Source: Sulfuricella sp.
Lineage (GTDB): Bacteria > Pseudomonadota > Gammaproteobacteria > Burkholderiales > Sulfuricellaceae
NCBI GenBank assembly: GCA_023266195.1
Contig: JAHFRP010000008.1
Location: 1 to 64,000 of the forward strand
Direction: 5' to 3'
Length of the DNA: 64,000 nt
Below are positions 1 through 64,000 of the stretch, one piece after another. Both the position numbers and the translations under genes were made by a program. The notes beneath the pieces are model-generated. The model made no database searches. It was not told the origin of the DNA and saw only the letters and a list, made by a program, of their open reading frames with translations. How positions within the stretch are numbered: the first letter of the stretch is position 1; every line of letters starts with the position of its first letter.

Positions 1-111
1 TTCAAGCTCAAGATCTTCCAGCTCAACACCAAGGACACGCCGTCGTTCCTTTATCACACCATGCCAACGGCATCGCCACCAACTCGCCTGACTACCGTAG
101 GAAAACCGTGA
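1..111 (+). other. possible 3' end of an unidentified reading frame at the window edge
   Basis: Frame 1 is open from the window edge to a TGA at 109-111 and would encode about 36 residues. I do not recognise the peptide. It matters mainly because the HEPN-like frame on the other strand stops resembling its family at about position 118, so positions 1-117 look like foreign sequence joined to that gene. It could equally be non-coding. Confidence 0.2.
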
Positions 112-117
112 AGAGCC

Positions 118-231
118 AAAGAAAGCGAGAGCCTGGCGGATGTGGGGAATGGCCGCCAGCGCCCGAAAGGCGGCCAAGTCGTCGCCGGCCAAGCTCAGGA
201 AGCGCCGTGCCTCGTCAAGCGAGGTTGTCAT
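118..231 (-). pseudogene. truncated HEPN-domain gene (partner of the MNT gene)
   Basis: An ATG at 231 overlaps the 3' end of the MNT gene by 17 bp, the usual arrangement of MNT/HEPN pairs. The first ~37 residues (MTTSLDEARRFLSLAGDDLA and on to IRQALAF) read like the N-terminal helix of small HEPN proteins. At the point where the family normally continues with a helix rich in Gln/Ala/Glu/Lys, the frame changes into an unrelated Ser/Arg/Trp-rich stretch that stays open to the window edge. I infer that the HEPN gene was cut after about a third of its length by a rearrangement near 117/118. The catalytic Rx4-6H motif cannot be present in the part seen here. Confidence 0.5.
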
Positions 232-538
232 GCAGCACCTGGCCTTCTTTGATCGCCCAGTACGGCAGGGTGCCGGGCACTTGGCCGCGCTGCAGGGCTT
301 CTTCTTCCGAGTAGACCAATACGTCCACGCCGGCGCCGATGCCGCCGATGGCGCGCCGCAGGCGCAGATATTCCGCCGCTTTGTCCGGCAGTTCCTTTTC
401 GATGACCATCAGGTCCAGGTCGGAATCTTCGGTCGCCGTGCCACGCGCGTAGGAGCCGAACAGGATCACGCGGGCGGGCGAACTGGCGGCGGCGACCAGT
501 CGGGCGGTGGCGGCGCGTATGGTTTCCATGTCGATCAT
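215..538 (-). CDS. MNT-type nucleotidyltransferase (minimal nucleotidyltransferase, MNT/HEPN module)
   Basis: This 107-residue protein has the polymerase-beta-fold signature: GSYARG near residues 28-33 followed by SDLDL at 39-43, which supplies the first two metal-binding acidic residues. Known MNT/HEPN modules act as toxin-antitoxin pairs in which the MNT enzyme transfers AMP to the HEPN ribonuclease and silences it. The start is the first ATG, preceded by a GGGGA stretch at about ten bases. The stop overlaps the start of the HEPN partner, which appears broken here, so this antitoxin-like enzyme is probably orphaned. It lies downstream of ettA on the same strand with a 32-bp gap. Confidence 0.75.
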   Translation of the reverse strand: MIDMETIRAATARLVAAASSPARVILFGSYARGTATEDSDLDLMVIEKELPDKAAEYLRLRRAIGGIGAGVDVLVYSEEEALQRGQVPGTLPYWAIKEGQVLHDNLA

Positions 539-570
539 AAGAATCCCCGATGGGTGGCGTAGCCTTCAGT

Positions 571-2235
<1,665 letters not shown>

Positions 2236-2395
2236 GGCTATATTCGGCGAATGAAAACAATCAGCTTAACCCAAGGCGGCTGGTTTGGGGAGATGGGTTT
2301 ATGCCGACGGACAAGATACAATTTCAACGCCACGCACATACGGCGTGGGTTCGATGCAGCGGCAACCAACGATCACTTACCGCAGGAGAGTTGCA

Positions 2396-2818
2396 ATGAA
2401 AATCACCAAGAAGAAATTGCTGGCGGAACTCAACAAGGACCTGGAATGGGAATACGCGGCGGCCGTCCAGTACGTGCAGCACGCCGCGGCCATCAGCGGC
2501 GCGCAGTTCGATTCCATCCAGAAGGAGCTGCTGATCCATGCCCAGGAGGAAATGCAGCATGCCGTCATGCTGTCCGAACAGATCGATTTTCTCGGCGGCG
2601 TGCCTACCGTGGACGTGGAAAAGCGCGAAATTTCGGCGGACAGCCTGGAGATGCTCAAGCAGGATCTGTGGGGCGAGCAGAACGCCATCGACCGCTACAA
2701 GGAGCGCATCGGCCAGGCCGAAGCGCTCAAGGAATACGGCCTGCGGCGGGTGCTGGAAGACATCCTGATCCAGGAAGAAGAGCACAAGCGCGATATCGCC
2801 AACGCGCTGACGAAGTAG
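2396..2818 (+). CDS. ferritin-like diiron protein (bacterioferritin-type four-helix bundle)
   Basis: This 140-residue protein has helix-borne carboxylates placed as in the ferritin-like superfamily: LEWEYAAAVQY near residue 16, AQEEMQHAV (ExxH) near 48, a Glu near 90 and QEEEHKRD (ExxH) near 128. These ligands imply a di-metal site for iron oxidation or storage. It lacks the heme-binding Met and the usual ~155-residue length of classical Bfr, so I do not assign a symbol. The ATG at 2396 is chosen because AGGAGAG lies eight bases upstream; longer upstream frames have no such site. The gene stands alone, divergent from ettA. Confidence 0.8.
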   Translation: MKITKKKLLAELNKDLEWEYAAAVQYVQHAAAISGAQFDSIQKELLIHAQEEMQHAVMLSEQIDFLGGVPTVDVEKREISADSLEMLKQDLWGEQNAIDRYKERIGQAEALKEYGLRRVLEDILIQEEEHKRDIANALTK

Positions 2819-2917
2819 GGGCTCCTCCCTCCGGATGGGGCCGGGGTGAAAAAGTACCCCTCACCCTAACCATCAAGTGGGAGGGGGGGCAGGGGAGGCA
2901 TGGAAAATTTACCAGGT

Positions 2918-2979
2918 GTAGGGCGGGCAAAGCCCGCCCTACGTCGTGAAAAATACCGGATTCCCGCTTGCGCGGGAAT
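2918..2979. repeat. two palindromic REP-like elements after the ferritin-like gene
   Basis: Positions 2918-2942 form a perfect 11-bp stem with a 3-base loop (arms GTAGGGCGGGC and its complement). Positions 2960-2979 form an 8-bp stem ATTCCCGC/GCGGGAAT with a 4-base loop. No T-run follows either hairpin, so these look like dispersed REP sequences rather than intrinsic terminators. Confidence 0.7.
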
Positions 2980-2999
2980 GACGTTTAATCGGCGCTTCC

Positions 3000-3205
3000 C
3001 TAGGAGCCTGTCGGACTTAAGGAAATCGGCTGCAAATCCGCCTGGCCGGTCCGTATTTCGCCGCTTTCTTGGTCAATAGAATGACTATTGACCGGCAAAA
3101 CCGGCAAAATCTGTCCTCGCCCAGCCGAATTTTGCGAGCATCCGCTTCGCGGCTTGCCTGCTTGACCCTCTGCGCTTCGATTCTTCAAGTCCGACAGGCT
3201 CCTAG
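3000..3205. mobile_element. MITE copy 1 (206 bp, terminal inverted repeats, CTAG ends)
   Basis: The element begins CTAGGAGCCTGTCGGACTT and ends with its exact reverse complement. It matches the element at 5449-5655 along its whole length with only a handful of differences. Both ends sit in the palindrome CTAG, which is either a 4-bp target duplication or part of the terminal repeat. Inside is a perfect GGTCAATAG/CTATTGACC stem with a 5-base loop. It has no transposase, so it would need one supplied in trans. Its right end contains the TAG stop codon of dusC. Confidence 0.85.
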
Positions 3206-4131
3206 CGGCCTTCCAGCATCTTCTCCACCGCATCCGGGTCGCGTTCGACGCGTAGCGCCCGGTGCAGGGTCTCCGCTTCCGGGTAGGCGCTGCCCAGCAT
3301 GCCCAGCCATTGCTTGAGCCGCCCCGGCGCGTGGCGCAGATCCATCCGGGCGCGCAGCAGCGCATAGAAATCCACCACCCAGGGCAGCAGCTCGGGCCAG
3401 GTCATCGCCGTTGCCCCGGTTTTGATGCGCCGCGCCAGGTCCGGCCGGGTGATGGCGCCGCGTCCGGTCATCACGTCGGCGCAGCCGCTGACTCGGCGGA
3501 TTCGTTCCCAGTCCTGCGGCGTCCATACGTCGCCGTTCGCCACCAGCGGCAGTTTCACTTCCTCGCGGATGCGGGCGAGCCACTCCCAGCGCGCGGGCGG
3601 ACGGTAGCGGTCCGCACCGGTGCGGGCGTGGACGGTGAGTTCGCTGGCGCCGCCCGCTTCGACGGCGCGGGCGCAATCCAGCGTAAGTTCGGTATTCTCC
3701 AGGCCCAGGCGCATCTTGGCGGTGACGGGGACGCTTTGGGGTACGGCGCGGCGCACGGCGGCGACGATGGCGTGGATGCGCTCCGGCTCGACCAGCAAGG
3801 CCGCGCCGCCGCCGTGGCGGTTGACCATTGGTGCAGGGCAGCCGAAGTTGAGGTCGATGCCCGGCGCGCCGAGGCCGGCGATATGGGCGGCGTTCTCGGC
3901 CAAGCAGACCGGGTCGCTGCCGAGCAACTGCACCCGCACCGGCACCCCGGCCCGGGTGCGTCCGCCGTTGGCCAGTTCCGGCACGGTACGCAGGACGAAT
4001 TTTTCGGTGAGCAAATGATGGGTGACGCGCAGGAATTCGGCGACGCACAGGTCGAAGCCGCCCAGCCGCGTCAGCAGGTCGCGCATGGATTCGTCGGCAA
4101 GGCCTTCCATCGGGGCGAGGATCAGGCGCAT
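3202..4131 (-). CDS. dusC: tRNA-dihydrouridine synthase (DusC type)
   Basis: This 309-residue flavoenzyme reduces a uridine in tRNA to dihydrouridine (position 16 in the DusC subgroup). Visible features are the N-terminal LILAPMEGLADE strand of the FMN-binding TIM barrel, the catalytic-loop Cys in NFGCPAPMVNRHGGGAALL, the AKMRLGL strand and the phosphate-binding stretch VMTGRGAI. The CVAEFLRVT segment after the first helix favours DusC over DusA or DusB. I start at the ATG at 4131, because residues further upstream do not resemble the family. The TAG stop falls in the CTAG end of the adjacent MITE. Confidence 0.9.
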   Translation of the reverse strand: MRLILAPMEGLADESMRDLLTRLGGFDLCVAEFLRVTHHLLTEKFVLRTVPELANGGRTRAGVPVRVQLLGSDPVCLAENAAHIAGLGAPGIDLNFGCPAPMVNRHGGGAALLVEPERIHAIVAAVRRAVPQSVPVTAKMRLGLENTELTLDCARAVEAGGASELTVHARTGADRYRPPARWEWLARIREEVKLPLVANGDVWTPQDWERIRRVSGCADVMTGRGAITRPDLARRIKTGATAMTWPELLPWVVDFYALLRARMDLRHAPGRLKQWLGMLGSAYPEAETLHRALRVERDPDAVEKMLEGR

Positions 4132-4341
4132 GGCCGATCCCGATGCCGGGGAAGAAACTGGGGGAGATGCCTCTGGAAATCCGCCGTTGCACGGTTCATG
4201 ATGGAGGCTTGGCGCCAAGGCGTTGCGTTGGTGAATGAAGATGGGCGCCAGTTTAACCCGACGGCACGCCTTGTTGGAATGGCCGGATGCGGGAGCCGTT
4301 CGTGGGTGCGGCTCCGGCTGACCCGTTGACGCTGGCCGTCC

Positions 4342-4692
4342 TCAATCCCGCATCGGGTACGGCGCTTCCTCATAGGGCGAAAGCCCGAGCGCCATGGCCC
4401 ATGTTGCCACTACCCATTCGGCCTGGCTGGCGCTGATGCCGGCTATGCGGCGCTGAAAGTAGTCACGCAGGCGCTGGACGACGATGAATAGTTGCGATTT
4501 GGCGCTCAACCTGAGCAGTTCGGGCGGCACTTCGAGCCGGACCGATTCACCGAGAAGATCAAGCAGAACCGGGTGGTCTATTTCGTGGGCGAGCAGGGCG
4601 GCTTTAAACCGCTCGGGGCAATAATAAACCGTGCTTCCGTGCTTGTGGACGATTTTTATCAGGGTTTTTCTGAGCAAGATGCTGTTGGGCAT
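4342..4692 (-). CDS. conserved small protein of unknown function
   Basis: This 116-residue protein starts MPNSILLRKTLIKIVHKHGS and has no signal peptide or membrane segment. The C-terminal half (QRLRDYFQRRIAGISASQAE followed by WVVATWAMALGL) resembles a short helical module seen at the ends of assorted bacterial proteins, in which a Trp-containing helix precedes an ALGL turn. I cannot assign a function. It lies 29 bp downstream of the winged-helix gene on the same strand, so the two are probably co-transcribed, and both sit between the two MITE copies. The start is the ATG at 4692; the extended frame upstream overlaps the neighbouring gene and is Arg-rich. Confidence 0.6.
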   Translation of the reverse strand: MPNSILLRKTLIKIVHKHGSTVYYCPERFKAALLAHEIDHPVLLDLLGESVRLEVPPELLRLSAKSQLFIVVQRLRDYFQRRIAGISASQAEWVVATWAMALGLSPYEEAPYPMRD

Positions 4693-4721
4693 GGCGCGCC
4701 GGTCGGGCTGTGAACTTTGGC

Positions 4722-5324
4722 TTAAGAGTCGGCTTCGGCGAGTTGCCAGAACTCGCAGTGCTCGTGCTGAGACGGCGGCGTGAGCGTTTGCAGGATATTT
4801 ACCCCGCGGTCGGCCCGCTGGCGGCAAATTCCCTCGTTGTCCTCGACTATGTTGAACACGCCTGATCGCAGTTCCCTTGCGCCCCCCCAAAAGGAACAGG
4901 TTCCGCAGGCGCGAATATCCGGCCCCATCGTGATGAGGAACATTTCGGGTAGGTATTCCGGGGCCGATGCCGTAGACGTCGGCTGCCCCGGATTGCCGGC
5001 GATCTGCTTGAGCAGTTTCAGGTATCTGGAAAACAGGCGGTTGCCGAGCGAGGTGATCTTCAGTTCCAGCATGCGCCCGTCGCTCGGGTTGCTGTCTTTC
5101 CGTATGACGCCGAGAGTGATCAACCGATTGAGCCGCCGCTGGACGGTGGCGGAGGAAGAAAGGCCAAGCAGAAGCAAACGCTTTAGGGTCAGCGGCGCGC
5201 CGGCTTCCTGATGGAAGCCGATGGTAATCGCGATGTTGTAATCCACCAGGGTCTGGAGCATCGGCAGGTGCTTCGTTTGCAAGGAACAGACCCGGTGCAG
5301 GATAGAGTACATGTTATTTTTCAT
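4722..5324 (-). CDS. winged-helix protein with a C-terminal four-cysteine module
   Basis: This is a 200-residue protein. Residues 20-105 look like a MarR-type winged helix: LTLKRLLLLGLSSSATVQRR is the recognition region, followed by LGVIRKDSNPSDGRMLELKI as the wing. After a Pro/Ser linker, residues 138-192 carry Cys140-x2-Cys143, Cys167 and Cys190, the last in HEHCEFW, with CGTCSFW as the first knuckle. This spacing would suit a zinc or iron-sulfur site, so a metal- or redox-responsive regulator is possible. That is inference. It heads a two-gene unit with the 116-residue protein, and a small palindrome lies 49 bp upstream of its start. Confidence 0.65.
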   Translation of the reverse strand: MKNNMYSILHRVCSLQTKHLPMLQTLVDYNIAITIGFHQEAGAPLTLKRLLLLGLSSSATVQRRLNRLITLGVIRKDSNPSDGRMLELKITSLGNRLFSRYLKLLKQIAGNPGQPTSTASAPEYLPEMFLITMGPDIRACGTCSFWGGARELRSGVFNIVEDNEGICRQRADRGVNILQTLTPPSQHEHCEFWQLAEADS

Positions 5325-5372
5325 ACATGATCGACTTTACCCGAAGACGGCCACCGCTTAACAGCAATCTAT

Positions 5373-5385
5373 AATCAAATTGATT
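5373..5385. promoter_or_regulatory. palindrome upstream of the winged-helix gene, possible operator
   Basis: AATCAA-A-TTGATT is a 6+1+6 palindrome 49 bp before the start codon of the winged-helix gene. It overlaps an AT-rich stretch that could hold the minus-strand promoter. Autoregulation by the winged-helix protein is a guess from position only. Confidence 0.3.
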
Positions 5386-5448
5386 AAGATATGCGCATGC
5401 GAACAATGGATCGTTGATGAGCATTTTTCGGCGAGAAGGGTAATTATC

Positions 5449-5655
5449 CTAGGAGTCTGTCGGACTTGAAGGAAATCGGCTGCAAATCCGCCTGGCCGGT
5501 CCATATTTCGCCGCTTTTTTGGTCAATAGAACAACTATTGACCGGCAAAACCGGCAAAATCTGTCCTCGCCCAGCCGAATTTTGCGAGCATCCGCTTCGC
5601 GGCTTGCCTGCTTGACCCTCTGCGCTTCGATTCTTCAAGTCCGACAGGCTCCTAG
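5449..5655. mobile_element. MITE copy 2 (207 bp)
   Basis: This is the same element as at 3000-3205, in the same orientation, with a few substitutions and one extra base near the left end. It has CTAG at both ends and terminal repeats of about 19 bp, with one mismatch in the left arm (GAGTCTG instead of GAGCCTG). The internal GGTCAATAG stem is kept while its loop differs (AACAA instead of AATGA). Confidence 0.85.
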
Positions 5656-6015
5656 CCCTGCATACGATCTTTCACGAGCTTCAGCTCGTAGAAAGTCGGA
5701 GTCCTTTAGGGTACCCGCGAAACCGCACACTCCAGCCCGTCCAACTGAGGTTTCTTAGGATTATTGATTCGGCCATTAATTGAATATCGTCATTCCAGAC
5801 CCGACCCGGAATCCAGCGGCCTTGTCGATACTGGATTCACGCTTGCGTGGGACTGGCGGAGCTTCAATATTTAGTGGCCGTTCCCATGTTCAGGAAGGAT
5901 GCCGATTTTGCGGTTTCGTTCGTCGCGACGTACCGGAGGGCGGGTAGCTTTCCGATCAAATCCTGCTTTTTGCCTGATTGAAGCTTATTCGGCGTGTGCC
6001 TGAATATGGCCGCTT
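5656..6015. other. 360-bp gap without a convincing gene
   Basis: No reading frame here has family resemblance. It contains a short stem ACGAGCT/AGCTCGT near 5678-5693 and a degenerate dispersed repeat at about 5789-5850 (CGTCATTCC, then ACCCGGAATCCAG, then ACGCTTGCGTGGGA). It separates MITE copy 2 from the 3' end of recQ. Confidence 0.5.
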
Positions 6016-7860
6016 TTAGTCAGCGCCTTCTTTCGCCTCATACGCTTTCAGCATGTCCAGAAATGCCTCTCCGTACCGCGCCAGCTTGGCCTGGCCGACG
6101 CCGCTGATGCGGCCCAGCTCGGCCAGGGTTCCCGGCTTGGCGTTCAGGATTTCCAGCAAGGTGCTGTCGTGGAAGATCACGTAGGGCGGCACGCCCTGTT
6201 CGCGGGCGAGTTCCATGCGCTTGGCCTTGAGCGCGGTCCACAGCGGGTCGTCGTTGGCGCCGGCGAAGGCTTCGCGCGCGCGGGCGCCGCGCTCGGCACG
6301 GCTCACTTTGCGCCTGGCCGGCTCGGCATCGCGCCGCAGCCATACTTCCTGCTCGCCGCGCAGTACCGGGCGGGCGGCTTCGGTCAGGCGCAGGCCGCCG
6401 TAGGCTTCCATGTCCACTTCGAGCAGGCCGGCGGCGACGAGCTGGCGGTAGACGCTGCTCCACTGCGCCTGGTTGAGAGTCTGGCCGATGCCGAAGGTGG
6501 TGAGCTGCTGGTGGCGGAATTTTTCGACCTGCGGCGTGGCCTTGCCGAGCAGCACGTCGATCAGGTGGCCGACGCCGAAGCGCTGGCCGGTACGGTAGAC
6601 GCAGGACAGCGCCATCTGCGCGGCCTGGGTGGCGTCCCAGGTATCGACCGGTTCGAGGCAGTTGTCGCACTGGGCGCAGCCGCCGGGGTGCTCTTCGCCG
6701 AAATAGCGCAAAATGGCCTGATGCCGGCAGGCGGTGGATTCGCAGAAGCCGAGCAGGGCGTCGAGCTTGCGCAATTCCAGCCGCTTGCGCTCCTCCGGGG
6801 CGTCGCCGGTGCTGAGCATCTGGCGCATCGACACCACGTCGGCCAGGCCGTAGGTCATCCAGGCGTCGGCGGGCAGCCCGTCGCGCCCGGCGCGGCCGGT
6901 TTCCTGATAGTAGCCTTCCATGCTCTTGGGCAGGTCGAGGTGGGCGACGAAGCGCACGTTGGGCTTGTCGATGCCCATGCCGAAGGCGACCGTGGCGACC
7001 ATGATGACGCCTTCCTCGCGCAGGAAGCGCTTCTGGTTGCCCGCCCGCACGGCGGCATCCAGCCCGGCGTGGTAGGGCAGCGCATCCCAGCCCTGTTCCT
7101 TGAGCCAGGCGGCGGTTTCCTCGACTTTTTTGCGCGACAGGCAATAGACGATGCCGGCGTCGTTGGCGTGCTCGGCTTCGAGGAAGGCCGCCAGCTGCTT
7201 GCGCGCGTTGGCTTTCTGCGTGACGCGGTAGCGGATGTTGGGGCGGTCGAAGCTGGAGACGAACTGGCGCGCGTCTTCGAGCTTGAGTCGTTCGACGATC
7301 TCGCGCCGGGTCGGCGCGTCCGCCGTGGCGGTGAGCGCGATGCGCGGCACCGCCGGAAAGCGCTCGTGCAGCACCGTCAGCTCGCGATATTCCGGGCGGA
7401 AATCGTGGCCCCACTGCGACACGCAATGCGCCTCGTCGATGGCGAACAGCGCCAGGCCCGGCCCGGCTTCGACCTGTTCCAGCGCGGACAGGAAATTCGG
7501 CATCAGCAGCCGCTCCGGCGCCACGTACAGCATGTCCAGCTCGCCGCGCACCAGACAGCCGAACACCTCGCGCGCGTCGTCGGCGGACAGGCTGGAATTG
7601 AGAAAGGCGGCCTTGACGCCGAGCTGGCGCAGGGCGTCCACCTGGTCCTGCATCAGCGCGATCAGCGGCGAGACCACGATGCCGGCGCCGGCGCGCAGCA
7701 GGGCGGGAATCTGGTAGCACAGCGATTTGCCGCCGCCGGTCGGCATCAGCACCAGCGCATCGCCTCCCGCCGCGACGTGCTCGACGACGGACTGCTGCTC
7801 GCCGCGGAAGGACGGATAGCCGAAGACATCGAGAAGAATGCGCTGGGCGGAAGAGGGCAT
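6016..7860 (-). CDS. recQ: ATP-dependent DNA helicase RecQ
   Basis: This 614-residue superfamily 2 helicase has motif [18 protein letters not shown], motif [19 protein letters not shown], motif [10 protein letters not shown] and motif [12 protein letters not shown]. The RQC zinc site follows, with Cys residues in STACRHQ and GGCAQCDNC. The C-terminal HRDC domain is about residues 535-610 ([20 protein letters not shown]). This is the complete RecQ architecture of full-length enterobacterial-type proteins. It unwinds DNA in recombination repair and fork restart. It is divergent from the ccm operon with a short shared control region. Confidence 0.96.
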
Positions 7861-7872
7861 CGGAAAGGCTGA

Positions 7873-7902
7873 TGGATAAAGCGCCTAGTTTACCAGTACA
7901 AT
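7873..7902 (+). promoter_or_regulatory. candidate promoter of the ccm operon
   Basis: TACAAT at 7897-7902 is preceded, with an 18-bp spacer, by TGGATA at 7873-7878. Transcription from here would start near 7909, after the alternative upstream ATG (7872) and before the ATG at 7935 chosen for ccmA. Confidence 0.35.
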
Positions 7903-7934
7903 CTTCCCTCTCGAAAACCATCTTGGGCACTTTG

Positions 7935-8549
7935 ATGCTGGAAGGGAAAAGCCTCGCCTGCGTGCGGGGCGAGCGCACGCTGTTCAGTCGCCTGGATTTT
8001 GCCCTGGGCGAGGGCGAACTGCTGCTGGTCCAGGGCGCCAACGGCAGCGGCAAGACCAGCCTGCTGCGCATGGTGTGCGGGCTGCTGGCGCCGGAGTTCG
8101 GTGAAATCTCGTGGCACGGCGAGGCCATCGCTTCCTGCCGCGAGCGTTATCACGCCGACATGGTCTATTTCGGCCATGCCCCGGCCGTCAAGGAAGACCT
8201 CAGCGCTTTCGAAAACCTCGATCTGGCCTGCCGGCTCGCCGGGTTTCCGGCCGGGCGGGATGACGTGAAGGGCGCACTGGGCTACCTCGGCCTGGGCCAT
8301 TGCCTGGATCTGCCGGCCCGATCCCTCTCGCAGGGGCAGCGGCGCCGCGTCGCGCTGGCCCGTTTGCTGCTCACTCGGGCGCGGCTGTGGATACTCGACG
8401 AGCCGCTCACGGCGCTCGACCAGGCCGCCCTGCATCTGGTGCAATCCCTGCTCGGCGAACATTTGGCGAAGGGCGGCATGGTCATGCTGACTACGCATCA
8501 GCCGGTCGCCGTCGCGGGCGTCGTGCCCAAGACGCTGCAATTGTCATGA
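7935..8549 (+). CDS. ccmA: heme exporter ATP-binding protein CcmA
   Basis: This 204-residue ABC ATPase is the usual CcmA length. Walker A is GANGSGKTS, the signature is LSQGQRRRVALARLLL and Walker B is LWILDEPLTALD. With CcmB and CcmC it forms the complex that releases holo-CcmE during cytochrome c maturation. An in-frame ATG at 7872 would add 21 residues unlike the family, so the ATG at 7935 (MLEGKSLACVRGER) is preferred. It is the first gene of a nine-gene run that reads without interruption to ccmI. Confidence 0.93.
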   Translation: MLEGKSLACVRGERTLFSRLDFALGEGELLLVQGANGSGKTSLLRMVCGLLAPEFGEISWHGEAIASCRERYHADMVYFGHAPAVKEDLSAFENLDLACRLAGFPAGRDDVKGALGYLGLGHCLDLPARSLSQGQRRRVALARLLLTRARLWILDEPLTALDQAALHLVQSLLGEHLAKGGMVMLTTHQPVAVAGVVPKTLQLS

Positions 8550-8616
8550 ACATGCAGGTAAAACAATGCGATAGCCGCATCCATGACAAAAGCTTATATT
8601 TTTCGGGGCTAGGCGA

Positions 8617-9282
8617 TTGAATGCCATTTCTGCCCTGCTGCGGCGCGAATTGACGCTGGCCATGCGGCGGCGCGGCGACGCGCTCACCGCGCTGTTCTTT
8701 TTCGTCATCGTCGCCAGCCTGTTTCCGCTCGGCGTCGGCCCCGACCCCAAGCTGCTGCACCTGATGGGCGGGGGCGTGGTGTGGGTGGCGGCCCTCCTGG
8801 CGGCGATGCTTTCCCTCGGCCGGCTGTTCGCCGCCGATCACGCCGACGGCACGCTGGAACAGCTGATCCTGACGCCGACGTCGCCGGTGGTGTGGATCGC
8901 CGGCAAGATTCTGGCGCACTGGCTGGTGAGCGGGGTGCCGCTGATTTTGATGGCGCCGGTGTTGGGCATCCAGTTCGGCCTGTCCGGCGCGGAGCTGGCG
9001 GTGCTGATGTGGTCGCTCCTGCTCGGCACGCCGGCGTTGTCCCTGATCGGCGCGATCGGCGCGGCGCTGACGCTGGGGCTGCGCGGCGGCGGAGTGCTGG
9101 TGTCGCTGCTGGTGCTGCCGCTCTACGTCCCGGTGCTGATTTTCGGCGCCGGCGCGGTGGACGGCGCGATTTCCGGCTTGGGTAGCGAGGCGCACCTGTC
9201 CCTGCTGGGCGGTATCCTGATCCTGGCTTTCATGCTGACGCCGTGGGCGGTGGCGGCGGCGTTGCGGATTTCAATCGAATGA
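8617..9282 (+). CDS. ccmB: heme exporter permease CcmB
   Basis: This 221-residue integral membrane protein has about six hydrophobic segments and is the permease partner of CcmA. The motif LGRLFAADHADGTLEQL, followed by the helix containing GKILAHWLVSGVPL, is typical of CcmB. Translation appears to start at a TTG (8617) reading NAISALLRRELTLAMRRRGD; the nearby ATG at 8621 is in another frame. The gap to ccmA is 67 bp and holds nothing obvious. Confidence 0.92.
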   Translation: MNAISALLRRELTLAMRRRGDALTALFFFVIVASLFPLGVGPDPKLLHLMGGGVVWVAALLAAMLSLGRLFAADHADGTLEQLILTPTSPVVWIAGKILAHWLVSGVPLILMAPVLGIQFGLSGAELAVLMWSLLLGTPALSLIGAIGAALTLGLRGGGVLVSLLVLPLYVPVLIFGAGAVDGAISGLGSEAHLSLLGGILILAFMLTPWAVAAALRISIE

Positions 9283-9291
9283 GAGGAAATT

Positions 9292-9348
9292 GTAGGAGCG
9301 GCCTCCCGGCCGCGATACGCCGTTTCGCGGCCGGGAGGCCGCTCCTAC
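9292..9348. repeat. perfect 24-bp-arm palindrome (REP family) between ccmB and ccmC
   Basis: The arms begin GTAGGAGCGGCCTCCCGG and are exact reverse complements around a 9-base loop. A half copy of the same sequence occurs at 49907-49930 after the second MNT gene. It would form a very stable hairpin in the ccm transcript, but there is no T-tract, so it is not an intrinsic terminator. Confidence 0.85.
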
Positions 9349-9361
9349 GCCTGTGCGAATA

Positions 9362-10159
9362 ATGAGCGGATTCAACCTATATAAATATTCTTCCCCGGCC
9401 ACCTTCTACGTCCTGGCCGGCCGGCTGATCCCCTGGTTCTACGCCGCCGCCGCGCTGCTCGGCGCGGCGGGGCTGTATGTCTCGTTTTTCCTGGCACCCA
9501 CCGATTTTCAGCAGGGCGAGGCTTACCGCATCATTTTCATCCACGTGCCGGCAGCCTGGATGTCGATGTTCATCTACCTCGCGATGGCGGGCTGGGCGGC
9601 GTTGGGACTGGCCTTCAATACCCGATTGTCGTTCATGATGGCGAGCGCGCTGGCGCCGACCGGCGCCATGCTGACTTTCGTTTCGCTGTGGACCGGCGCG
9701 CTGTGGGGTAAGCCGACCTGGGGCGCGTGGTGGGTGTGGGATGCGCGCCTGACTTCCGAGCTGATCCTGTTTTTCCTGTATCTCGGCTTCATGGCGCTGC
9801 AGGCGGCGATCGACGATCCGCGCCGCGCCGATCGCGCCGGGGCGCTGATCGCGCTGGTGGGCGTGGTCAACGTGCCGATCATCTATTTCTCGGTCAAATG
9901 GTGGAACACCCTGCACCAGGGCGCCTCGGTGAGCCTGAACACGGCGCCGAGCATGGCCGCCGTCATGCTGGCGGGGATGCTGGTGATGGCGCTGGCGGTG
10001 TGGATGTACGCCATCGCGGCGGCGCTCTCGCGGGTGCGCTGCATCATCCTGGAGCGCGAACGCAACAGCCAGTGGGTGGCTCAAATGCTGGGGGCGGAAC
10101 CCCATCCCCATCCTAACCTTCCCCTTGAAGGGGAAGGGACAAACGTGGAAGGCATTTGA
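9362..10159 (+). CDS. ccmC: heme exporter protein CcmC
   Basis: This six-helix membrane protein of the heme-handling family attaches heme to CcmE. The tryptophan-rich periplasmic signature WGAWWVWDARLTSE is present, with flanking conserved His residues (FIHVPAAW, WWNTLHQGAS). I use the ATG at 9362; a GTG three codons upstream is also possible. The last ~18 residues (HPHPNLPLEGEG and on to the stop) are encoded by a dispersed GGGGAAGG-type palindrome and have no counterpart in the family, so the original C-terminus was probably near VAQMLG. Confidence 0.93.
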   Translation: MSGFNLYKYSSPATFYVLAGRLIPWFYAAAALLGAAGLYVSFFLAPTDFQQGEAYRIIFIHVPAAWMSMFIYLAMAGWAALGLAFNTRLSFMMASALAPTGAMLTFVSLWTGALWGKPTWGAWWVWDARLTSELILFFLYLGFMALQAAIDDPRRADRAGALIALVGVVNVPIIYFSVKWWNTLHQGASVSLNTAPSMAAVMLAGMLVMALAVWMYAIAAALSRVRCIILERERNSQWVAQMLGAEPHPHPNLPLEGEGTNVEGI

Positions 10160-10160
10160 T

Positions 10161-10364
10161 ATGGTTGGCATGAACTGGCACAGTTTGTCGGAATTTATTC
10201 ACATGGGCGGCTACGCCCTGTACGTGTGGGGCTCGTTCGGCGTGACCGCGCTCCTGATCGCCGGCGAAATCCTGCTGCTGGGCGCGCGTCGCAAAAAGGC
10301 GCTGACCTTGGTGCGGCGGACGATCAAATTTGGCAAGGCAGAGAACGATGAAGACGCGGCATAA
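10161..10364 (+). CDS. ccmD: heme exporter protein CcmD
   Basis: This 67-residue single-helix protein has a small N-terminal periplasmic part, [19 protein letters not shown] as membrane entry, and a basic [10 protein letters not shown] after the helix. This is the usual CcmD pattern. It stabilises the CcmABC-CcmE complex. It starts one base after the ccmC stop and overlaps ccmE by 17 bp. Confidence 0.85.
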
Positions 10365-10806
10365 AAAATTGCTGCTGGTGGCGGTGGCGGTGCTCGGACT
10401 CTCTGCGGTGGCGGCGCTGGTGCTCAACGCCTTCCGCAGCAACCTGGTGTTTTTCTTCACCCCGACCCAGGTGGCGAAGGGCGAGGCGCCGCGCGAGCGC
10501 GCCTTCCGCGTCGGCGGGCTGGTCGAAAAAGGCAGCCTGTCGCGCGAGGCCGACGGCGTCACCGCCCATTTTCGCGTCACCGATACGGCCAATACCATCG
10601 CCGTGACCTACAAGGGCATCCTGCCGGACCTGTTCAAGGAAGGCAAAGGCGTGGTGGCGGAAGGCCGCCTCGACGGCGGCGTGTTCGCGGCGGAGCAGGT
10701 GCTGGCCAAGCACGACGAGAACTACATGCCGCCGGAAGCCGCCAGTGCGCTGGACCAGGCGCAGAAGGCGCAGAAAACGCTGGTTGCTCCTCAAGGAAAA
10801 CGATGA
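10348..10806 (+). CDS. ccmE: cytochrome c-type biogenesis heme chaperone CcmE
   Basis: This 152-residue protein has an N-terminal membrane anchor (residues 8-28) and a periplasmic OB-fold. The heme-binding His is in [10 protein letters not shown] (His122, with Tyr126 following), the canonical HxxxY site. GGLVEKGSL and [14 protein letters not shown] are family motifs. It carries heme covalently from CcmABCD to CcmF. Its ATG overlaps the end of ccmD, and its stop overlaps the ccmF start (ATGA). Confidence 0.95.
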
Positions 10807-12728
10807 TTCCCGAACTCGGCCATTTCGCCCTTATCCTGGCGCTGTTGATGGCGCTGACCCAGAGCATTTTTCCGCTGGTCGGCGCCGCGCGCGGCATCCC
10901 GGCCTGGATCGCGCTCGCGCGGCCGGCGGCGCGTGCCCAGTTCCTGTTCCTCGCTGTCGCTTTCGGCTGCCTGGCGTGGTCGTTCCTGGCCAGCGACTTT
11001 TCGGTCCTCAACGTCGCCCAGCATTCCTCCTCGCGCCTGCCCGCCGTTTACCGCTTCACCGCGACCTGGGGCTCGCACGAGGGTTCGCTGTTGCTGTGGG
11101 CGACCATCCTCGGCTTGTGGACCGTGGCGGTGAGCCTGTTCAGCCGCCATCTGCCCGACGCCATGGTGGCGCGGGTGATCGGCGTGATGGGGCTGGTCAG
11201 CTGCGGCTTCCTGCTGTTCATGCTGACCACCTCCAATCCCTTCATTCGCCTCCTGCCCGCCGCGACGGAGGGCTCCGACCTCAACCCGCTGCTGCAGGAT
11301 CCGGGCATGGTGGCGCATCCGCCCATGCTGTACATGGGCTATGTCGGTTTTTCCGTAGCCTTCGCCTTCGCCATCGCCGCGCTGCTGTCGGGCAAGCTCG
11401 ACGCCGCCTGGGCGCGCTGGTCGCGGCCCTGGACCACGGCGGCGTGGGTGTTCCTGACGCTGGGCATCATGATGGGCAGCTGGTGGGCCTATTACGAGCT
11501 GGGCTGGGGCGGCTGGTGGTTCTGGGACCCGACCGAGAACGCCTCGCTGATGCCGTGGCTGGTGGGCACCGGGCTGATCCACTCGCTGGCGGTGACCGAG
11601 AAGCGCGGCAGCTTCAAGGCGTGGACCGTGTTTCTCGCCATCGCCGCGTTTTCGCTGTCGTTGCTCGGCACGTTCCTGGTGCGCTCCGGCGTGCTCTCGT
11701 CGGTGCACGCCTTCGCCACCGACCCGGCGCGCGGGCTGTTCATCCTCGCCTTCCTCGCCGTGGTGATCGGCGGCTCGCTCCTGCTGTTCGCCGTGCGCGC
11801 CGCGCAGGTCGGCCTGGGTGGGCGCTTCGCGCTGGTGTCGCGCGAATCCTTCCTGATGGCCAACAACATCCTGCTGTTGACGGCGACCGGATCGGTGCTG
11901 CTCGGGACGCTTTATCCGCTGTTCGTCGATGCGCTCGGCCTGGGCAAAATTTCGGTCGGGCCGCCCTATTTCAACAGCGTGTTCGTGCCGCTGGTGCTGC
12001 CCCTGCTGTTCCTGACCGGCGTCGGCCCGTTGGCGCGGTGGAAACAGGCGGATATGCCGGAATTGGCTTCCCGCCTGAAATGGGGCTTCGGCGCCAGCGT
12101 CGTCGTGGCTTTGCTCCTGCCGTTGACGCTGGGCGCATGGAAGCCGATGGTTGCGCTCGGCATCCTGCTTGCGCTGTGGATCGCGGCGGCCGTCGCCGTC
12201 AACCTGCGCGGCAGGCTGCGCGCCGCTTCCGGCTGGTCGGCCAACTTTTACGGCATGAACCTCGCCCATCTGGGCGTGGCGGTCACGGTGATCGGCATCA
12301 CCATGGTGTCGTCCTACGAAACCGAGCGCAACCTGCGCATGGGCGAGGGCGACACCGCCACCTTGCAGGGCTATACCTTCCGCTTCGGCGGTGTGAAAGA
12401 GCTGGACGGGCCGAATTACAGGGCGTCGCGCGGCAAGCTGGAGGTCAGCCGCGACGGCCGGACGGTCGCGACCCTGTACCCGGAAAAACGTGCGTACATT
12501 TCATCCGGCATGCCGATGACCGAATCGGCGATCGATTACGGCTTCACCCGCGACCTCTACGCCGCGCTGGGCGAGCCGCTGGACGGCGGCGCCTGGAGCG
12601 TGCGGCTGTTCCACAAGCCGTTCGTGGTGTGGATCTGGATCGGCGCGGTGCTGATGGCGCTCGGGGGATTGCTGGCGATCACCGACCGGCGCTACCGTAC
12701 ATCTCGCAAGAAAGCAGAAAAATCATGA
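10803..12728 (+). CDS. ccmF: cytochrome c heme lyase subunit CcmF
   Basis: This 641-residue polytopic membrane protein is the core of the CcmF-CcmH heme lyase. The WWD signature is [18 protein letters not shown], preceded by the tract [15 protein letters not shown] with conserved His. A large periplasmic part lies near the C-terminus (about 515-600) before a last helix. It reads directly from ccmE and into ccmG through 4-bp ATGA overlaps, indicating translational coupling. Confidence 0.96.
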
Positions 12729-13249
12729 AACGCTTCCTCATTCCCCTCGCCGTTTTCATCATCCTGGTGGGCTTCCTCGCGGTCGGCCTCAAGCTCGATC
12801 CGCACGAGGTGCCGTCGCCGCTGATCGGCAAGCCGGCACCCGCTTTCAGCCTTCCCGTGCTGGCCGATCCGGCCGGCCGGTTCGGCCCGACCCAGATGCG
12901 CGGCAAGGTGTGGCTGCTCAACGTGTGGGCGTCGTGGTGCGCATCCTGCCGGGAGGAGCATGAAACGCTGCTGGACCTGGCGCAGCGGGCCATCGTGCCG
13001 GTTTACGGCATGGACTACAAGGATCGGCCGGCGGACGCGGAAGCCTGGCTGAACCGGCTGGGCAATCCCTACGCGGCGACCGTGGTCGATCGCGACGGGC
13101 GGGTGGGGATCGATTTCGGCGTGTACGGCGTGCCTGAAACCTATGTGATCGACAAAGCCGGCGTGATCCGCTACAAACTGACCGGCCCGCTCACCCGTGA
13201 AAACCTGGAGGACAAGATCCTGCCGCTGGTGAGGGAGCTGAAAAAATGA
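12725..13249 (+). CDS. ccmG: thiol:disulfide interchange protein CcmG/DsbE
   Basis: This 174-residue membrane-anchored thioredoxin-like protein keeps the apocytochrome CXXCH cysteines reduced. The N-terminal helix FLIPLAVFIILVGFLAVGL is followed by the thioredoxin fold with the redox motif WASWCASC and the cis-Pro segment YGVPETYVIDKAG. The CASC dipeptide is a small variation on the more frequent CxPTC/CPTC. It overlaps both neighbours by 4 bp. Confidence 0.93.
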   Translation: MKRFLIPLAVFIILVGFLAVGLKLDPHEVPSPLIGKPAPAFSLPVLADPAGRFGPTQMRGKVWLLNVWASWCASCREEHETLLDLAQRAIVPVYGMDYKDRPADAEAWLNRLGNPYAATVVDRDGRVGIDFGVYGVPETYVIDKAGVIRYKLTGPLTRENLEDKILPLVRELKK

Positions 13250-13710
13250 GGCGGTGCCTTTTGACCCTTGTGCTATGGCTCCCGCTCGCCGCCATGGCGG
13301 GCGAGGCGAAGCCGCTGGCCCAGGATCCGGTGCTGGAGCAGCGCATGATCCGGCTGTCCGAGGATCTGCGCTGCCTGGTCTGCCAGAACGAATCGCTGGC
13401 GGGCTCCCATGCCGATCTGGCGGAGGACCTGCGCCAGGAAATCCGCGAGCAGCTGCGCGCCGGCAAGAGCGACGAGCAGGTGATCGCCTATCTCACCCAG
13501 CGTTACGGCGATTTCGTGCTGTACAAGCCGCCGCTCAAGCCGCTCACCTGGCTGTTGTGGTTTGGCCCGTTCGCGCTGCTGGCCGGCGCGGCGGGCGGCT
13601 TCTACGTCTACTTCAAGCGGCGCGGCGAGCGCCTGGCCGGCGAGTCCCTGTCCGACGAAGAGAAGCGGCGCGTGGCGGCGCTTCTCGATGACGGGGGAAG
13701 CGTGTCATGA
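13246..13710 (+). CDS. ccmH: cytochrome c-type biogenesis protein CcmH (N-terminal domain type)
   Basis: This 154-residue protein has a signal sequence, the periplasmic LRCLVCQNESLAGSHADLA motif (redox-active LRCxxC) and a C-terminal membrane helix (LLWFGPFALLAGAAGGFYVY). It reduces apocytochrome c as part of the heme lyase. The TPR portion found fused in some bacteria is a separate gene here (ccmI), coupled by an ATGA overlap. Confidence 0.94.
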   Translation: MRRCLLTLVLWLPLAAMAGEAKPLAQDPVLEQRMIRLSEDLRCLVCQNESLAGSHADLAEDLRQEIREQLRAGKSDEQVIAYLTQRYGDFVLYKPPLKPLTWLLWFGPFALLAGAAGGFYVYFKRRGERLAGESLSDEEKRRVAALLDDGGSVS

Positions 13711-14612
13711 CCGATTCCTGGACCATTTCGCTGTTCGCGGCAAGCTTTCTGGCGCTGATCGGCGCGGCGCTGGCCTTCGTCCTGCCGCCGCTGCTGCGGC
13801 GCAGTCCGCAGCTTGGCCGGGTTGACGGCAAGGAGGCCAACATCGCCATCTATCGCGACCAGCTGGCCGAGCTGCTGGCCGACCTCGACAGCGGCGAACT
13901 GGCCGCGCCGCAATACGAGGAAGCCCGGCGCGAAATCGAGAAACGCCTGAGCGACGACGTGCCGCGGGAATCCGCCGCCGAGCCGGGCGGCCCGGCCGGG
14001 CGCTGGGCGGGATATGCGCTGGCGCTGGCGATACCGGTGCTGGCCGTGGCGATGTATATGGCGCTGGGCAACCCCGGCGCGCTGCTGATGCCTCCGCCCG
14101 GCGCCGAGTCGGACGCGCCGCACGATGTGGCGCCGCTGCTGGCCTCCCTCGAAGCCAAGCTGAAAAAGCATTCGGACAATGCCGAGGGCTGGGCCATGCT
14201 GGGGCGCTCCTACGCCGCGCTCGGCCGTTTCGGCGAGGCGGCGCCGGCGCTGGCCAAAGCCGCCGCGCTGGCGCCGGACGATCCCCGTATCCTGGCGGAT
14301 TACGCCGAAGCGCTCGCCATGGGGCAAGGCGGAAGCATGCAAGGCAAGCCGCTGGAGCTGATCGGCAAGGCGCTGAAGCTGGACGAAAAAGACGAGAAGG
14401 CGCTGAGCCTGGCCGGCGCCGCCGCTTACCAGGCCGGGAATTTTGCCCAGGCGGCGGCGTATTGGCGCCGCCTGCTGAAAATCATGCCCAAGGATTCCGA
14501 CGACTACAGGCAAATTGCCGAGGCGGCCGAAAAAGCCGAAAAATCGGCAAGCCGTTCCGGTCTGGATAACTTGTCCGGGCAGAGGGGCAAAAGCGGTGCT
14601 TCCGGAAAATGA
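13707..14612 (+). CDS. ccmI: cytochrome c biogenesis protein CcmI (TPR apocytochrome chaperone)
   Basis: This 301-residue protein has two N-terminal helices around a short loop (first ~115 residues, with the motif YRDQLAELLADLDSGEL typical of CcmI). A periplasmic TPR region follows (AEGWAMLGRSYAALGRFGEA, then AEALAMGQGG, then AAYQAGNFAQAAAYWRRLL). It presents apocytochrome c to the lyase. It is the last gene of the ccm run and faces the convergent tRNA-Leu gene. Confidence 0.9.
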   Translation: MTDSWTISLFAASFLALIGAALAFVLPPLLRRSPQLGRVDGKEANIAIYRDQLAELLADLDSGELAAPQYEEARREIEKRLSDDVPRESAAEPGGPAGRWAGYALALAIPVLAVAMYMALGNPGALLMPPPGAESDAPHDVAPLLASLEAKLKKHSDNAEGWAMLGRSYAALGRFGEAAPALAKAAALAPDDPRILADYAEALAMGQGGSMQGKPLELIGKALKLDEKDEKALSLAGAAAYQAGNFAQAAAYWRRLLKIMPKDSDDYRQIAEAAEKAEKSASRSGLDNLSGQRGKSGASGK

Positions 14613-14637
14613 GCTTCCATCCGCGAGAGGTAATCTG

Positions 14638-14724
14638 TGGTGCCGGGAGCCGGAATCGAACCGGCACGCTATTGCTAGCGCGGGATTTTGAGTCCCGTGC
14701 GTCTACCAGTTCCGCCATCCCGGC
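14638..14724 (-). tRNA. tRNA-Leu (anticodon CAA)
   Basis: On the minus strand the sequence folds as a class II tRNA with acceptor GCCGGGA/TCCCGGC, anticodon stem CGGGA/TCCCG enclosing loop CTCAAAA (anticodon CAA, reads UUG), a long variable arm, and T-arm GGTTCGATTCC. The CCA end is encoded (TGG at 14638-14640). Confidence 0.95.
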
Positions 14725-14741
14725 TGGTCTGGAAGACGCGA

Positions 14742-14770
14742 ATTATCATCTAAAAAAAAATTATCGGCAA
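14742..14770 (-). promoter_or_regulatory. promoter of tRNA-Leu
   Basis: On the minus strand, TTGCCG (14770-14765) and GATAAT (14747-14742) are separated by exactly 17 bp, and the -10 ends 17 bp before the first base of the tRNA. The same 56-bp gap must also hold the start signals of divergent queA, which has no clear Shine-Dalgarno sequence. Confidence 0.55.
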
Positions 14771-14780
14771 GTTTATTCAC

Positions 14781-15806
14781 ATGAAAACCAGCGATTTTGA
14801 TTTCGACCTCCCTCCCGACCTGATCGCGCAAATCCCCGCCCAGGAACGCCGCCAGAGCCGCCTGCTCCGCCTGGACGGTGCCGGCGGCGTGCTGGAAGAC
14901 CGGCAATTCGCCGAGCTGCCGCAATTTCTCTATGCCAATGATGTGCTGGTGTTCAACGATACTCGCGTGATCAAGGCGCGGCTGTTCGGGGTGAAGGACA
15001 GCGGCGGCAGGCTGGAGGTTCTGGTGGAGCGGGTGCTGGACGCGCATTGCGCGCTCGCTCACATCCGCGCCAGCCACGCGCCCAAGCCGGGCTCGGGCCT
15101 GCTCCTGGCTGGCCATGTGGCGGCGACGGTGGAGGAGCGGCAGGGCGAGCTTTATCGCCTGCGCTTTGCCGGGGAAACGCCGCTGCTGGAGCTGCTGGAG
15201 CAGTACGGCAGCCTGCCGCTGCCGCCCTACATCGCGCATGCCCCGGAAGCCCTGGACGAGACCCGCTACCAGACGGTTTACGCGCGCGAGCCCGGCGCTG
15301 TCGCCGCGCCGACGGCGGGGCTGCATTTCGATCCGGCGATGCTGGCGGCGCTCGATGCGCAGGGCGTCCGCACCGCCTATGTCACGTTGCATGTCGGTGC
15401 CGGCACGTTCCAGCCGGTGCGGGTGGAGGAGATCGCCGACCACCACATGCACAGCGAGTGCTATACCGTGCCGCAGCGCACGGTGGACCTGATCCGCCAG
15501 GCCAGAGCGGCGGGCGGACGGGTGGTGGCGGTAGGCACGACCTCCCTGCGCGCGCTCGAATCCGCGGCGGCCGGCGGCGAGCTGGCGGCGGGCAGCGGCG
15601 ACACCAATATCTTCATTTTTCCCGGCTACCGCTTCCGGGTGGTCGAGCGCCTGCTCACCAACTTTCACCTGCCCAAGTCCACGCTGCTGATGCTGGTTTC
15701 GGCCTTCGGCGGCATGGACAACATCCGCCGCGCCTATCGCCACGCGGTGGAGGGGCGCTACCGGTTTTTCAGTTACGGCGACGCGATGCTGATCGAACGG
15801 CGGTAG
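14781..15806 (+). CDS. queA: S-adenosylmethionine:tRNA ribosyltransferase-isomerase QueA
   Basis: This 341-residue enzyme transfers the ribosyl moiety of S-adenosylmethionine to preQ1 in tRNA, giving epoxyqueuosine. The start [20 protein letters not shown] and the blocks [42 protein letters not shown] and [17 protein letters not shown] are characteristic. Length matches the family. It precedes tgt, the preceding step of the queuosine pathway, with the nfeD/band-7 pair between them. Confidence 0.96.
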
Positions 15807-15870
15807 CGCCGGTAAAATCGTAGTCGAAGCGTTATCTGTTAAGATTGGCCAACAAAAAAGGGAGATAAAA

Positions 15871-16287
15871 ATGGCGCCCTACGTTTACTGGTTTCTGCTT
15901 GCCCTGGGTTTGCTGGCGCTGGAGATGGCGACCGGGACATTTTACCTGCTGATGCTGTCGATCGCCCTGGCGCTGGGCGGTGTCGCGGCGGTGCTGGGTT
16001 TCGGCGTGCCGGCGCAGCTGATTTTGAGCGCGGTGGCCGGCGTGGTCGGCATCGCGATCCTGCGCCGTTCGAAGAGCGTCAGCCTTGCCCAACCAGATAG
16101 CCAAAGCCTGGACATCGGCCAGCCGGTGCAGGTCGTGGCCTGGCGGGAAAACGGATCGGCGCGGGTGAATTACCGCGGCGCGGAATGGGATGCCGAGCTG
16201 GAATCCGCCGATACGCCGCGCGAAGGACCGCTCTACATCAAGGCCATGCGCAGTTCCATGCTGATTCTGACCCATCTAAGCAAGTAA
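15871..16287 (+). CDS. NfeD-family membrane protein
   Basis: This 138-residue protein has three N-terminal hydrophobic segments (about 5-65, with LALEMATGTFYLLMLSIALA) followed by an OB-fold-like C-terminal domain (IGQPVQVVAWRENGSARVNY, then GAEWDAELE). NfeD proteins partner with stomatin/band-7 proteins in membrane microdomains. The next gene downstream is such a protein, so they probably work together. RBS AGGGAGA lies upstream. Confidence 0.85.
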   Translation: MAPYVYWFLLALGLLALEMATGTFYLLMLSIALALGGVAAVLGFGVPAQLILSAVAGVVGIAILRRSKSVSLAQPDSQSLDIGQPVQVVAWRENGSARVNYRGAEWDAELESADTPREGPLYIKAMRSSMLILTHLSK

Positions 16288-16360
16288 TCAGTGGTCAGTT
16301 ATCAGTCGAACCCAAAGCGCGACGAACTGGCTGTGACTGACCACTGACCACTCATAACTC
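16288..16360. repeat. inverted repeat between the NfeD and band-7 genes
   Basis: TCAGTGGTCAGTTATCAG on the left and ACTGACCACTGACCACT on the right form an imperfect stem of about 15 bp. This is a low-complexity GTCAGT palindrome of the dispersed type seen elsewhere in the window. Confidence 0.6.
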
Positions 16361-16373
16361 AAAAGGAGAAACC

Positions 16374-17279
16374 ATGGAAATCGGACTGTTTATCCTGCTG
16401 GCGGCGGTAGTCTTCATCGTCCAGGCACTCAAGGTCGTGCCGCAGCAGCATGCCTGGGTGGTGGAGCGCCTGGGGCGCTTCCATGGCGTGCTGCAGCCCG
16501 GCCTCAACGTCGTCGTGCCGTTCATCGATCGGGTCGCCTACAAGCACATCCTCAAAGAAGTGCCGCTCGATGTGCCGAGCCAGATATGCATTACCCGGGA
16601 CAATACGCAGTTGCAAGTGGACGGCATTCTCTATTTTCAGGTGACCGATCCGCAGCGGGCATCCTACGGCACCAGCGACTATGTCCTCGCCATCACCCAG
16701 CTGGCCCAGACCACCCTGCGCTCGGTGATCGGCAAGATGGAACTGGACAAGACCTTCGAGGAGCGCGACGACATCAATCGCGCCGTGGTTGCCGCGCTGG
16801 ACGATGCGGCTTCGAGCTGGGGCGTGAAAGTGCTGCGTTACGAGATCAAGGACTTGACCCCGCCCAAGGAAATTCTCCACGCCATGCAGGCCCAGATCAC
16901 CGCCGAGCGCGAAAAGCGGGCGGTCATCGCGACTTCAGAAGGCAAGCAGCAGGAACAAATCAATCTGGCTACCGGCGCCCGGCAGGCCGCCATCGCCAAA
17001 TCCGAGGGCGAGAAGCAGGCGGCCATCAACCGTGCCCAGGGCGAGGCCGAGGCGATCAAGGCAGTGGCCGACGCCAATGCCCAGGCGATCCGCAAGGTGG
17101 CCGAGGCGATCGAAGCGCCCGGCGGCATGAACGCGGTCAACCTCAAGGTTGCCGAGAAATACGTGGAAGCTTTCGCTGGCGTGGCCAAAGAAGGCAATAC
17201 GCTGATATTGCCGGGCAACTTGGCCGAGATGGGGTCGCTGGTCGCCGCGGCGATGAGTATCATGAAAACGCAGAAATAG
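16374..17279 (+). CDS. SPFH/band-7 (stomatin-like, QmcA-type) membrane protein
   Basis: This 301-residue protein has one N-terminal membrane helix (residues 4-20), then the SPFH domain (VVPQQHAWVVERLGRFHGVL, VPLDVPSQICITRDNTQLQV, VIGKMELDKTFEERDDIN). A long Ala/Glu/Gln/Lys-rich coiled coil (about 170-245) and a Gly-containing C-terminus follow. Such proteins scaffold membrane microdomains and regulate proteases such as FtsH. RBS AGGAGA precedes the ATG. It pairs with the upstream NfeD protein. Confidence 0.9.
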   Translation: MEIGLFILLAAVVFIVQALKVVPQQHAWVVERLGRFHGVLQPGLNVVVPFIDRVAYKHILKEVPLDVPSQICITRDNTQLQVDGILYFQVTDPQRASYGTSDYVLAITQLAQTTLRSVIGKMELDKTFEERDDINRAVVAALDDAASSWGVKVLRYEIKDLTPPKEILHAMQAQITAEREKRAVIATSEGKQQEQINLATGARQAAIAKSEGEKQAAINRAQGEAEAIKAVADANAQAIRKVAEAIEAPGGMNAVNLKVAEKYVEAFAGVAKEGNTLILPGNLAEMGSLVAAAMSIMKTQK

Positions 17280-17295
17280 ATTTACTAAACGACAT

Positions 17296-18553
<1,258 letters not shown>

Positions 18554-18587
18554 AATGCGCCGTTATTTTTCGTGATGGAGAACCGAT

Positions 18588-18914
18588 ATGCTGATTAGCC
18601 TCGCACACGCCGCCGACGGCGCGCCGGCCGACCCGATGAGCGGCCTGATGCAGTTCCTGCCCCTGATCGTGATTTTCGTGCTGTTCTACTTCATGATGAT
18701 CCGGCCGCAAATGAAGCGCGCCAAGGAACAGAAGAACATGATCGACTCGCTGCAGAAAGGCGACGAAGTCGTTACCGCCGGCGGCGAACTGGGCAAGGTG
18801 GTAAAAGTGAGCGAAGCCTATATCGGCCTGGAAGTCGCCGACGGCGTGGTGATCAACGTGCAGAAATCGGCCGTTACCACCCTGTTGCCGAAGGGCACGA
18901 TCAAAGGAATCTAG
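18588..18914 (+). CDS. yajC: Sec translocon accessory protein YajC
   Basis: This 108-residue protein has a single membrane helix (LMQFLPLIVIFVLFYFMMIR), the RPQMKRAKEQ cytosolic turn and GDEVVTAGGELGKV, all YajC hallmarks. It associates with SecDF and SecYEG. It lies 34 bp after tgt and is separated from secD by a repeat. Confidence 0.95.
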   Translation: MLISLAHAADGAPADPMSGLMQFLPLIVIFVLFYFMMIRPQMKRAKEQKNMIDSLQKGDEVVTAGGELGKVVKVSEAYIGLEVADGVVINVQKSAVTTLLPKGTIKGI

Positions 18915-18998
18915 TGAGTGGTGAGGAGTGGGGAGTGAAGAGTGAAGAGCCGCCCTCTCCACTCCCGACTCCTAACTCCTGGCTCCTCGCTCCTCACG
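18914..18998. repeat. inverted repeat of GAGGAGTG type between yajC and secD
   Basis: GAGTGGTGAGGAGTGGGGAG on the left is mirrored by the CTCCTAACTCCTGGCTCCTC tract on the right. A related element lies at 45437-45510 between nusB and thiL. Confidence 0.7.
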
Positions 18999-19009
18999 GA
19001 GTTTGTCGA

Positions 19010-20827
19010 ATGAACCGTTACCCCCTTTGGAAATATCTCGTCATCGCCGCGGCGATCCTGTTCGGCCTGATCTACACGCTGCCTAACTTCTTCGGCGAAT
19101 CGCCCGCGGTCCAGGTTTCGCCGCTGCGCGGCATGACCAAGGTGGATCAGTCGCTGCTGAACCAGGTCGTGGAGACGCTGAAGAAGAACAGCCTTGCCTA
19201 CCAGGGCATTTCTTTCGACAGTACCGGAGTGAAGGCGCGCTTTGCCGACACCGACACCCAGATCAAGGCCAAAGACCTGCTCCAGACCCAGCTGGGCGAA
19301 AATTTCGTGGTGGCGCTCAACCTGCTTCCCAGTTCGCCCAAGTGGCTGTCCAGCCTGGGCGCGTTGCCGATGTACCTGGGCCTGGACTTGCGCGGCGGCG
19401 TGCATTTTCTGCTGCAGGTGGACATGAAGGCCGCGATCACCAAGTCGCTCGAAAGCTACACCGGCGACATCCGCACCACGCTGCGCGAGAAGAAAATCGC
19501 TTATGCCGGGGTCTCGCGCCAGGACCAGGCGGTGGAGATCAAATTCCGCGACGCCGATTCGCGCGCCAAGGCCGGGGAGGAATTGCAGAAGACCGCGCCG
19601 GATCTCCTGCTGAAAGAGCAGAGCGACGGGGCCGAGTTCAAGCTGCTGGGCACGCTCAAGCTCCAGGCGCAAAAGCGCATCCAGGAATTCGCCCTGCAGC
19701 AGAACATCACTACCTTGCGCAACCGCATCAACGAACTCGGCGTGGCCGAGCCGATCATCCAGCAGCAGGGCATCGACCGCGTCGTGGTGCAATTGCCCGG
19801 CGTGCAGGACACCGCCAAGGCGAAAGACATTCTCGGCCGCACCGCCACGCTGGAAATCCGCATGGTGGACGAGGAGCACGACGTGGTTGCCGCGGTGCAG
19901 ACCGGCCAGATTCCGTTCGGCGACGAGCTTTACACCGAGCGCAAGGGCGCGCCCCTGCTGGTGAAGAAAGGCGTGGTGCTGACCGGCGACTACATCAGCG
20001 ACGCCCAGCCCGGCTTCGAAGGCCAGAGCGGCGAGCCGGCCGTGCACATCACCCTGAACGGCAGCGGCGCGCGCATCTTCAAGCAGGTGACGCGCGAGAA
20101 CGTGGGCAAGCGCATGGCGATCCTGCTGATCGAAAAAGGCAAGGGCGAAGTCATCACCGCGCCGGTGATCCGCGAGGAAATCGGCGGCGGCCGGGTGCAG
20201 ATTTCCGGCCGCATGACCACCACCGAAGCCAGCGATACCGCGCTCCTCCTGCGCGCCGGCGCTCTCGCCGCGCCGATGGACATCATCGAGGAACGCACCG
20301 TCGGCCCGAGCATGGGCGCGGAGAACATTGCCAAGGGCTTCAATTCGAACATCTATGGCTTCATCGCCATTTCGGTGTTCATGATGTTCTATTACCGCTT
20401 CTTCGGCTTGATCTCGACCACCTCGCTGGCGGTCAACGTCCTGCTGCTGGTCGGCCTGCTGTCGCTGCTGCAGGCCACGCTGACCCTGCCCGGCATGGCG
20501 GGCATCGCGCTCACGGTAGGCATGGCGATCGACGCCAATGTGCTGATCAACGAACGCATCCGCGAGGAAATCCGCAACGGCGCCTCGCCCCAGGCGGCGA
20601 TCCACGCCGGCTACGAGCGCGCGTTCGCCACCATTCTCGACTCCAACGTCACCACCTTCATCGCCGGCGTGGCACTGTTCTGGCTCGGCTCCGGCCCGGT
20701 GCGCGGGTTTGCCGTGGTGTTGTGCCTTGGCATCCTGACCTCGATGTTCAGCGCCGTCCTGGTGTCGCGCGGCATCGTTAATTTGACGTACGGACGCAAG
20801 GCCAGGCTGGAAAAGGTTTCGATATAA
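19010..20827 (+). CDS. secD: protein translocase subunit SecD
   Basis: This 605-residue RND-type membrane protein has a first helix after MNRYPLWKYLVIAAAI, then the large periplasmic region beginning LGLDLRGGVHFLLQVDM, and the five-helix C-terminal bundle with TVGPSMGAENIAKGF, MAGIALTVGMAIDANVLINE and RIREEIRNG. It uses proton motive force with SecF to pull exported proteins. The ATG at 19010 has GGAG nine bases upstream; in-frame codons further upstream are encoded by the repeat. Confidence 0.97.
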   Translation: MNRYPLWKYLVIAAAILFGLIYTLPNFFGESPAVQVSPLRGMTKVDQSLLNQVVETLKKNSLAYQGISFDSTGVKARFADTDTQIKAKDLLQTQLGENFVVALNLLPSSPKWLSSLGALPMYLGLDLRGGVHFLLQVDMKAAITKSLESYTGDIRTTLREKKIAYAGVSRQDQAVEIKFRDADSRAKAGEELQKTAPDLLLKEQSDGAEFKLLGTLKLQAQKRIQEFALQQNITTLRNRINELGVAEPIIQQQGIDRVVVQLPGVQDTAKAKDILGRTATLEIRMVDEEHDVVAAVQTGQIPFGDELYTERKGAPLLVKKGVVLTGDYISDAQPGFEGQSGEPAVHITLNGSGARIFKQVTRENVGKRMAILLIEKGKGEVITAPVIREEIGGGRVQISGRMTTTEASDTALLLRAGALAAPMDIIEERTVGPSMGAENIAKGFNSNIYGFIAISVFMMFYYRFFGLISTTSLAVNVLLLVGLLSLLQATLTLPGMAGIALTVGMAIDANVLINERIREEIRNGASPQAAIHAGYERAFATILDSNVTTFIAGVALFWLGSGPVRGFAVVLCLGILTSMFSAVLVSRGIVNLTYGRKARLEKVSI

Positions 20828-21113
20828 ACAAGCGCCCTTCACCTTTGCTCCCTCGCCCGCTCGCGGGAGAGGGTTGGGGAGAGGGTAAACAAGCGCCCTT
20901 CACCTTTGCTCCCTCGCCCGCTCGCGGGAGAGGGTTGGGGAGAGGGTAAACAAGCGCCCTTCACCTTCGCTCCCTCGCCCGCTCGCGGGATAACCAGCGA
21001 CTTGGCGGCTGTGCCGCCTAGTCGAATGGCTAGTAGTTTCATCAGAGGGTTGGGGAGAGGGTAAACAAGCGGCCCTTCACGTTTGCTCCCTCGCACGCTT
21101 CGGGAGAGGGCAG
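20828..21113. repeat. tandem 61-bp repeat (about four units) between secD and secF
   Basis: Units start at 20828, 20889, 20950 and 21065 and share ACAAGCGCCCTTCACC, then the CCCTCGCCCGCTCGCGGGAG palindrome, then GGTTGGGGAGAGGGTAA. The first two units are virtually identical. The third is 115 bp because of a 54-bp insertion. The fourth is shorter and diverged. Single copies of the palindromic core recur near 39428, 46490 and 48700. The array stretches the secD-secF gap to 304 bp, although these genes are normally nearly adjacent. Confidence 0.9.
20991..21044. other. 54-bp insertion within one unit of the tandem repeat
   Basis: Exactly 54 bp interrupt the third repeat unit between CTCGCGGGA and GAGGGTTGGGG. 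The insert holds two small stems: GGCGGC-TGT-GCCGCC at about 21004-21018 and CTAG...CTAG around 21018-21033. It has no obvious target duplication longer than a base or two. Confidence 0.75.
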
Positions 21114-21131
21114 CCTTCAAGGAAAAGATCA

Positions 21132-22073
21132 ATGATTGAATTTTTTCACATCAAGCGCGACATCCCGTTCATGAGTTATGCGCGGGTGACGACCATCATT
21201 TCGCTGCTGACCTTCATCGCGGCGGTGGCGGCGCTGAGCCTGAAAGGGCTCAATCTGGGTGTCGACTTCACCGGCGGCACGGTGATGGAAGTGAGCTACA
21301 GCCAGCAGGCCGACGTACACAAGATCCGCGACACGCTGGCCGGAGCGGGCATGCACGATGCCGCGGTGCAGAACTTCGGCACCGCGCGCGACGTCATGAT
21401 CCGCCTGCCGCTCAAGGCCGAGGTGAGTACCGCCAAGCTGTCCGAACAGGTGTTCCAGGCGCTGAAAAGCGCGGACAGCACCGTCACCCTGAAACGCGTC
21501 GAGTTCGTCGGCCCGCAGGTCGGCAAGGAACTCTATGAAAACGGCTCGCTCGCCCTCCTGGTGGTGTGCCTCGGCATCATGGCCTATCTCGCCATGCGCT
21601 TCGAATGGCGCTTCTCGGTGGCGGCGATCATCGCCAACATGCACGACGTGGTGATCATCCTCGGCTTCTTCGCCTTCTTCCAGTGGGAATTCTCGCTCAC
21701 CGTGCTGGCCGGCGTGCTGGCGGTGCTGGGCTATTCCGTCAACGAATCGGTGGTGGTGTTCGACCGGGTGCGCGAGAACTTCCGCAAGATGCGCAAGGCA
21801 TCGGTGCCGGAGGTGATCGACAACGCCATCACCCGCACCATGTCGCGCACCATCATCACCCATACCATGACCGAACTGATGGTGCTGTCGATGCTGTTCT
21901 TCGGCGGCGAGGCGCTGTTCTACTTCGCCCTGGCGCTGACCATCGGCATTGTGTTCGGCATCTACTCCTCGGTGCTGGTGGCGAGCCCGATCGTGATGTG
22001 GCTGGGCGTGTCGCGCGAGGATTTTCTCAAGCCGGAGAAGAAGGAAGGCGAAGAGGCCGAAGCCTTGCCCTGA
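21132..22073 (+). CDS. secF: protein translocase subunit SecF
   Basis: This 313-residue six-helix partner of SecD has LNLGVDFTGGTVMEVSY after the first helix, FVGPQVGKELYENG, LGYSVNESVVVFDRVREN and the C-terminal segment TMSRTIITHTMTELMVLSMLFFGG. It starts 18 bp beyond the repeat array. Its TGA overlaps the ATG of the DedA gene, so the two are coupled. Confidence 0.97.
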   Translation: MIEFFHIKRDIPFMSYARVTTIISLLTFIAAVAALSLKGLNLGVDFTGGTVMEVSYSQQADVHKIRDTLAGAGMHDAAVQNFGTARDVMIRLPLKAEVSTAKLSEQVFQALKSADSTVTLKRVEFVGPQVGKELYENGSLALLVVCLGIMAYLAMRFEWRFSVAAIIANMHDVVIILGFFAFFQWEFSLTVLAGVLAVLGYSVNESVVVFDRVRENFRKMRKASVPEVIDNAITRTMSRTIITHTMTELMVLSMLFFGGEALFYFALALTIGIVFGIYSSVLVASPIVMWLGVSREDFLKPEKKEGEEAEALP

Positions 22074-22708
22074 TGGAACTGCTGACCGCTTTCATCGACC
22101 TGGTCCTGCACCTCGACAAGCACCTGCTGCTGCTTACCCAGGAGTATGGCGCCTGGATCTACCTGATCCTGTTCCTGATCATTTACTGCGAGACCGGCCT
22201 GGTGGTGGCGCCGTTTCTGCCGGGCGATTCGCTGCTGTTCGTGGCCGGCGCGCTGACCGCCACCGGCGCCCTGGAACTCCAGGCATTGGCCGGCCTGCTG
22301 GTGGCCGCCTCGTTCCTCGGCGACAACACCAATTACTGGATCGGGCGTTATGTCGGGCCGAAAGTGTTCAGCCGGACGGGCTCGCGCCTGCTCAATCCCA
22401 AACACCTCGAAGAGACCCATCGCTTCTACGAAAAGCACGGCGGCAAGGCGGTGATCCTGGCGCGCTTCTTCCCCATCATCCGTACTTTCGCGCCCTTCGT
22501 CGCCGGCATCGGGCGCATGGACTACCGCCGTTTCCTGCCCTTCAGCGCCGCCGGCGGCGCGGCCTGGGTCGGCTCGCTGGTGCTGGCCGGGTATTTCTTC
22601 GGCAATATCCCGCTGATCAAGCAGAACCTGACTTTGGTGATTTTCGGTATTGTCATCGTTTCGCTGTTGCCGGGAATGATTGGCTATCTGCGCCATCGTG
22701 GCAAGTAG
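22073..22708 (+). CDS. DedA-family membrane protein
   Basis: This 211-residue polytopic protein has the DedA/SNARE-associated motifs ETGLVVAPFLPGDSLLFVAG, GDNTNYWIGRYVG and the re-entrant block FYEKHGGKAVILARFFPIIRTFAP-type sequence with its conserved Arg residues, then FVAGIGRMDYRRF. DedA proteins are lipid (undecaprenyl phosphate or phospholipid) flippases needed for envelope homeostasis. Its start overlaps the secF stop. Confidence 0.9.
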   Translation: MELLTAFIDLVLHLDKHLLLLTQEYGAWIYLILFLIIYCETGLVVAPFLPGDSLLFVAGALTATGALELQALAGLLVAASFLGDNTNYWIGRYVGPKVFSRTGSRLLNPKHLEETHRFYEKHGGKAVILARFFPIIRTFAPFVAGIGRMDYRRFLPFSAAGGAAWVGSLVLAGYFFGNIPLIKQNLTLVIFGIVIVSLLPGMIGYLRHRGK

Positions 22709-22763
22709 CCGGTAGCTGTAGCTGGCTACTCCAGGCGGATTCAGTGTGTTATAAATAGCAGCC

Positions 22764-23087
22764 ATGGAACCCATCCTCGACGACACCACGGTCGCAAGCT
22801 TCCTGCCGCCGACCCGCACCATCTTCAAGCACATCGCCGCGATCGCGGCGGTTTCGGTCGTCGGCGGGCCGCTGCTCGGGCTGTACGTGTTCAACGCCCC
22901 GCGCGGCGAAATGCTCAAGCTGTCGCTCGGCACCGGATTGGCCTGGGGATTGTCCTTCGCCTTCGCCGCCGCCTTTATCTATACCGGGTGGCTTGTCTCC
23001 CGCGCCTGGAAGGGCTACCACAAACATATGACGGCGCTGAAGATGGAAGAATATTACCGCGCCATCGAGGGCGAGCCTAAGGATTGA
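22764..23087 (+). CDS. small membrane protein of unknown function
   Basis: This 107-residue protein has two predicted membrane helices (about 24-46, IAAIAAVSVVGGPLLGLYVF, and 57-78, GLSFAFAAAFIYTGWLVSRA) and a charged C-terminus ending EEYYRAIEGEPKD. I do not recognise a family. It follows the DedA gene by 55 bp across a small repeat (TAGCCGGTAGCTGTAGCTGG) and may be its co-transcribed partner. Confidence 0.55.
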   Translation: MEPILDDTTVASFLPPTRTIFKHIAAIAAVSVVGGPLLGLYVFNAPRGEMLKLSLGTGLAWGLSFAFAAAFIYTGWLVSRAWKGYHKHMTALKMEEYYRAIEGEPKD

Positions 23088-23204
23088 CGGCTTGGCGTGG
23101 AATAAAACGTTTCAAGATGCCGAGGCTGGCCCCTAGGGGCTGCAAACTGCCGTTTCCGGGTTAGATTCTGTTCGCCAACTCCACCGCCTTGCCGATGAAG
23201 TTGT

Positions 23205-23696
23205 GCGGGGTCGTCGCCCACTTGGTGGGCTACGCCACGAGCGGGTGCATGACCAAAAATCCGATTGGCCAGTCCCTGTTTCCGTGGTGTTGTGGAGAAA
23301 CACCCGCCACGCGGCCCGATCCACCGCCCGGATCGAGGCAGTCAATACTGCGCCCATGAGTACCGGAAACTGCTTGATCAGTTTGGCATGGTGGGTTCGA
23401 TGTCGCGCCGTGGAAATTGCTACGACAACGCTTCTATGGAAAGCTTCTGGGGACTGCTCAATAATGAACTGGCGCATCACCAACGCTTCAAAACTCGCGC
23501 CGAGGCCATCCAGGCCAGTACCAAATATATCGAGATATTTTTCAGGCGGCAGCGCGAGCAGGCCCGGCTGTGTTATCTGTCTCCCTCTGCGTTTGAACAC
23601 CAGTTCCACAATAAAGAGATTGGCTGCATGAATCCGTTGGTGTGCATTATTTACAACCTCGTACCCACAGGTGACAGGCGACGCTCTCAGTGCTGA
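23205..23696 (+). pseudogene. IS3-family transposase (OrfB) remnant, frameshifted
   Basis: Only the C-terminal half of an IS3-type DDE transposase remains. The early part (LVGYATS, then MTKNPIGQSLF) is in one frame. After a 1-bp shift near 23285 the rest continues in another frame: GVVEKHPP, HRPDRGSQYCAHEYRKLLDQ, SMSRRGNCYDNASMESFWG, then LSPSAFEHQF. The DRGSQY aspartate and the NASMESF glutamate of the catalytic core are visible; the first Asp region and OrfA are missing. No terminal repeats were found. Just to the left (23161-23220, minus strand) is a short open tail that may belong to the gene it once disrupted. Confidence 0.8.
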
Positions 23697-24244
23697 GGCC
23701 GCTGCAAGCCGGCCTCGACCTCTTCCCGTTTGGCCTTGCCGGCCAGCACCTCGATCAGCGCGAGGGCGAAATCCATTGCCGTGCCCGGTCCGCGCGAGGT
23801 GATCACCTTGCCGTCGATGACGACGGGGTCGTTCTTGTAAGTCACGCCGGGCAGGTTCATCTTGTCGACAAAGCCGGGGTAGCTGGTGGCGGATTTGCCG
23901 GCGAGCAGTCCGGCTTCGCCGAGCACGAAGGGGGCGGCGCAGATGGCGCAGGTGTATTTTCCCTGGGCCGCCATTTCCCCGAGCAGATTCTTGATGCGCG
24001 GGTCGTTGTTGAGGTTGACCGCGCCGGGCATGCCGCCGGGCAGCACGATCATGTCGAATTCCCGGTTCAGCGCTTCGTCCAGGGTGGTGTCGGGAATCAG
24101 CCGGACGCCGCGGCTGGCGGTAACGGGCTGGTCGTCCAGTCCGGCGGCAACCACCTCGATCCTGGCGCGGCGCAGCAGGTCGATGATGGTGACGGCTTCG
24201 ATTTCTTCGCAGCCTGGAGCGAGGGGAACGAGGACTCTGGGCAC
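23687..24244 (-). CDS. yajL: DJ-1/PfpI superfamily protein (YajL-like protein deglycase/chaperone)
   Basis: This 185-residue protein has the DJ-1 features: a Glu in GCEEIEAVTIIDLLRRA, PGGMPGAVNL, the nucleophile elbow YTCAICAAPFVLGEAGLL with the reactive Cys in AICAAP, and ITSRGPGTAMDFALALIEVL. YajL-type proteins protect thiols and are reported to repair glyoxal adducts. Translation starts at a GTG (24244), one base past the yajQ stop. The 3' end overlaps the IS3 remnant by a few bases. Confidence 0.88.
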   Translation of the reverse strand: MPRVLVPLAPGCEEIEAVTIIDLLRRARIEVVAAGLDDQPVTASRGVRLIPDTTLDEALNREFDMIVLPGGMPGAVNLNNDPRIKNLLGEMAAQGKYTCAICAAPFVLGEAGLLAGKSATSYPGFVDKMNLPGVTYKNDPVVIDGKVITSRGPGTAMDFALALIEVLAGKAKREEVEAGLQRPQH

Positions 24245-24245
24245 C

Positions 24246-24731
24246 CTAATCCCGGAAATTCTGGAATTGTAGCGGAAAGTCGGTGATGGATTTCTTCACC
24301 AGCGCGATGGTTTCCTGCAACAAATCCCGCTTGGCGCCGCTTACGCGCACCGCTTCGCCCTGGATGCTGGCCTGCACCTTGAGCTTGGAATCCTTGATCA
24401 GCTTGACGATCTTCTTGGCGAGTTCGGTTTCCACGCCGGTTTTGACCGTGACGGTCTGCTTGACCTTGTTGCCGCTGATTTTCTCGACCTTGCCCTTGTC
24501 CAGGCAGCTCACGTCGATGCCGCGCTTGCCGAAGGTCTGGTTGGCGATGTCGTGAATCTGATCGAGCTTGAAGTTGTCGTCGGCGAACACCGTCAGGACA
24601 TAATCCGCCTGTTCGATGCGCGCATCCGAGCCCTTGAAATCGAAGCGTCCGCCGATGACCTTGTTGGCTTGATCGACGGCGTTTTTCAGCTCCTGCTTGT
24701 CCACTTCGGAAACGATGTCGAAGGACGGCAT
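24246..24731 (-). CDS. yajQ: YajQ-family nucleotide-binding protein
   Basis: This 161-residue protein matches YajQ from end to end: [61 protein letters not shown], and the C-terminal [11 protein letters not shown]. Family members bind nucleotides, and cyclic-di-GMP in Xanthomonas, and act in regulation. It is directly upstream of yajL with essentially no gap. Confidence 0.95.
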
Positions 24732-24744
24732 GGTGGTTCCTTTT

Positions 24745-24833
24745 GTTTGAGCTTGTAGGCTGTAGCTGGTTGCTTGTAGCGATTTGCTGCGCGCTTCGCG
24801 CGCATCTTCAAGCTACCGGCTACAAGCTGCGCC
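24745..24833. repeat. TAGCCGGTAGC-type inverted repeat between ppnP and yajQ
   Basis: The left arm AGCTTGTAGGCTGTAGCTGG is mirrored on the right by CAAGCTACCGGCTACAAGCT. The same family fills the glyA-nrdR gap (40798-40886), and a half copy follows the DedA gene (near 22705-22727). The centre contains GCGCGCTTCGCGCGC. Confidence 0.75.
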
Positions 24834-24841
24834 CCACCCGC

Positions 24842-25177
24842 TTACCCCGCGCAGCAGGTGGATTCGGTGATGAAATGGCAAACGTAGTCGAGCATTTCGA
24901 CCGTCTCGATCTCGAAGCTGGTATTGCCCGGCACGCTGAAGCTCTCGCCCGCCTTGTAGGTTTTCCAGTCCTTGCTGCCGGCCAGTTTGACCTTGCACAC
25001 ACCGGCGTTGATTTCCATCAGTTCGGGCAGGCCGGTGTTGAAAGTCAAGGTGCTGGGGAAGATCACACCGACGGTTTTCTTGGTGCCGTCGGCAAACAGC
25101 ACGGTGTGGGAGACGCACTTGCCGTCGAAGTAGACGTTGGCCTTGGTGACGACGCTGACGTTGTCGAATTGGGTCAT
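24842..25177 (-). CDS. ppnP: pyrimidine/purine nucleoside phosphorylase PpnP (DUF1255)
   Basis: This 111-residue cupin-like protein has [60 protein letters not shown] and VCHFI near the end. These are the sequence blocks of PpnP (YaiE), which phosphorolyses nucleosides. The ATG at 25177 gives the family's N-terminus. The tail TESTCCAG has two adjacent Cys residues, unusual but not interpretable. Confidence 0.88.
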
Positions 25178-25198
25178 GATTTTACCTTTCAAAAAAGC

Positions 25199-25275
25199 TT
25201 CACCGCGGAGGGCGCAGGGGACGCGGAGGTTTTTTAGTCATTCCTCGGCGACCTCCGCGTCCTCAGCGGTTCACG
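25199..25275. repeat. CCGCGGAGG-family inverted repeat between argG and ppnP
   Basis: CACCGCGGAGGGCGCAGGGG on one side and GACCTCCGCGTCCTCAGCGG on the other form a stem-loop. It belongs to the same family as the repeats at 17296, 26530 and 58398. Confidence 0.75.
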
Positions 25276-25279
25276 AAAT

Positions 25280-26503
<1,224 letters not shown>

Positions 26504-26529
26504 GTTGGTATTCTCAATAGAAAGATTAA

Positions 26530-26622
26530 CTCGTTAACCGCGGAGGACGCGGAGGACTCGCGAGGAAGAACAATGCTTGTTGCCTTTCCGCTGCGTCCTC
26601 CGCGTCCTCTGCGGTGAAAATC
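26530..26622. repeat. CCGCGGAGG-family inverted repeat between argF and argG
   Basis: ACCGCGGAGGACGCGGAGGA on the left pairs with the GCGTCCTCCGCGTCCTCTGC tract on the right across about 50 bp. It is the most regular copy of this family in the window. Confidence 0.8.
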
Positions 26623-26628
26623 TATGCG

Positions 26629-27543
26629 TCAAACCCGCCCGAGGAGCAGGTATTCCATCAGCGCCTTCTGGGTGTGCAGACGGTTTTCTGCTTCGTCCCA
26701 TACCACGCTGCGCGGGCCGTCCATCACTTCCGCCGCGACTTCCTCGCCACGGTGGGCGGGCAGGCAGTGCATGAACAGGGCGTCGGGCTTGGCCAGGCGC
26801 ATCATGTCGGCGTCCACCTGCCAATCTTCGAAATCGCGCTTGCGCTCTTCGTTTTCGGCTTCGAAGCCCATGCTGGTCCACACGTCGGTGGTGACGAGGT
26901 CGGCGCCCTTGGCGGCTTCCATCGGGTCGGTGAATTCTTCGTAGTGGTCGGTGCCGTACAGCCCGGCGCGCTCCGGCTCGACTTCGTAGCCGGGCGGGGT
27001 CGAGACGTGGACGTTGAAGTCCAGCACTTCCGCCGCCTGCAGCCAGGTGTTGCACATGTTGTTGGAGTCGCCGATCCACGCCACCGTCTTGCCCTTGATG
27101 CTGCCGCGCTGCTCGATATAGGTGTAGATGTCGGCCATGATCTGGCACGGGTGGTATTCGTTGGTCAGGCCGTTGATCACCGGCACGCGCGAGTGGGCGG
27201 CGAAGCGCTCGACGATGTCCTGCTCGAAGGTGCGGATCATCACCAGGTCGCTCATGCGCGAGATGACCTGCGCCGCGTCCTCCACCGGCTCGCCGCGGCC
27301 GAGCTGCGAGTCGCGCGTGTTGAGGTAGATGGCGCTGCCGCCGAGCTGCTGGATGCCGGCCTCGAACGAGAGCCGCGTGCGCGTGCTGGCCTTCTCGAAG
27401 ATCATCACCAGCGTGCGGTCGTGCAGCGGATGGTAGGTCTGGTAGGCCTTGAACTGTTCCTTGATCCGGCGCGTGCGCTCGAACAGGTATTCGAATTCGT
27501 CGCGGGTCAGGTCCTTGAATTGCAGAAAATGTTTGAGCTGCAT
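26629..27543 (-). CDS. argF: ornithine carbamoyltransferase
   Basis: This 304-residue enzyme makes citrulline from ornithine and carbamoyl phosphate. The carbamoyl-phosphate site FEKASTRTRLSFEAGI, the PVINGLTNEYHPCQI block (His-Pro-Cys-Gln) and the ornithine/active-site loop FMHCLPAHRGEEVAAEV are all present. It begins 19 bp after argD in the same direction. Confidence 0.98.
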   Translation of the reverse strand: MQLKHFLQFKDLTRDEFEYLFERTRRIKEQFKAYQTYHPLHDRTLVMIFEKASTRTRLSFEAGIQQLGGSAIYLNTRDSQLGRGEPVEDAAQVISRMSDLVMIRTFEQDIVERFAAHSRVPVINGLTNEYHPCQIMADIYTYIEQRGSIKGKTVAWIGDSNNMCNTWLQAAEVLDFNVHVSTPPGYEVEPERAGLYGTDHYEEFTDPMEAAKGADLVTTDVWTSMGFEAENEERKRDFEDWQVDADMMRLAKPDALFMHCLPAHRGEEVAAEVMDGPRSVVWDEAENRLHTQKALMEYLLLGRV

Positions 27544-27562
27544 AAAGCCACCGAAGTTTGCG

Positions 27563-28738
27563 CTATTTTTGCGCCAGGAAATCCTTGATCAGCGGCGCGA
27601 GCAATTCCACCACCTGCCGCGCTTCGTCGCGCGTCATGATCAGCGGCGGCAGCAGGCGCACCACCGAGTCGGCCGTGACGTTGACGATCAGGCCCTTCTC
27701 CAGCGCCAGCTTGACCAGTTCGCCGCAGGGGCGGTCCAACTCGACGCCGATCATCAGTCCGATGCCGCGCACCTGGACGAAGCCGGGCGTGCCGGCGAGC
27801 GCCGCGTTCATGGCGTCGCGGATGAAGGCGCCGGTATCGGCGGCGCGCTCACTGAGCTTGTCCTGCTCGACCGCTTCCAGCGTCGCCAGCGCGGCGGCGC
27901 AGGCGAGCGGATTGCCGCCGAAGGTGGAGCCGTGATTGCCCGGCTTGAATACTTCGGCCGCATCGCCCTTCGCCAGGCAGGCGCCGACCGGCACGCCCCC
28001 GCCGAGGCCTTTGGCCAGGGTCATCACATCGGGGCTGATGCCGGTTTGCTGGAAGGCGAACAAAGTGCCGGTGCGGCCGATGCCGGTCTGCACTTCGTCC
28101 AGCATCAGCAGCCAGCCGCGGCTGTCGCAGATGCGGCGCAGTTCCTGCAAATAGGCGGGGAGCGGCACCTGGATGCCGCCTTCGCCCTGCACCGGCTCGA
28201 CCAGGATGGCGACGATGTTCTGGTTGTGTTCGGCGATCTGGTTGATCGAGGCGATATCGTTGTAAGGCACGCGGACGAACCCGGAAACCAGCGGCTCGAA
28301 GCCGGCCTGGACTTTTCTGTTGCCGGTGGCGGTCAGGGTCGCCATGGTGCGGCCGTGAAAGCTTTTTTCCATCACGATGATGGTCGGATTCTCGATGCCC
28401 TTGTTGTGGCCGTGCAAGCGGGCGAGCTTGATCGCGGCCTCGTTGGCTTCGGCGCCGGAATTGCAGAAGAATGCCTTGTCCATGCCGGACAGCTGTGCGA
28501 GCTTGGCGGCCAGCTGTTCCTGGCGGGGGATCTGATAAAGGTTGGAGGTATGGATCAGCTGCCCGGCCTGGTCGCAGATCGCCTGAACCAGCTTGGGATG
28601 GGCGTGTCCGAGGCTGTTGACCGCGACCCCGGCGACGGCGTCGAGGTAGCGCTTGCCCTGTTCGTCCCAGAGCCAGACGCCTTCGCCGCGCGCGAACGCA
28701 ACCGGCAGTCTGGCATAGGTGTTCATTGAATATGGCAT
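27563..28738 (-). CDS. argD: acetylornithine aminotransferase
   Basis: This 391-residue class III PLP aminotransferase has NSLGHAHPKL near the N-terminus, FCNSGAEANEAAIKLAR for phosphate binding, LLMLDEVQTGIGRTG with the PLP-ring Asp, and the Schiff-base lysine in MTLAKGLGGGVPVGA. It converts N-acetylglutamate semialdehyde to N-acetylornithine. It is the first of the argD-argF-argG run, transcribed away from rpsT, whose terminators lie just upstream. Confidence 0.96.
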   Translation of the reverse strand: MPYSMNTYARLPVAFARGEGVWLWDEQGKRYLDAVAGVAVNSLGHAHPKLVQAICDQAGQLIHTSNLYQIPRQEQLAAKLAQLSGMDKAFFCNSGAEANEAAIKLARLHGHNKGIENPTIIVMEKSFHGRTMATLTATGNRKVQAGFEPLVSGFVRVPYNDIASINQIAEHNQNIVAILVEPVQGEGGIQVPLPAYLQELRRICDSRGWLLMLDEVQTGIGRTGTLFAFQQTGISPDVMTLAKGLGGGVPVGACLAKGDAAEVFKPGNHGSTFGGNPLACAAALATLEAVEQDKLSERAADTGAFIRDAMNAALAGTPGFVQVRGIGLMIGVELDRPCGELVKLALEKGLIVNVTADSVVRLLPPLIMTRDEARQVVELLAPLIKDFLAQK

Positions 28739-28780
28739 ATGTCGATGACTCTAAAGGTTAAGGCATGGCTTCACGAAAAT

Positions 28781-28810
28781 AAAAACACGCACGGCGGCAT
28801 CAGCCGCCGT
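28781..28810 (-). terminator. hairpin plus T-run downstream of rpsT (distal)
   Basis: On the minus strand an 8-bp stem ACGGCGGC/GCCGCCGT with a 4-base loop is followed by GCGTGTTTTTATTTT. It is likely a second terminator for rpsT transcripts, lying before argD. Confidence 0.6.
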
Positions 28811-28920
28811 GGTTCGGTAGAAGCTCGAAACCGTTATATTTAGCCGAAATGCGCGCTTCTGGCAAGCGAAATCTGCCGTTTCGCCGGGGGAAAAATGCGG
28901 AAAGCCAGGGCGGGTGCCGC

Positions 28921-28955
28921 TAAATAAAATGCCCGGCAAACAGAGCCTGCCGGGC
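28921..28955 (-). terminator. intrinsic terminator of rpsT
   Basis: On the minus strand, GCCCGGCA and TGCCGGGC form an 8-bp stem with a 9-base loop, followed directly by ATTTTATTTA. It sits 45 bp after the rpsT stop codon. Confidence 0.75.
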
Positions 28956-28999
28956 ACGCGAAACAGGCGGTAGCGGCAACAAGCGTTGCCGCCGGCTTT

Positions 29000-29263
29000 T
29001 TAAGCCATCGCCTTGATGGCGGCGTTCAGGCGGCTCTTGTGGCGGGATGCCTTGTTCTTGTGCACGATGTTCTTGTCGGCGATGCGATCGATCACGCTGA
29101 CCGAGGTCTGGTAGGCCGACTTGGCGGCTTCCTTGTCGCCCGCGGCAACGGCTTTGATCACTTTCTTGACCGCGGTGCGGAACTCGGAGCGCTGGCTGGC
29201 ATTGTGCTCGCGCTGGTTGTCGGACTGTCTTGCACGCTTTCTGGCTTGTGCGCTGTTTGCCAT
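29000..29263 (-). CDS. rpsT: 30S ribosomal protein S20
   Basis: This 87-residue, Lys/Arg/Ala-rich helical protein has the typical S20 N-terminus [20 protein letters not shown] and the C-terminal block [17 protein letters not shown]. It binds 16S rRNA early in 30S assembly. A GGAG sequence precedes the ATG, and two hairpin terminators follow. It stands as its own transcription unit between mog and argD. Confidence 0.97.
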
Positions 29264-29341
29264 GAAAAACTCCTTGAATATTCTGCCGGGCAGATGAAAC
29301 GCGCAATAATACTTTCCTTTGGCGCGATTGGCAAGAGGCGG

Positions 29342-29899
29342 TCAACTCTTCGGGCGGATGGCCGATTTGGGGCGGAACGCCTTGACGACTTCTTCCCGCG
29401 TTTCCAGGTAGGGGCCGCCGATCAGGTCGATGCAATAAGGCACGGCGGCGAACACGCCGTCGAGGGTTTCCTTGATCGCCTTGGGCTGGCCGGGAAGGTT
29501 GACGATCAGGCATTTGCCGCGCACCGCGCCGACCTGGCGCGACAGGATGGCGGTGGGCACATACTTCAGGCTGACGGCGCGCATTTGCTCGCCGAAGCCG
29601 GGCAGCACCTTGTCCGCCACGGCCAGCGTCGCTTCCGGCGTGACATCGCGCGGTGCGGGCCCGGTGCCGCCGGTGGTGAGCACCAGGCAGCAGCCCTCCT
29701 CGTCGGCGAGCTGGCGCAACGCTTGTTCGATCAGCGCCTGCTCGTCCGGGACCAGGCGGACAACGGCCTGCCAGGGCGTGCTCAAGGCGCCTTCCAGCCA
29801 GGCTTTGAGCGCCGGGATGCCCTGGTCTTCGTAAATGCCCAGCGAGGCGCGGTCGCTGATGGTGACCAGGCCGATGCGTGTTTCGATGTCGGTATTCAT
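29342..29899 (-). CDS. mog: molybdopterin adenylyltransferase Mog
   Basis: This 185-residue MogA/MoaB-fold protein adenylylates molybdopterin before molybdenum insertion. It has RIGLVTISDRASLGIYEDQG, the nucleotide loop LTTGGTGPAPRDVTPEAT and the substrate loop GKCLIVNLPGQPKAI. The C-terminus PYCIDLIGGPYLE fits Mog rather than the shorter MoaB. It is divergent from the hybrid kinase gene. Confidence 0.93.
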   Translation of the reverse strand: MNTDIETRIGLVTISDRASLGIYEDQGIPALKAWLEGALSTPWQAVVRLVPDEQALIEQALRQLADEEGCCLVLTTGGTGPAPRDVTPEATLAVADKVLPGFGEQMRAVSLKYVPTAILSRQVGAVRGKCLIVNLPGQPKAIKETLDGVFAAVPYCIDLIGGPYLETREEVVKAFRPKSAIRPKS

Positions 29900-29954
29900 G
29901 GGCGGGAATTATAGGCCAATGGGGCTCCCGCGCGCCAGGATGCGCTGGGCAGTA

Positions 29955-29984
29955 TTACTGCGAAGCGCGGAATCGGTCTATAAT
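29955..29984 (+). promoter_or_regulatory. promoter of the hybrid sensor kinase gene
   Basis: A perfect -10 TATAAT at 29979-29984 is preceded by TTACTG at 29955-29960, giving an 18-bp spacer. Transcription would begin near 29991. This rules out the long upstream reading frame from 29878 as the start of translation. Confidence 0.55.
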
Positions 29985-30021
29985 CGTTTGTTGCCAAAAG
30001 AAAAAATCGGGAGTGGCTATT

Positions 30022-32847
30022 TTGGGGAGTGGGCCGGCGCCAACTGCGCCGCAATTCTTGAATCGGTTGAAACCGGGCAGCCTGGTCAACAGAATGACCT
30101 GGGTTTACCTGTTCTGGGCCGTGCTGGCCTATCTCGCGATGACCGCCGGATTCTGGTGGTCGGCGCATTATCTGGTCGAAGAGGGGCTGAAGAAACAGGC
30201 GGTGAGCTGGGCCGGCGAGTTCGACGAACTGGGCACGCCGCTATATTTTTCCGATATGCCCATCATCCTGGAGCAGGTGCGTAGCCGTGCCCGGCACAGC
30301 CCGGATATTTTGTACGCCCGCTACTACGAGGCGGAGAGCCTGAAATTGTTGGGCCAATACGTCAAGAAAGTTTCGTCCGGCTCGCCGTTGGGATGGCTAT
30401 CCGCCGACCAAGTCAAGGGATTGCAGCTCGACCGGGCAACCGCCCCGCTGATCCTGTCCCGGCGCTCGTTTTTCACGGTGGACTCGATCCGGGTTCTGGC
30501 GCCGATCCAGACCCGTTCCCTGCCGGTGGACAGCCTGTTCGACCTGGGTTCCGCCAATCCAGGCCGGGAAGCCCGCAAGACCATCGGTTACCTCGAAATC
30601 GGCGTGGATCTGGCGCCCTCGCGCGAACTGATCCTGCATGGCATGCTGGCGGTCAGCCTGCTGCTCGGTGCGGTACTGCTGGGCGCGGTGGTGGTGGGGC
30701 GGTTGCTGATCCGCTCCGCCATGATGCCGCTGCTCAACCTGCAACGGCCGCTCAGCCGCCTGGCCAACGGCGAACTGGATGTGGCGGTGGCGGACGACTC
30801 CCCCTACAAGGAAATCGCCACGATCAAAGAGGCGATGCGGGTTTCCATCGCCGGTTTGAGGCGGCGCGACCGGGAGATGGAAATCGCCATGCGCGGGAAG
30901 CTCCACGCGGAGCTGGCGAGCGAAGCCAAGAGCCAGTTCCTGGCGCATCTCAGCCACGAAGTGCGCACCCCGCTCAACGGCATGCTCGGGTTCCTCGGCC
31001 TGCTCGCCAAAACCCCGCTGAACGAATCCCAGCGCGCTTATCTGCGCGACATCGAGATTTCCAGCCACAGATTGCTGGCGATGATCAACGACATCCTCGA
31101 TTTTTCCAAGATCGAGGCCGGCAAGCTGGCGCTGGAAAGCGCGCCCCTCAACTTGCGCCAGGTGATCGAGGACTGCATGACGCTTTACAGCGCCAACGCC
31201 TATGCCAAGGGGCTGGAATTGACCCTGCGCTTCGCGCGCGAGGTGCCGGCCGAACTGGTCGGCGACGCCGGCCGGATCGCCCAGGTGTTGGGCAACCTGT
31301 TGGCCAATGCGGTCAAATTCACCGAGCGCGGCGGGATCGAGGTGGCGGCGAGCCTGATTGCCGCCACGGACGGCGAAGCGAGGGTGCAAATCAGCGTTTC
31401 CGACAGCGGTATCGGCATTTCGCCGGACGCGCTCGGCACGCTGTTCCAGCCCTTCAGTCAGGCCGACAATTCGATTACCCGGCGCTATGGCGGCAGCGGC
31501 CTGGGCCTGGCGATTTCGCGCAAGCTGGTGGAAATGATGGGCGGCAAGCTGGGGGTGGGCAGCCAGCCCGGCCAGGGTTCCGTCTTTCATTTCAGCGTCT
31601 GGCTGCAGAAACGGGCCGAGGCGGAGGCCGCCAAAATCTGTGCTTCGTTGCTGGAAGGCCGCGGCGTTCTGATCGTTTCCCCCAGTGCCGCCATGGTGGC
31701 ATCGCTGCGCGAGGATTTGCTGGCCTGGCGGATGGAAGAAGACGCGGCGGCCGGCGCGGAGGAGGGGCTCGCCATGCTGGCGGCGGCTGCCGCGAACGGC
31801 AATGCCTTCGATTATGCGATTTTCGATGGCGCGGCGAGGGATTCGAGCCCCGCCGATTTCATTGCCCGCCTCCAAAGCGACCCGCGCCTCGCTGCCCTGC
31901 AAGCCATCCTGCTACTGAAAACCGGCGAGAGCGACCCGGCCGTCGCCCGGTTTGCCGCCGTGCTGAACAAGCCGGTAAAAAATGCGGAACTCTGCGCCGC
32001 GCTGACCCGCGCCATGGCGTCGTCGCCGGACGGCCTGGCCGTCCAATGCGACGTGTCGCAACGCGTCAGGCTGGGCCGCCCGCCCCGCGTGCTGGTTGTC
32101 GACGACGACGATATCAGCCGCAAGCTGGTTTCCATCCTGCTCGCGGAGGGCGGTGTCCAGGTCGATCAGGCGGCGGACGGAATGGCGGCGGTCGAGGCTT
32201 GCCGGGCCGGCGACTACGACCTGGTGCTGATGGACGTCCAGATGCCGGACATGGACGGACTGACGGCGACGCGGGAGATCCGCAAGCTGGACCGGGGCAG
32301 CCGAAACGTGCCGATCGTGGCGCTGACGGCGAACGCCCTGCGCGGCGACCGCGACCGCTATATCGAGGCGGGCATGAACGGCTATCTCGCCAAGCCGGTC
32401 AACGAAGCCATCCTGTTCGAGACGCTCGCCGAATGGTGTCCCGGGGGCGAAGGGCCGCGCAGGACGGGTGCTCCCGCCAGGCCGCCCGTTGCGGCGGGCG
32501 ACCTGCCGACGTTCGATACCGCGGACGGCATCGAGCGGGTCGGCGGCGATGCCGCGAGATGGCTCATGCTGCTCGACATGCTGGCGAAAGACCTGCCCGC
32601 CGCGCTGGAGAAGCTGGAGGCGGCCTGCGCCGAATCCCGTCCGGATGAAATCGGCCGGCTGGCGCACCGGCTGCGCGGCGGCGCCCACTTCTGCAGCACG
32701 CCCGCCTTGCGGCACGCGGCGGAGATGCTGGAAAGCGCGTGCGAGGAAGGTGCGTCGGAAGGGGAAATCCGTAGCCGGCTGAATCAGCTGAATAGCGAAG
32801 CGGTAACGCTGCTCGACCTGCTCGCGGCGGGTAGGGTCGGCCTGTAG
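30022..32847 (+). CDS. BarA-type hybrid sensor histidine kinase (HAMP-HisKA-HATPase-REC-REC-Hpt)
   Basis: The protein has about 941 residues. N-terminal helix YLFWAVLAYLAMTAGFWW, a periplasmic region, a second helix (LLLGAVLLGAVVVGRLLI) and HAMP are followed by HisKA with His312 in LAHLSHEVRTPLNG. The HATPase has NAVKFTERGG, SDSGIGIS and GGSGLGLAIS. The first receiver lacks the paired acidic residues (VSPSAAM instead of VDD). The second is complete, with Asp738 in LVLMDVQMPDMDG. The Hpt domain has His882 in LAHRLRGGAH. The architecture is that of BarA, which controls UvrY/GacA, but no response regulator is adjacent. The start is uncertain: TTG 30022 has GGGAG seven bases upstream; ATG 30094 would remove the basic segment before the first helix. 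Confidence 0.88.
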   Translation: MGSGPAPTAPQFLNRLKPGSLVNRMTWVYLFWAVLAYLAMTAGFWWSAHYLVEEGLKKQAVSWAGEFDELGTPLYFSDMPIILEQVRSRARHSPDILYARYYEAESLKLLGQYVKKVSSGSPLGWLSADQVKGLQLDRATAPLILSRRSFFTVDSIRVLAPIQTRSLPVDSLFDLGSANPGREARKTIGYLEIGVDLAPSRELILHGMLAVSLLLGAVLLGAVVVGRLLIRSAMMPLLNLQRPLSRLANGELDVAVADDSPYKEIATIKEAMRVSIAGLRRRDREMEIAMRGKLHAELASEAKSQFLAHLSHEVRTPLNGMLGFLGLLAKTPLNESQRAYLRDIEISSHRLLAMINDILDFSKIEAGKLALESAPLNLRQVIEDCMTLYSANAYAKGLELTLRFAREVPAELVGDAGRIAQVLGNLLANAVKFTERGGIEVAASLIAATDGEARVQISVSDSGIGISPDALGTLFQPFSQADNSITRRYGGSGLGLAISRKLVEMMGGKLGVGSQPGQGSVFHFSVWLQKRAEAEAAKICASLLEGRGVLIVSPSAAMVASLREDLLAWRMEEDAAAGAEEGLAMLAAAAANGNAFDYAIFDGAARDSSPADFIARLQSDPRLAALQAILLLKTGESDPAVARFAAVLNKPVKNAELCAALTRAMASSPDGLAVQCDVSQRVRLGRPPRVLVVDDDDISRKLVSILLAEGGVQVDQAADGMAAVEACRAGDYDLVLMDVQMPDMDGLTATREIRKLDRGSRNVPIVALTANALRGDRDRYIEAGMNGYLAKPVNEAILFETLAEWCPGGEGPRRTGAPARPPVAAGDLPTFDTADGIERVGGDAARWLMLLDMLAKDLPAALEKLEAACAESRPDEIGRLAHRLRGGAHFCSTPALRHAAEMLESACEEGASEGEIRSRLNQLNSEAVTLLDLLAAGRVGL

Positions 32848-32906
32848 GGCCGAATTCGTTCGGCCGGACGGTCCGGCGGATTCCCCGCCCGGTATCGCCC
32901 TACAGG
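32848..32906. terminator. palindromic gap between the convergent kinase gene and darP
   Basis: The gap between the two stop codons is spanned by CTGTAGGGC on the left and GCCCTACAG on the right. Inside them is GGCCGAATTCGTTCGGCC. It may stop both transcripts, although T-runs are absent. Confidence 0.4.
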
Positions 32907-33467
32907 TTAATCCGCATCGGGCGCGTCGCCCGCGATCTCTTCTTCCTGCCCGGTCTGGTCCAGAATGACCGCGCGCAGCAACTTGAACAGCGCCCGGCTG
33001 CTTTTCGGCGGCTTGCCGATGGCGGCTTCTTTTTGGGCGTTGCGGACCAGGGTGCGGATTTGCTGGGTGTCGGCGTGGGCGAATTCCGCGGCCAGATCGC
33101 TCAGGGCGTGCGGCTCCGCCAGCAGGCGGTCGCGCCAGTCTTCCACCTGGTGGAACTTGGCCGCCTGGGTGCGCACGACATTGTTCCATTCGTCCAGCTT
33201 GGCGCGGATCGGCGCGTCGTCGACGCTGCGCATCAGCTTGCCGATGTACTGCATCTGGCGGCGCAGCGCTTCGTGGCGGTGCAGGCGCTTCGCCTCGATG
33301 ACCGCACCCAGCAGGCTCTCCGGCAGGCTGAGCTGGGCCAGTCTCTCCTTGTTCAGGCCCACCAGTTGTTCGCCGATGTCCTGCAGCGCGTGCGATTCCT
33401 TTTTGCGCCTGGTTTTGCTCGGCGCTTCCGGCATGTCGTCGGGTGCGTGGTTTTCTCTGTCCGTCAT
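32907..33467 (-). CDS. darP: ribosome-associated protein DarP (YjgA)
   Basis: This 186-residue, highly charged helical protein has a Lys/Arg-rich N-terminus (SKTRRKKESHALQDIGEQLV), the central LHRHEALRRQMQYIGKLMR and ALFKLLRAVI near the end, matching the DUF615/YjgA family that assists late 50S assembly. It is divergent from pmbA, an arrangement also known in enterobacteria. Confidence 0.93.
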   Translation of the reverse strand: MTDRENHAPDDMPEAPSKTRRKKESHALQDIGEQLVGLNKERLAQLSLPESLLGAVIEAKRLHRHEALRRQMQYIGKLMRSVDDAPIRAKLDEWNNVVRTQAAKFHQVEDWRDRLLAEPHALSDLAAEFAHADTQQIRTLVRNAQKEAAIGKPPKSSRALFKLLRAVILDQTGQEEEIAGDAPDAD

Positions 33468-33559
33468 GGTTTCGCAAAAGGAATCAAAGTTGCTATGATA
33501 ACCTTTTTAATGCGTTATTCAGCCCTCGCCATGCGGCCGCTGAAACTTTCGAGGTGCTT

Positions 33560-34897
33560 GTGGCAGATTCCCGTTTTTCCTATTCCATTGAAACCCTGAG
33601 CCAGATCACGCGCGATATTCTGGACCAGTCGAAGTCGGCCGGCGCCACCGCGTGCGAGGCGGAAGTGTCGCAGGGCTTCGGCCAGAACGTCACGGTGCGC
33701 CGCGGCGAGGTGGAAACCATCGAATACAACCGCGACAAGGGCCTCGGCGTCACCGTCTATTTCGGCCACAAGCGCGGCCATGCCAGCACTTCCGACCTGT
33801 CGCCCCAGGCGATCAAGGACACCGTCGCGGCGGCGGTGAGCATCGCCCGTTATACCGCCAGCGACGAATTCGCCGGGCTCGCCGACGAGAATCTGCTGGC
33901 GAAGGAAATTCCCGATCTGGCCATGTACCACCCGTGGGAGTTGTCGGTCGAACAGGCGATCGAGCTGGCGAAGGAATGCGAAACCGCGGCCTTCGCGGTG
34001 GACCAGCGCATCGACAATTCCGAGGGCGCGTCGGTGTCCACCCAGGAATCGCTGTTCATGTACGGCAACAGCCTGGGTTTTCTCGGCGGCTATCCGGCAA
34101 CGCGGCATAGCATCAGCTGCGCGGTGATTGCCGAAGACCAGGGCATGCAGCGCGATTACTGGTACAGCTCGCGGCGCGACGCGGCCGACCTGGAAAGCGC
34201 CGAGGCGGTCGGGCGCCTTGCCGGCGAGCGCACCGTGCGCCGCCTCAACGCGCGCAAGATCAAGACCACCGATTGCCCGGTGCTGTTCGAGGCGCCGGTG
34301 GCGTCCGGGCTGATCGGCCACCTGGTCGGCGCGGTCAGCGGCGGCAGCCTGTACCGCAAGTCTTCGTTCCTGCTCGACAGCCTGGGCCGCGAAATCTTCG
34401 CGCCGTTCATCCAGATTCGCGAACTGCCGCACATCCTCAAGGGCCTGGCGAGCAGCCCGTTCGACAACGAGGGCGTGGCGACGCGCGACCGCGACGTGGT
34501 CAGGGACGGCGTGTTGCAGGGCTATTTCCTCGGCAGCTACTCGGCGCGCAAGCTGGGCATGGCCACCACCGGCAACGCCGGCGGCAACCACAACCTGGTC
34601 CTGGAAAGCACCGGCCAGGATTTCGCCGGCCTGCTGAAAACGATGGGTACCGGCCTGGTGGTGACGGAACTGCTCGGCCACGGCGTCAACCCGGTGACCG
34701 GCGACTATTCGCGCGGCGCAGCGGGCTATTGGGTGGAAAACGGCGAAATCCAGTATCCGGTGGAAGAGATCACCATCGCCGGCAACCTCAAGGAAATGTT
34801 CAGGCAGATCGCCGCGGTCGGCACCGATGTCCAGGTTCAGGGCTCGAAGCAGTGCGGTTCGATCCTGGTTGAGAAGATGACGGTGGCGGGCGAATAA
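33560..34897 (+). CDS. pmbA: metalloprotease PmbA/TldE
   Basis: This 445-residue TldD/TldE-family protein is one half of the TldD-TldE peptidase that matures modified peptides and degrades antitoxins such as CcdA. It has the N-terminal block GFGQNVTVRRGEVETIEYNR and the C-terminal PVTGDYSRGAAGYWVENGEI with EITIAGNLKEMF. As expected for the E subunit, the HExxxH zinc motif of TldD is absent. The GTG at 33560 with GAGG upstream gives the family N-terminus (ADSRFSYSIETL). tldD is not in the window. Confidence 0.94.
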   Translation: MADSRFSYSIETLSQITRDILDQSKSAGATACEAEVSQGFGQNVTVRRGEVETIEYNRDKGLGVTVYFGHKRGHASTSDLSPQAIKDTVAAAVSIARYTASDEFAGLADENLLAKEIPDLAMYHPWELSVEQAIELAKECETAAFAVDQRIDNSEGASVSTQESLFMYGNSLGFLGGYPATRHSISCAVIAEDQGMQRDYWYSSRRDAADLESAEAVGRLAGERTVRRLNARKIKTTDCPVLFEAPVASGLIGHLVGAVSGGSLYRKSSFLLDSLGREIFAPFIQIRELPHILKGLASSPFDNEGVATRDRDVVRDGVLQGYFLGSYSARKLGMATTGNAGGNHNLVLESTGQDFAGLLKTMGTGLVVTELLGHGVNPVTGDYSRGAAGYWVENGEIQYPVEEITIAGNLKEMFRQIAAVGTDVQVQGSKQCGSILVEKMTVAGE

Positions 34898-34925
34898 ATT
34901 AGGCTGTTAACCGCCGATGAATGTG

Positions 34926-35019
34926 GACTGGTAACTACTCAGCGGGCCGCCCCCTTCTCCCGCAGGCGGGAGACGGGCAGATTTCGGCATTTTCGCATCA
35001 GGCTGAGTAGTTCGCCTTT
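34926..35019. repeat. inverted repeat between pmbA and the ion channel gene
   Basis: ACTACTCAGC (left) and GCTGAGTAGT (right) bracket about 65 bp that contains the CTCCCGCAGGCGGGAG palindromic core of the dispersed family seen at 20828 and 46490. It is a composite of two repeat types. Confidence 0.65.
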
Positions 35020-35035
35020 CCCTGGATAAAAACCA

Positions 35036-35842
35036 ATGATTACTCCGCTGTATCGCTGGATCGGCATGGGGGGCGTGCCGTCCCACGACAACCCGCAAGC
35101 CTATCTGTGGGAGCGCCGCCTGCATTGGCTGATGATCGGCGTGGCGCTGCTCTCCATCCCGGCTTTCCTGTTCGAATCCACCCACGCCTTCGTCGCGCTC
35201 AGGCAGCTCGGCCTGACGCTGGACGCCTTCATTCTCGCCGCCTTCGTGCTCGAACTGTTGTGGATGCTGCGGGTGACGCGCCAGCGTTCTCTTTATCTGC
35301 TGCGCAACTGGCTCGACCTGTTGATCATCGTTGCCGCCGCCGCCAGCCTGACCGGCTGGGAGGGTGAATGGATCCCGCTGGCGCGCCTGTTGCGGGTGAC
35401 CATGGTGCTGCTGTTCCTGGTGCGTACCCTGGGTTCGTTGCGCAACCTGTTTTCTCCTACCGCCATGCCTTATGTGCTCGGCCTCGGCGCGGTGACGATG
35501 GCGATTGCGGGCGCCGGCTTCTATTGGCTCGAACCCACCGTCGAATCCTACGGCGAAGGTCTTTGGCTCGCCTTCACCAGCGGCGCCACCGTGGGCTACG
35601 GCGATTTCGTGCCGACCACGACCGCTTCGCGCCTGTTTGCTGCACTGATGGTGCTGGTCGGCTACGCCATTTTGTCGATGGTGACGGCGAGCATCGCGGC
35701 CTTCTTCGTGGGCGAAGACGAGAAGCACCTGCGCCGCGAGATTCATCACGACATCAAGGCGTTGCGCGAGGAAGTGGCGCAGCTGCGGGGCCTGCTGGAA
35801 GCCGAGCGGCGGTCCGGCGGGGGCGATCCGGACAGGAGTTGA
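35036..35842 (+). CDS. voltage-gated-type potassium channel (6-TM ion transport protein)
   Basis: This 268-residue protein has six hydrophobic segments, a pore helix and the potassium selectivity filter FTSGATVGYGDFVPTT. The S4 equivalent (IPLARLLRVTMVLLFLVRTL) has only three arginines, fewer than strongly voltage-sensitive channels. A C-terminal coiled coil (REIHHDIKALREEVAQLRGL) could drive tetramer assembly. It is a monocistronic unit between repeats. Confidence 0.88.
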   Translation: MITPLYRWIGMGGVPSHDNPQAYLWERRLHWLMIGVALLSIPAFLFESTHAFVALRQLGLTLDAFILAAFVLELLWMLRVTRQRSLYLLRNWLDLLIIVAAAASLTGWEGEWIPLARLLRVTMVLLFLVRTLGSLRNLFSPTAMPYVLGLGAVTMAIAGAGFYWLEPTVESYGEGLWLAFTSGATVGYGDFVPTTTASRLFAALMVLVGYAILSMVTASIAAFFVGEDEKHLRREIHHDIKALREEVAQLRGLLEAERRSGGGDPDRS

Positions 35843-35871
35843 CGAATCGCTGTCCCGAACCCTAAAAAATC

Positions 35872-36030
35872 AGTCACCGCCGATTAACGCAGATAAACGC
35901 CGATTAACCGATATTGAGGCTGTAGGTGCGAATTCATTCGCACAATCCGTGCGAATGAATTCGCACCTACAGATGGTGGTAACACCTCGAAATACCGGCG
36001 TTTATCGGCGTTTATCGGCGGCAAATGAGC
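35872..36030. repeat. nested palindromes between the channel gene and metR
   Basis: The inner element at 35921-35971 is a perfect 23-bp stem with 5-base loop (arms TGTAGGTGCGAATTCATTCG plus CAC). It sits inside an outer repeat of CCGATTAACGCAGATAAACG type on the left and CGTTTATCGGCGTTTATCGG on the right. The outer family recurs at 44408-44506. The gap is about 200 bp and holds no gene. Confidence 0.85.
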
Positions 36031-36043
36031 TTTTGATAATCAA

Positions 36044-36958
36044 TCAAGCCTCGATCCGCCTTACGCCGTGCAGCGTGGAAAAAGCCATTTCCGCGAGCAA
36101 TGCCGTGAACTCGTCGTGCGTTTTTCCCTCCGCCGCCCGCACCGCGGCGTAGAGTTGTCCCCATAACCCCTTCTGGCCGATGGGGCGCGCTTCGACGTAG
36201 CCGCGCTCCAGATAGGTCTGTACCGCCCACCGCGGCAGGGCCGCGATGCCGCGGCGCGAGGCCACCAGCTGCAGGATGGCGGCGGTCAGTTCCGCCGTGC
36301 GCCGCGGCGGATTCACGCCGGCCGGTTTCAGCACCCTTCGCACCAGGTCCAGCATCCGGTCGGGCACGGGGTAGGTGATTAACGTCTCTCTCCCGAAATC
36401 CCCGGCCGCGAGGTACGGCCTTGCGGCCAGCGCATGCCCGCGCGCGGTGAGCGCCACCATCTCGTAGGCAAACAGCGGGTGGTAGGCGATCCCCGCTTGG
36501 CGCTTCGCTTCCGAAACGATCGCCACATCCGCCTGAAGTTCCGTCAGCAGCGTCAGCGGCTCGGCATGAAATCCCGGCACCAGGTCCTGTTCCACTTCGG
36601 GATGGCGCTCGCGATAGGCGTCCATGGCGGGCATCAGCCAGTCGTAGCAGGTGTGGCATTCCACCGCGATGCGCAGCTCGCGCGCCGGCGGCGCGGCTTT
36701 CAGGCGGGCGATGCTCTGCCGCGCCGCCTCCACTTCGGGCAGCATCCTCCTGGCAAGCTCCAGCAGCTTCTCGCCGGCCGCGGTCAATTTCAGCGGCCGC
36801 TGCTGGCGCTCGAACAGCGGCGTCCCGAGATGGTCTTCCAGCAGCGCGAGCTGGTGGGACAGCGCTGATTGCGTCAGGTGCAGCCGGCCGGCGGCGCGGG
36901 TCACGCTGCCCGTTTCCGCCAGCGCGGCGATGGTCTTCAGGTGGCGCAGCTCGATCAT
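36044..36958 (-). CDS. metR: LysR-family regulator MetR
   Basis: This 304-residue LysR protein has an N-terminal helix-turn-helix (LKTIAALAETGSVTRAAGRL, then TQSALSHQLALLEDHLG) and a periplasmic-binding-like effector domain with LRIAVECHTCYDWLMPAMD, the MetR-specific segment for homocysteine sensing. It is divergent from metE, its classical target. Its own start codon overlaps a TGAA-N5-TTCA box, suggesting autorepression. Confidence 0.93.
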   Translation of the reverse strand: MIELRHLKTIAALAETGSVTRAAGRLHLTQSALSHQLALLEDHLGTPLFERQQRPLKLTAAGEKLLELARRMLPEVEAARQSIARLKAAPPARELRIAVECHTCYDWLMPAMDAYRERHPEVEQDLVPGFHAEPLTLLTELQADVAIVSEAKRQAGIAYHPLFAYEMVALTARGHALAARPYLAAGDFGRETLITYPVPDRMLDLVRRVLKPAGVNPPRRTAELTAAILQLVASRRGIAALPRWAVQTYLERGYVEARPIGQKGLWGQLYAAVRAAEGKTHDEFTALLAEMAFSTLHGVRRIEA

Positions 36959-36970
36959 GAATAATATTCA
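36958..36970. promoter_or_regulatory. MetR-type box in the metR-metE intergenic region
   Basis: TGAATAATATTCA fits the TGAA-N5-TTCA consensus exactly. It overlaps the metR start codon and is 90 bp upstream of the metE ATG. Half-site-like TGAA sequences follow at about 36993 and 37024. Confidence 0.65.
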
Positions 36971-37059
36971 TTATAAAGTGATTAACATGCGTTTGAATCA
37001 TACACGAAAAACCCGGATCATGGCTGAACTTGGCTGAATCTGAATATTGGAGAAAAATC

Positions 37060-39375
37060 ATGACCATCGTTCACACACTGGGTTTTCCGCGCATGGGCGC
37101 GCATCGGGAGCTGAAGTTCGCGCTGGAGCGGTATTGGCGCGGAGAGAGCGGCGCCGACGAACTGGAGGCGGCGGGCCGCGAGTTGCGGGCGCGGCATTGG
37201 GCGCTGCAACGGCGGGCGGGGCTCGACTTCGCGACGGTGGGCGATTTCGCCTTCTACGATCACGTGGCGAATCACATCCAGCTGCTCGGCTGCGAGCCGG
37301 CGCGCTTCGGTTTTTCCGGGCAGGAGCCGGAGCTCGATCGTTATTTCACCATGGCGCGCGGAACGGCGGGCGAGGCCCCGCCCTGCGGTTGCGGCCAGGG
37401 CCACGGCGCGGTGGGGAAGCCGGCGCTGGAGATGACCAAATGGTTCGACACCAACTACCATTACCTGGTCCCCGAGTTCACGCCCGAGACCGTCTTCCGG
37501 CTGGCTTCCGGCCGCCTGTTCGGGGAGGTGGCCGAGGCGCAAGCGCTGGGCCACCCGGTCAAGGCCGTGCTGCTGGGGCCGCTTACTTTCCTCTGGCTGG
37601 GCAAGGAAAAAACGGCCTTCGACCGCCTGTCGCTGCTGGAAAAGCTGCTGCCGGTCTACGTCGAAATCCTCGTCAGACTCAAGGATGCGGGCGTCGATTG
37701 GGTGCAGGTGGACGAGCCCATCCTCGGCCTCGATTTGCCCGTCGCCTGGAAAAAGGCCTTCGAGGCGGGCTATTGGCGCCTTGCCCAGAGCGGCGCGAAA
37801 CTGCTGCTCGCCACGTACTTCTCGGCGCTGGAGGAAAACCTGCGCATGGCCTGCCAGCTTCCGGTGGCGGGGTTGCATGTGGACGCCGTGCGCGCGCCGC
37901 AGGAACTGGTCGGCGCCGCCGACTGGCTGCCCGCCCACAAGATGCTCTCGGTCGGCATCGTGGACGGGCGCAACGTCTGGCGCACCGACCCGGATGCCGC
38001 GCTGGCGATGCTGCGGCCGATCCGCGAAAAAAGGGCCGGCAATCTCTGGCTGGCGCCTTCGTGTTCGCTGCTGCATGTCCCGGTGAGCCTGGGAACCGAG
38101 GCCGGACTGGATGTGGAGCTGAAATCCTGGCTCGCCTTCGCCGTGGAAAAACTCGGCGAACTGGATCTGCTCAAGCGCACGCTGGATGGCGGCGAGGCCG
38201 ATGCGGCGGCGGAGTTGGCCGCGGCGCGGGAAGCGCTCGCCGCGCGGCGAGCAAGCGCCCGCGTGCGCAGTCCCCGCGTCGCCGAACGCATCGCCAGGCT
38301 GCCCGCCGATGCCGACCGGCGCAGTTCGCCATTCCCGGTGCGCCGGACGAAACAGCGGGAGAGATTCGGCCTTCCCCGCTTCCCCACCACCACCATCGGT
38401 TCGTTCCCGCAAACGCAGGGCATCCGCGCCGCGCGAGCCGCCTTCAAGCGCGGTGAAATGGGCGAGGGCGAATACCGCCGCCACATGCGCGCCGAAGTCG
38501 CCTTCGCGGTGAAAAAGCAGGAGGAGCTTGGCCTCAATGTGCTGGTGCACGGCGAGCCGGAGCGCAACGACATGGTGGAGTACTTCGGCGAGCGGCTTGC
38601 CGGTTTCGCCTTCACCCAAAACGGCTGGGTGCAGTCCTACGGCTCCCGTTGCGTCAAGCCGCCGATCATCTACGGCGACGTGTCGCGCCCCGCCCCGATG
38701 ACCGTCGAGTGGGCGGTTTACGCCCAGAGCCTCACGGCCAGGCCGATGAAAGGGATGCTGACGGGCCCCGTCACCATTCTGCAATGGTCCTTCGTGCGCG
38801 ACGACCAGCCGCGCTCCGATACCGCCCTGCAAATCGCGCTGGCCATCCGCGACGAAGCGGTGGGCCTGGAAAAAGCCGGTATCGGCATCATCCAGATCGA
38901 CGAGCCGGCCATCCGCGAGGGCTTGCCGTTGCGGCGCGCGCAGTGGCGGGCCTATTTGGACTGGGCTGCCCGCGCCTTTCGCGTGTCCGCGTCGGGCGTC
39001 GCGGATGCCACGCAAATCCATACCCACATGTGCTACGCGGAATTCAACGACATCCTGCCGGAAATCGCCGCCATGGACGCCGACGTCATCACCATCGAGA
39101 CCAGCCGCTCTGATATGGAGCTGCTGCGCGGCTTCGGCGAATTCGACTATCCCAACGAGATCGGGCCGGGGGTGTACGACATCCATTCTCCGCGCGTGCC
39201 CACGGTGGAGGACATGGCGGGGCTGCTGAAAAAGGCCGCCGCGGTCATTCCGGCCGAAAGTCTCTGGGTCAATCCGGATTGCGGACTCAAGACCCGCGGC
39301 TGGCCCGAAACGGAAACGGCGCTGGCGAACATGGTCGAGGCGGCGCGACGGGCGCGGTCGTCGTTGGGGCTATAA
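37060..39375 (+). CDS. metE: cobalamin-independent methionine synthase MetE
   Basis: This 771-residue enzyme transfers a methyl group from methyltetrahydrofolate polyglutamate to homocysteine. The N-terminal barrel has [17 protein letters not shown] and [17 protein letters not shown]. The catalytic C-terminal barrel has [10 protein letters not shown], the zinc ligands in THMCYAEF (His, Cys) and [10 protein letters not shown] (Cys), and [11 protein letters not shown] small Cys/Gly insertion ([11 protein letters not shown], about residues 111-121) precedes the first barrel motif. GGAGAAAA supports the ATG at 37060. It is regulated by divergent MetR. Confidence 0.96.
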
Positions 39376-39547
39376 CGATGGAAACGCCGCCCCGAATGAT
39401 GAAACGACGATTCGCCATGACCGTTTCCCTCTCCCGCAAGCGGGCGAGGGGGGCGAGGTCTCGCTTCGCGAGTTTCACGTTAATACGCAGCAAAAGGAGC
39501 CGGTGTCGTGTTAAAATTATCATTTTGCTTATTTGAAAGAGGCCGTT

Positions 39548-40798
39548 ATGTTCAGCGCTGACCAGACCATTGCCAAGTTCGACCCCGAATTGTGGGGGGC
39601 GATGCAGGCCGAGACCCGACGCCAGGAAGACCACATCGAACTGATCGCCTCGGAAAACTACACCAGCCCGGCGGTGATGGAAGCGCAAGGCTCGGTGCTC
39701 ACCAACAAGTACGCCGAAGGCTATCCCGGCAAGCGCTATTATGGCGGCTGCGAATATGTGGATATCGCCGAGCAGCTGGCGATCGACCGGGTCAAGGCGC
39801 TGTTCGGCGCGGAATACGCCAACGTCCAGCCCCATTCCGGCTCCCAGGCAAACCAGGCGGTTTATATGTCGGTGCTGCAACCGGGCGACACCATCCTCGG
39901 CATGTCGCTCGCGCATGGCGGCCACCTCACCCACGGCGCCTCGGTCAACCTGTCCGGCAAGCTGTTCAAGGCGGTGACCTACGGGCTCAACCCGGAAACC
40001 GAAGCGATCGACTACGAGGAAGTCGAGCGCCTGGCCCACGAGCACAAGCCGAAGATGATCGTGGCCGGCGCTTCCGCCTATTCGCTCAGGATCGACTGGA
40101 AGCATTTCCGCAAGATCGCCGATTCCGTCGGTGCCTACCTGTTCGTCGATATGGCCCATTACGCCGGCCTGATCGCCGCCGGGGTCTACCCCAGCCCGGT
40201 CGGCATCGCCGATTTCGTCACCAGCACCACCCACAAGACCCTGCGCGGCCCGCGCGGCGGCATCATCCTGTCTTCCGCGCAGCATGAAAAGGCGCTCAAT
40301 TCGGCGATTTTCCCCAGCATCCAGGGCGGCCCGCTGATGCACGTGATCGCCGCCAAGGCGGTGGCGTTCAAGGAAGCGGCGTCGAAGGAATTCAAGCTGT
40401 ACCAGGAGCAGGTGATCGAAAACGCCATCGTGATGGCCAAGGTTCTGCAGGAGCGCGGCTTGCGCATCGTCTCCGGCCGCACCGAGTCGCACGTGTTCCT
40501 GGTCGACCTGCGCCCCAAGAACCTCACCGGCAAGGAAGCCGAAGCGGCGCTGGGCCTGGCCCACATCACCTGCAACAAGAACTCGATCCCGAACGACCCG
40601 CAGAAGCCCTTCGTCACCAGCGGCATCCGCCTCGGCACGCCGGCGATGACCACCCGCGGCTTCAAGGAAATCGAGGCCGAGCACCTCGCCAACCTGATCG
40701 CCGATGTGCTCGACAACCCCACTGACGAGGCCGTCATCAGCCGCGTGGCGAAAGATGCCAAGGCGATGTGTGCCAAGTTTCCGGTTTATGGAAAATAG
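39548..40798 (+). CDS. glyA: serine hydroxymethyltransferase
   Basis: This 416-residue PLP enzyme interconverts serine and glycine with tetrahydrofolate. It has [49 protein letters not shown], and the PLP lysine in [22 protein letters not shown] lies nine bases before the ATG. The 170-bp leader after metE contains a CTCCCGCAAGCGGGCGAGG palindrome (near 39428) and a possible -10 TTAAAAT near 39514. It heads the glyA-nrdR-rib run. Confidence 0.98.
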
Positions 40799-40886
40799 GA
40801 GCTGGTAGCGGGTAGCTAGTAGCCGGTAGCTGAAAAGGAGCGCTTCGCACTCCAGCTACAAGCTACTAGCACAAGCTACAAGCCAT
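40798..40886. repeat. TAGCCGGTAGC-type inverted repeat between glyA and nrdR
   Basis: GAGCTGGTAGCGGGTAGCTA on the left is mirrored by AGCTACTAGCACAAGCTACA on the right. It is the same family as at 24745-24833 and fills the whole intergenic gap. Confidence 0.75.
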
Positions 40887-40891
40887 TGCTT

Positions 40892-41341
40892 ATGAAATGC
40901 CCCTTCTGCGGCTCGACCGACACCCAGGTCATCGATTCCCGTGTCAACGAGGAAGGGGACAGCATACGCCGCCGCCGCCGCTGCGCTGCCTGCGACAAGC
41001 GTTTTACCACCTACGAGATCGCCGAGCTGCGCATGCCGCAGGTGGTCAAGCAGAACGGCAACCGCGACGAATTCGATCGCGCCAAGGTGCGCACCAGCTT
41101 CATGCGCGCCCTGCACAAGCGCCCGGTGCCGACCGAGTATGTGGACGCCGCGATCGAGCGCATCGCGCAGAAGGTGCTCTCGCTGGGCGAGCGCGAAGTG
41201 CCGTCGCGCCAGATCGGGGAAATGGTGATGCACGAGCTGTACAAGCTCGACAAGGTGGCTTACATCCGTTTCGCCTCGGTCTACCGCAGTTTCCAGGATG
41301 TGGACGATTTCCGGGACGTGATCAGGGATATCGATAAATAA
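40892..41341 (+). CDS. nrdR: transcriptional repressor NrdR
   Basis: This 149-residue protein has an N-terminal zinc ribbon ([17 protein letters not shown] and [14 protein letters not shown], four Cys) and an ATP-cone domain ([19 protein letters not shown]). It represses ribonucleotide reductase genes in response to dATP/ATP. The glyA-nrdR-ribD order is widely conserved in proteobacteria. Confidence 0.98.
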
Positions 41342-41408
41342 GGATTTTTGGATTCATATTCATTGAATTTGAATTCAAAATTCAAAACTTAAAATTCAAG
41401 ACTTTAAA

Positions 41409-42494
41409 TTGAAAGCAGCCGACTACGAATATATGGCGCAGGCCTTGCGCCTCGCCGAAAAAGGCTTGTACACCACCAGTCCGAACCCGCGCGTCGGCTG
41501 CGTGATCGTGCGCGACGGCCTAGTGGTGGGCGCCGGCTGGCATGCCCGTGCCGGCGAGCCGCATGCCGAAATCCATGCGCTCAGGCAGGCGGGCGAGCTG
41601 GCGCGCGGCGCAACGGCCTATGTCACGCTTGAGCCGTGCAGCCACCATGGCCGCACGCCGCCGTGCGTCGAGGCATTGGTCGCGGCGCAAGTGGCGCGGG
41701 TGGTGGTGGCGATGGTGGACCCCAACCCGCTGGTGGCGGGCGAAGGCCTAGCCCGGCTGCAGCAGGCCGGCATCCAGACCGACCTTGGCCTGCTCGAACG
41801 CGAAGCGCGCGAACTCAATCTCGGCTTCGTCTACCGCATGACTTGCGGGCGCCCGTGGCTACGGCTGAAAGTCGCCGCCAGTCTGGACGGCAAGACCGCC
41901 CTCAACAACGGCGTCAGCCAGTGGATCACCGGCGCCGACGCCCGGCGCGACGCCCATCGCCTGCGCGCCCGCTCCTGCGCGGTGCTGACCGGCATCGGCA
42001 CGGTGCTGGCGGACGACCCGATGCTCAATGTGCGCGACGTGGAAACCACGCGCCAGCCGCTGCGGGTGGTGGTGGACAGCACATTGCGGTTTCCGCTCGC
42101 GGCGAAGATGCTGACCGCCGGGGAAACCCTGGTGGTCACCGCCAGCGATGATCGGGCCGGAATCGAAAACCTGCGCCAAGCCGGTGCCCAAGTGCTGGCG
42201 CTGCCGGCGGCGGACGGCCGGGTCGATCTGGTGCGGATGCTCGACGAACTGGGCAAGCGCGGGATCAACGAGATCACGGTGGAAGCCGGTCGCGGCCTCA
42301 ACGGCGCACTGGCGCGGCAGGGGCTGGTGGACGAGTTCGTCTTTTATCTCGCGCCATTGCTGCTGGGCGACGCGGCGCGCGGCATGTTCGACCTGCCGGA
42401 ATTGAGCGCGATGGAAGGGCGGCGCGAATTGCGCATCGCCGACGTGACGATGGTGGGGCGCGACTTGCGGGTGCGCGCCTTGCCGGTGGAATGA
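41409..42494 (+). CDS. ribD: bifunctional riboflavin deaminase/reductase RibD
   Basis: This protein is about 361 residues. The N-terminal cytidine-deaminase-like domain has zinc ligands in GEPHAEIHAL (His-Ala-Glu) and TLEPCSHHGRTPPC (Pro-Cys-x-x-x-x-x-x-x-Cys). The reductase domain begins WLRLKVAASLDGKTAL and has SQWITG and TVEAGRGLNGAL. It catalyses the second and third steps from GTP to riboflavin. The start is uncertain: TTG 41409 gives the family-like KAADYEYMAQALRLA, while ATG 41433 is the first ATG. The 67-bp gap upstream is an AT-rich AATTCAAAATTCAA repeat. Confidence 0.95.
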   Translation: MKAADYEYMAQALRLAEKGLYTTSPNPRVGCVIVRDGLVVGAGWHARAGEPHAEIHALRQAGELARGATAYVTLEPCSHHGRTPPCVEALVAAQVARVVVAMVDPNPLVAGEGLARLQQAGIQTDLGLLEREARELNLGFVYRMTCGRPWLRLKVAASLDGKTALNNGVSQWITGADARRDAHRLRARSCAVLTGIGTVLADDPMLNVRDVETTRQPLRVVVDSTLRFPLAAKMLTAGETLVVTASDDRAGIENLRQAGAQVLALPAADGRVDLVRMLDELGKRGINEITVEAGRGLNGALARQGLVDEFVFYLAPLLLGDAARGMFDLPELSAMEGRRELRIADVTMVGRDLRVRALPVE

Positions 42495-42498
42495 ATTT

Positions 42499-42562
42499 GT
42501 AGGTCGGGCACCCCGTGCCCGACAGCGGCATGGGTTTGTCGGGCACAGGGTGCCCGACCTAC
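42499..42562. repeat. REP-type palindrome between ribD and ribE
   Basis: GTAGGTCGGGCACCC and its complement GGGTGCCCGACCTAC form a perfect 15-bp outer stem. An inner GTGCCCGAC/GTCGGGCAC pair allows an alternative fold. The element starts four bases after the ribD stop. Confidence 0.85.
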
Positions 42563-42580
42563 GCGTTTAAAAGGATAAAA

Positions 42581-43168
42581 ATGTTTACCGGAATCATCGA
42601 AGCCGTAGGCCGTATCCGGCAGGTCGAGCAGCGCGACGGCGGCGTGCGGCTGACCGTCGAGTCGGACAAGCTGGATTTCAGCGACGTCGCCATCGGCGAC
42701 AGCATCGCCGCCAACGGCGTCTGCCTCACCGTGGTCGAATTGGCCGGCAACGCCTATGTCGTGGACGTGTCGCAGGAAACGCTGAACTGCACCGTGGGGC
42801 TGGACGCGCCGGGCGAAGCCAACCTGGAGAAGGCGATGCGCCTGTCCGACCGGCTGGGCGGCCACCTGGTGAGCGGCCATGTGGACGGCGTCGGCGAGGT
42901 GGCGAAATTCGAGCCGGTGGGCGAGAGCCATTTGCTGACGATCCGCGCGCCGCAGGGGCTTTCCCGTTACATCGCGCCGAAAGGCTCGATCACCGTCAAC
43001 GGCGTCAGCCTGACGGTGAACGAAGTGCGCGACGGCACGTTCGGCATCAACCTCATCCCCCATACCGTGGAAGTGACCACGCTCAAGCACCTTGAGGCGG
43101 GTTCGAAGGTGAACCTGGAAGTGGACTTGCTCGCGCGCTATGTGGACCGGTTGTTGCACCCGGAATGA
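42581..43168 (+). CDS. ribE: riboflavin synthase alpha subunit
   Basis: This 195-residue protein is built of two lumazine-binding repeats: MFTGIIEAVGRI, then SIAANGVCLTVVEL, and KGSITVNGVSLTVNEV, with SGHVDGVGEV in the second. It dismutates two dimethylribityllumazine molecules to riboflavin. Strong AAAAGGA spacing fixes the ATG at 42581. The upstream in-frame codons are encoded by the palindrome. Confidence 0.97.
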   Translation: MFTGIIEAVGRIRQVEQRDGGVRLTVESDKLDFSDVAIGDSIAANGVCLTVVELAGNAYVVDVSQETLNCTVGLDAPGEANLEKAMRLSDRLGGHLVSGHVDGVGEVAKFEPVGESHLLTIRAPQGLSRYIAPKGSITVNGVSLTVNEVRDGTFGINLIPHTVEVTTLKHLEAGSKVNLEVDLLARYVDRLLHPE

Positions 43169-43262
43169 AAAAAGCGCCTTCCCCTTCAGGGGGAAGGAGG
43201 GGATGGGGGGCAGCTCCGCCATTTGCCCCATCCCCAACCCGCCCTTCCCTTGAAGGGTGGGG
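43168..43262. repeat. GGGGAAGG-type palindrome between ribE and ribBA
   Basis: CCTTCCCCTTCAGGGGGAAGG on the left (quoted in part) and CCCTTCCCTTGAAGGGTGGG on the right belong to the family that also makes up the tail of ccmC at 10098-10140. They bracket GGCAGCTCCGCCATTTGCCC. Confidence 0.75.
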
Positions 43263-43300
43263 GTATTTACCGGCGGTTAATAATATGGAGGATATCAATA

Positions 43301-44392
43301 ATGACAATAAGCTCAACCCAAGAAATTATCGCCGACTTCAAGGCCGGCAAAATGGTCGTCCTGGTCGATGAGGAAGATCGCGAGAACGAGGGCGACCTGG
43401 TGCTGGCGGCGGAATTCGTCACGCCGGAGGCGATCAACTTCATGGCCAAGTTCGGCCGCGGCCTGGTTTGCCTGACGCTGACCGAGGAACGCTGCCGCCT
43501 GCTCGACCTGCCGCTGATGGTGTCGGCCAACAAGCTGGCCCTGGGCACCAATTTCACCGTCTCGATCGAGGCGGCGGAAGGCGTCACCACCGGCATTTCC
43601 GCCGCGGACCGCGCCAAGACCATCCTGGCGGCGGTGAAAAAGGACGCCAAGGCCAGCGACATCGTCCAGCCCGGCCATATTTTCCCGCTCAAGGCGCAGA
43701 AGGGCGGCGTCCTGGTGCGCGCCGGCCATACCGAGGCGGGCTGCGACCTGGCGGCGTTGGCCGGGCTGGAGCCGGCGGCGGTGATCTGCGAAATCCTCAA
43801 GGAAGACGGCGAGATGGCGCGCCTGCCCGACCTGCTCGAGTACGCCAAGCATCACAATCTCAAGATCGGCACCATCGCCGACCTGATCCATTATCGCAGC
43901 CAGACCGAAAGCCTGGTGGAGCGGGTGTCCGAGCGCAAGGTGCAGACTTGCCACGGCGAGTTCAGCCTGGTTGCCTACCTCGACAAAACCGCCAACGAAG
44001 TTCATCTCGCCCTGGTGAAAGGCGACATCAAGCCGGGCGAGGAAACCCTGGTGCGGGTGCACGAGCCGTTGTCGGCGCTGGATTTCCTCGATACCGCCAG
44101 CCTGGAGCATTCCTTCAGCGTGCACGAGGCAATGAAGGCCATTGCCGAGGCCGAGCGCGGCGTGATCATCCTGCTGCGCCGCCCGGAAACCACCGCGGAA
44201 CTGCTCGAGCGGGTGCAGCGCACCCAGCCCAAGCCACCGGCCAAGGTGGATTTGCGCAACTACGGCATCGGCGCCCAGATCCTGCGCGACCTGAACGTCA
44301 CCAAGATGCGCCTGCTGGCCACGCCGCGCAAGATGCCGAGCATGACCGGCTTCGACCTGGAAGTGACGGGCTACATCGCGCCGCAGAAATAA
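43301..44392 (+). CDS. ribBA: 3,4-dihydroxy-2-butanone 4-phosphate synthase with degenerate GTP cyclohydrolase II domain
   Basis: This is a 363-residue protein. The N-terminal RibB domain is intact ([54 protein letters not shown]). The C-terminal RibA-like domain (about 205-360) keeps the fold ([26 protein letters not shown]) but lacks the three zinc cysteines of the family's CLTGD...CDCG segment; here the place reads [12 protein letters not shown]. It therefore should make only the four-carbon unit. GGAGGA precedes the ATG at 43301. Confidence 0.95.
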
Positions 44393-44407
44393 CCTTTCAA
44401 ACAGGCG

Positions 44408-44506
44408 ATTAGCCGCCGATGGGCGCCGATGAACGCGGATAATTCAGATCGTCGCTTCGCTGGGCGATTCGATATCCCGATGCGGCGTTAATCGGCGGTT
44501 AAACAT
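44408..44506. repeat. CCGATTAACGC-type inverted repeat between ribBA and ribH
   Basis: GGCGATTAGCCGCCGATGGG and neighbouring GCCGATGAACGCGGATAA are mirrored by GGCGTTAATCGGCGGTTAA. The family matches the outer repeat at 35872-36030. Confidence 0.7.
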
Positions 44507-44533
44507 GGTCAAGGATAACCCCGAGGAATGAAC

Positions 44534-45001
44534 ATGGAAAAGTGCAGCAACTACGTGGAAATCGAGAAAAACCTGTCGGGCGCGGGCCTGCGCATCGGCA
44601 TCGTGATGAGCCGCTTCAACATCGACGTGTGCGAGGGGCTGCTGTCCGCCTGCACCTGCACCCTGCAGAAGCACGGCGTGGCCGACGGCGATGTCGTGCT
44701 GGCGACGGTGCCGGGCGCGCTGGAGATTCCCACCGTCTTGCAGAAGATGGCGAAAAGCGGCAGGTTCGACGCGCTGATCGCGCTCGGCGCGGTGATCCGC
44801 GGCGAAACCTACCACTTCGAACTGGTTTCCAACGAGTCCGGCAACGGCGTGACCCGCGTCGCGCTCGACTCCGGCCTGCCGATCGCCAACGCGATCCTGA
44901 CCACCGAGGACGACGACCAGGCCTTGGTGCGGATGTCGGAGAAGGGCTCGGAAGCGGCACTGGTCGCCATCGAAATGGCCAACCTGCTGAAGCGGCTATG
45001 A
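44534..45001 (+). CDS. ribH: 6,7-dimethyl-8-ribityllumazine synthase
   Basis: This 155-residue protein has [37 protein letters not shown], the catalytic-His region [20 protein letters not shown] and [14 protein letters not shown]. It forms the icosahedral lumazine synthase. The ATG at 44534 is preferred to the one at 44528, because GAGGA is then seven bases upstream instead of touching the start. Its stop overlaps nusB. Confidence 0.97.
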
Positions 45002-45453
45002 GCGCAAAAACCGACAGGGCGCCGAAAAAGAGCCGGCGCAAGGCGCGCGAATTCGCGGTGCAGGGCCTGTATCAGTGGACCCTGACCGGCGACGATGCGG
45101 GCACCCTCCTGCGCCAGCTGCACGAGGAAAAGGAATTCCCCAAGATCGACGAGGAACACCTCGCGGCGCTGCTGCGCGGCGTGATCTCCGAGGCGCAGGC
45201 GCTGGACGAACTGGTCGCTCCTTACCTGGATCGCGCTGTCGATGAGCTGAGCCCGGTGGAGCACGCTATCCTGCTGCTGGCGGCCTACGAAATGAGCCGT
45301 CACCTGGAAATCCCCTATCGCGTGGTGATCAACGAGGCGGTCGAACTGGCCAAGACCTTCGGCGGCACCGACGGCCACCGCTTCGTCAACGGCGTGCTCG
45401 ACAAGCTGGCGGCCCAGGTGCGGGTGGTGGAAATTGGAGGAGTGAGGAGTTAG
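44998..45453 (+). CDS. nusB: transcription antitermination factor NusB
   Basis: This 151-residue all-helical RNA-binding protein begins with a Lys/Arg-rich segment ([20 protein letters not shown]) and has [20 protein letters not shown] and [29 protein letters not shown], quoted here as family blocks. It binds boxA with S10 in rRNA antitermination. It overlaps ribH by 4 bp. The final residues (EIGGVRS) are read from the GAGGAGTGAGGAG repeat that follows. Confidence 0.97.
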
Positions 45454-45510
45454 GAGTGAGGAGGTTCAGGGTTGGCGCGGCTTTTACTCCTCACTCATGA
45501 CTCCTCACTA
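45437..45510. repeat. GAGGAGTG-type inverted repeat between nusB and thiL
   Basis: GGAGGAGTGAGGAGTTAGGA on the left is mirrored by ACTCCTCACTCATGACTCCT on the right. It starts inside the last codons of nusB and ends just before thiL. Confidence 0.75.
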
Positions 45511-45516
45511 AAAGAT

Positions 45517-46527
45517 ATGCCCTCCGAATTCGACCTGATCCGCCGTTTCTTTACTCGACCCGTCCGCCACGCGGTGCTCGGCGTCGGCGACGATGCCGCA
45601 CTGATCAGGCCGACGCCGGGAACGGAGCTCGCGGTGTCCACCGACATGCTGGTGGCGGGCCGTCATTTCTTCCACGATGCCGACCCTTGCCTGCTCGGCC
45701 ACAAGGCATTGGCGGTGAACCTTTCCGACATGGCGGCGATGGGTGCCGCGCCGCGCTGGGCGACGCTTTCCCTGGCGCTGCCCGAAGTCGATGAAGACTG
45801 GCTGCGGGCGTTTTCTTTGGGTTTTTTCGACATCGCCCGCAGATACGGCGTGGACCTGATCGGCGGCGATACCACCCGCGGCCCGCTCAACATCTGCGTG
45901 CAGATCATGGGCGAGGTCTCCGCCGGTCAAGCACTGCGCCGCAGCGGCGCCAGGCCGGGCGACGAAATCTGGGTGTCCGGCCATCTCGGCGATGCGGCCC
46001 TGGCGTTGGCCCACTTGCAGCGGCGGATCGCGTTGAGCCCGCCGGAAGCCGCGTCCTGCCTGCCCGCGCTGCACGCGCCGCATCCGCGCGTAACCCTGGG
46101 AGAGGCGCTGGTCGGCTTGGCCCACAGCGCGATCGATATTTCCGACGGCCTGCTCGCCGACCTTTCGCATATTCTCGACGCTTCCGGCGTGGCGGCGGAT
46201 CTCGCCTACCCCGCTTTGCCCATGTCGGCGGCCTTGCGCGCCCGCCTCGACGACGAGGCCGCGCGCAGCTGCCTGCTGGCGGGGGGGGACGATTACGAGC
46301 TGTGCTTTACCGCGCCGGCTTCCCGCCATGAACAGGTGCGGGACATCTCGCGCCGGCTGGACTTGCCGCTGACGCCGATCGGCATTGTCCGGGAAGGAGC
46401 CGGACTGCGCCTGCTGGACGGGAACGGGCGGGAAATGCCGATCGGAGCGCGCGGTTTTGACCACTTCAGTGAAAATGGTCGCGAAGCGACACCGCGTCCC
46501 CCTCGCCCGCTTGCGGGAGAGGGTTAG
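45517..46527 (+). CDS. thiL: thiamine-monophosphate kinase
   Basis: This 336-residue enzyme phosphorylates thiamine phosphate to the pyrophosphate. It has [58 protein letters not shown] and [12 protein letters not shown]. The ATG at 45517 gives the family N-terminus ([11 protein letters not shown]). The last ~15 residues ([12 protein letters not shown] and neighbours) are encoded by a CTCGCCCGCTTGCGGGAGAG palindrome and are probably a late extension. Confidence 0.95.
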
Positions 46528-46538
46528 GGGAGAGGGAG
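46487..46538. repeat. CTCCCGC/GCGGGAG-type repeat overlapping the 3' end of thiL
   Basis: GCGTCCCCCTCGCCCGCTTG and GCGGGAGAGGGTTAGGGGAG form the same palindrome found in tandem at 20828. It encodes the thiL tail and stop, and supplies the GGGAG used by pgpA. Confidence 0.8.
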
Positions 46539-46545
46539 TCGATTG

Positions 46546-47025
46546 GTGAAAATTAGTTGGCGCTTTCTCATGCGCCACCCGGCGTATTTTCTCGCCTTCG
46601 GCTTCGGCAGCGGGCTTTCTCCCGTCGCGCCCGGCACGGTCGGGACGCTGGTCGGGTTCCCCCTGTATTTCCTGCTGCGCGGCCTCGATCCGGTAATCTA
46701 TTTTGTCGTCGTCGCCGCGCTGTACGCGGCGGGCGTGTGGCTGTGCGACGTCGCCGGCAAGGCGGTGGGCGTGGCCGACCATGGCGGCATCGTCTGGGAC
46801 GAGATCGTCGCGCTGCTGCTGGTTCTGCCCTTCGCGCCGCCGACGCCGATGGGCTTTGCCGCGGCGTTCCTGCTGTTTCGCCTGTTCGATATCTGGAAGC
46901 CGTTCCCGATCCGCGTCATCGACCGGCGCACCACCGGCGGTTTCGGCGTGATGCTCGACGATTTGCTCGCGGCGGTTTATGCCATTGTTTGTCTGCTGAT
47001 ATGGGTTCACTGGGGATGGATGTGA
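46546..47025 (+). CDS. pgpA: phosphatidylglycerophosphatase A
   Basis: This 159-residue membrane enzyme dephosphorylates phosphatidylglycerol phosphate. It has FGFGSGLSPVAPGTVGTLVG, GIVWDEIVALLL and FRLFDIWKPFPIRVIDRRTTGGFGVMLDD, quoted as family blocks (PgpA acidic residues included). I choose the GTG at 46546, seven bases after GGGAG; the adjacent TTG (46543) or ATG (46570) are alternatives. thiL-pgpA-pncC is a common order. Confidence 0.93.
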   Translation: MKISWRFLMRHPAYFLAFGFGSGLSPVAPGTVGTLVGFPLYFLLRGLDPVIYFVVVAALYAAGVWLCDVAGKAVGVADHGGIVWDEIVALLLVLPFAPPTPMGFAAAFLLFRLFDIWKPFPIRVIDRRTTGGFGVMLDDLLAAVYAIVCLLIWVHWGWM

Positions 47026-47516
47026 TGGACGACGCGCTTTACCAGCTGGCCGAGACCGTTGGCCAGGCGCTCCGGCAGCGCGGCATGATGCTGGCCACAG
47101 CGGAGTCCTGCACCGGCGGCTGGGTCGGCGAGGCGATGACCGCGGTGCCGGGCAGCTCCGGCTGGTTCGACCGCGGCTTCATCACCTACACCAACCAATC
47201 GAAGCAGGACATGCTCGGGGTCGCCGCGGCGACGCTGGCCGCGCACGGCGCGGTAAGTGAGCCGACGGTGCGGGAGATGGCGGCCGGCGCGCTGAAAAAC
47301 AGCCGCGCCCAGGCGGCGCTGGCGATCAGCGGCATCGCCGGCCCCGGCGGCGGCACGGCGCAAAAGCCGGTGGGCACGGTGTGGTTCGCCTGGGCCTTCG
47401 CCGACGGTACGGTGGCGAGCGAATCGCGGGTATTTGCCGGCGACCGCGGCGCCGTGCGGCGGCAGGCGGTGGATTATGCGCTGCGGGGGCTGCTGGCGCG
47501 GCTGGACGGCCTGTAG
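47025..47516 (+). CDS. pncC: nicotinamide-nucleotide amidohydrolase PncC (CinA C-terminal domain)
   Basis: This 163-residue stand-alone CinA C-terminal domain deamidates NMN to NaMN in NAD recycling. It has MLATAESCTGGWVGEAMT, the VPGSSGWFDRGFITYTN block, and ALAISGIAGPGGGTAQKPVGTVW-type sequence with the conserved Gly-rich loop. The ATG overlaps the pgpA TGA by one base. An ATG three codons upstream (47016) is possible. Confidence 0.93.
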   Translation: MDDALYQLAETVGQALRQRGMMLATAESCTGGWVGEAMTAVPGSSGWFDRGFITYTNQSKQDMLGVAAATLAAHGAVSEPTVREMAAGALKNSRAQAALAISGIAGPGGGTAQKPVGTVWFAWAFADGTVASESRVFAGDRGAVRRQAVDYALRGLLARLDGL

Positions 47517-47563
47517 CGGCCGGCACTGGTCGGACGGATTAGTGAAATGGCATTTTTCCCGGC

Positions 47564-47592
47564 TTACCGGCGCGGCGCACTTGTGACATAAT
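47564..47592 (+). promoter_or_regulatory. candidate promoter of recA
   Basis: CATAAT at 47587-47592 lies 17 bp after TTACCG at 47564-47569. No CTG-N10-CAG LexA box of the enterobacterial type is visible between pncC and recA. Confidence 0.3.
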
Positions 47593-47622
47593 CGAACAAT
47601 TGATTTTTTTGAGGGAAACACC

Positions 47623-48654
47623 ATGGACGAAAACAGAAGCAAGGCGCTCGCCGCGGCCTTGAGCCAGATCGAAAAGCAGTTCGGCAAGGGCTCCATCATG
47701 CGCCTGGGCGACGGCGAAGTGGTCCAGGATATCCAGGTGGTTTCCACCGGCTCGCTCGGTCTCGATATCGCGCTCGGCGTGGGCGGCCTGCCGCGCGGCC
47801 GGGTGGTGGAAATCTACGGCCCGGAATCTTCCGGCAAGACCACGCTGACCCTGCAGGTGATCGCGGAGATGCAGAAGCTGGGCGGCACCGCCGCATTCAT
47901 CGACGCGGAGCACGCGCTCGACCCGCAATACGCGCAGAAGCTCGGCGTCAACGTCGCCGACCTGCTGATTTCCCAGCCCGACACCGGCGAGCAGGCGCTG
48001 GAAATCGCCGACATGCTGGTGCGCTCCGGCTCGGTGGATATCGTGGTGATCGACTCGGTGGCGGCCCTCACCCCCAAGGCCGAAATCGAAGGCGAGATGG
48101 GCGATTCCCACATGGGTTTGCAAGCGCGGCTGATGTCGCAGGCGCTGCGCAAACTCACCGGCAACATCAAGCGCACCAATACCCTGGTGATCTTCATCAA
48201 CCAGATCCGCATGAAAATCGGCGTCATGTTCGGCAACCCGGAAACCACCACCGGCGGCAATGCGCTCAAGTTCTACGCCTCGGTGCGCCTGGACATCCGC
48301 CGCACCGGCGCGATCAAGAAGGGCGAGGAAGTCATCGGCTCGGAAACCCGCGTCAAGGTGGTCAAGAACAAGGTCTCGCCGCCGTTCAAGCAGGCCGAAT
48401 TCGACATCCTCTACGGCGAAGGCATCTCGCGCGAGGGCGAAATCATCGAGCTCGGTGTGGCGCACAAATTCATCGAGAAATCCGGCGCCTGGTACAGCTA
48501 CAAGGGTGAGAAAATCGGCCAGGGCAAGGACAACTCGCGCGAATACCTGAAGGAGCACAAGGACATCGCCGCCGAGATCGAGGGCAAGGTCCGCGCCGCG
48601 GTGAGCGTGCGCGGCCTGCCCACCGTCGTCGATCCCGACACCGTGGATGCCTGA
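47623..48654 (+). CDS. recA: recombinase RecA
   Basis: This is a 343-residue protein. Walker A is [13 protein letters not shown], then [20 protein letters not shown], the L1/L2 DNA-binding region ([40 protein letters not shown]) and the acidic C-terminus. It catalyses strand exchange and SOS LexA cleavage. Its regulator recX follows after a repeat. Confidence 0.99.
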
Positions 48655-48689
48655 ACCCAGCCGATTGATTCAAAGTCGCGAAGCGACAC

Positions 48690-48785
48690 TTCATCACCCT
48701 CGCCCGTCTCGCCGTGGTCGCTGCGCAGCAGCGGGAACCCGGCGGGGACACTCCTTGCGGGTGCAGGGAGAGGGCAGGGGTGAGG
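48690..48785. repeat. CCCTCGCCC...GGGAGAGGG repeat between recA and recX
   Basis: CACCCTCGCCCGTCTCGCCG and GGGTGCAGGGAGAGGGCAGG are the arms of the dispersed palindrome, here with an intervening ~45 bp. The trailing GTGAGGGAGA provides the ribosome-binding site of recX. Confidence 0.7.
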
Positions 48786-48794
48786 GAGACGGTC

Positions 48795-49247
48795 ATGGCG
48801 GATAACGCCATGACCGTCAGGCAGCGCGCCCTGGCGTATCTGGCGCGGCGCGAGTACACGCGCGACGAACTGGCGCGCAAGCTTGCGCCGCATTGCGAAG
48901 ACGAAGACGAAATCGCCGCGCTGCTGGAGGACTTCCAGCAGCGCGGCTGGCTTTCCGAGCAGCGTTTTATCGAGCAGACGGTGCATGCCCGGCAAGCCAG
49001 GTTCGGTTCCCGGCGCATCGCGCACGAGCTGAAGGAAAAAGGCGTCAGCGCCGAGGCGATCGAGGCCGCGCTGCCGCAGCTAAAGGAAAGCGAGCTGGAG
49101 ACCGCCCGCGCCGTATGGCAGAAAAAATTCGGCCGGCCGCCGGAAGGCGCCAGTGAACGCGCAAAGCAGATGCGCTTTTTGATGAGCCGGGGCTTCGGCA
49201 TGGAAACGATACGCAGGGTGATGCAAGGGAACGCGGAGGAAGAATGA
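48795..49247 (+). CDS. recX: regulatory protein RecX
   Basis: This 150-residue helical-repeat protein has RALAYLARREYTRDELARKL, LEDFQQRGWLSEQRFIEQTV and RRIAHELKEKGVSAEAIEAA, the three-helix repeats of RecX, which caps RecA filaments. The ATG at 48795 matches the family start. Its TGA overlaps the ATG of the HEPN gene (ATGA), coupling the toxin-like module to the recA-recX region. Confidence 0.94.
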   Translation: MADNAMTVRQRALAYLARREYTRDELARKLAPHCEDEDEIAALLEDFQQRGWLSEQRFIEQTVHARQARFGSRRIAHELKEKGVSAEAIEAALPQLKESELETARAVWQKKFGRPPEGASERAKQMRFLMSRGFGMETIRRVMQGNAEEE

Positions 49248-49627
49248 TCGTCTTGTCGCCTTTGAAGAAAGCACTGGCTTCCCTCAATGCCGCGCTACAA
49301 CAGCCGAAGGACGAGTTCGTCCGCGACGCCGCCATTCAGCGTTTCGAATACACCTACGAGCTTGCCTGGAAGATGCTCAAGCGCCATCTCGATGAAAGCG
49401 AGGGGTCGGCCGCGATCGACCCGCTTTCGCGGAAAGACTTGTTCCGGCTCGGCGGCGAGCGCGGCATCATCGAAAACGTCGAGGCCTGGTTCGCCTACCA
49501 CCGGGCGCGCAACGAAACGTCGCACACCTACGATGCCGACAAGGCGGAACAGGTTTATGCCACGGCACGGCAGTTTGCCGGGGACGCCGAAAAACTGCTG
49601 CTGGAGCTGGAGCGGCGCAATGCTTGA
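49244..49627 (+). CDS. HEPN-domain protein (nucleotidyltransferase substrate-binding, HI0074 family)
   Basis: This 127-residue all-helical protein of the HI0074/HEPN type has IQRFEYTYELAWKMLKRHLD as the long second helix. The motif RARNETSHTYD contains the HEPN Arg-Asn-x3-His (Arg89, Asn90, His94). In the known MNT/HEPN systems this domain is an RNase toxin that the MNT partner silences by adding AMP. GGAGGAAG lies before the ATG, which overlaps the recX stop; the 3' end overlaps the MNT gene by 8 bp. Confidence 0.88.
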   Translation: MIVLSPLKKALASLNAALQQPKDEFVRDAAIQRFEYTYELAWKMLKRHLDESEGSAAIDPLSRKDLFRLGGERGIIENVEAWFAYHRARNETSHTYDADKAEQVYATARQFAGDAEKLLLELERRNA

Positions 49628-49910
49628 ATTGTCTCCCGAACAGCTGCGCATCGCCCGCGAAATCCTGCACCGGCGCGTGCCGGGTTTGCCGGTTTGGGCG
49701 TTCGGCTCGCGGGTGACGGGCAAGGCGAGGAAATATTCCGACCTGGATCTGGCGGTCGGCGGCGACCAGCCCTTGTCCTTGGCCGTGCTGGCTGAAATGG
49801 AGCATGACTTTTCCGAATCCGATCTGGCCTTCCGGGTGGATATCGTGGATTGGGCGAGCGCCAGCGAGGAATTCAAGGCGGCGGTGGCGAATCAGCTTCA
49901 CCGGCTGTAG
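49620..49910 (+). CDS. MNT-type nucleotidyltransferase (antitoxin-like partner)
   Basis: This 96-residue protein has the signature AFGSRVTGKARKYSDLDLAV (Gly29-Ser30, Asp41, Asp43) and a third acidic residue in FRVDIVDWA (Asp74), so the catalytic site looks complete. It should modify or neutralise the adjacent HEPN protein. The TAG stop is part of a half REP sequence (49907-49930), indicating that the end of the gene coincides with a repeat boundary. Confidence 0.88.
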   Translation: MLELSPEQLRIAREILHRRVPGLPVWAFGSRVTGKARKYSDLDLAVGGDQPLSLAVLAEMEHDFSESDLAFRVDIVDWASASEEFKAAVANQLHRL

Positions 49911-49930
49911 GAGCGGCCTCCCGGCCGCGA
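49907..49930. repeat. half copy of the GTAGGAGCGGCC repeat
   Basis: GTAGGAGCGGCCTCCCGGCC and the following bases are identical to one arm of the palindrome at 9292-9348. The facing arm is absent. It contains the stop codon of the MNT gene. Confidence 0.8.
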
Positions 49931-49981
49931 TAGCCTGCGCAAAATAATTAAGATTAATGATAGTTGGAGCGTTAAAAAGCA

Positions 49982-52606
<2,625 letters not shown>

Positions 52607-52658
52607 CGCAATGGGTAGGGCGGTTCCTCACTTGCAGCATTAAAAATATGGATGAAAT

Positions 52659-54128
52659 ATGCAAAATAGTGAAATTAGAGAGTCAACAAAAATAGGGCTA
52701 CTCAAAAAAGTTCGAGATCATGACTACGGTCGATATTTACTAAAAGCCAGCATAATCAAAATCAGAGGTTTTTCGGAGGAGGATATAACATTTGATTTCC
52801 CAGTCACAGCCCTCATTGGACCCAATGGAAGCGGAAAGTCATCTGTATTGGGTGTGGCAGGATGCGCTTACAAAAACATTAAGCCAGGAATGTTTTTCCC
52901 GAAAAGCACAGTCGGTGATGAATCAATGTCAGGCTGGCGAATTGAATATGAATTAATTGATAAAAAACTCAACCCAAAACAGTTAACAAAGCGGTCATCA
53001 AATTTCCGACAAGCCAAGTGGGTAAGAGGGGAGGTCGCGGATAGGGATATATTACTCTTCGGAATTGAACGAACAGTTCCGGCTGGAGAAAAGGCAAGAT
53101 ACAAACAACTCATGCGATCAACTTACGTTCATCGCCCCCCTTTGGAGCCAATCGACCCAGAGGTGGCAAAGCAAGTGGAGCATATTCTCGGAAAATCGGT
53201 CTCAGACTACCAAGTCACCAAATATGGGTCGGATGACACATTTCTTGTTGGGCGCACCGACGGGAACAAATTCTCAGAATTCCATTTTGGCGCAGGTGAA
53301 TCATCCATAATCCGAATGGTGACAAAAATTGAGCAAGCCTCTCAGAATAGCTTGATCCTCATAGAAGAAATTGAAAATGGCCTGCACCCAGTTGCTACTC
53401 GTCGCATAGTTGAATACCTTATCGATGTAGCGGCACGGAAATCAGTTCAGGCAATATTCACAACCCATAGCGATTACGCTCTTTCCCCTCTGCCAAATGA
53501 AGCCATATGGGCAAGCATCAGCGGCAAACTACGTCAAGGAAAACTCTCCGTAGAGGCTTTGCGTGCAGTATCAGGTCGCGTTGACAAGAAACTGGCGATT
53601 TTCGTGGAAGATGAGTTCGCAAAAACCTGGGTTGATGCAATTTTACGCGAGAAGCTTGGGGCCGTTTATGACCAAGTGGAGGTTCATGCCGTCCATGGAG
53701 ACGGAAATGCCGTCAAAACGCATTTGGGCCATCAAGCAAATCCTGCAATTAATTTCAAATCGCTATGCGTGATTGATGGGGATTCAAAGCAGAATAAAGA
53801 CCCGGAAATTGGAGTTTATCGTCTTCCCGGCTCACAGCCCGAATTGTCGGTATTTGATTCAGTAAAGGAAAAGCTGGATGAAAATATTGCCATACTTACA
53901 GTTTCTTGCCAGCGAGCACCAGAGGCCCAAACATCAGTAAAGAGTTCGATCGAAGAGGTAGCCAGAACCAACAGAGATCCGCATGTAATTTTTAATCAAA
54001 TCGGCATAAAAATTGGCTTTGTAGCTGAGGCAATTGTTCGAGGTGCATTTTTGGCTCTTTGGATGCGTTCAAACCAAGAATTCTGCGATGAACTTGCTGC
54101 TGCGGTTCAGTCTCGCATCGGAACCTAA
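52659..54128 (+). CDS. OLD-family-like ATPase with C-terminal TOPRIM domain
   Basis: This 489-residue protein has an N-terminal SMC/ABC-type ATPase: Walker A LIGPNGSGKSSVLGVA (about 53-68), signature region FGAGESSIIRMVTKIEQ, Walker B LILIEEIENGLHP and H-loop FTTHSDYAL. The C-terminal TOPRIM segment has IFVEDEFAKTWVDAIL (metal-binding Glu), VHGDGNAV and CVIDGDSKQNKD (DxD). This is the layout of single-gene OLD nucleases, a family with phage-defence members. No helicase (GajB-like) or other partner is adjacent. Codons are visibly AT-richer than in flanking genes, suggesting horizontal gain. Confidence 0.8.
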   Translation: MQNSEIRESTKIGLLKKVRDHDYGRYLLKASIIKIRGFSEEDITFDFPVTALIGPNGSGKSSVLGVAGCAYKNIKPGMFFPKSTVGDESMSGWRIEYELIDKKLNPKQLTKRSSNFRQAKWVRGEVADRDILLFGIERTVPAGEKARYKQLMRSTYVHRPPLEPIDPEVAKQVEHILGKSVSDYQVTKYGSDDTFLVGRTDGNKFSEFHFGAGESSIIRMVTKIEQASQNSLILIEEIENGLHPVATRRIVEYLIDVAARKSVQAIFTTHSDYALSPLPNEAIWASISGKLRQGKLSVEALRAVSGRVDKKLAIFVEDEFAKTWVDAILREKLGAVYDQVEVHAVHGDGNAVKTHLGHQANPAINFKSLCVIDGDSKQNKDPEIGVYRLPGSQPELSVFDSVKEKLDENIAILTVSCQRAPEAQTSVKSSIEEVARTNRDPHVIFNQIGIKIGFVAEAIVRGAFLALWMRSNQEFCDELAAAVQSRIGT

Positions 54129-54390
54129 CGAATAACAAACCTCGGGGTCTTGCGTCAACGTATCTTCCACGTCATTCCATTGCCCTACCCGGGTTGGATG
54201 AGCCTTCGGACGGGTCAAGAATTTCCATATTTTTCGCATTTTTGAAAATTACTTGGAAATCCGTTTGTGGTCGATTGCTTACACGACAAAGCGTAGCCTG
54301 GAGCAACGAGCCGTGTTTGGAGTGCTGGCTTTTTGAGTCGGAACGCCATACAATGAACTAGGTTGCGAACTGGTTCATATGGGGGTTGCC
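54129..54390. other. 262-bp gap in the accessory island
   Basis: No gene is visible. The gap holds GCCCTACCC at 54182-54190, which is the inverse of GGGTAGGGC at 52613-52621 just after alaS. It also holds TCATTCCATTGCCCT at 54172-54186, which recurs with one mismatch at 55066-55080. The rest is AT-rich and may carry the promoter of the toxin-antitoxin pair (CATACAAT near 54346). Confidence 0.5.
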
Positions 54391-54633
54391 ATGTTTCAGG
54401 AAGTCGGCGCTTTCGACGCCAAAGCTAAATTGTCCGAGCTCCTGCGTGCAGTCGGACACGGGCAACGGTACACGATCACTGTTAGGGGCAAACCTGTTGC
54501 CGATCTCGTTCCGAGCGAAACTGCCGTGCATTCCGACGTGCATGCGGCAGTCGCCTCCATGCGCGCGTTCAAGAAAATTCAGGGCGTCACTGCCCAGGAC
54601 ATTGGCGAAATGATTGCAGAAGGCCGTCGATGA
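54391..54633 (+). CDS. Phd/YefM-type antitoxin
   Basis: This 80-residue protein begins MFQEVGAFDAKAKLSELLRA and continues RYTITVRGKPVADLVPSE, the DNA-binding Phd/YefM N-terminal pattern. The C-terminal helix (FKKIQGVTAQDIGEMIAEGR) would wrap the toxin. The ATG at 54391 follows GGGGG at a good distance; an upstream ATG (54379) lacks such a site. It overlaps the PIN gene by 4 bp. Antitoxins of this kind repress their own promoter. Confidence 0.88.
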   Translation: MFQEVGAFDAKAKLSELLRAVGHGQRYTITVRGKPVADLVPSETAVHSDVHAAVASMRAFKKIQGVTAQDIGEMIAEGRR

Positions 54634-55049
54634 CCTTAATAATCGATGCGTCCATGGCGCTGGCGTGGATATACTCACGCGAGAAGCCAGACGAAGCCGC
54701 CTGTGCTGACAAAGCGTTGCAAGCAACAACTGAAATGGCAATTGTGGTTCCTTCGCTTTGGCATACTGAAATTGCGAACGCGCTGTTGGTTGGCGAGCGG
54801 CGGAAGGTCGTCACGGAAGCACAGTCAATTGACTTTCTGGCGCGGTTATCTCGCCTTCCAATTGCGGTTGACGATGTGCCTACGGCATTGCGCCAAGATC
54901 AGGTAATGGCTCTCGCGAGGGAACATGGCCTAACCGCGTATGACGCCACATACCTGGATTTGGCGCTGCGCATGGGCGCTGCTCTGGCGACGTTTGACGG
55001 AAAGCTTGCGGGCGCAATGCAACGCGCTGGCGGCGAGTTGTTCGCATAG
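54630..55049 (+). CDS. PIN-domain toxin (VapC type)
   Basis: This 139-residue PIN ribonuclease has Asp6 in LIIDASMALAW, Glu47 in LWHTEIANALL, an Asp in LTAYDATYLDLALR and a further Asp in LATFDGKLAGAM, so all four metal-binding acidic positions are present. VapC enzymes cleave tRNA or rRNA and are held inactive by the cognate antitoxin encoded immediately upstream. Confidence 0.9.
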   Translation: MTLIIDASMALAWIYSREKPDEAACADKALQATTEMAIVVPSLWHTEIANALLVGERRKVVTEAQSIDFLARLSRLPIAVDDVPTALRQDQVMALAREHGLTAYDATYLDLALRMGAALATFDGKLAGAMQRAGGELFA

Positions 55050-55154
55050 CTTGGCAGAGGAAAGCTCATTCCATTGTCCTGCGCTGGCTGGCATGGGCGT
55101 GCCGAGGTGATTTTTAGGTCTGTTGGGCGCGGAGTGCCCAGCCAGAATTAACCC

Positions 55155-56396
55155 TTACAAACCCTCAGCCGTTTCCTTGAGCGCGTTCGCCCAGCGCATG
55201 GCTTCCAGCTGGGCCTGGGTCAGGTCGCTTTGCTTGAGCTGCATTTTCACCCGAAGCTCGGCGGCCGCGTCGAAGTCGTTCTGCTCCAGTTTTTCCGCCA
55301 ACAGCAGGAGTTCGCCCAGTTTGCCGTCGCGATTGAGCAAGGCATTTTCCACTTCGCCGGCCAGGTTGACCTGGCGCACCACTTCTTCCATCGGCATGCC
55401 GAGCAGAGTATCGAGCAGGGACATGATGCCGGTCATGAAGGCGCGGTCGTGGAAATCCTTGTCCTTCCGCGCCTGCGCGACGGCGAGCAGTTCCATCAGC
55501 TTGCCGCGCGTGGCGGCGAGTTCCAGTAGCGGGCTGTGCAGGTCGCCGCCCTCATTGACGAACAGCAGGAGCTGAAGCCAGCGCTGGAGTTGCTGCCGGC
55601 CCAGCACGACCAGGGCCTGCTTGAGCGAGCCGATCTTGTATCGCATCCCCATCGCCACCGAGTTCACCAGGCGCAGCAGGTTGTAGCTCAGCGAGGGGTC
55701 GTGCTTGAAGACTTGTTCGATGGCGCCGGTGTCGGCATCGTCGAGCACCAGGCCGAGCAATTGCATCAGGGGCAGCTTCGAGGTGTCGGCGCGCTTGCCG
55801 CTGAGGACCATCGGACGGGCATAGTAATAGCCCTGGAACAGGTCGAAACCGAGATCTTTGCAGCGGGTGGCCTGCTCGATATGCTCGACCTTTTCCGCCA
55901 GCAGCTTGAGCGGCCAGTGCTTGAGGAACCCGACGCTACGCTCCAATGCGTCCGGCCCGATCAGCGGCAGGTCCACCTTGACCACCTCCACGATCTCGAA
56001 CAACGGCTCGAATTGCGCGTCGCCGGCGAAGTCGTCGAGCGCCAGGCTGAAGCCCATTTGCTTGAGTTCGCGGCTGCGCTCGATGACCTGGTCGGTGACC
56101 TCGATGGTTTCGAGCAGCTCGATCACCACCTTGTCGCGCGGCAGCAATTCGATCAGGTCGGACAGCAAGAGGTCGGCGCTGACGTTGATGAAGCCTTTCT
56201 TGTCGCCGAGCACGCTGGCGATGCCCAGCTCGCTGAAAGCCTGGACGATGACGCGGGCGCTGGCCTGGAGGTCGTCCGCGACATGCGCCTCGGGGCCGGT
56301 GTCGGAACGGAACAGCAACTCGTAGGCGACGATGTGCTGCTCGCGGTTGAGGATGGGCTGGCGGCCGAGAAAAATGTCTTGCAGGCTGTTGGGCAT
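55155..56396 (-). CDS. degenerate EAL plus HDOD domain signalling protein
   Basis: This is a 413-residue protein. The N-terminal EAL-like domain (about 5-200) begins FLGRQPILNREQHIVAYELLF, with YELLF in place of EAL, and lacks other catalytic acidic motifs, so it should not hydrolyse cyclic-di-GMP. The HDOD domain (about 205-400) has LPLMQLLGLVLDDADTGAIE and LLRLVNSVAMGM. It is a YuxH-like regulatory scaffold with two intact folds. It lies alone, minus strand, between the island and the pyruvate dehydrogenase operon. Confidence 0.88.
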   Translation of the reverse strand: MPNSLQDIFLGRQPILNREQHIVAYELLFRSDTGPEAHVADDLQASARVIVQAFSELGIASVLGDKKGFINVSADLLLSDLIELLPRDKVVIELLETIEVTDQVIERSRELKQMGFSLALDDFAGDAQFEPLFEIVEVVKVDLPLIGPDALERSVGFLKHWPLKLLAEKVEHIEQATRCKDLGFDLFQGYYYARPMVLSGKRADTSKLPLMQLLGLVLDDADTGAIEQVFKHDPSLSYNLLRLVNSVAMGMRYKIGSLKQALVVLGRQQLQRWLQLLLFVNEGGDLHSPLLELAATRGKLMELLAVAQARKDKDFHDRAFMTGIMSLLDTLLGMPMEEVVRQVNLAGEVENALLNRDGKLGELLLLAEKLEQNDFDAAAELRVKMQLKQSDLTQAQLEAMRWANALKETAEGL

Positions 56397-56476
56397 GTAA
56401 ATCTCCTGCCCGCCATAGTGACGTCTAAAACGCCGCGGATCAAGCCCTGCGAGGTGGTCGGTCGGGGCGTAGTGCG

Positions 56477-56553
56477 GTAGGTCGGTTCAAGCGTAGCGGA
56501 ACCGAAGATTCCGGCGCGGTAACGTCGGTTCCGCTACGCTTGAACCGACCTAC
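56477..56553. repeat. long palindrome downstream of lpdA
   Basis: GTAGGTCGGTTCAAGCGTAG starts a 29-bp arm that is matched by its complement after a 19-base loop. It shares the GTAGGTCGG end with the element at 42499. Lying nine bases past the lpdA stop, it may limit read-through or protect the mRNA 3' end. Confidence 0.85.
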
Positions 56554-56561
56554 GAGTCTGA

Positions 56562-58379
56562 TCACTTCCGCTTCGGCATCAAATCCGTGATGGTGCCTTC
56601 GACCATTTCCGCCGCGAAGCCCAGGGTTTCCGACAGGGTCGGGTGGGGGTGGACGGTGAGGGAAATATCCTGCGCGTCCGCACCCATTTCCAGCGCCAGC
56701 ACGGCTTCCGCGATCAGCTCGCCGGCATTGGTGCCGACGATGCCGGCGCCGAGGATGCGCTGGCTGTCCTTTTCCACGATCAGCTTGGTGATGCCTTCGT
56801 CGCGCCCGATGGACAGCGCCCGGCCGCTGGCCGCCCAGGGGAAAGAGGCTTTTTCGTAAGCGATGCCCTGCGCCTTGGCTTCGGTTTCGGTCAGCCCCAT
56901 CCAGGCGATTTCCGGGTCGGTGTAGGCGACCGAGGGGATGGTGCGGGCGTCGAACGCGGCCTTGTGGCCGGCGATCACTTCCGCCGCCACCTTGCCTTCG
57001 TGCACCGCCTTGTGCGCCAGCATCGGCTGGCCGACGATGTCGCCGATGGCGAAGATGTGCGGGACGTTGGTGCGCTGCTGTTTGTCCACCGGGATGAAGC
57101 CTTGCGCATCGACCTGGATGCCGGCGGCCTCGGCGTCGATCAGCTTGCCGTTGGGGCGGCGCCCCACCGCCACCAGCACGCGGTCGAACAGCTGCGGAGC
57201 CGGCGCCTTGTCGCCCTCGAAGGTGGCGAGAATGCCGTCGCTCCGCGCTTCCAGGCCGGCCACGCTGGTGTTGAGCAGGATGGATTCGTACTGTTTCTCG
57301 ATGCGCTTGGCGAGCGGCCTGACGATATCCGGGTCGGCGCCGGGGATCAGCTGAGCGCCGCGCTCCACCACGGTGATCTTCGATCCCAGCGCGTGGTAGA
57401 CGGTGGCCATCTCCAGGCCGATGATGCCGCCGCCGATGACCAGCAACCGCTTGGGCACGTCGGCCAGAGCCAGCGCGCCGGTCGAGTCCATCACCCGCGG
57501 GTCGTCCGGGAACGAGGGGATTTTCACCGCCTGCGAGCCGGCGGCGACGATGACGTTGTCGAACTCCACCGTGACTTCGCCCTCGTTGGCCGTCTCGACG
57601 CGGATGTGATGCGGCGCGACGAACTGGCCGTTGCCCAGGATCACCTTGATGTTGCGCTGCCGGGCGAGCTGCGTGAGCCCGCCGGTCAGCTTGGCGACCA
57701 CTCCCTGTTTCCAGGCGCGGATCTGGTCAATGTCGATTTGCGGCTGGCCGAAGCGCACGCCGTGATGGCTGACTTCCTCCGCTTCGGAAATGATCTTGGC
57801 GACATGCAGCAGGGCCTTGGAAGGAATGCAGCCGACGTTGAGGCAGACGCCGCCCAGGCTGGGGTGGCGCTCGATCAATATCACCTTCTTGCCCAGGTCG
57901 GCGGCGCGGAAGGCCGCGGTATAGCCGCCGGGGCCGGCGCCCAGCACCACTACGTCGGCATGGAGTTCGGAGCTGCTCGCAGGGGTCGAAATCCCCCCCA
58001 GCCCCCCTTTTTCAAAGGGGGGGGCGGATTCAGCCGAGGTTTCGAAGGACGTTGAAGATGCCTCCGTTCCTCCCATTGAAAAAGGGGGGCTAGGGGGGAT
58101 TTGAGTTTCAGCGGGGATTTGAGTTTCAGCCGGCGTCTCCACTCCCTCCAGCGTCAGGATCATCGATCCCTGCGACACCTTGTCGCCGACCTTGAGGTGG
58201 ATGGTTTTTACCGTGCCGGCGTGGGATGAGGGGATCTCCATCGTCGCCTTTTCGCTTTCCAGCGCCACCAGCGAATCGTCCTTCTGGACCTGGTCGCCCG
58301 GCTTCACCAGGATTTCGATGACATCGACGCTGTTGAAGTCGCCGATGTCCGGCACGGTGATTTCCACGATTTTGGCCAT
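56562..58379 (-). CDS. lpdA: dihydrolipoamide dehydrogenase (E3) with N-terminal lipoyl domain
   Basis: This is a 605-residue protein. Residues 1-80 form a lipoyl domain with the modified Lys in ALESEKATMEIPSS. Residues 82-145 are a flexible linker containing IPPSPPFSMGG and APPFEKGGLGGI, peptides that look repeat-derived. The flavoprotein follows: VVLGAGPGGYTAAFRAADLG, the redox disulfide in GGVCLNVGCIPSKALLHVAK, NAD site VIGGGIIGLEMATVYHALG and the C-terminal HPHPTLSETLGFAAEM with the active-site His. It serves the pyruvate dehydrogenase complex encoded upstream by aceE and aceF. Confidence 0.97.
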   Translation of the reverse strand: MAKIVEITVPDIGDFNSVDVIEILVKPGDQVQKDDSLVALESEKATMEIPSSHAGTVKTIHLKVGDKVSQGSMILTLEGVETPAETQIPAETQIPPSPPFSMGGTEASSTSFETSAESAPPFEKGGLGGISTPASSSELHADVVVLGAGPGGYTAAFRAADLGKKVILIERHPSLGGVCLNVGCIPSKALLHVAKIISEAEEVSHHGVRFGQPQIDIDQIRAWKQGVVAKLTGGLTQLARQRNIKVILGNGQFVAPHHIRVETANEGEVTVEFDNVIVAAGSQAVKIPSFPDDPRVMDSTGALALADVPKRLLVIGGGIIGLEMATVYHALGSKITVVERGAQLIPGADPDIVRPLAKRIEKQYESILLNTSVAGLEARSDGILATFEGDKAPAPQLFDRVLVAVGRRPNGKLIDAEAAGIQVDAQGFIPVDKQQRTNVPHIFAIGDIVGQPMLAHKAVHEGKVAAEVIAGHKAAFDARTIPSVAYTDPEIAWMGLTETEAKAQGIAYEKASFPWAASGRALSIGRDEGITKLIVEKDSQRILGAGIVGTNAGELIAEAVLALEMGADAQDISLTVHPHPTLSETLGFAAEMVEGTITDLMPKRK

Positions 58380-58397
58380 GAGTATTCCTTAAAAGTC

Positions 58398-58482
58398 TTT
58401 CACCGCAGAGGACGCGGGGGACGCGGAGGAGTTCAAGGGCTTCCTCAGCGCCCTCTGCGTCCTCCGCGGTTAATCTTCTATT
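58398..58482. repeat. CCGCGGAGG-family inverted repeat between aceF and lpdA
   Basis: CACCGCAGAGGACGCGGGGG and CTCTGCGTCCTCCGCGGTTA are the two arms, separated by about 40 bp. It belongs to the same family as at 17296, 25199 and 26530. Confidence 0.75.
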
Positions 58483-58488
58483 TGTTCG

Positions 58489-59796
58489 TTAAAGCAGCAG
58501 CCTGCGCACGTCCGCCAGCAACTGGCCCAGATAGGTGATGAAGCGCGCGCCCTGGGCGCCGTCGATCACGCGGTGGTCGTAGGACAGCGACAGCGGCAGC
58601 ATCAGGCGCGGCACGAATTCCTTGCCGTTCCACACCGGCTTCATCACCGCGCGGGAGATGCCGAGCACTGCCACTTCAGGCAGGTTGATGATGGGGGTGA
58701 AGAACGAGCCGCCGATACCGCCCAGGCTGGACAGGCTGATGCAGCCGCCCTGCATTTCGCCGGGGGTGAGCTTCTTGTCGCGCGCCTTCTGGCTCAGCGT
58801 CATCAGCTCGCGCGCCAGCTCCAGCACGCCTTTCCCGTCGGCGTCGCGGATCACCGGGACGACCAGGCCGTCGGGCGTGTCCACCGCCATGCCGATGTGG
58901 AAGTAATGCTTGAACACCAGGCTCTCGCCATCCGCCGAGAGCGAAGCGTTGAAGTCCGGGTGGGCCTTGAGCGCGGCCACCATGGCCTTGATCAGGAAGG
59001 CGGGCAGGGTGAGGCGCACGCCCTGCTTTTCGGCCTCCGCGCTCATTGACTTGCGGAAGGCTTCGAGCTCGGTGATGTCGACTTCCTCGTGCTGGGTGAC
59101 GTGGGGCGCGGTGACCCAGTTGCGGTGCAGGTTGGCGCCGGAGACCTTCTTGATCTTGGTGAGCGGCCTGACCTCTACCGCGCCGAACTTGGCGAAGTCC
59201 ACTTGCGGCATTTCCAGCACCGACAGGCCCATGCCACCGCCCGCCGCGCGCGGATGAGCCAGCTCATGTTTGACGAACGCCTGCACGTCTTCTTTCAGGA
59301 TGCGGCGCTTCGGCCCGGAACCGTTGACCAGCACGAGGTTGACGCCGAGCTCGCGGGCGAAGGCGCGCACCGAGGGGCTGGCGTGGACTTTGGCGGCGCT
59401 TTCTATGTGGTCGGCATGGGGCGCCGGGGTTGGCGTCGGTGCGGGCACGGCAGCCTGGATCGGGGCGGCGACCTGCGTTGCGGCGGGGGCTGGCGGTGGC
59501 GCGGGCTGCGGCTCTCCCCCCTTTGCAAAAGGGGGGCTGGGGGGGATTTCAGCCTCTGCTACTTCCATCAGCAGGATCAGGCTGCCTTCGTTGACCTTGT
59601 CGCCCACCTTGGCGCGTACCGCCGTGATCTTCCCGCTCCAGGGCGAGGGGATGTCCATGGTGGCTTTTTCGCTTTCCAGCGTGATCAGGGTTTCTTCCGC
59701 CTTGACGACGTCGCCTTCCCTGACCGGAATTTCAATGACGTCCACCGCATCGAAATTGCCGATGTCGGGAACGCGGACTTCTTTTATTGTTGGCAC
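58489..59796 (-). CDS. aceF: dihydrolipoamide acetyltransferase (E2) of pyruvate dehydrogenase
   Basis: This is a 435-residue protein with a single lipoyl domain (ITLESEKATMDIPSP) and an Ala/Pro linker with IPPSPPFAKGG followed by PQPAPPPAPAATQVAA. The E3-binding domain is SPSVRAFARELGVNL, then GPKRRILKEDVQAF, and the catalytic domain ends LSYDHRVIDGAQGARF. I choose the GTG at 59796 (PTIKEVRVPDIG) because AAGGAGG sits seven bases upstream; the TTG two codons earlier abuts it. It links aceE and lpdA functionally. Confidence 0.95.
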   Translation of the reverse strand: MPTIKEVRVPDIGNFDAVDVIEIPVREGDVVKAEETLITLESEKATMDIPSPWSGKITAVRAKVGDKVNEGSLILLMEVAEAEIPPSPPFAKGGEPQPAPPPAPAATQVAAPIQAAVPAPTPTPAPHADHIESAAKVHASPSVRAFARELGVNLVLVNGSGPKRRILKEDVQAFVKHELAHPRAAGGGMGLSVLEMPQVDFAKFGAVEVRPLTKIKKVSGANLHRNWVTAPHVTQHEEVDITELEAFRKSMSAEAEKQGVRLTLPAFLIKAMVAALKAHPDFNASLSADGESLVFKHYFHIGMAVDTPDGLVVPVIRDADGKGVLELARELMTLSQKARDKKLTPGEMQGGCISLSSLGGIGGSFFTPIINLPEVAVLGISRAVMKPVWNGKEFVPRLMLPLSLSYDHRVIDGAQGARFITYLGQLLADVRRLLL

Positions 59797-59813
59797 TTGC
59801 AATCCTCCTTGCA

Positions 59814-59858
59814 GGGTGCGCCGTGCGCACCAGACAATTGGTGCGCATGGCGCACCCC
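59814..59858. repeat. palindrome between aceE and aceF
   Basis: GGGTGCGCCGTGCGCACC and GGTGCGCATGGCGCACCC form an 18-bp stem with one mismatch around an 8-base loop. It lies between the aceE stop and the aceF ribosome-binding site. Confidence 0.8.
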
Positions 59859-59866
59859 ACGTGTTT

Positions 59867-62524
59867 TTACACCGTCAGCGGATTCGGCTTGTCCGGGTCG
59901 ATGCCGTATTTGACGATGGCCTCGGCGGCCTTGGCGGCCGGAATCGCGCCTTCGTCGGCCAGCGCCTTGAGCGCGGCCAGCACCACATGGTAGCGGTCCA
60001 CCTCGAAGAAGCGGCGCAGGTTCTCGCGGCTGTCGCTGCGGCCGAAGCCGTCGGTGCCGAGGGTGACGTAGTGGCGCGGCACGAAGGCGCGGATCTGGTC
60101 GGCGTAGGCTTTCATGTAGTCGGTCGAGGCGATCACCGGGCCGGAGCCGTCTTTCAGGCATTTTTCCACGTGCGGCACGCGCCGCGTGTGCTCGGGATGG
60201 AGCCTATTCCAGCGCTGCACGTCGAGCCCTTCGCGGCGCAGTTCGTTGAAGCTGGTGACGCTCCAGATGTCGGCGGAAACGCCGAAATCGGCTTCCAGCA
60301 GGTCGGCCGCCGCGATTACTTCGCGCAGGATGACGCCGCTGCCCATCAGTTGCACCTTCATCTTCTTGCGTGGCGCGCCGCGCTTGAGCAGGTACATGCC
60401 CTTGAGGATGCCTTCCTCGGCGCCCTTGGGCATCGGCGGGTGGGCGTAGTTCTCGTTCATGATGGTGATGTAGTAGTAGGCGCTTTCCTGCTCCTTGTAC
60501 ATGCGGCGCAGGCCGTCCTGGACGATCACCGCCAGTTCGTAGGCATAGGTCGGGTCGTAGGTCACGCAGTTGGGGATGGTCGAAGCCAGCAGGTGGCTGT
60601 GGCCGTCCTCGTGCTGCAGACCTTCGCCGTTCAGGGTGGTGCGCCCGGCCGTGCCGCCCAGCAGGAAGCCGCGGGCGCGCGCGTCGCCCGCCGCCCAGGC
60701 GAGGTCGCCGATGCGCTGGAAGCCGAACATCGAGTAGAAGGTGTAGAACGGGATCATGGCCTGGCCATGGTTGCTGTAGCTGGTGCCTGCCGCCAGCCAG
60801 GAGGCGAAGGCGCCGGCCTCGTTGATGCCTTCTTCGAGGATCTGGCCGCGCTTGTCTTCCTTGTAGTACATCACCTGGTCGGCGTCCTGCGGCTCGTAGA
60901 GCTGGCCCACCGAGGAATAGATGCCGAGCTGGCGGAACATGCCTTCCATGCCGAAGGTGCGCGCCTCGTCGGGGATGATCGGCACCACCAGCTTGCCGAT
61001 CGCCTTGTCCTTGAGCAGGGTGGACAGGATGCGCACGAAGGCCATGGTGGTGGAGATTTCGCGGTCGGCGGTGCCGGCGAGCTGGCTTTCGAAGGCGGAC
61101 AGGTCGGGCACCTGCAGCGGCTCGGCGGCCTTGCGCCGCGCCGGCAGGTAGCCGCCGAGCGCGCGGCGGCGCTCGCGCAGGTATTGCATTTCCGGGCTGT
61201 TTTCCGCCGGCTTGTAGAACGGCACTTCGGCCACCTTGTCGTCGGGAATCGGGATGTTGAAGCGGTCGCGGAACGCCTTGAGCGAGGCGTCCGACATCTT
61301 CTTGGCCTGGTGGGTGACGTTCTGGCCCTCGCCCGATTCGCCCATGCCGTAGCCTTTCACCGTCTTCGCCAGGATCACGGTGGGCTGGCCCTTGTGCTGC
61401 ATCGCCGCGGAATAGGCGGCGTAGACCTTGAGCGGGTCGTGGCCGCCGCGGTTGAGGCGCCAGATGTCCTCGTCCGACATGTTGGCGACCATTTCCAGCA
61501 GCTCCGGATATTTGCCGAAGAAGTGCTGGCGCACGTAGGCGCCGTCCTTGGATTTGTAGTTCTGGTAGTCGCCGTCGACGCATTCTTCCATGCGCTTCCT
61601 GAGCAGGCCGTGCTTGTCCATCGCCAGCAGCGCGTCCCAGTGGCGGCCCCACACCACCTTGATCACGTTCCAGCCGGCGCCGCGGAAATCCGCTTCCAGC
61701 TCCTGGATGATCTTGCCGTTGCCGCGCACCGGGCCGTCGAGCCGTTGCAGGTTGCAGTTGATGACGAACACCAGGTTGTCGAGCTTCTCGCGCGAGGCGA
61801 GCGAAATCGCGCCCATCGATTCGGGCTCGTCGGTTTCGCCGTCGCCGAGGAAGGCCCAGACCTTGCGGTTTTCGGTGTGGGCGATGCCGCGGTCTTCGAG
61901 ATACTTCATGAAGCGCGCCTGGTAGATGGCGGTGAGCGGCCCGAGGCCCATCGACACCGTGGGGAACTGCCAGAAATCGGGCATCAGCCAGGGGTGCGGA
62001 TAGGAGGGGATGCCCTTGCCGTCCACTTCCTGGCGGAAGTGGAGCAGTTGCTCTTCCGAGATGCGGCCTTCCAGAAAGGCGCGGGCGTAGATGCCCGGCG
62101 CCGAATGGCCCTGGATGTAGAGCAGGTCGCCGCCGTGCTCCTCGCTCGGGGCGCGGAAGAAATGGTTGAAGCCGACGTCGTACAGCGTGGCGGCGGACTG
62201 GAAGCTGGCGATATGGCCGCCCACGCCGGGGCTTTTCTTGTTCGCCTGCATTACCGTGGCGATGGCGTTCCAGCGGATGAAGGCGCGGATGCGGCGCTCC
62301 ATGGCGAGGTCGCCGGGAATGCGGTCTTCCTGGTTGACCGGGATGGTGTTCAGGTAAGCGGTATTCGCGGAAAAAGGCAGGTGCACGCCGGAACGGCGGG
62401 CCTTGTCGGTCATTTTTTCCAGCAGGTAGTGGGCGCGCTCGGCGCCTTCTCGCTCCAGCACCGCTTCGATGGCGTCGAGCCATTCCTGCGTTTCCTGCGG
62501 ATCGATGTCCGGAATTTCTGACAT
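59867..62524 (-). CDS. aceE: pyruvate dehydrogenase E1 component (homodimeric)
   Basis: This is an 885-residue protein, the size of the proteobacterial homodimeric E1. It has the N-terminal DPQETQEWLDAIEAVLEREG, the thiamine diphosphate motif FLGDGETDEPESMGAISLAS and INCNLQRLDGPVRGN, then GEGLQHEDGHSHLLAS and YYYITIMNENYAHPPMP in the C-terminal half. It decarboxylates pyruvate and acetylates the lipoyl group of AceF. AGGAG lies seven bases before the ATG. It is the first gene of aceE-aceF-lpdA. Confidence 0.98.
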   Translation of the reverse strand: MSEIPDIDPQETQEWLDAIEAVLEREGAERAHYLLEKMTDKARRSGVHLPFSANTAYLNTIPVNQEDRIPGDLAMERRIRAFIRWNAIATVMQANKKSPGVGGHIASFQSAATLYDVGFNHFFRAPSEEHGGDLLYIQGHSAPGIYARAFLEGRISEEQLLHFRQEVDGKGIPSYPHPWLMPDFWQFPTVSMGLGPLTAIYQARFMKYLEDRGIAHTENRKVWAFLGDGETDEPESMGAISLASREKLDNLVFVINCNLQRLDGPVRGNGKIIQELEADFRGAGWNVIKVVWGRHWDALLAMDKHGLLRKRMEECVDGDYQNYKSKDGAYVRQHFFGKYPELLEMVANMSDEDIWRLNRGGHDPLKVYAAYSAAMQHKGQPTVILAKTVKGYGMGESGEGQNVTHQAKKMSDASLKAFRDRFNIPIPDDKVAEVPFYKPAENSPEMQYLRERRRALGGYLPARRKAAEPLQVPDLSAFESQLAGTADREISTTMAFVRILSTLLKDKAIGKLVVPIIPDEARTFGMEGMFRQLGIYSSVGQLYEPQDADQVMYYKEDKRGQILEEGINEAGAFASWLAAGTSYSNHGQAMIPFYTFYSMFGFQRIGDLAWAAGDARARGFLLGGTAGRTTLNGEGLQHEDGHSHLLASTIPNCVTYDPTYAYELAVIVQDGLRRMYKEQESAYYYITIMNENYAHPPMPKGAEEGILKGMYLLKRGAPRKKMKVQLMGSGVILREVIAAADLLEADFGVSADIWSVTSFNELRREGLDVQRWNRLHPEHTRRVPHVEKCLKDGSGPVIASTDYMKAYADQIRAFVPRHYVTLGTDGFGRSDSRENLRRFFEVDRYHVVLAALKALADEGAIPAAKAAEAIVKYGIDPDKPNPLTV

Positions 62525-62542
62525 TTTATTCTCCTGAATTTA

Positions 62543-62563
62543 AAGCGAAAAATATTTTCGCTT
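62543..62563. promoter_or_regulatory. 9-3-9 palindrome in the aceE leader
   Basis: AAGCGAAAA and TTTTCGCTT are exact complements around ATA, 19 bp upstream of the aceE ATG. It may be an operator for the operon or a 5' UTR hairpin. It is not one of the dispersed repeat families and does not look like an enterobacterial PdhR site. Confidence 0.45.
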
Positions 62564-62890
62564 GGTGAGTCTTATAGCTTTTTTCGAGATAATTCGCTTT
62601 GTGAGTTTGGGCTATTATCTTTTACCCGGGCGGGAATGTGAATTAATTTTTTTATCGGCCGGCCAGCTCGGCGATAATCGCACAAACTTAAGATCAAGCC
62701 ACAGAGACCACGGAGAACGCAGCGGTGACGCGGGTTTTCGGGGGGCCTGCTTACCTTATTAAATAAGGATGGTCATCCGGCAACCGCACATCTTTTCTCT
62801 GTGTGCTCTGTGTTTTCTGTGGCCAAATGCTTTTTCCAGGATAATGGATGTCGGGCCGAATTGATTCGGCCTCCAAGTTCGGAGCGAATA
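62564..62890. other. divergent control region between aceE and the aminopeptidase gene
   Basis: An AT-rich part (62570-62690) should contain the aceE promoter on the minus strand. From about 62697 to 62825, CACAGAGACCACGGAGAACG and CTCTGTGTGCTCTGTGTTTT are the arms of a dispersed CACAGAG inverted repeat. I see no coding potential here. Confidence 0.5.
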
Positions 62891-64000
62891 ATGATAAAGA
62901 TAGTGCAAACCCCATCCGCGGCCACCCAAGCCGCATTGGACAAGTCCACCCACGTGCTGTTCGTCATGCCCAAGGGCAAGGAGCTGGCGGCCGACCTGCC
63001 CGGCAGCGAAGCGTTGCGCGCGCGCTTGGCGCGCCGCCGCATGAAGCCGGATGAGCTCGCCAAGGCGCCACTGACCGGCGACCTGGAGCAAGGCGCGCTG
63101 GCGGCCTGGGTGATGCTGGACCGGAAGCAGACGCCGTTCGAGCGCCACACCTTGATGCGCAAGGCCATGCAGCCGCTGCTGGACGAAAATCCCAAGGAAG
63201 TGACGATAGCGGTGTTCGGCAGCGACGACGAGCGCCGCCTGGCGGCGGAAGCCGCGGTTTACGCCGCGCTGGTCAACAGCGCGATGCTGCCGCGGCGCAA
63301 GAAGAAGGACGACAGCCGCCCGCTGCAAAAGATCGCCTTGTACGGCTACGAGGACGCCAACGATTTCGCCGCCCTGCGCGGTCAGGCCGAGGGCAACGCG
63401 CTGGCGCGGGAGCTGACCATGCTGCCCGCCAACGAGCTGACGCCGGGCCTGTACCGCGAGCGCATTGCCGCCCTGGCCGAGGAAAACGGCTGGAAGCACG
63501 CCGAATACGACATGAAAAAACTGCGCAAGATCGGCGCGGGCGCCTTCGTCGCCGTGGCGCAGGGCAGCAGCGTGGACGACGCCGCCATCGTCCATCTGCG
63601 CTATCGCCATCCCAAGGCGAAAAAGAACGTCGCGCTGGTCGGCAAGGGCATCTGCTTCGACACCGGCGGCCACAACCTCAAGCCCGCCCGCTACATGCAC
63701 GGCATGCACGAGGACATGAACGGCTCCGCGGTCAGCCTGGGCCTGCTGCTCGCCGCCACCCGCGCCAATCTGCCGCTCGATATCGACTGCTGGCTCGCGC
63801 TGGCGCAGAACCATATCAGCCCCAAGGCCTACAAGCAGGGCGACGTGGTCACCGCGCTCAACGGCACCACCATCGAAATCGTCCACACCGACGCCGAAGG
63901 CCGCATGGTGCTGGCCGACACCCTGACCCTGGCGGCGCGCGACAAGCCCGACCTGATCGTCGATTTCGCCACCCTCACCGGCAGCATGGCGACCGCGCTG
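62891..64000 (+). CDS. M17-family leucyl aminopeptidase (3' end beyond the window)
   Basis: 370 codons are visible, open to the window edge. The N-terminal domain is divergent (MIKIVQTPSAATQAALDKST). The catalytic domain has VALVGKGICFDTGGHNLKPA with the metal-binding Lys/Asp, a variant EDMNGSAVSLGLLLAA where standard PepA has a Lys-x-Asp-Met segment, and the family signature VHTDAEGRMVLADTL (normally NTDAEGR). It is therefore a member of a side branch of M17 and may differ in substrate or metal use. GGAG lies six bases before the ATG. Confidence 0.88.
   Translation, partial: MIKIVQTPSAATQAALDKSTHVLFVMPKGKELAADLPGSEALRARLARRRMKPDELAKAPLTGDLEQGALAAWVMLDRKQTPFERHTLMRKAMQPLLDENPKEVTIAVFGSDDERRLAAEAAVYAALVNSAMLPRRKKKDDSRPLQKIALYGYEDANDFAALRGQAEGNALARELTMLPANELTPGLYRERIAALAEENGWKHAEYDMKKLRKIGAGAFVAVAQGSSVDDAAIVHLRYRHPKAKKNVALVGKGICFDTGGHNLKPARYMHGMHEDMNGSAVSLGLLLAATRANLPLDIDCWLALAQNHISPKAYKQGDVVTALNGTTIEIVHTDAEGRMVLADTLTLAARDKPDLIVDFATLTGSMATAL

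Follow-up and report, generated by a model that had tools for sequence, protein, structure and literature searches.

Palindromic repeat units in the linkers of LpdA and AceF

Selfish palindromic repeats most probably insert widely in the genome studied here and survive only in tolerant protein linkers and loops; two adjoining pyruvate dehydrogenase (PDH) genes on the minus strand carry them in frame. These genes and their units were located in the window, the whole 64,000-nucleotide stretch of DNA that was analysed, as follows.

56562..58379, minus strand: lpdA, dihydrolipoyl dehydrogenase (E3) with an N-terminal lipoyl domain, 605 aa (TIGR01350, 502.5 bits, above the cut-off)
57989..58022, plus strand: lpdA palindrome unit 1, core 58003-58021, read on the minus strand as APPFEKGGLGGI, residues 119-130
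58070..58102, minus strand: lpdA palindrome unit 2, in the opposite orientation to unit 1, core 58070-58088 (2 mismatches), read as IPPSPPFSMGG, residues 94-104
58489..59802, minus strand: aceF, dihydrolipoyllysine acetyltransferase (E2), 437 aa (TIGR01348, 583.5 bits, above the cut-off)
59514..59553, minus strand: single aceF palindrome unit, GCTGAAATCCCCCCCAGCCCCCCTTTTGCAAAGGGGGGAG, core 59517-59535, read as (A)EIPPSPPFAKGGE directly after the lipoyl domain

The initial annotation had placed palindrome-derived peptides in the linkers of both proteins and had attributed them to a single type of palindrome. DNA and peptides were found as first described, with ETQIPPSPPFSMGGTEASSTSFETSAESAPPFEKGGLGGISTP in the LpdA translation and AEAEIPPSPPFAKGGEPQP in that of AceF, and the three cores belong to the same palindrome type. 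When the window was searched with the core pattern CCCCCTTTNNNAAAGGGGG allowing up to 3 mismatches, all seven matches, which overlap one another, fell at these three lpdA/aceF sites, against 0.31 +/- 0.56 matches (largest 3) in 100 dinucleotide shuffles. Just upstream of lpdA unit 2 in the reading direction, an 18-nt tandem duplication (PAETQI PAETQI) was also observed.

The solved homologue 5u25 aligned to LpdA residues 4-605. In the AlphaFold2 model, both LpdA peptides were located in a segment with pLDDT below 50 (residues 82-135), flanked by the folded lipoyl domain, whose last strand spans residues 73-79, and by the flavoprotein domain, which starts at residue 138.

A genome-wide REP-like repeat

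The unit is a genome-wide REP-like repeat of about 37-42 bp with the form AAATCCCCCC[Y]A[R]CCCCCC-TTTNNN-AAAGGGGGG, and its copies start with AAATCC(C). The core CCCCCTTTNNNAAAGGGGG occurred at 89 sites in the 3.12-Mb genome with at most one mismatch, and the longer asymmetric unit gave 84 rows genome-wide with at most three, some of these rows being one-base shifts of a single copy; the reversed-pattern control gave none for the core, and the control for the longer unit was likewise zero. A total of 93 cores was assigned to 51 loci, most of them in inverted pairs spaced by about 75 bp; this locus set comprises the window and 38 stretches around genome-wide matches, the remaining genome having been searched by pattern only. 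Across the phylum, the unit showed a patchy distribution at up to two mismatches, with 12 of 299 genomes (the source genome included) and 9 of 154 genera containing it. One distant genome in this draw of 299 was as rich in the unit as the source genome.

Naked units and MITE-like composites

The unit pair was found enclosed in two kinds of MITE-like composite, each measuring about 170 bp. Judged by eye, the ends of type I are CTAGTAGTCAGTC...GACTGACTACTAG and those of type II are CTACTTTGTCAGA...TCTGACAAAGTA, the terminal inverted repeats being degraded in many copies. A classifier based on the flanks divided the 51 loci into 24 of type I, 11 of type II, and 16 naked, from which L105:394 was dropped as a chance match, leaving 15. 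The initial annotation had called for intergenic copies of the palindrome, and copies outside recognised proteins proved plentiful, the 35 MITE-like loci among the 51 including none between recognised parts of one protein.

All copies within recognised proteins were naked, namely those in LpdA, AceF, IleRS, HrpA, HypF, and HsdS, the last of which was assigned from Pfam and sequence only. The proposal that palindromes had spread in frame into tolerant protein regions, in the manner of Rickettsia palindromic elements (RPEs), thus gained four further in-frame cases beyond the PDH genes. Six of the 15 naked loci lay inside a recognised protein, against none of the 35 composites (Fisher p = 3e-4). 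Reading the six frames of each form showed that the naked unit is open in three as the consensus and in five as the aceF copy, and one copy of each composite was open in none. The sequences therefore suggest why naked units rather than composites are found inside proteins: the unit is open in most frames and the composites in none.

The protein context of the composites was read from all frames of at least 80 aa extending at least 25 aa past the core on both sides; those not yet scanned were then scanned as well. Two composites (L081 and L085) lay upstream of domains in stop-to-stop frames, and the other frames around the 35 composites matched no Pfam protein family, nine further scanned frames included. 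For the core-holding frames of at least 280 aa, Pfam coverage was 30 of 54. Several open frames were excluded as in-protein cases, as possible gene junctions or untranslated leaders: the DUF559-PrmC frame (L101), the two-ATPase ABC frame (L095), the treZ/malQ junction (L113), the C-terminus of an HlyD (L104), and the N-terminal stop-to-stop stretches at dnaE (L078), acrB and HlyD (L085), and EAL/GGDEF (L081).

PDH linkers of related genomes

The source genome (G000) was compared with relatives, including 11 close genomes of the same genus (probably Sulfuricella, family Sulfuricellaceae), and the unit was patchy within the genus yet recurrent at the same places. In E3, a linker unit was present in 2 of 29 readable linkers (30 loci), both among the eight of the genus: G000 and G010, the latter in a decayed form (IPPSPPSVKGG...APHIEGGGIS). 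In E2, three of the nine linkers of the genus contained it: G000, G004 (a pair), and G008 (a decayed pair). The motif was missing from the E2/E3 linkers of most congeners. In another genus, two of six E2 linkers (G020, NPPQPPLVRGGE; G012, PSVPLVRGGA) hold a related palindrome, placed closer to the far end.

Conservation of the motif in E2/E3 linkers across distant taxa, which had been named as the observation that would count against insertion, was not seen. A survey of 80 named loci, mostly from Proteobacteria, yielded 64 parsed E2 linkers and 52 parsed E3 linkers, and a conserved motif was rejected with two E2 linkers flagged and no E3 linker. One of the two E2 matches is a credible distant case, in which a betaproteobacterium (L121) encodes PPPSPPLAKGG over CCCCCATTGGCTAAGGGGGGG; the other (L161, PPPLEDGGE) looks accidental. 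G321, an unrelated genome in which the unit gave 69 rows, held no copy in the E2/E3 linkers that were read, which indicates that PDH linkers are not targeted in every genome.

Within the genus, five PDH-linker loci were counted against about 0.1 expected (P ~1e-7; 5e-6 for four loci), values that give an order of magnitude, as they use about 124 loci counted by hand across the eight congeners that have PDH, a G008 locus number guessed from row totals, and an assumed tolerant target of 300 kb.

Possible gain, loss, or exchange of the linker units

In a tree built from E3, E2, and IleRS blocks, G000 grouped with G008 and G003 (support 0.89), and G004 grouped with G002, G010, G005, and G011. An alternative to independent gains in one species after another is that the E2 and E3 units each go back to a single old insertion, passed on by descent and later lost or replaced in several of the species. 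As inheritance would predict, aceF of G000 and aceF of G008 have an exact 44-nt stretch in common at the same codon, and for E2 the event counts tie, one gain with two losses making three events, as do three gains. For E3, however, one gain needs about four losses, against two independent gains. Moreover, the empty E2 linkers of G003 and of G002, G005, G010, and G011 have a common GK..A...KP-like stretch that is probably ancestral, pointing to an ancestral linker without the unit. The third codon positions of the lipoyl domain are only 70% identical between G000 and G008, so that the unit in the identical 44 nt is younger than the split of these genomes or was exchanged. Single old insertions are thus an unlikely source of the present pattern.

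Exchange, by recombination or gene conversion through the homologous lipoyl domains, could also have carried the unit from the linkers of one subunit (E2 or E3) to those of the other, or from one species to another. It would account for the exact 26-mer GCTGAAATCCCCCCCAGCCCCCCTTT, which among the 16 genomes searched occurred only in aceF of G000 and G008, a version with one mismatch being present in lpdA of G010; the insertion point relative to the lipoyl domain is also identical in these three genes. Nevertheless, the codons that immediately flank the identical 44 nt are not the same (GTA GCA vs GTC GCC), and one-mismatch copies of this 26-mer, a GCTG-prefixed variant, were found at three other places in G000 and once each in G011 and G001, so that a free-standing source was at hand. 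We regard such exchange as improbable, to about the same degree as inheritance of an old insertion. Given these variant copies elsewhere, independent insertion of one subfamily would be the simplest, if not a proven, reading, and most of the gains were probably independent.

Insertions in IleRS, HypF, and HrpA

Relatives showed empty sites for the in-frame insertions in IleRS, HrpA, and HypF. In IleRS, the loop that follows QWFIGM is short in relatives; it was placed by alignment to the solved chain 8c9e, where two residues separate the aligned blocks; an AlphaFold2 model (mean pLDDT 45) was set aside. The short loop was present in 14 of 18 readable sequences (20 loci). In the G000 protein this site is about 32 residues longer than in the congeners, the extra residues deriving from a unit pair found at this position only in G000. 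The G001 insert has the same 13-nt start, GAAAAATCCCCCC, followed by a second palindrome, GGGTACGGCTTCAGCCGTACATGTCAGGCTGAAGCCTGAC, which is also present in G000 (locus L080), and G021 and G014 carry a different, internally repetitive insert rich in CAGTCAG.

HypF of G000 contains three detected cores in tandem, followed by residues 278-313, which match other places in the genome. An insert was also found in G007 (NPPQPPFFKGGGASSPLCKRGGRGGF), giving two of ten readable sequences with an insert and eight with none; the motif used gave no reading at three further loci. At the first HrpA loop, the 14 aligned sequences comprised the unit pair in G000, a different repeat-like insert (PSPQPSP..GEGA...SPL.GEGWGE or its end) in five, and no insert in eight. 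A second HrpA loop holds SPLPNPLP-type inserts in three genomes (G000, G006, and G010), and one locus of G000 (L105) also encodes both HrpA peptide types (PSPQPSP... and SPLPNPLP). By comparison of these sequences, the HypF, HrpA, and IleRS sites have evidently been hit again, partly by unrelated repeats.

Discussion

The observations are consistent with a mechanism in which a REP-like palindrome, dispersed through the genomes of the genus, would insert or be copied widely by transposition or template switching. Naked units, being short and mostly open, could enter coding sequence without stopping translation, which composites could not. Selection would then purge nearly all coding insertions, and those that stay would be in frame, presumably near-neutral, and confined to disordered linkers and surface loops where extra Pro/Gly-rich residues are tolerated, such as the PDH E2/E3 linkers, the turn in the catalytic region of IleRS, the HrpA loop, the interdomain linker of HypF, and HsdS. 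If tolerance is a property of the protein site, the same sites would be hit repeatedly across species, and sometimes by unrelated repeats.

A somewhat less probable reading than either old insertion or exchange, and one we hold to be doubtful, is that the palindromes are a standing supply of ready-made linkers, whose Pro/Gly-rich reading frames are captured time and again and kept for their benefit in lengthening or re-flexing other interdomain joints as well as the swinging-arm linkers in PDH E2/E3. If true, linkers in paralogous parts of the same complex would evolve convergently, driven by selfish repeats.

It is very unlikely that the peptide is a by-product of palindromes whose role is to tune subunit ratios as RNA hairpins in the aceF-lpdA transcript. 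The lpdA pair forms one long hairpin (-39.3 kcal/mol as DNA) and folds far better than shuffles (z -6.1, DNA parameters), as a functional hairpin would, but the aceF unit alone reaches only z -1.2 (DNA parameters) and most congeners lack the insertions. An Rfam scan of the window also gave no family at the gathering score, the sub-gathering matches being mostly miRNA models that fit hairpins. Plain drift of a Pro/Ala/Gly-rich linker, without any DNA element, would suit the naturally Pro/Ala-rich PDH linkers but is refuted by the same DNA, AAATCC head and palindrome included, at tens of loci elsewhere and in other reading frames.

No transposase emerged as a mover of the palindromes, and a REP-associated tyrosine transposase (RAYT) flanked by the unit was rejected. 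The six Y1-type loci of G000 (PF01797, five over the cut-off) had no true copy of the unit in flanks of up to 1.5 kb, and in this respect the family differs from a RAYT-mobilised REP (REPtron); a RAYT could still act in trans. One Y1 locus scored 70.4 bits against the NCBIfam REP-transposase model, below its cut-off of 80 bits. The ends of two Y1 copies that are almost identical (98.95% over 858 bp) do not resemble the unit, and an inverted-repeat scan of the flanks of both copies, possibly too strict, reported none.

In-frame palindromes are already known from Rickettsia and from GTAG/CGTC REPs. As described in the consulted parts of two reports, RPEs are palindromic repeats that occur both in frame within unrelated genes and in DNA beyond genes (PMC10969869, PMC3733652), with a length of about 150 bp (PMC10969869). 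The present unit likewise combines in-frame copies in six unrelated proteins with many copies outside recognised proteins of the same genome, a likeness in mode of action that is drawn from published descriptions of RPEs. It differs in its host, a betaproteobacterium, and in its size, the in-gene unit measuring about 37-42 bp, alone or paired, against about 150 bp for the RPEs in the account consulted.

The account of intragenic GTAG/CGTC REPs published in 2013 describes, in the text consulted, short palindromes that are translated in frame, singly or as dimers, as part of numerous bacterial proteins, tRNA synthetases and RNA helicases among them, and one such REP at about the same site of recB in two Xanthomonas species (PMC3733652). 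PDH is not named in this text. The unit resembles these REPs, which are palindromes of 20-40 bp with many copies and frequent inverted dimers, but in the copies listed, judged by eye, it has no GTAG or CGTC tetranucleotide as a shared end. Relative to that text, the present comparison across congeners adds empty sites, homologous linkers that were hit more than once, two palindromes stacked at one site, and the contrast between composites and naked units.

The type I and II composites fit the description of MITEs, being short, with terminal inverted repeats, and without coding capacity (open frames read in one copy each). Intragenic fusions have been reported, in the portions consulted, for enterobacterial small mobile sequences (PMC10969869, PMC2759123); compared with MITEs and small mobile sequences having intragenic copies in those accounts, full MITE-like forms occur among the 51 loci only outside recognised proteins, and the inner units alone occur inside. 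Among the papers listed by searches of an open-access library, none reported this unit or palindromes in PDH linkers. Three features are new: the sequence family, the repeated insertions in homologous linkers, and the split between naked and MITE-like forms.

Protein-coding palindromes are thereby extended to another sequence family beyond those of Rickettsia and the GTAG/CGTC REPs. In practical terms, such inserts put unusual peptides into annotated proteins, and alignments can be misled by them. Filled and empty sites can be compared in the same proteins of congeneric genomes, and whether the inserts are merely tolerated or shape the linkers is a long-standing question that becomes directly testable in such well-understood enzymes as PDH and IleRS.

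Other repeats in the window

Besides the palindromic unit that interrupts the LpdA and AceF linkers, the window contained the following repeats:

56477-56553: GTAG-type repeat, an inverted dimer (GTAGGTCGGTTCAAGCGTAGCGGAACCGA...) starting 9 bases beyond the lpdA stop
9292-9348, 35920-35972, and 42499-42562: further GTAGG palindromes
3019-3206 and 5469-5656: direct repeat of 188 nt, copies 98% identical

The inverted ends CTAGGAGCCTGTCGGACTT, located at 3000-3024 and close by, belong to the 188-nt direct repeat, whose appearance suggests a further MITE or else a small IS remnant. The gap between aceF and lpdA held a distinct inverted repeat of the CCGCAGAGGACGCGG type (58398-58473), and a second occurrence of this type was found at 26534-26619.

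Clustering of unit copies and a transposase pair

Copies of the palindromic unit were concentrated on a few contigs, namely C16 of the source genome (G000) and, in the related genomes, C78 of G010 and C105 and C141 of G011; these contigs are perhaps islands or plasmids. Two copies of a Y1/RAYT-like transposase gene were located in the source genome:

C12:175158-175484: copy 1
C17:156573-156899: copy 2

The copies shared 98.95% identity across 858 bp, and copy 2 scored 70.4 bits against NF047646, under the cut-off of 80.

Repeats within reading frames

In several congeners (orthologues L251-L262), two HrpA loops carried a second repeat-like family, encoding the peptides PSPQPSPxxGEGA and SPLPNPLPxxGEGAN, which is independent of the studied palindrome and was also present in the source genome (locus L105). 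Within the IleRS reading frame of the related genome G001 (L202), the remnant of one palindrome seems to be the insertion point of another. In a further stretch of the source genome, one reading frame continued through the palindromic unit:

L101:1565-2932, minus strand: DUF559 reading frame running into prmC via the unit, without a stop

This join is possibly an element-made gene fusion, or merely an open junction.
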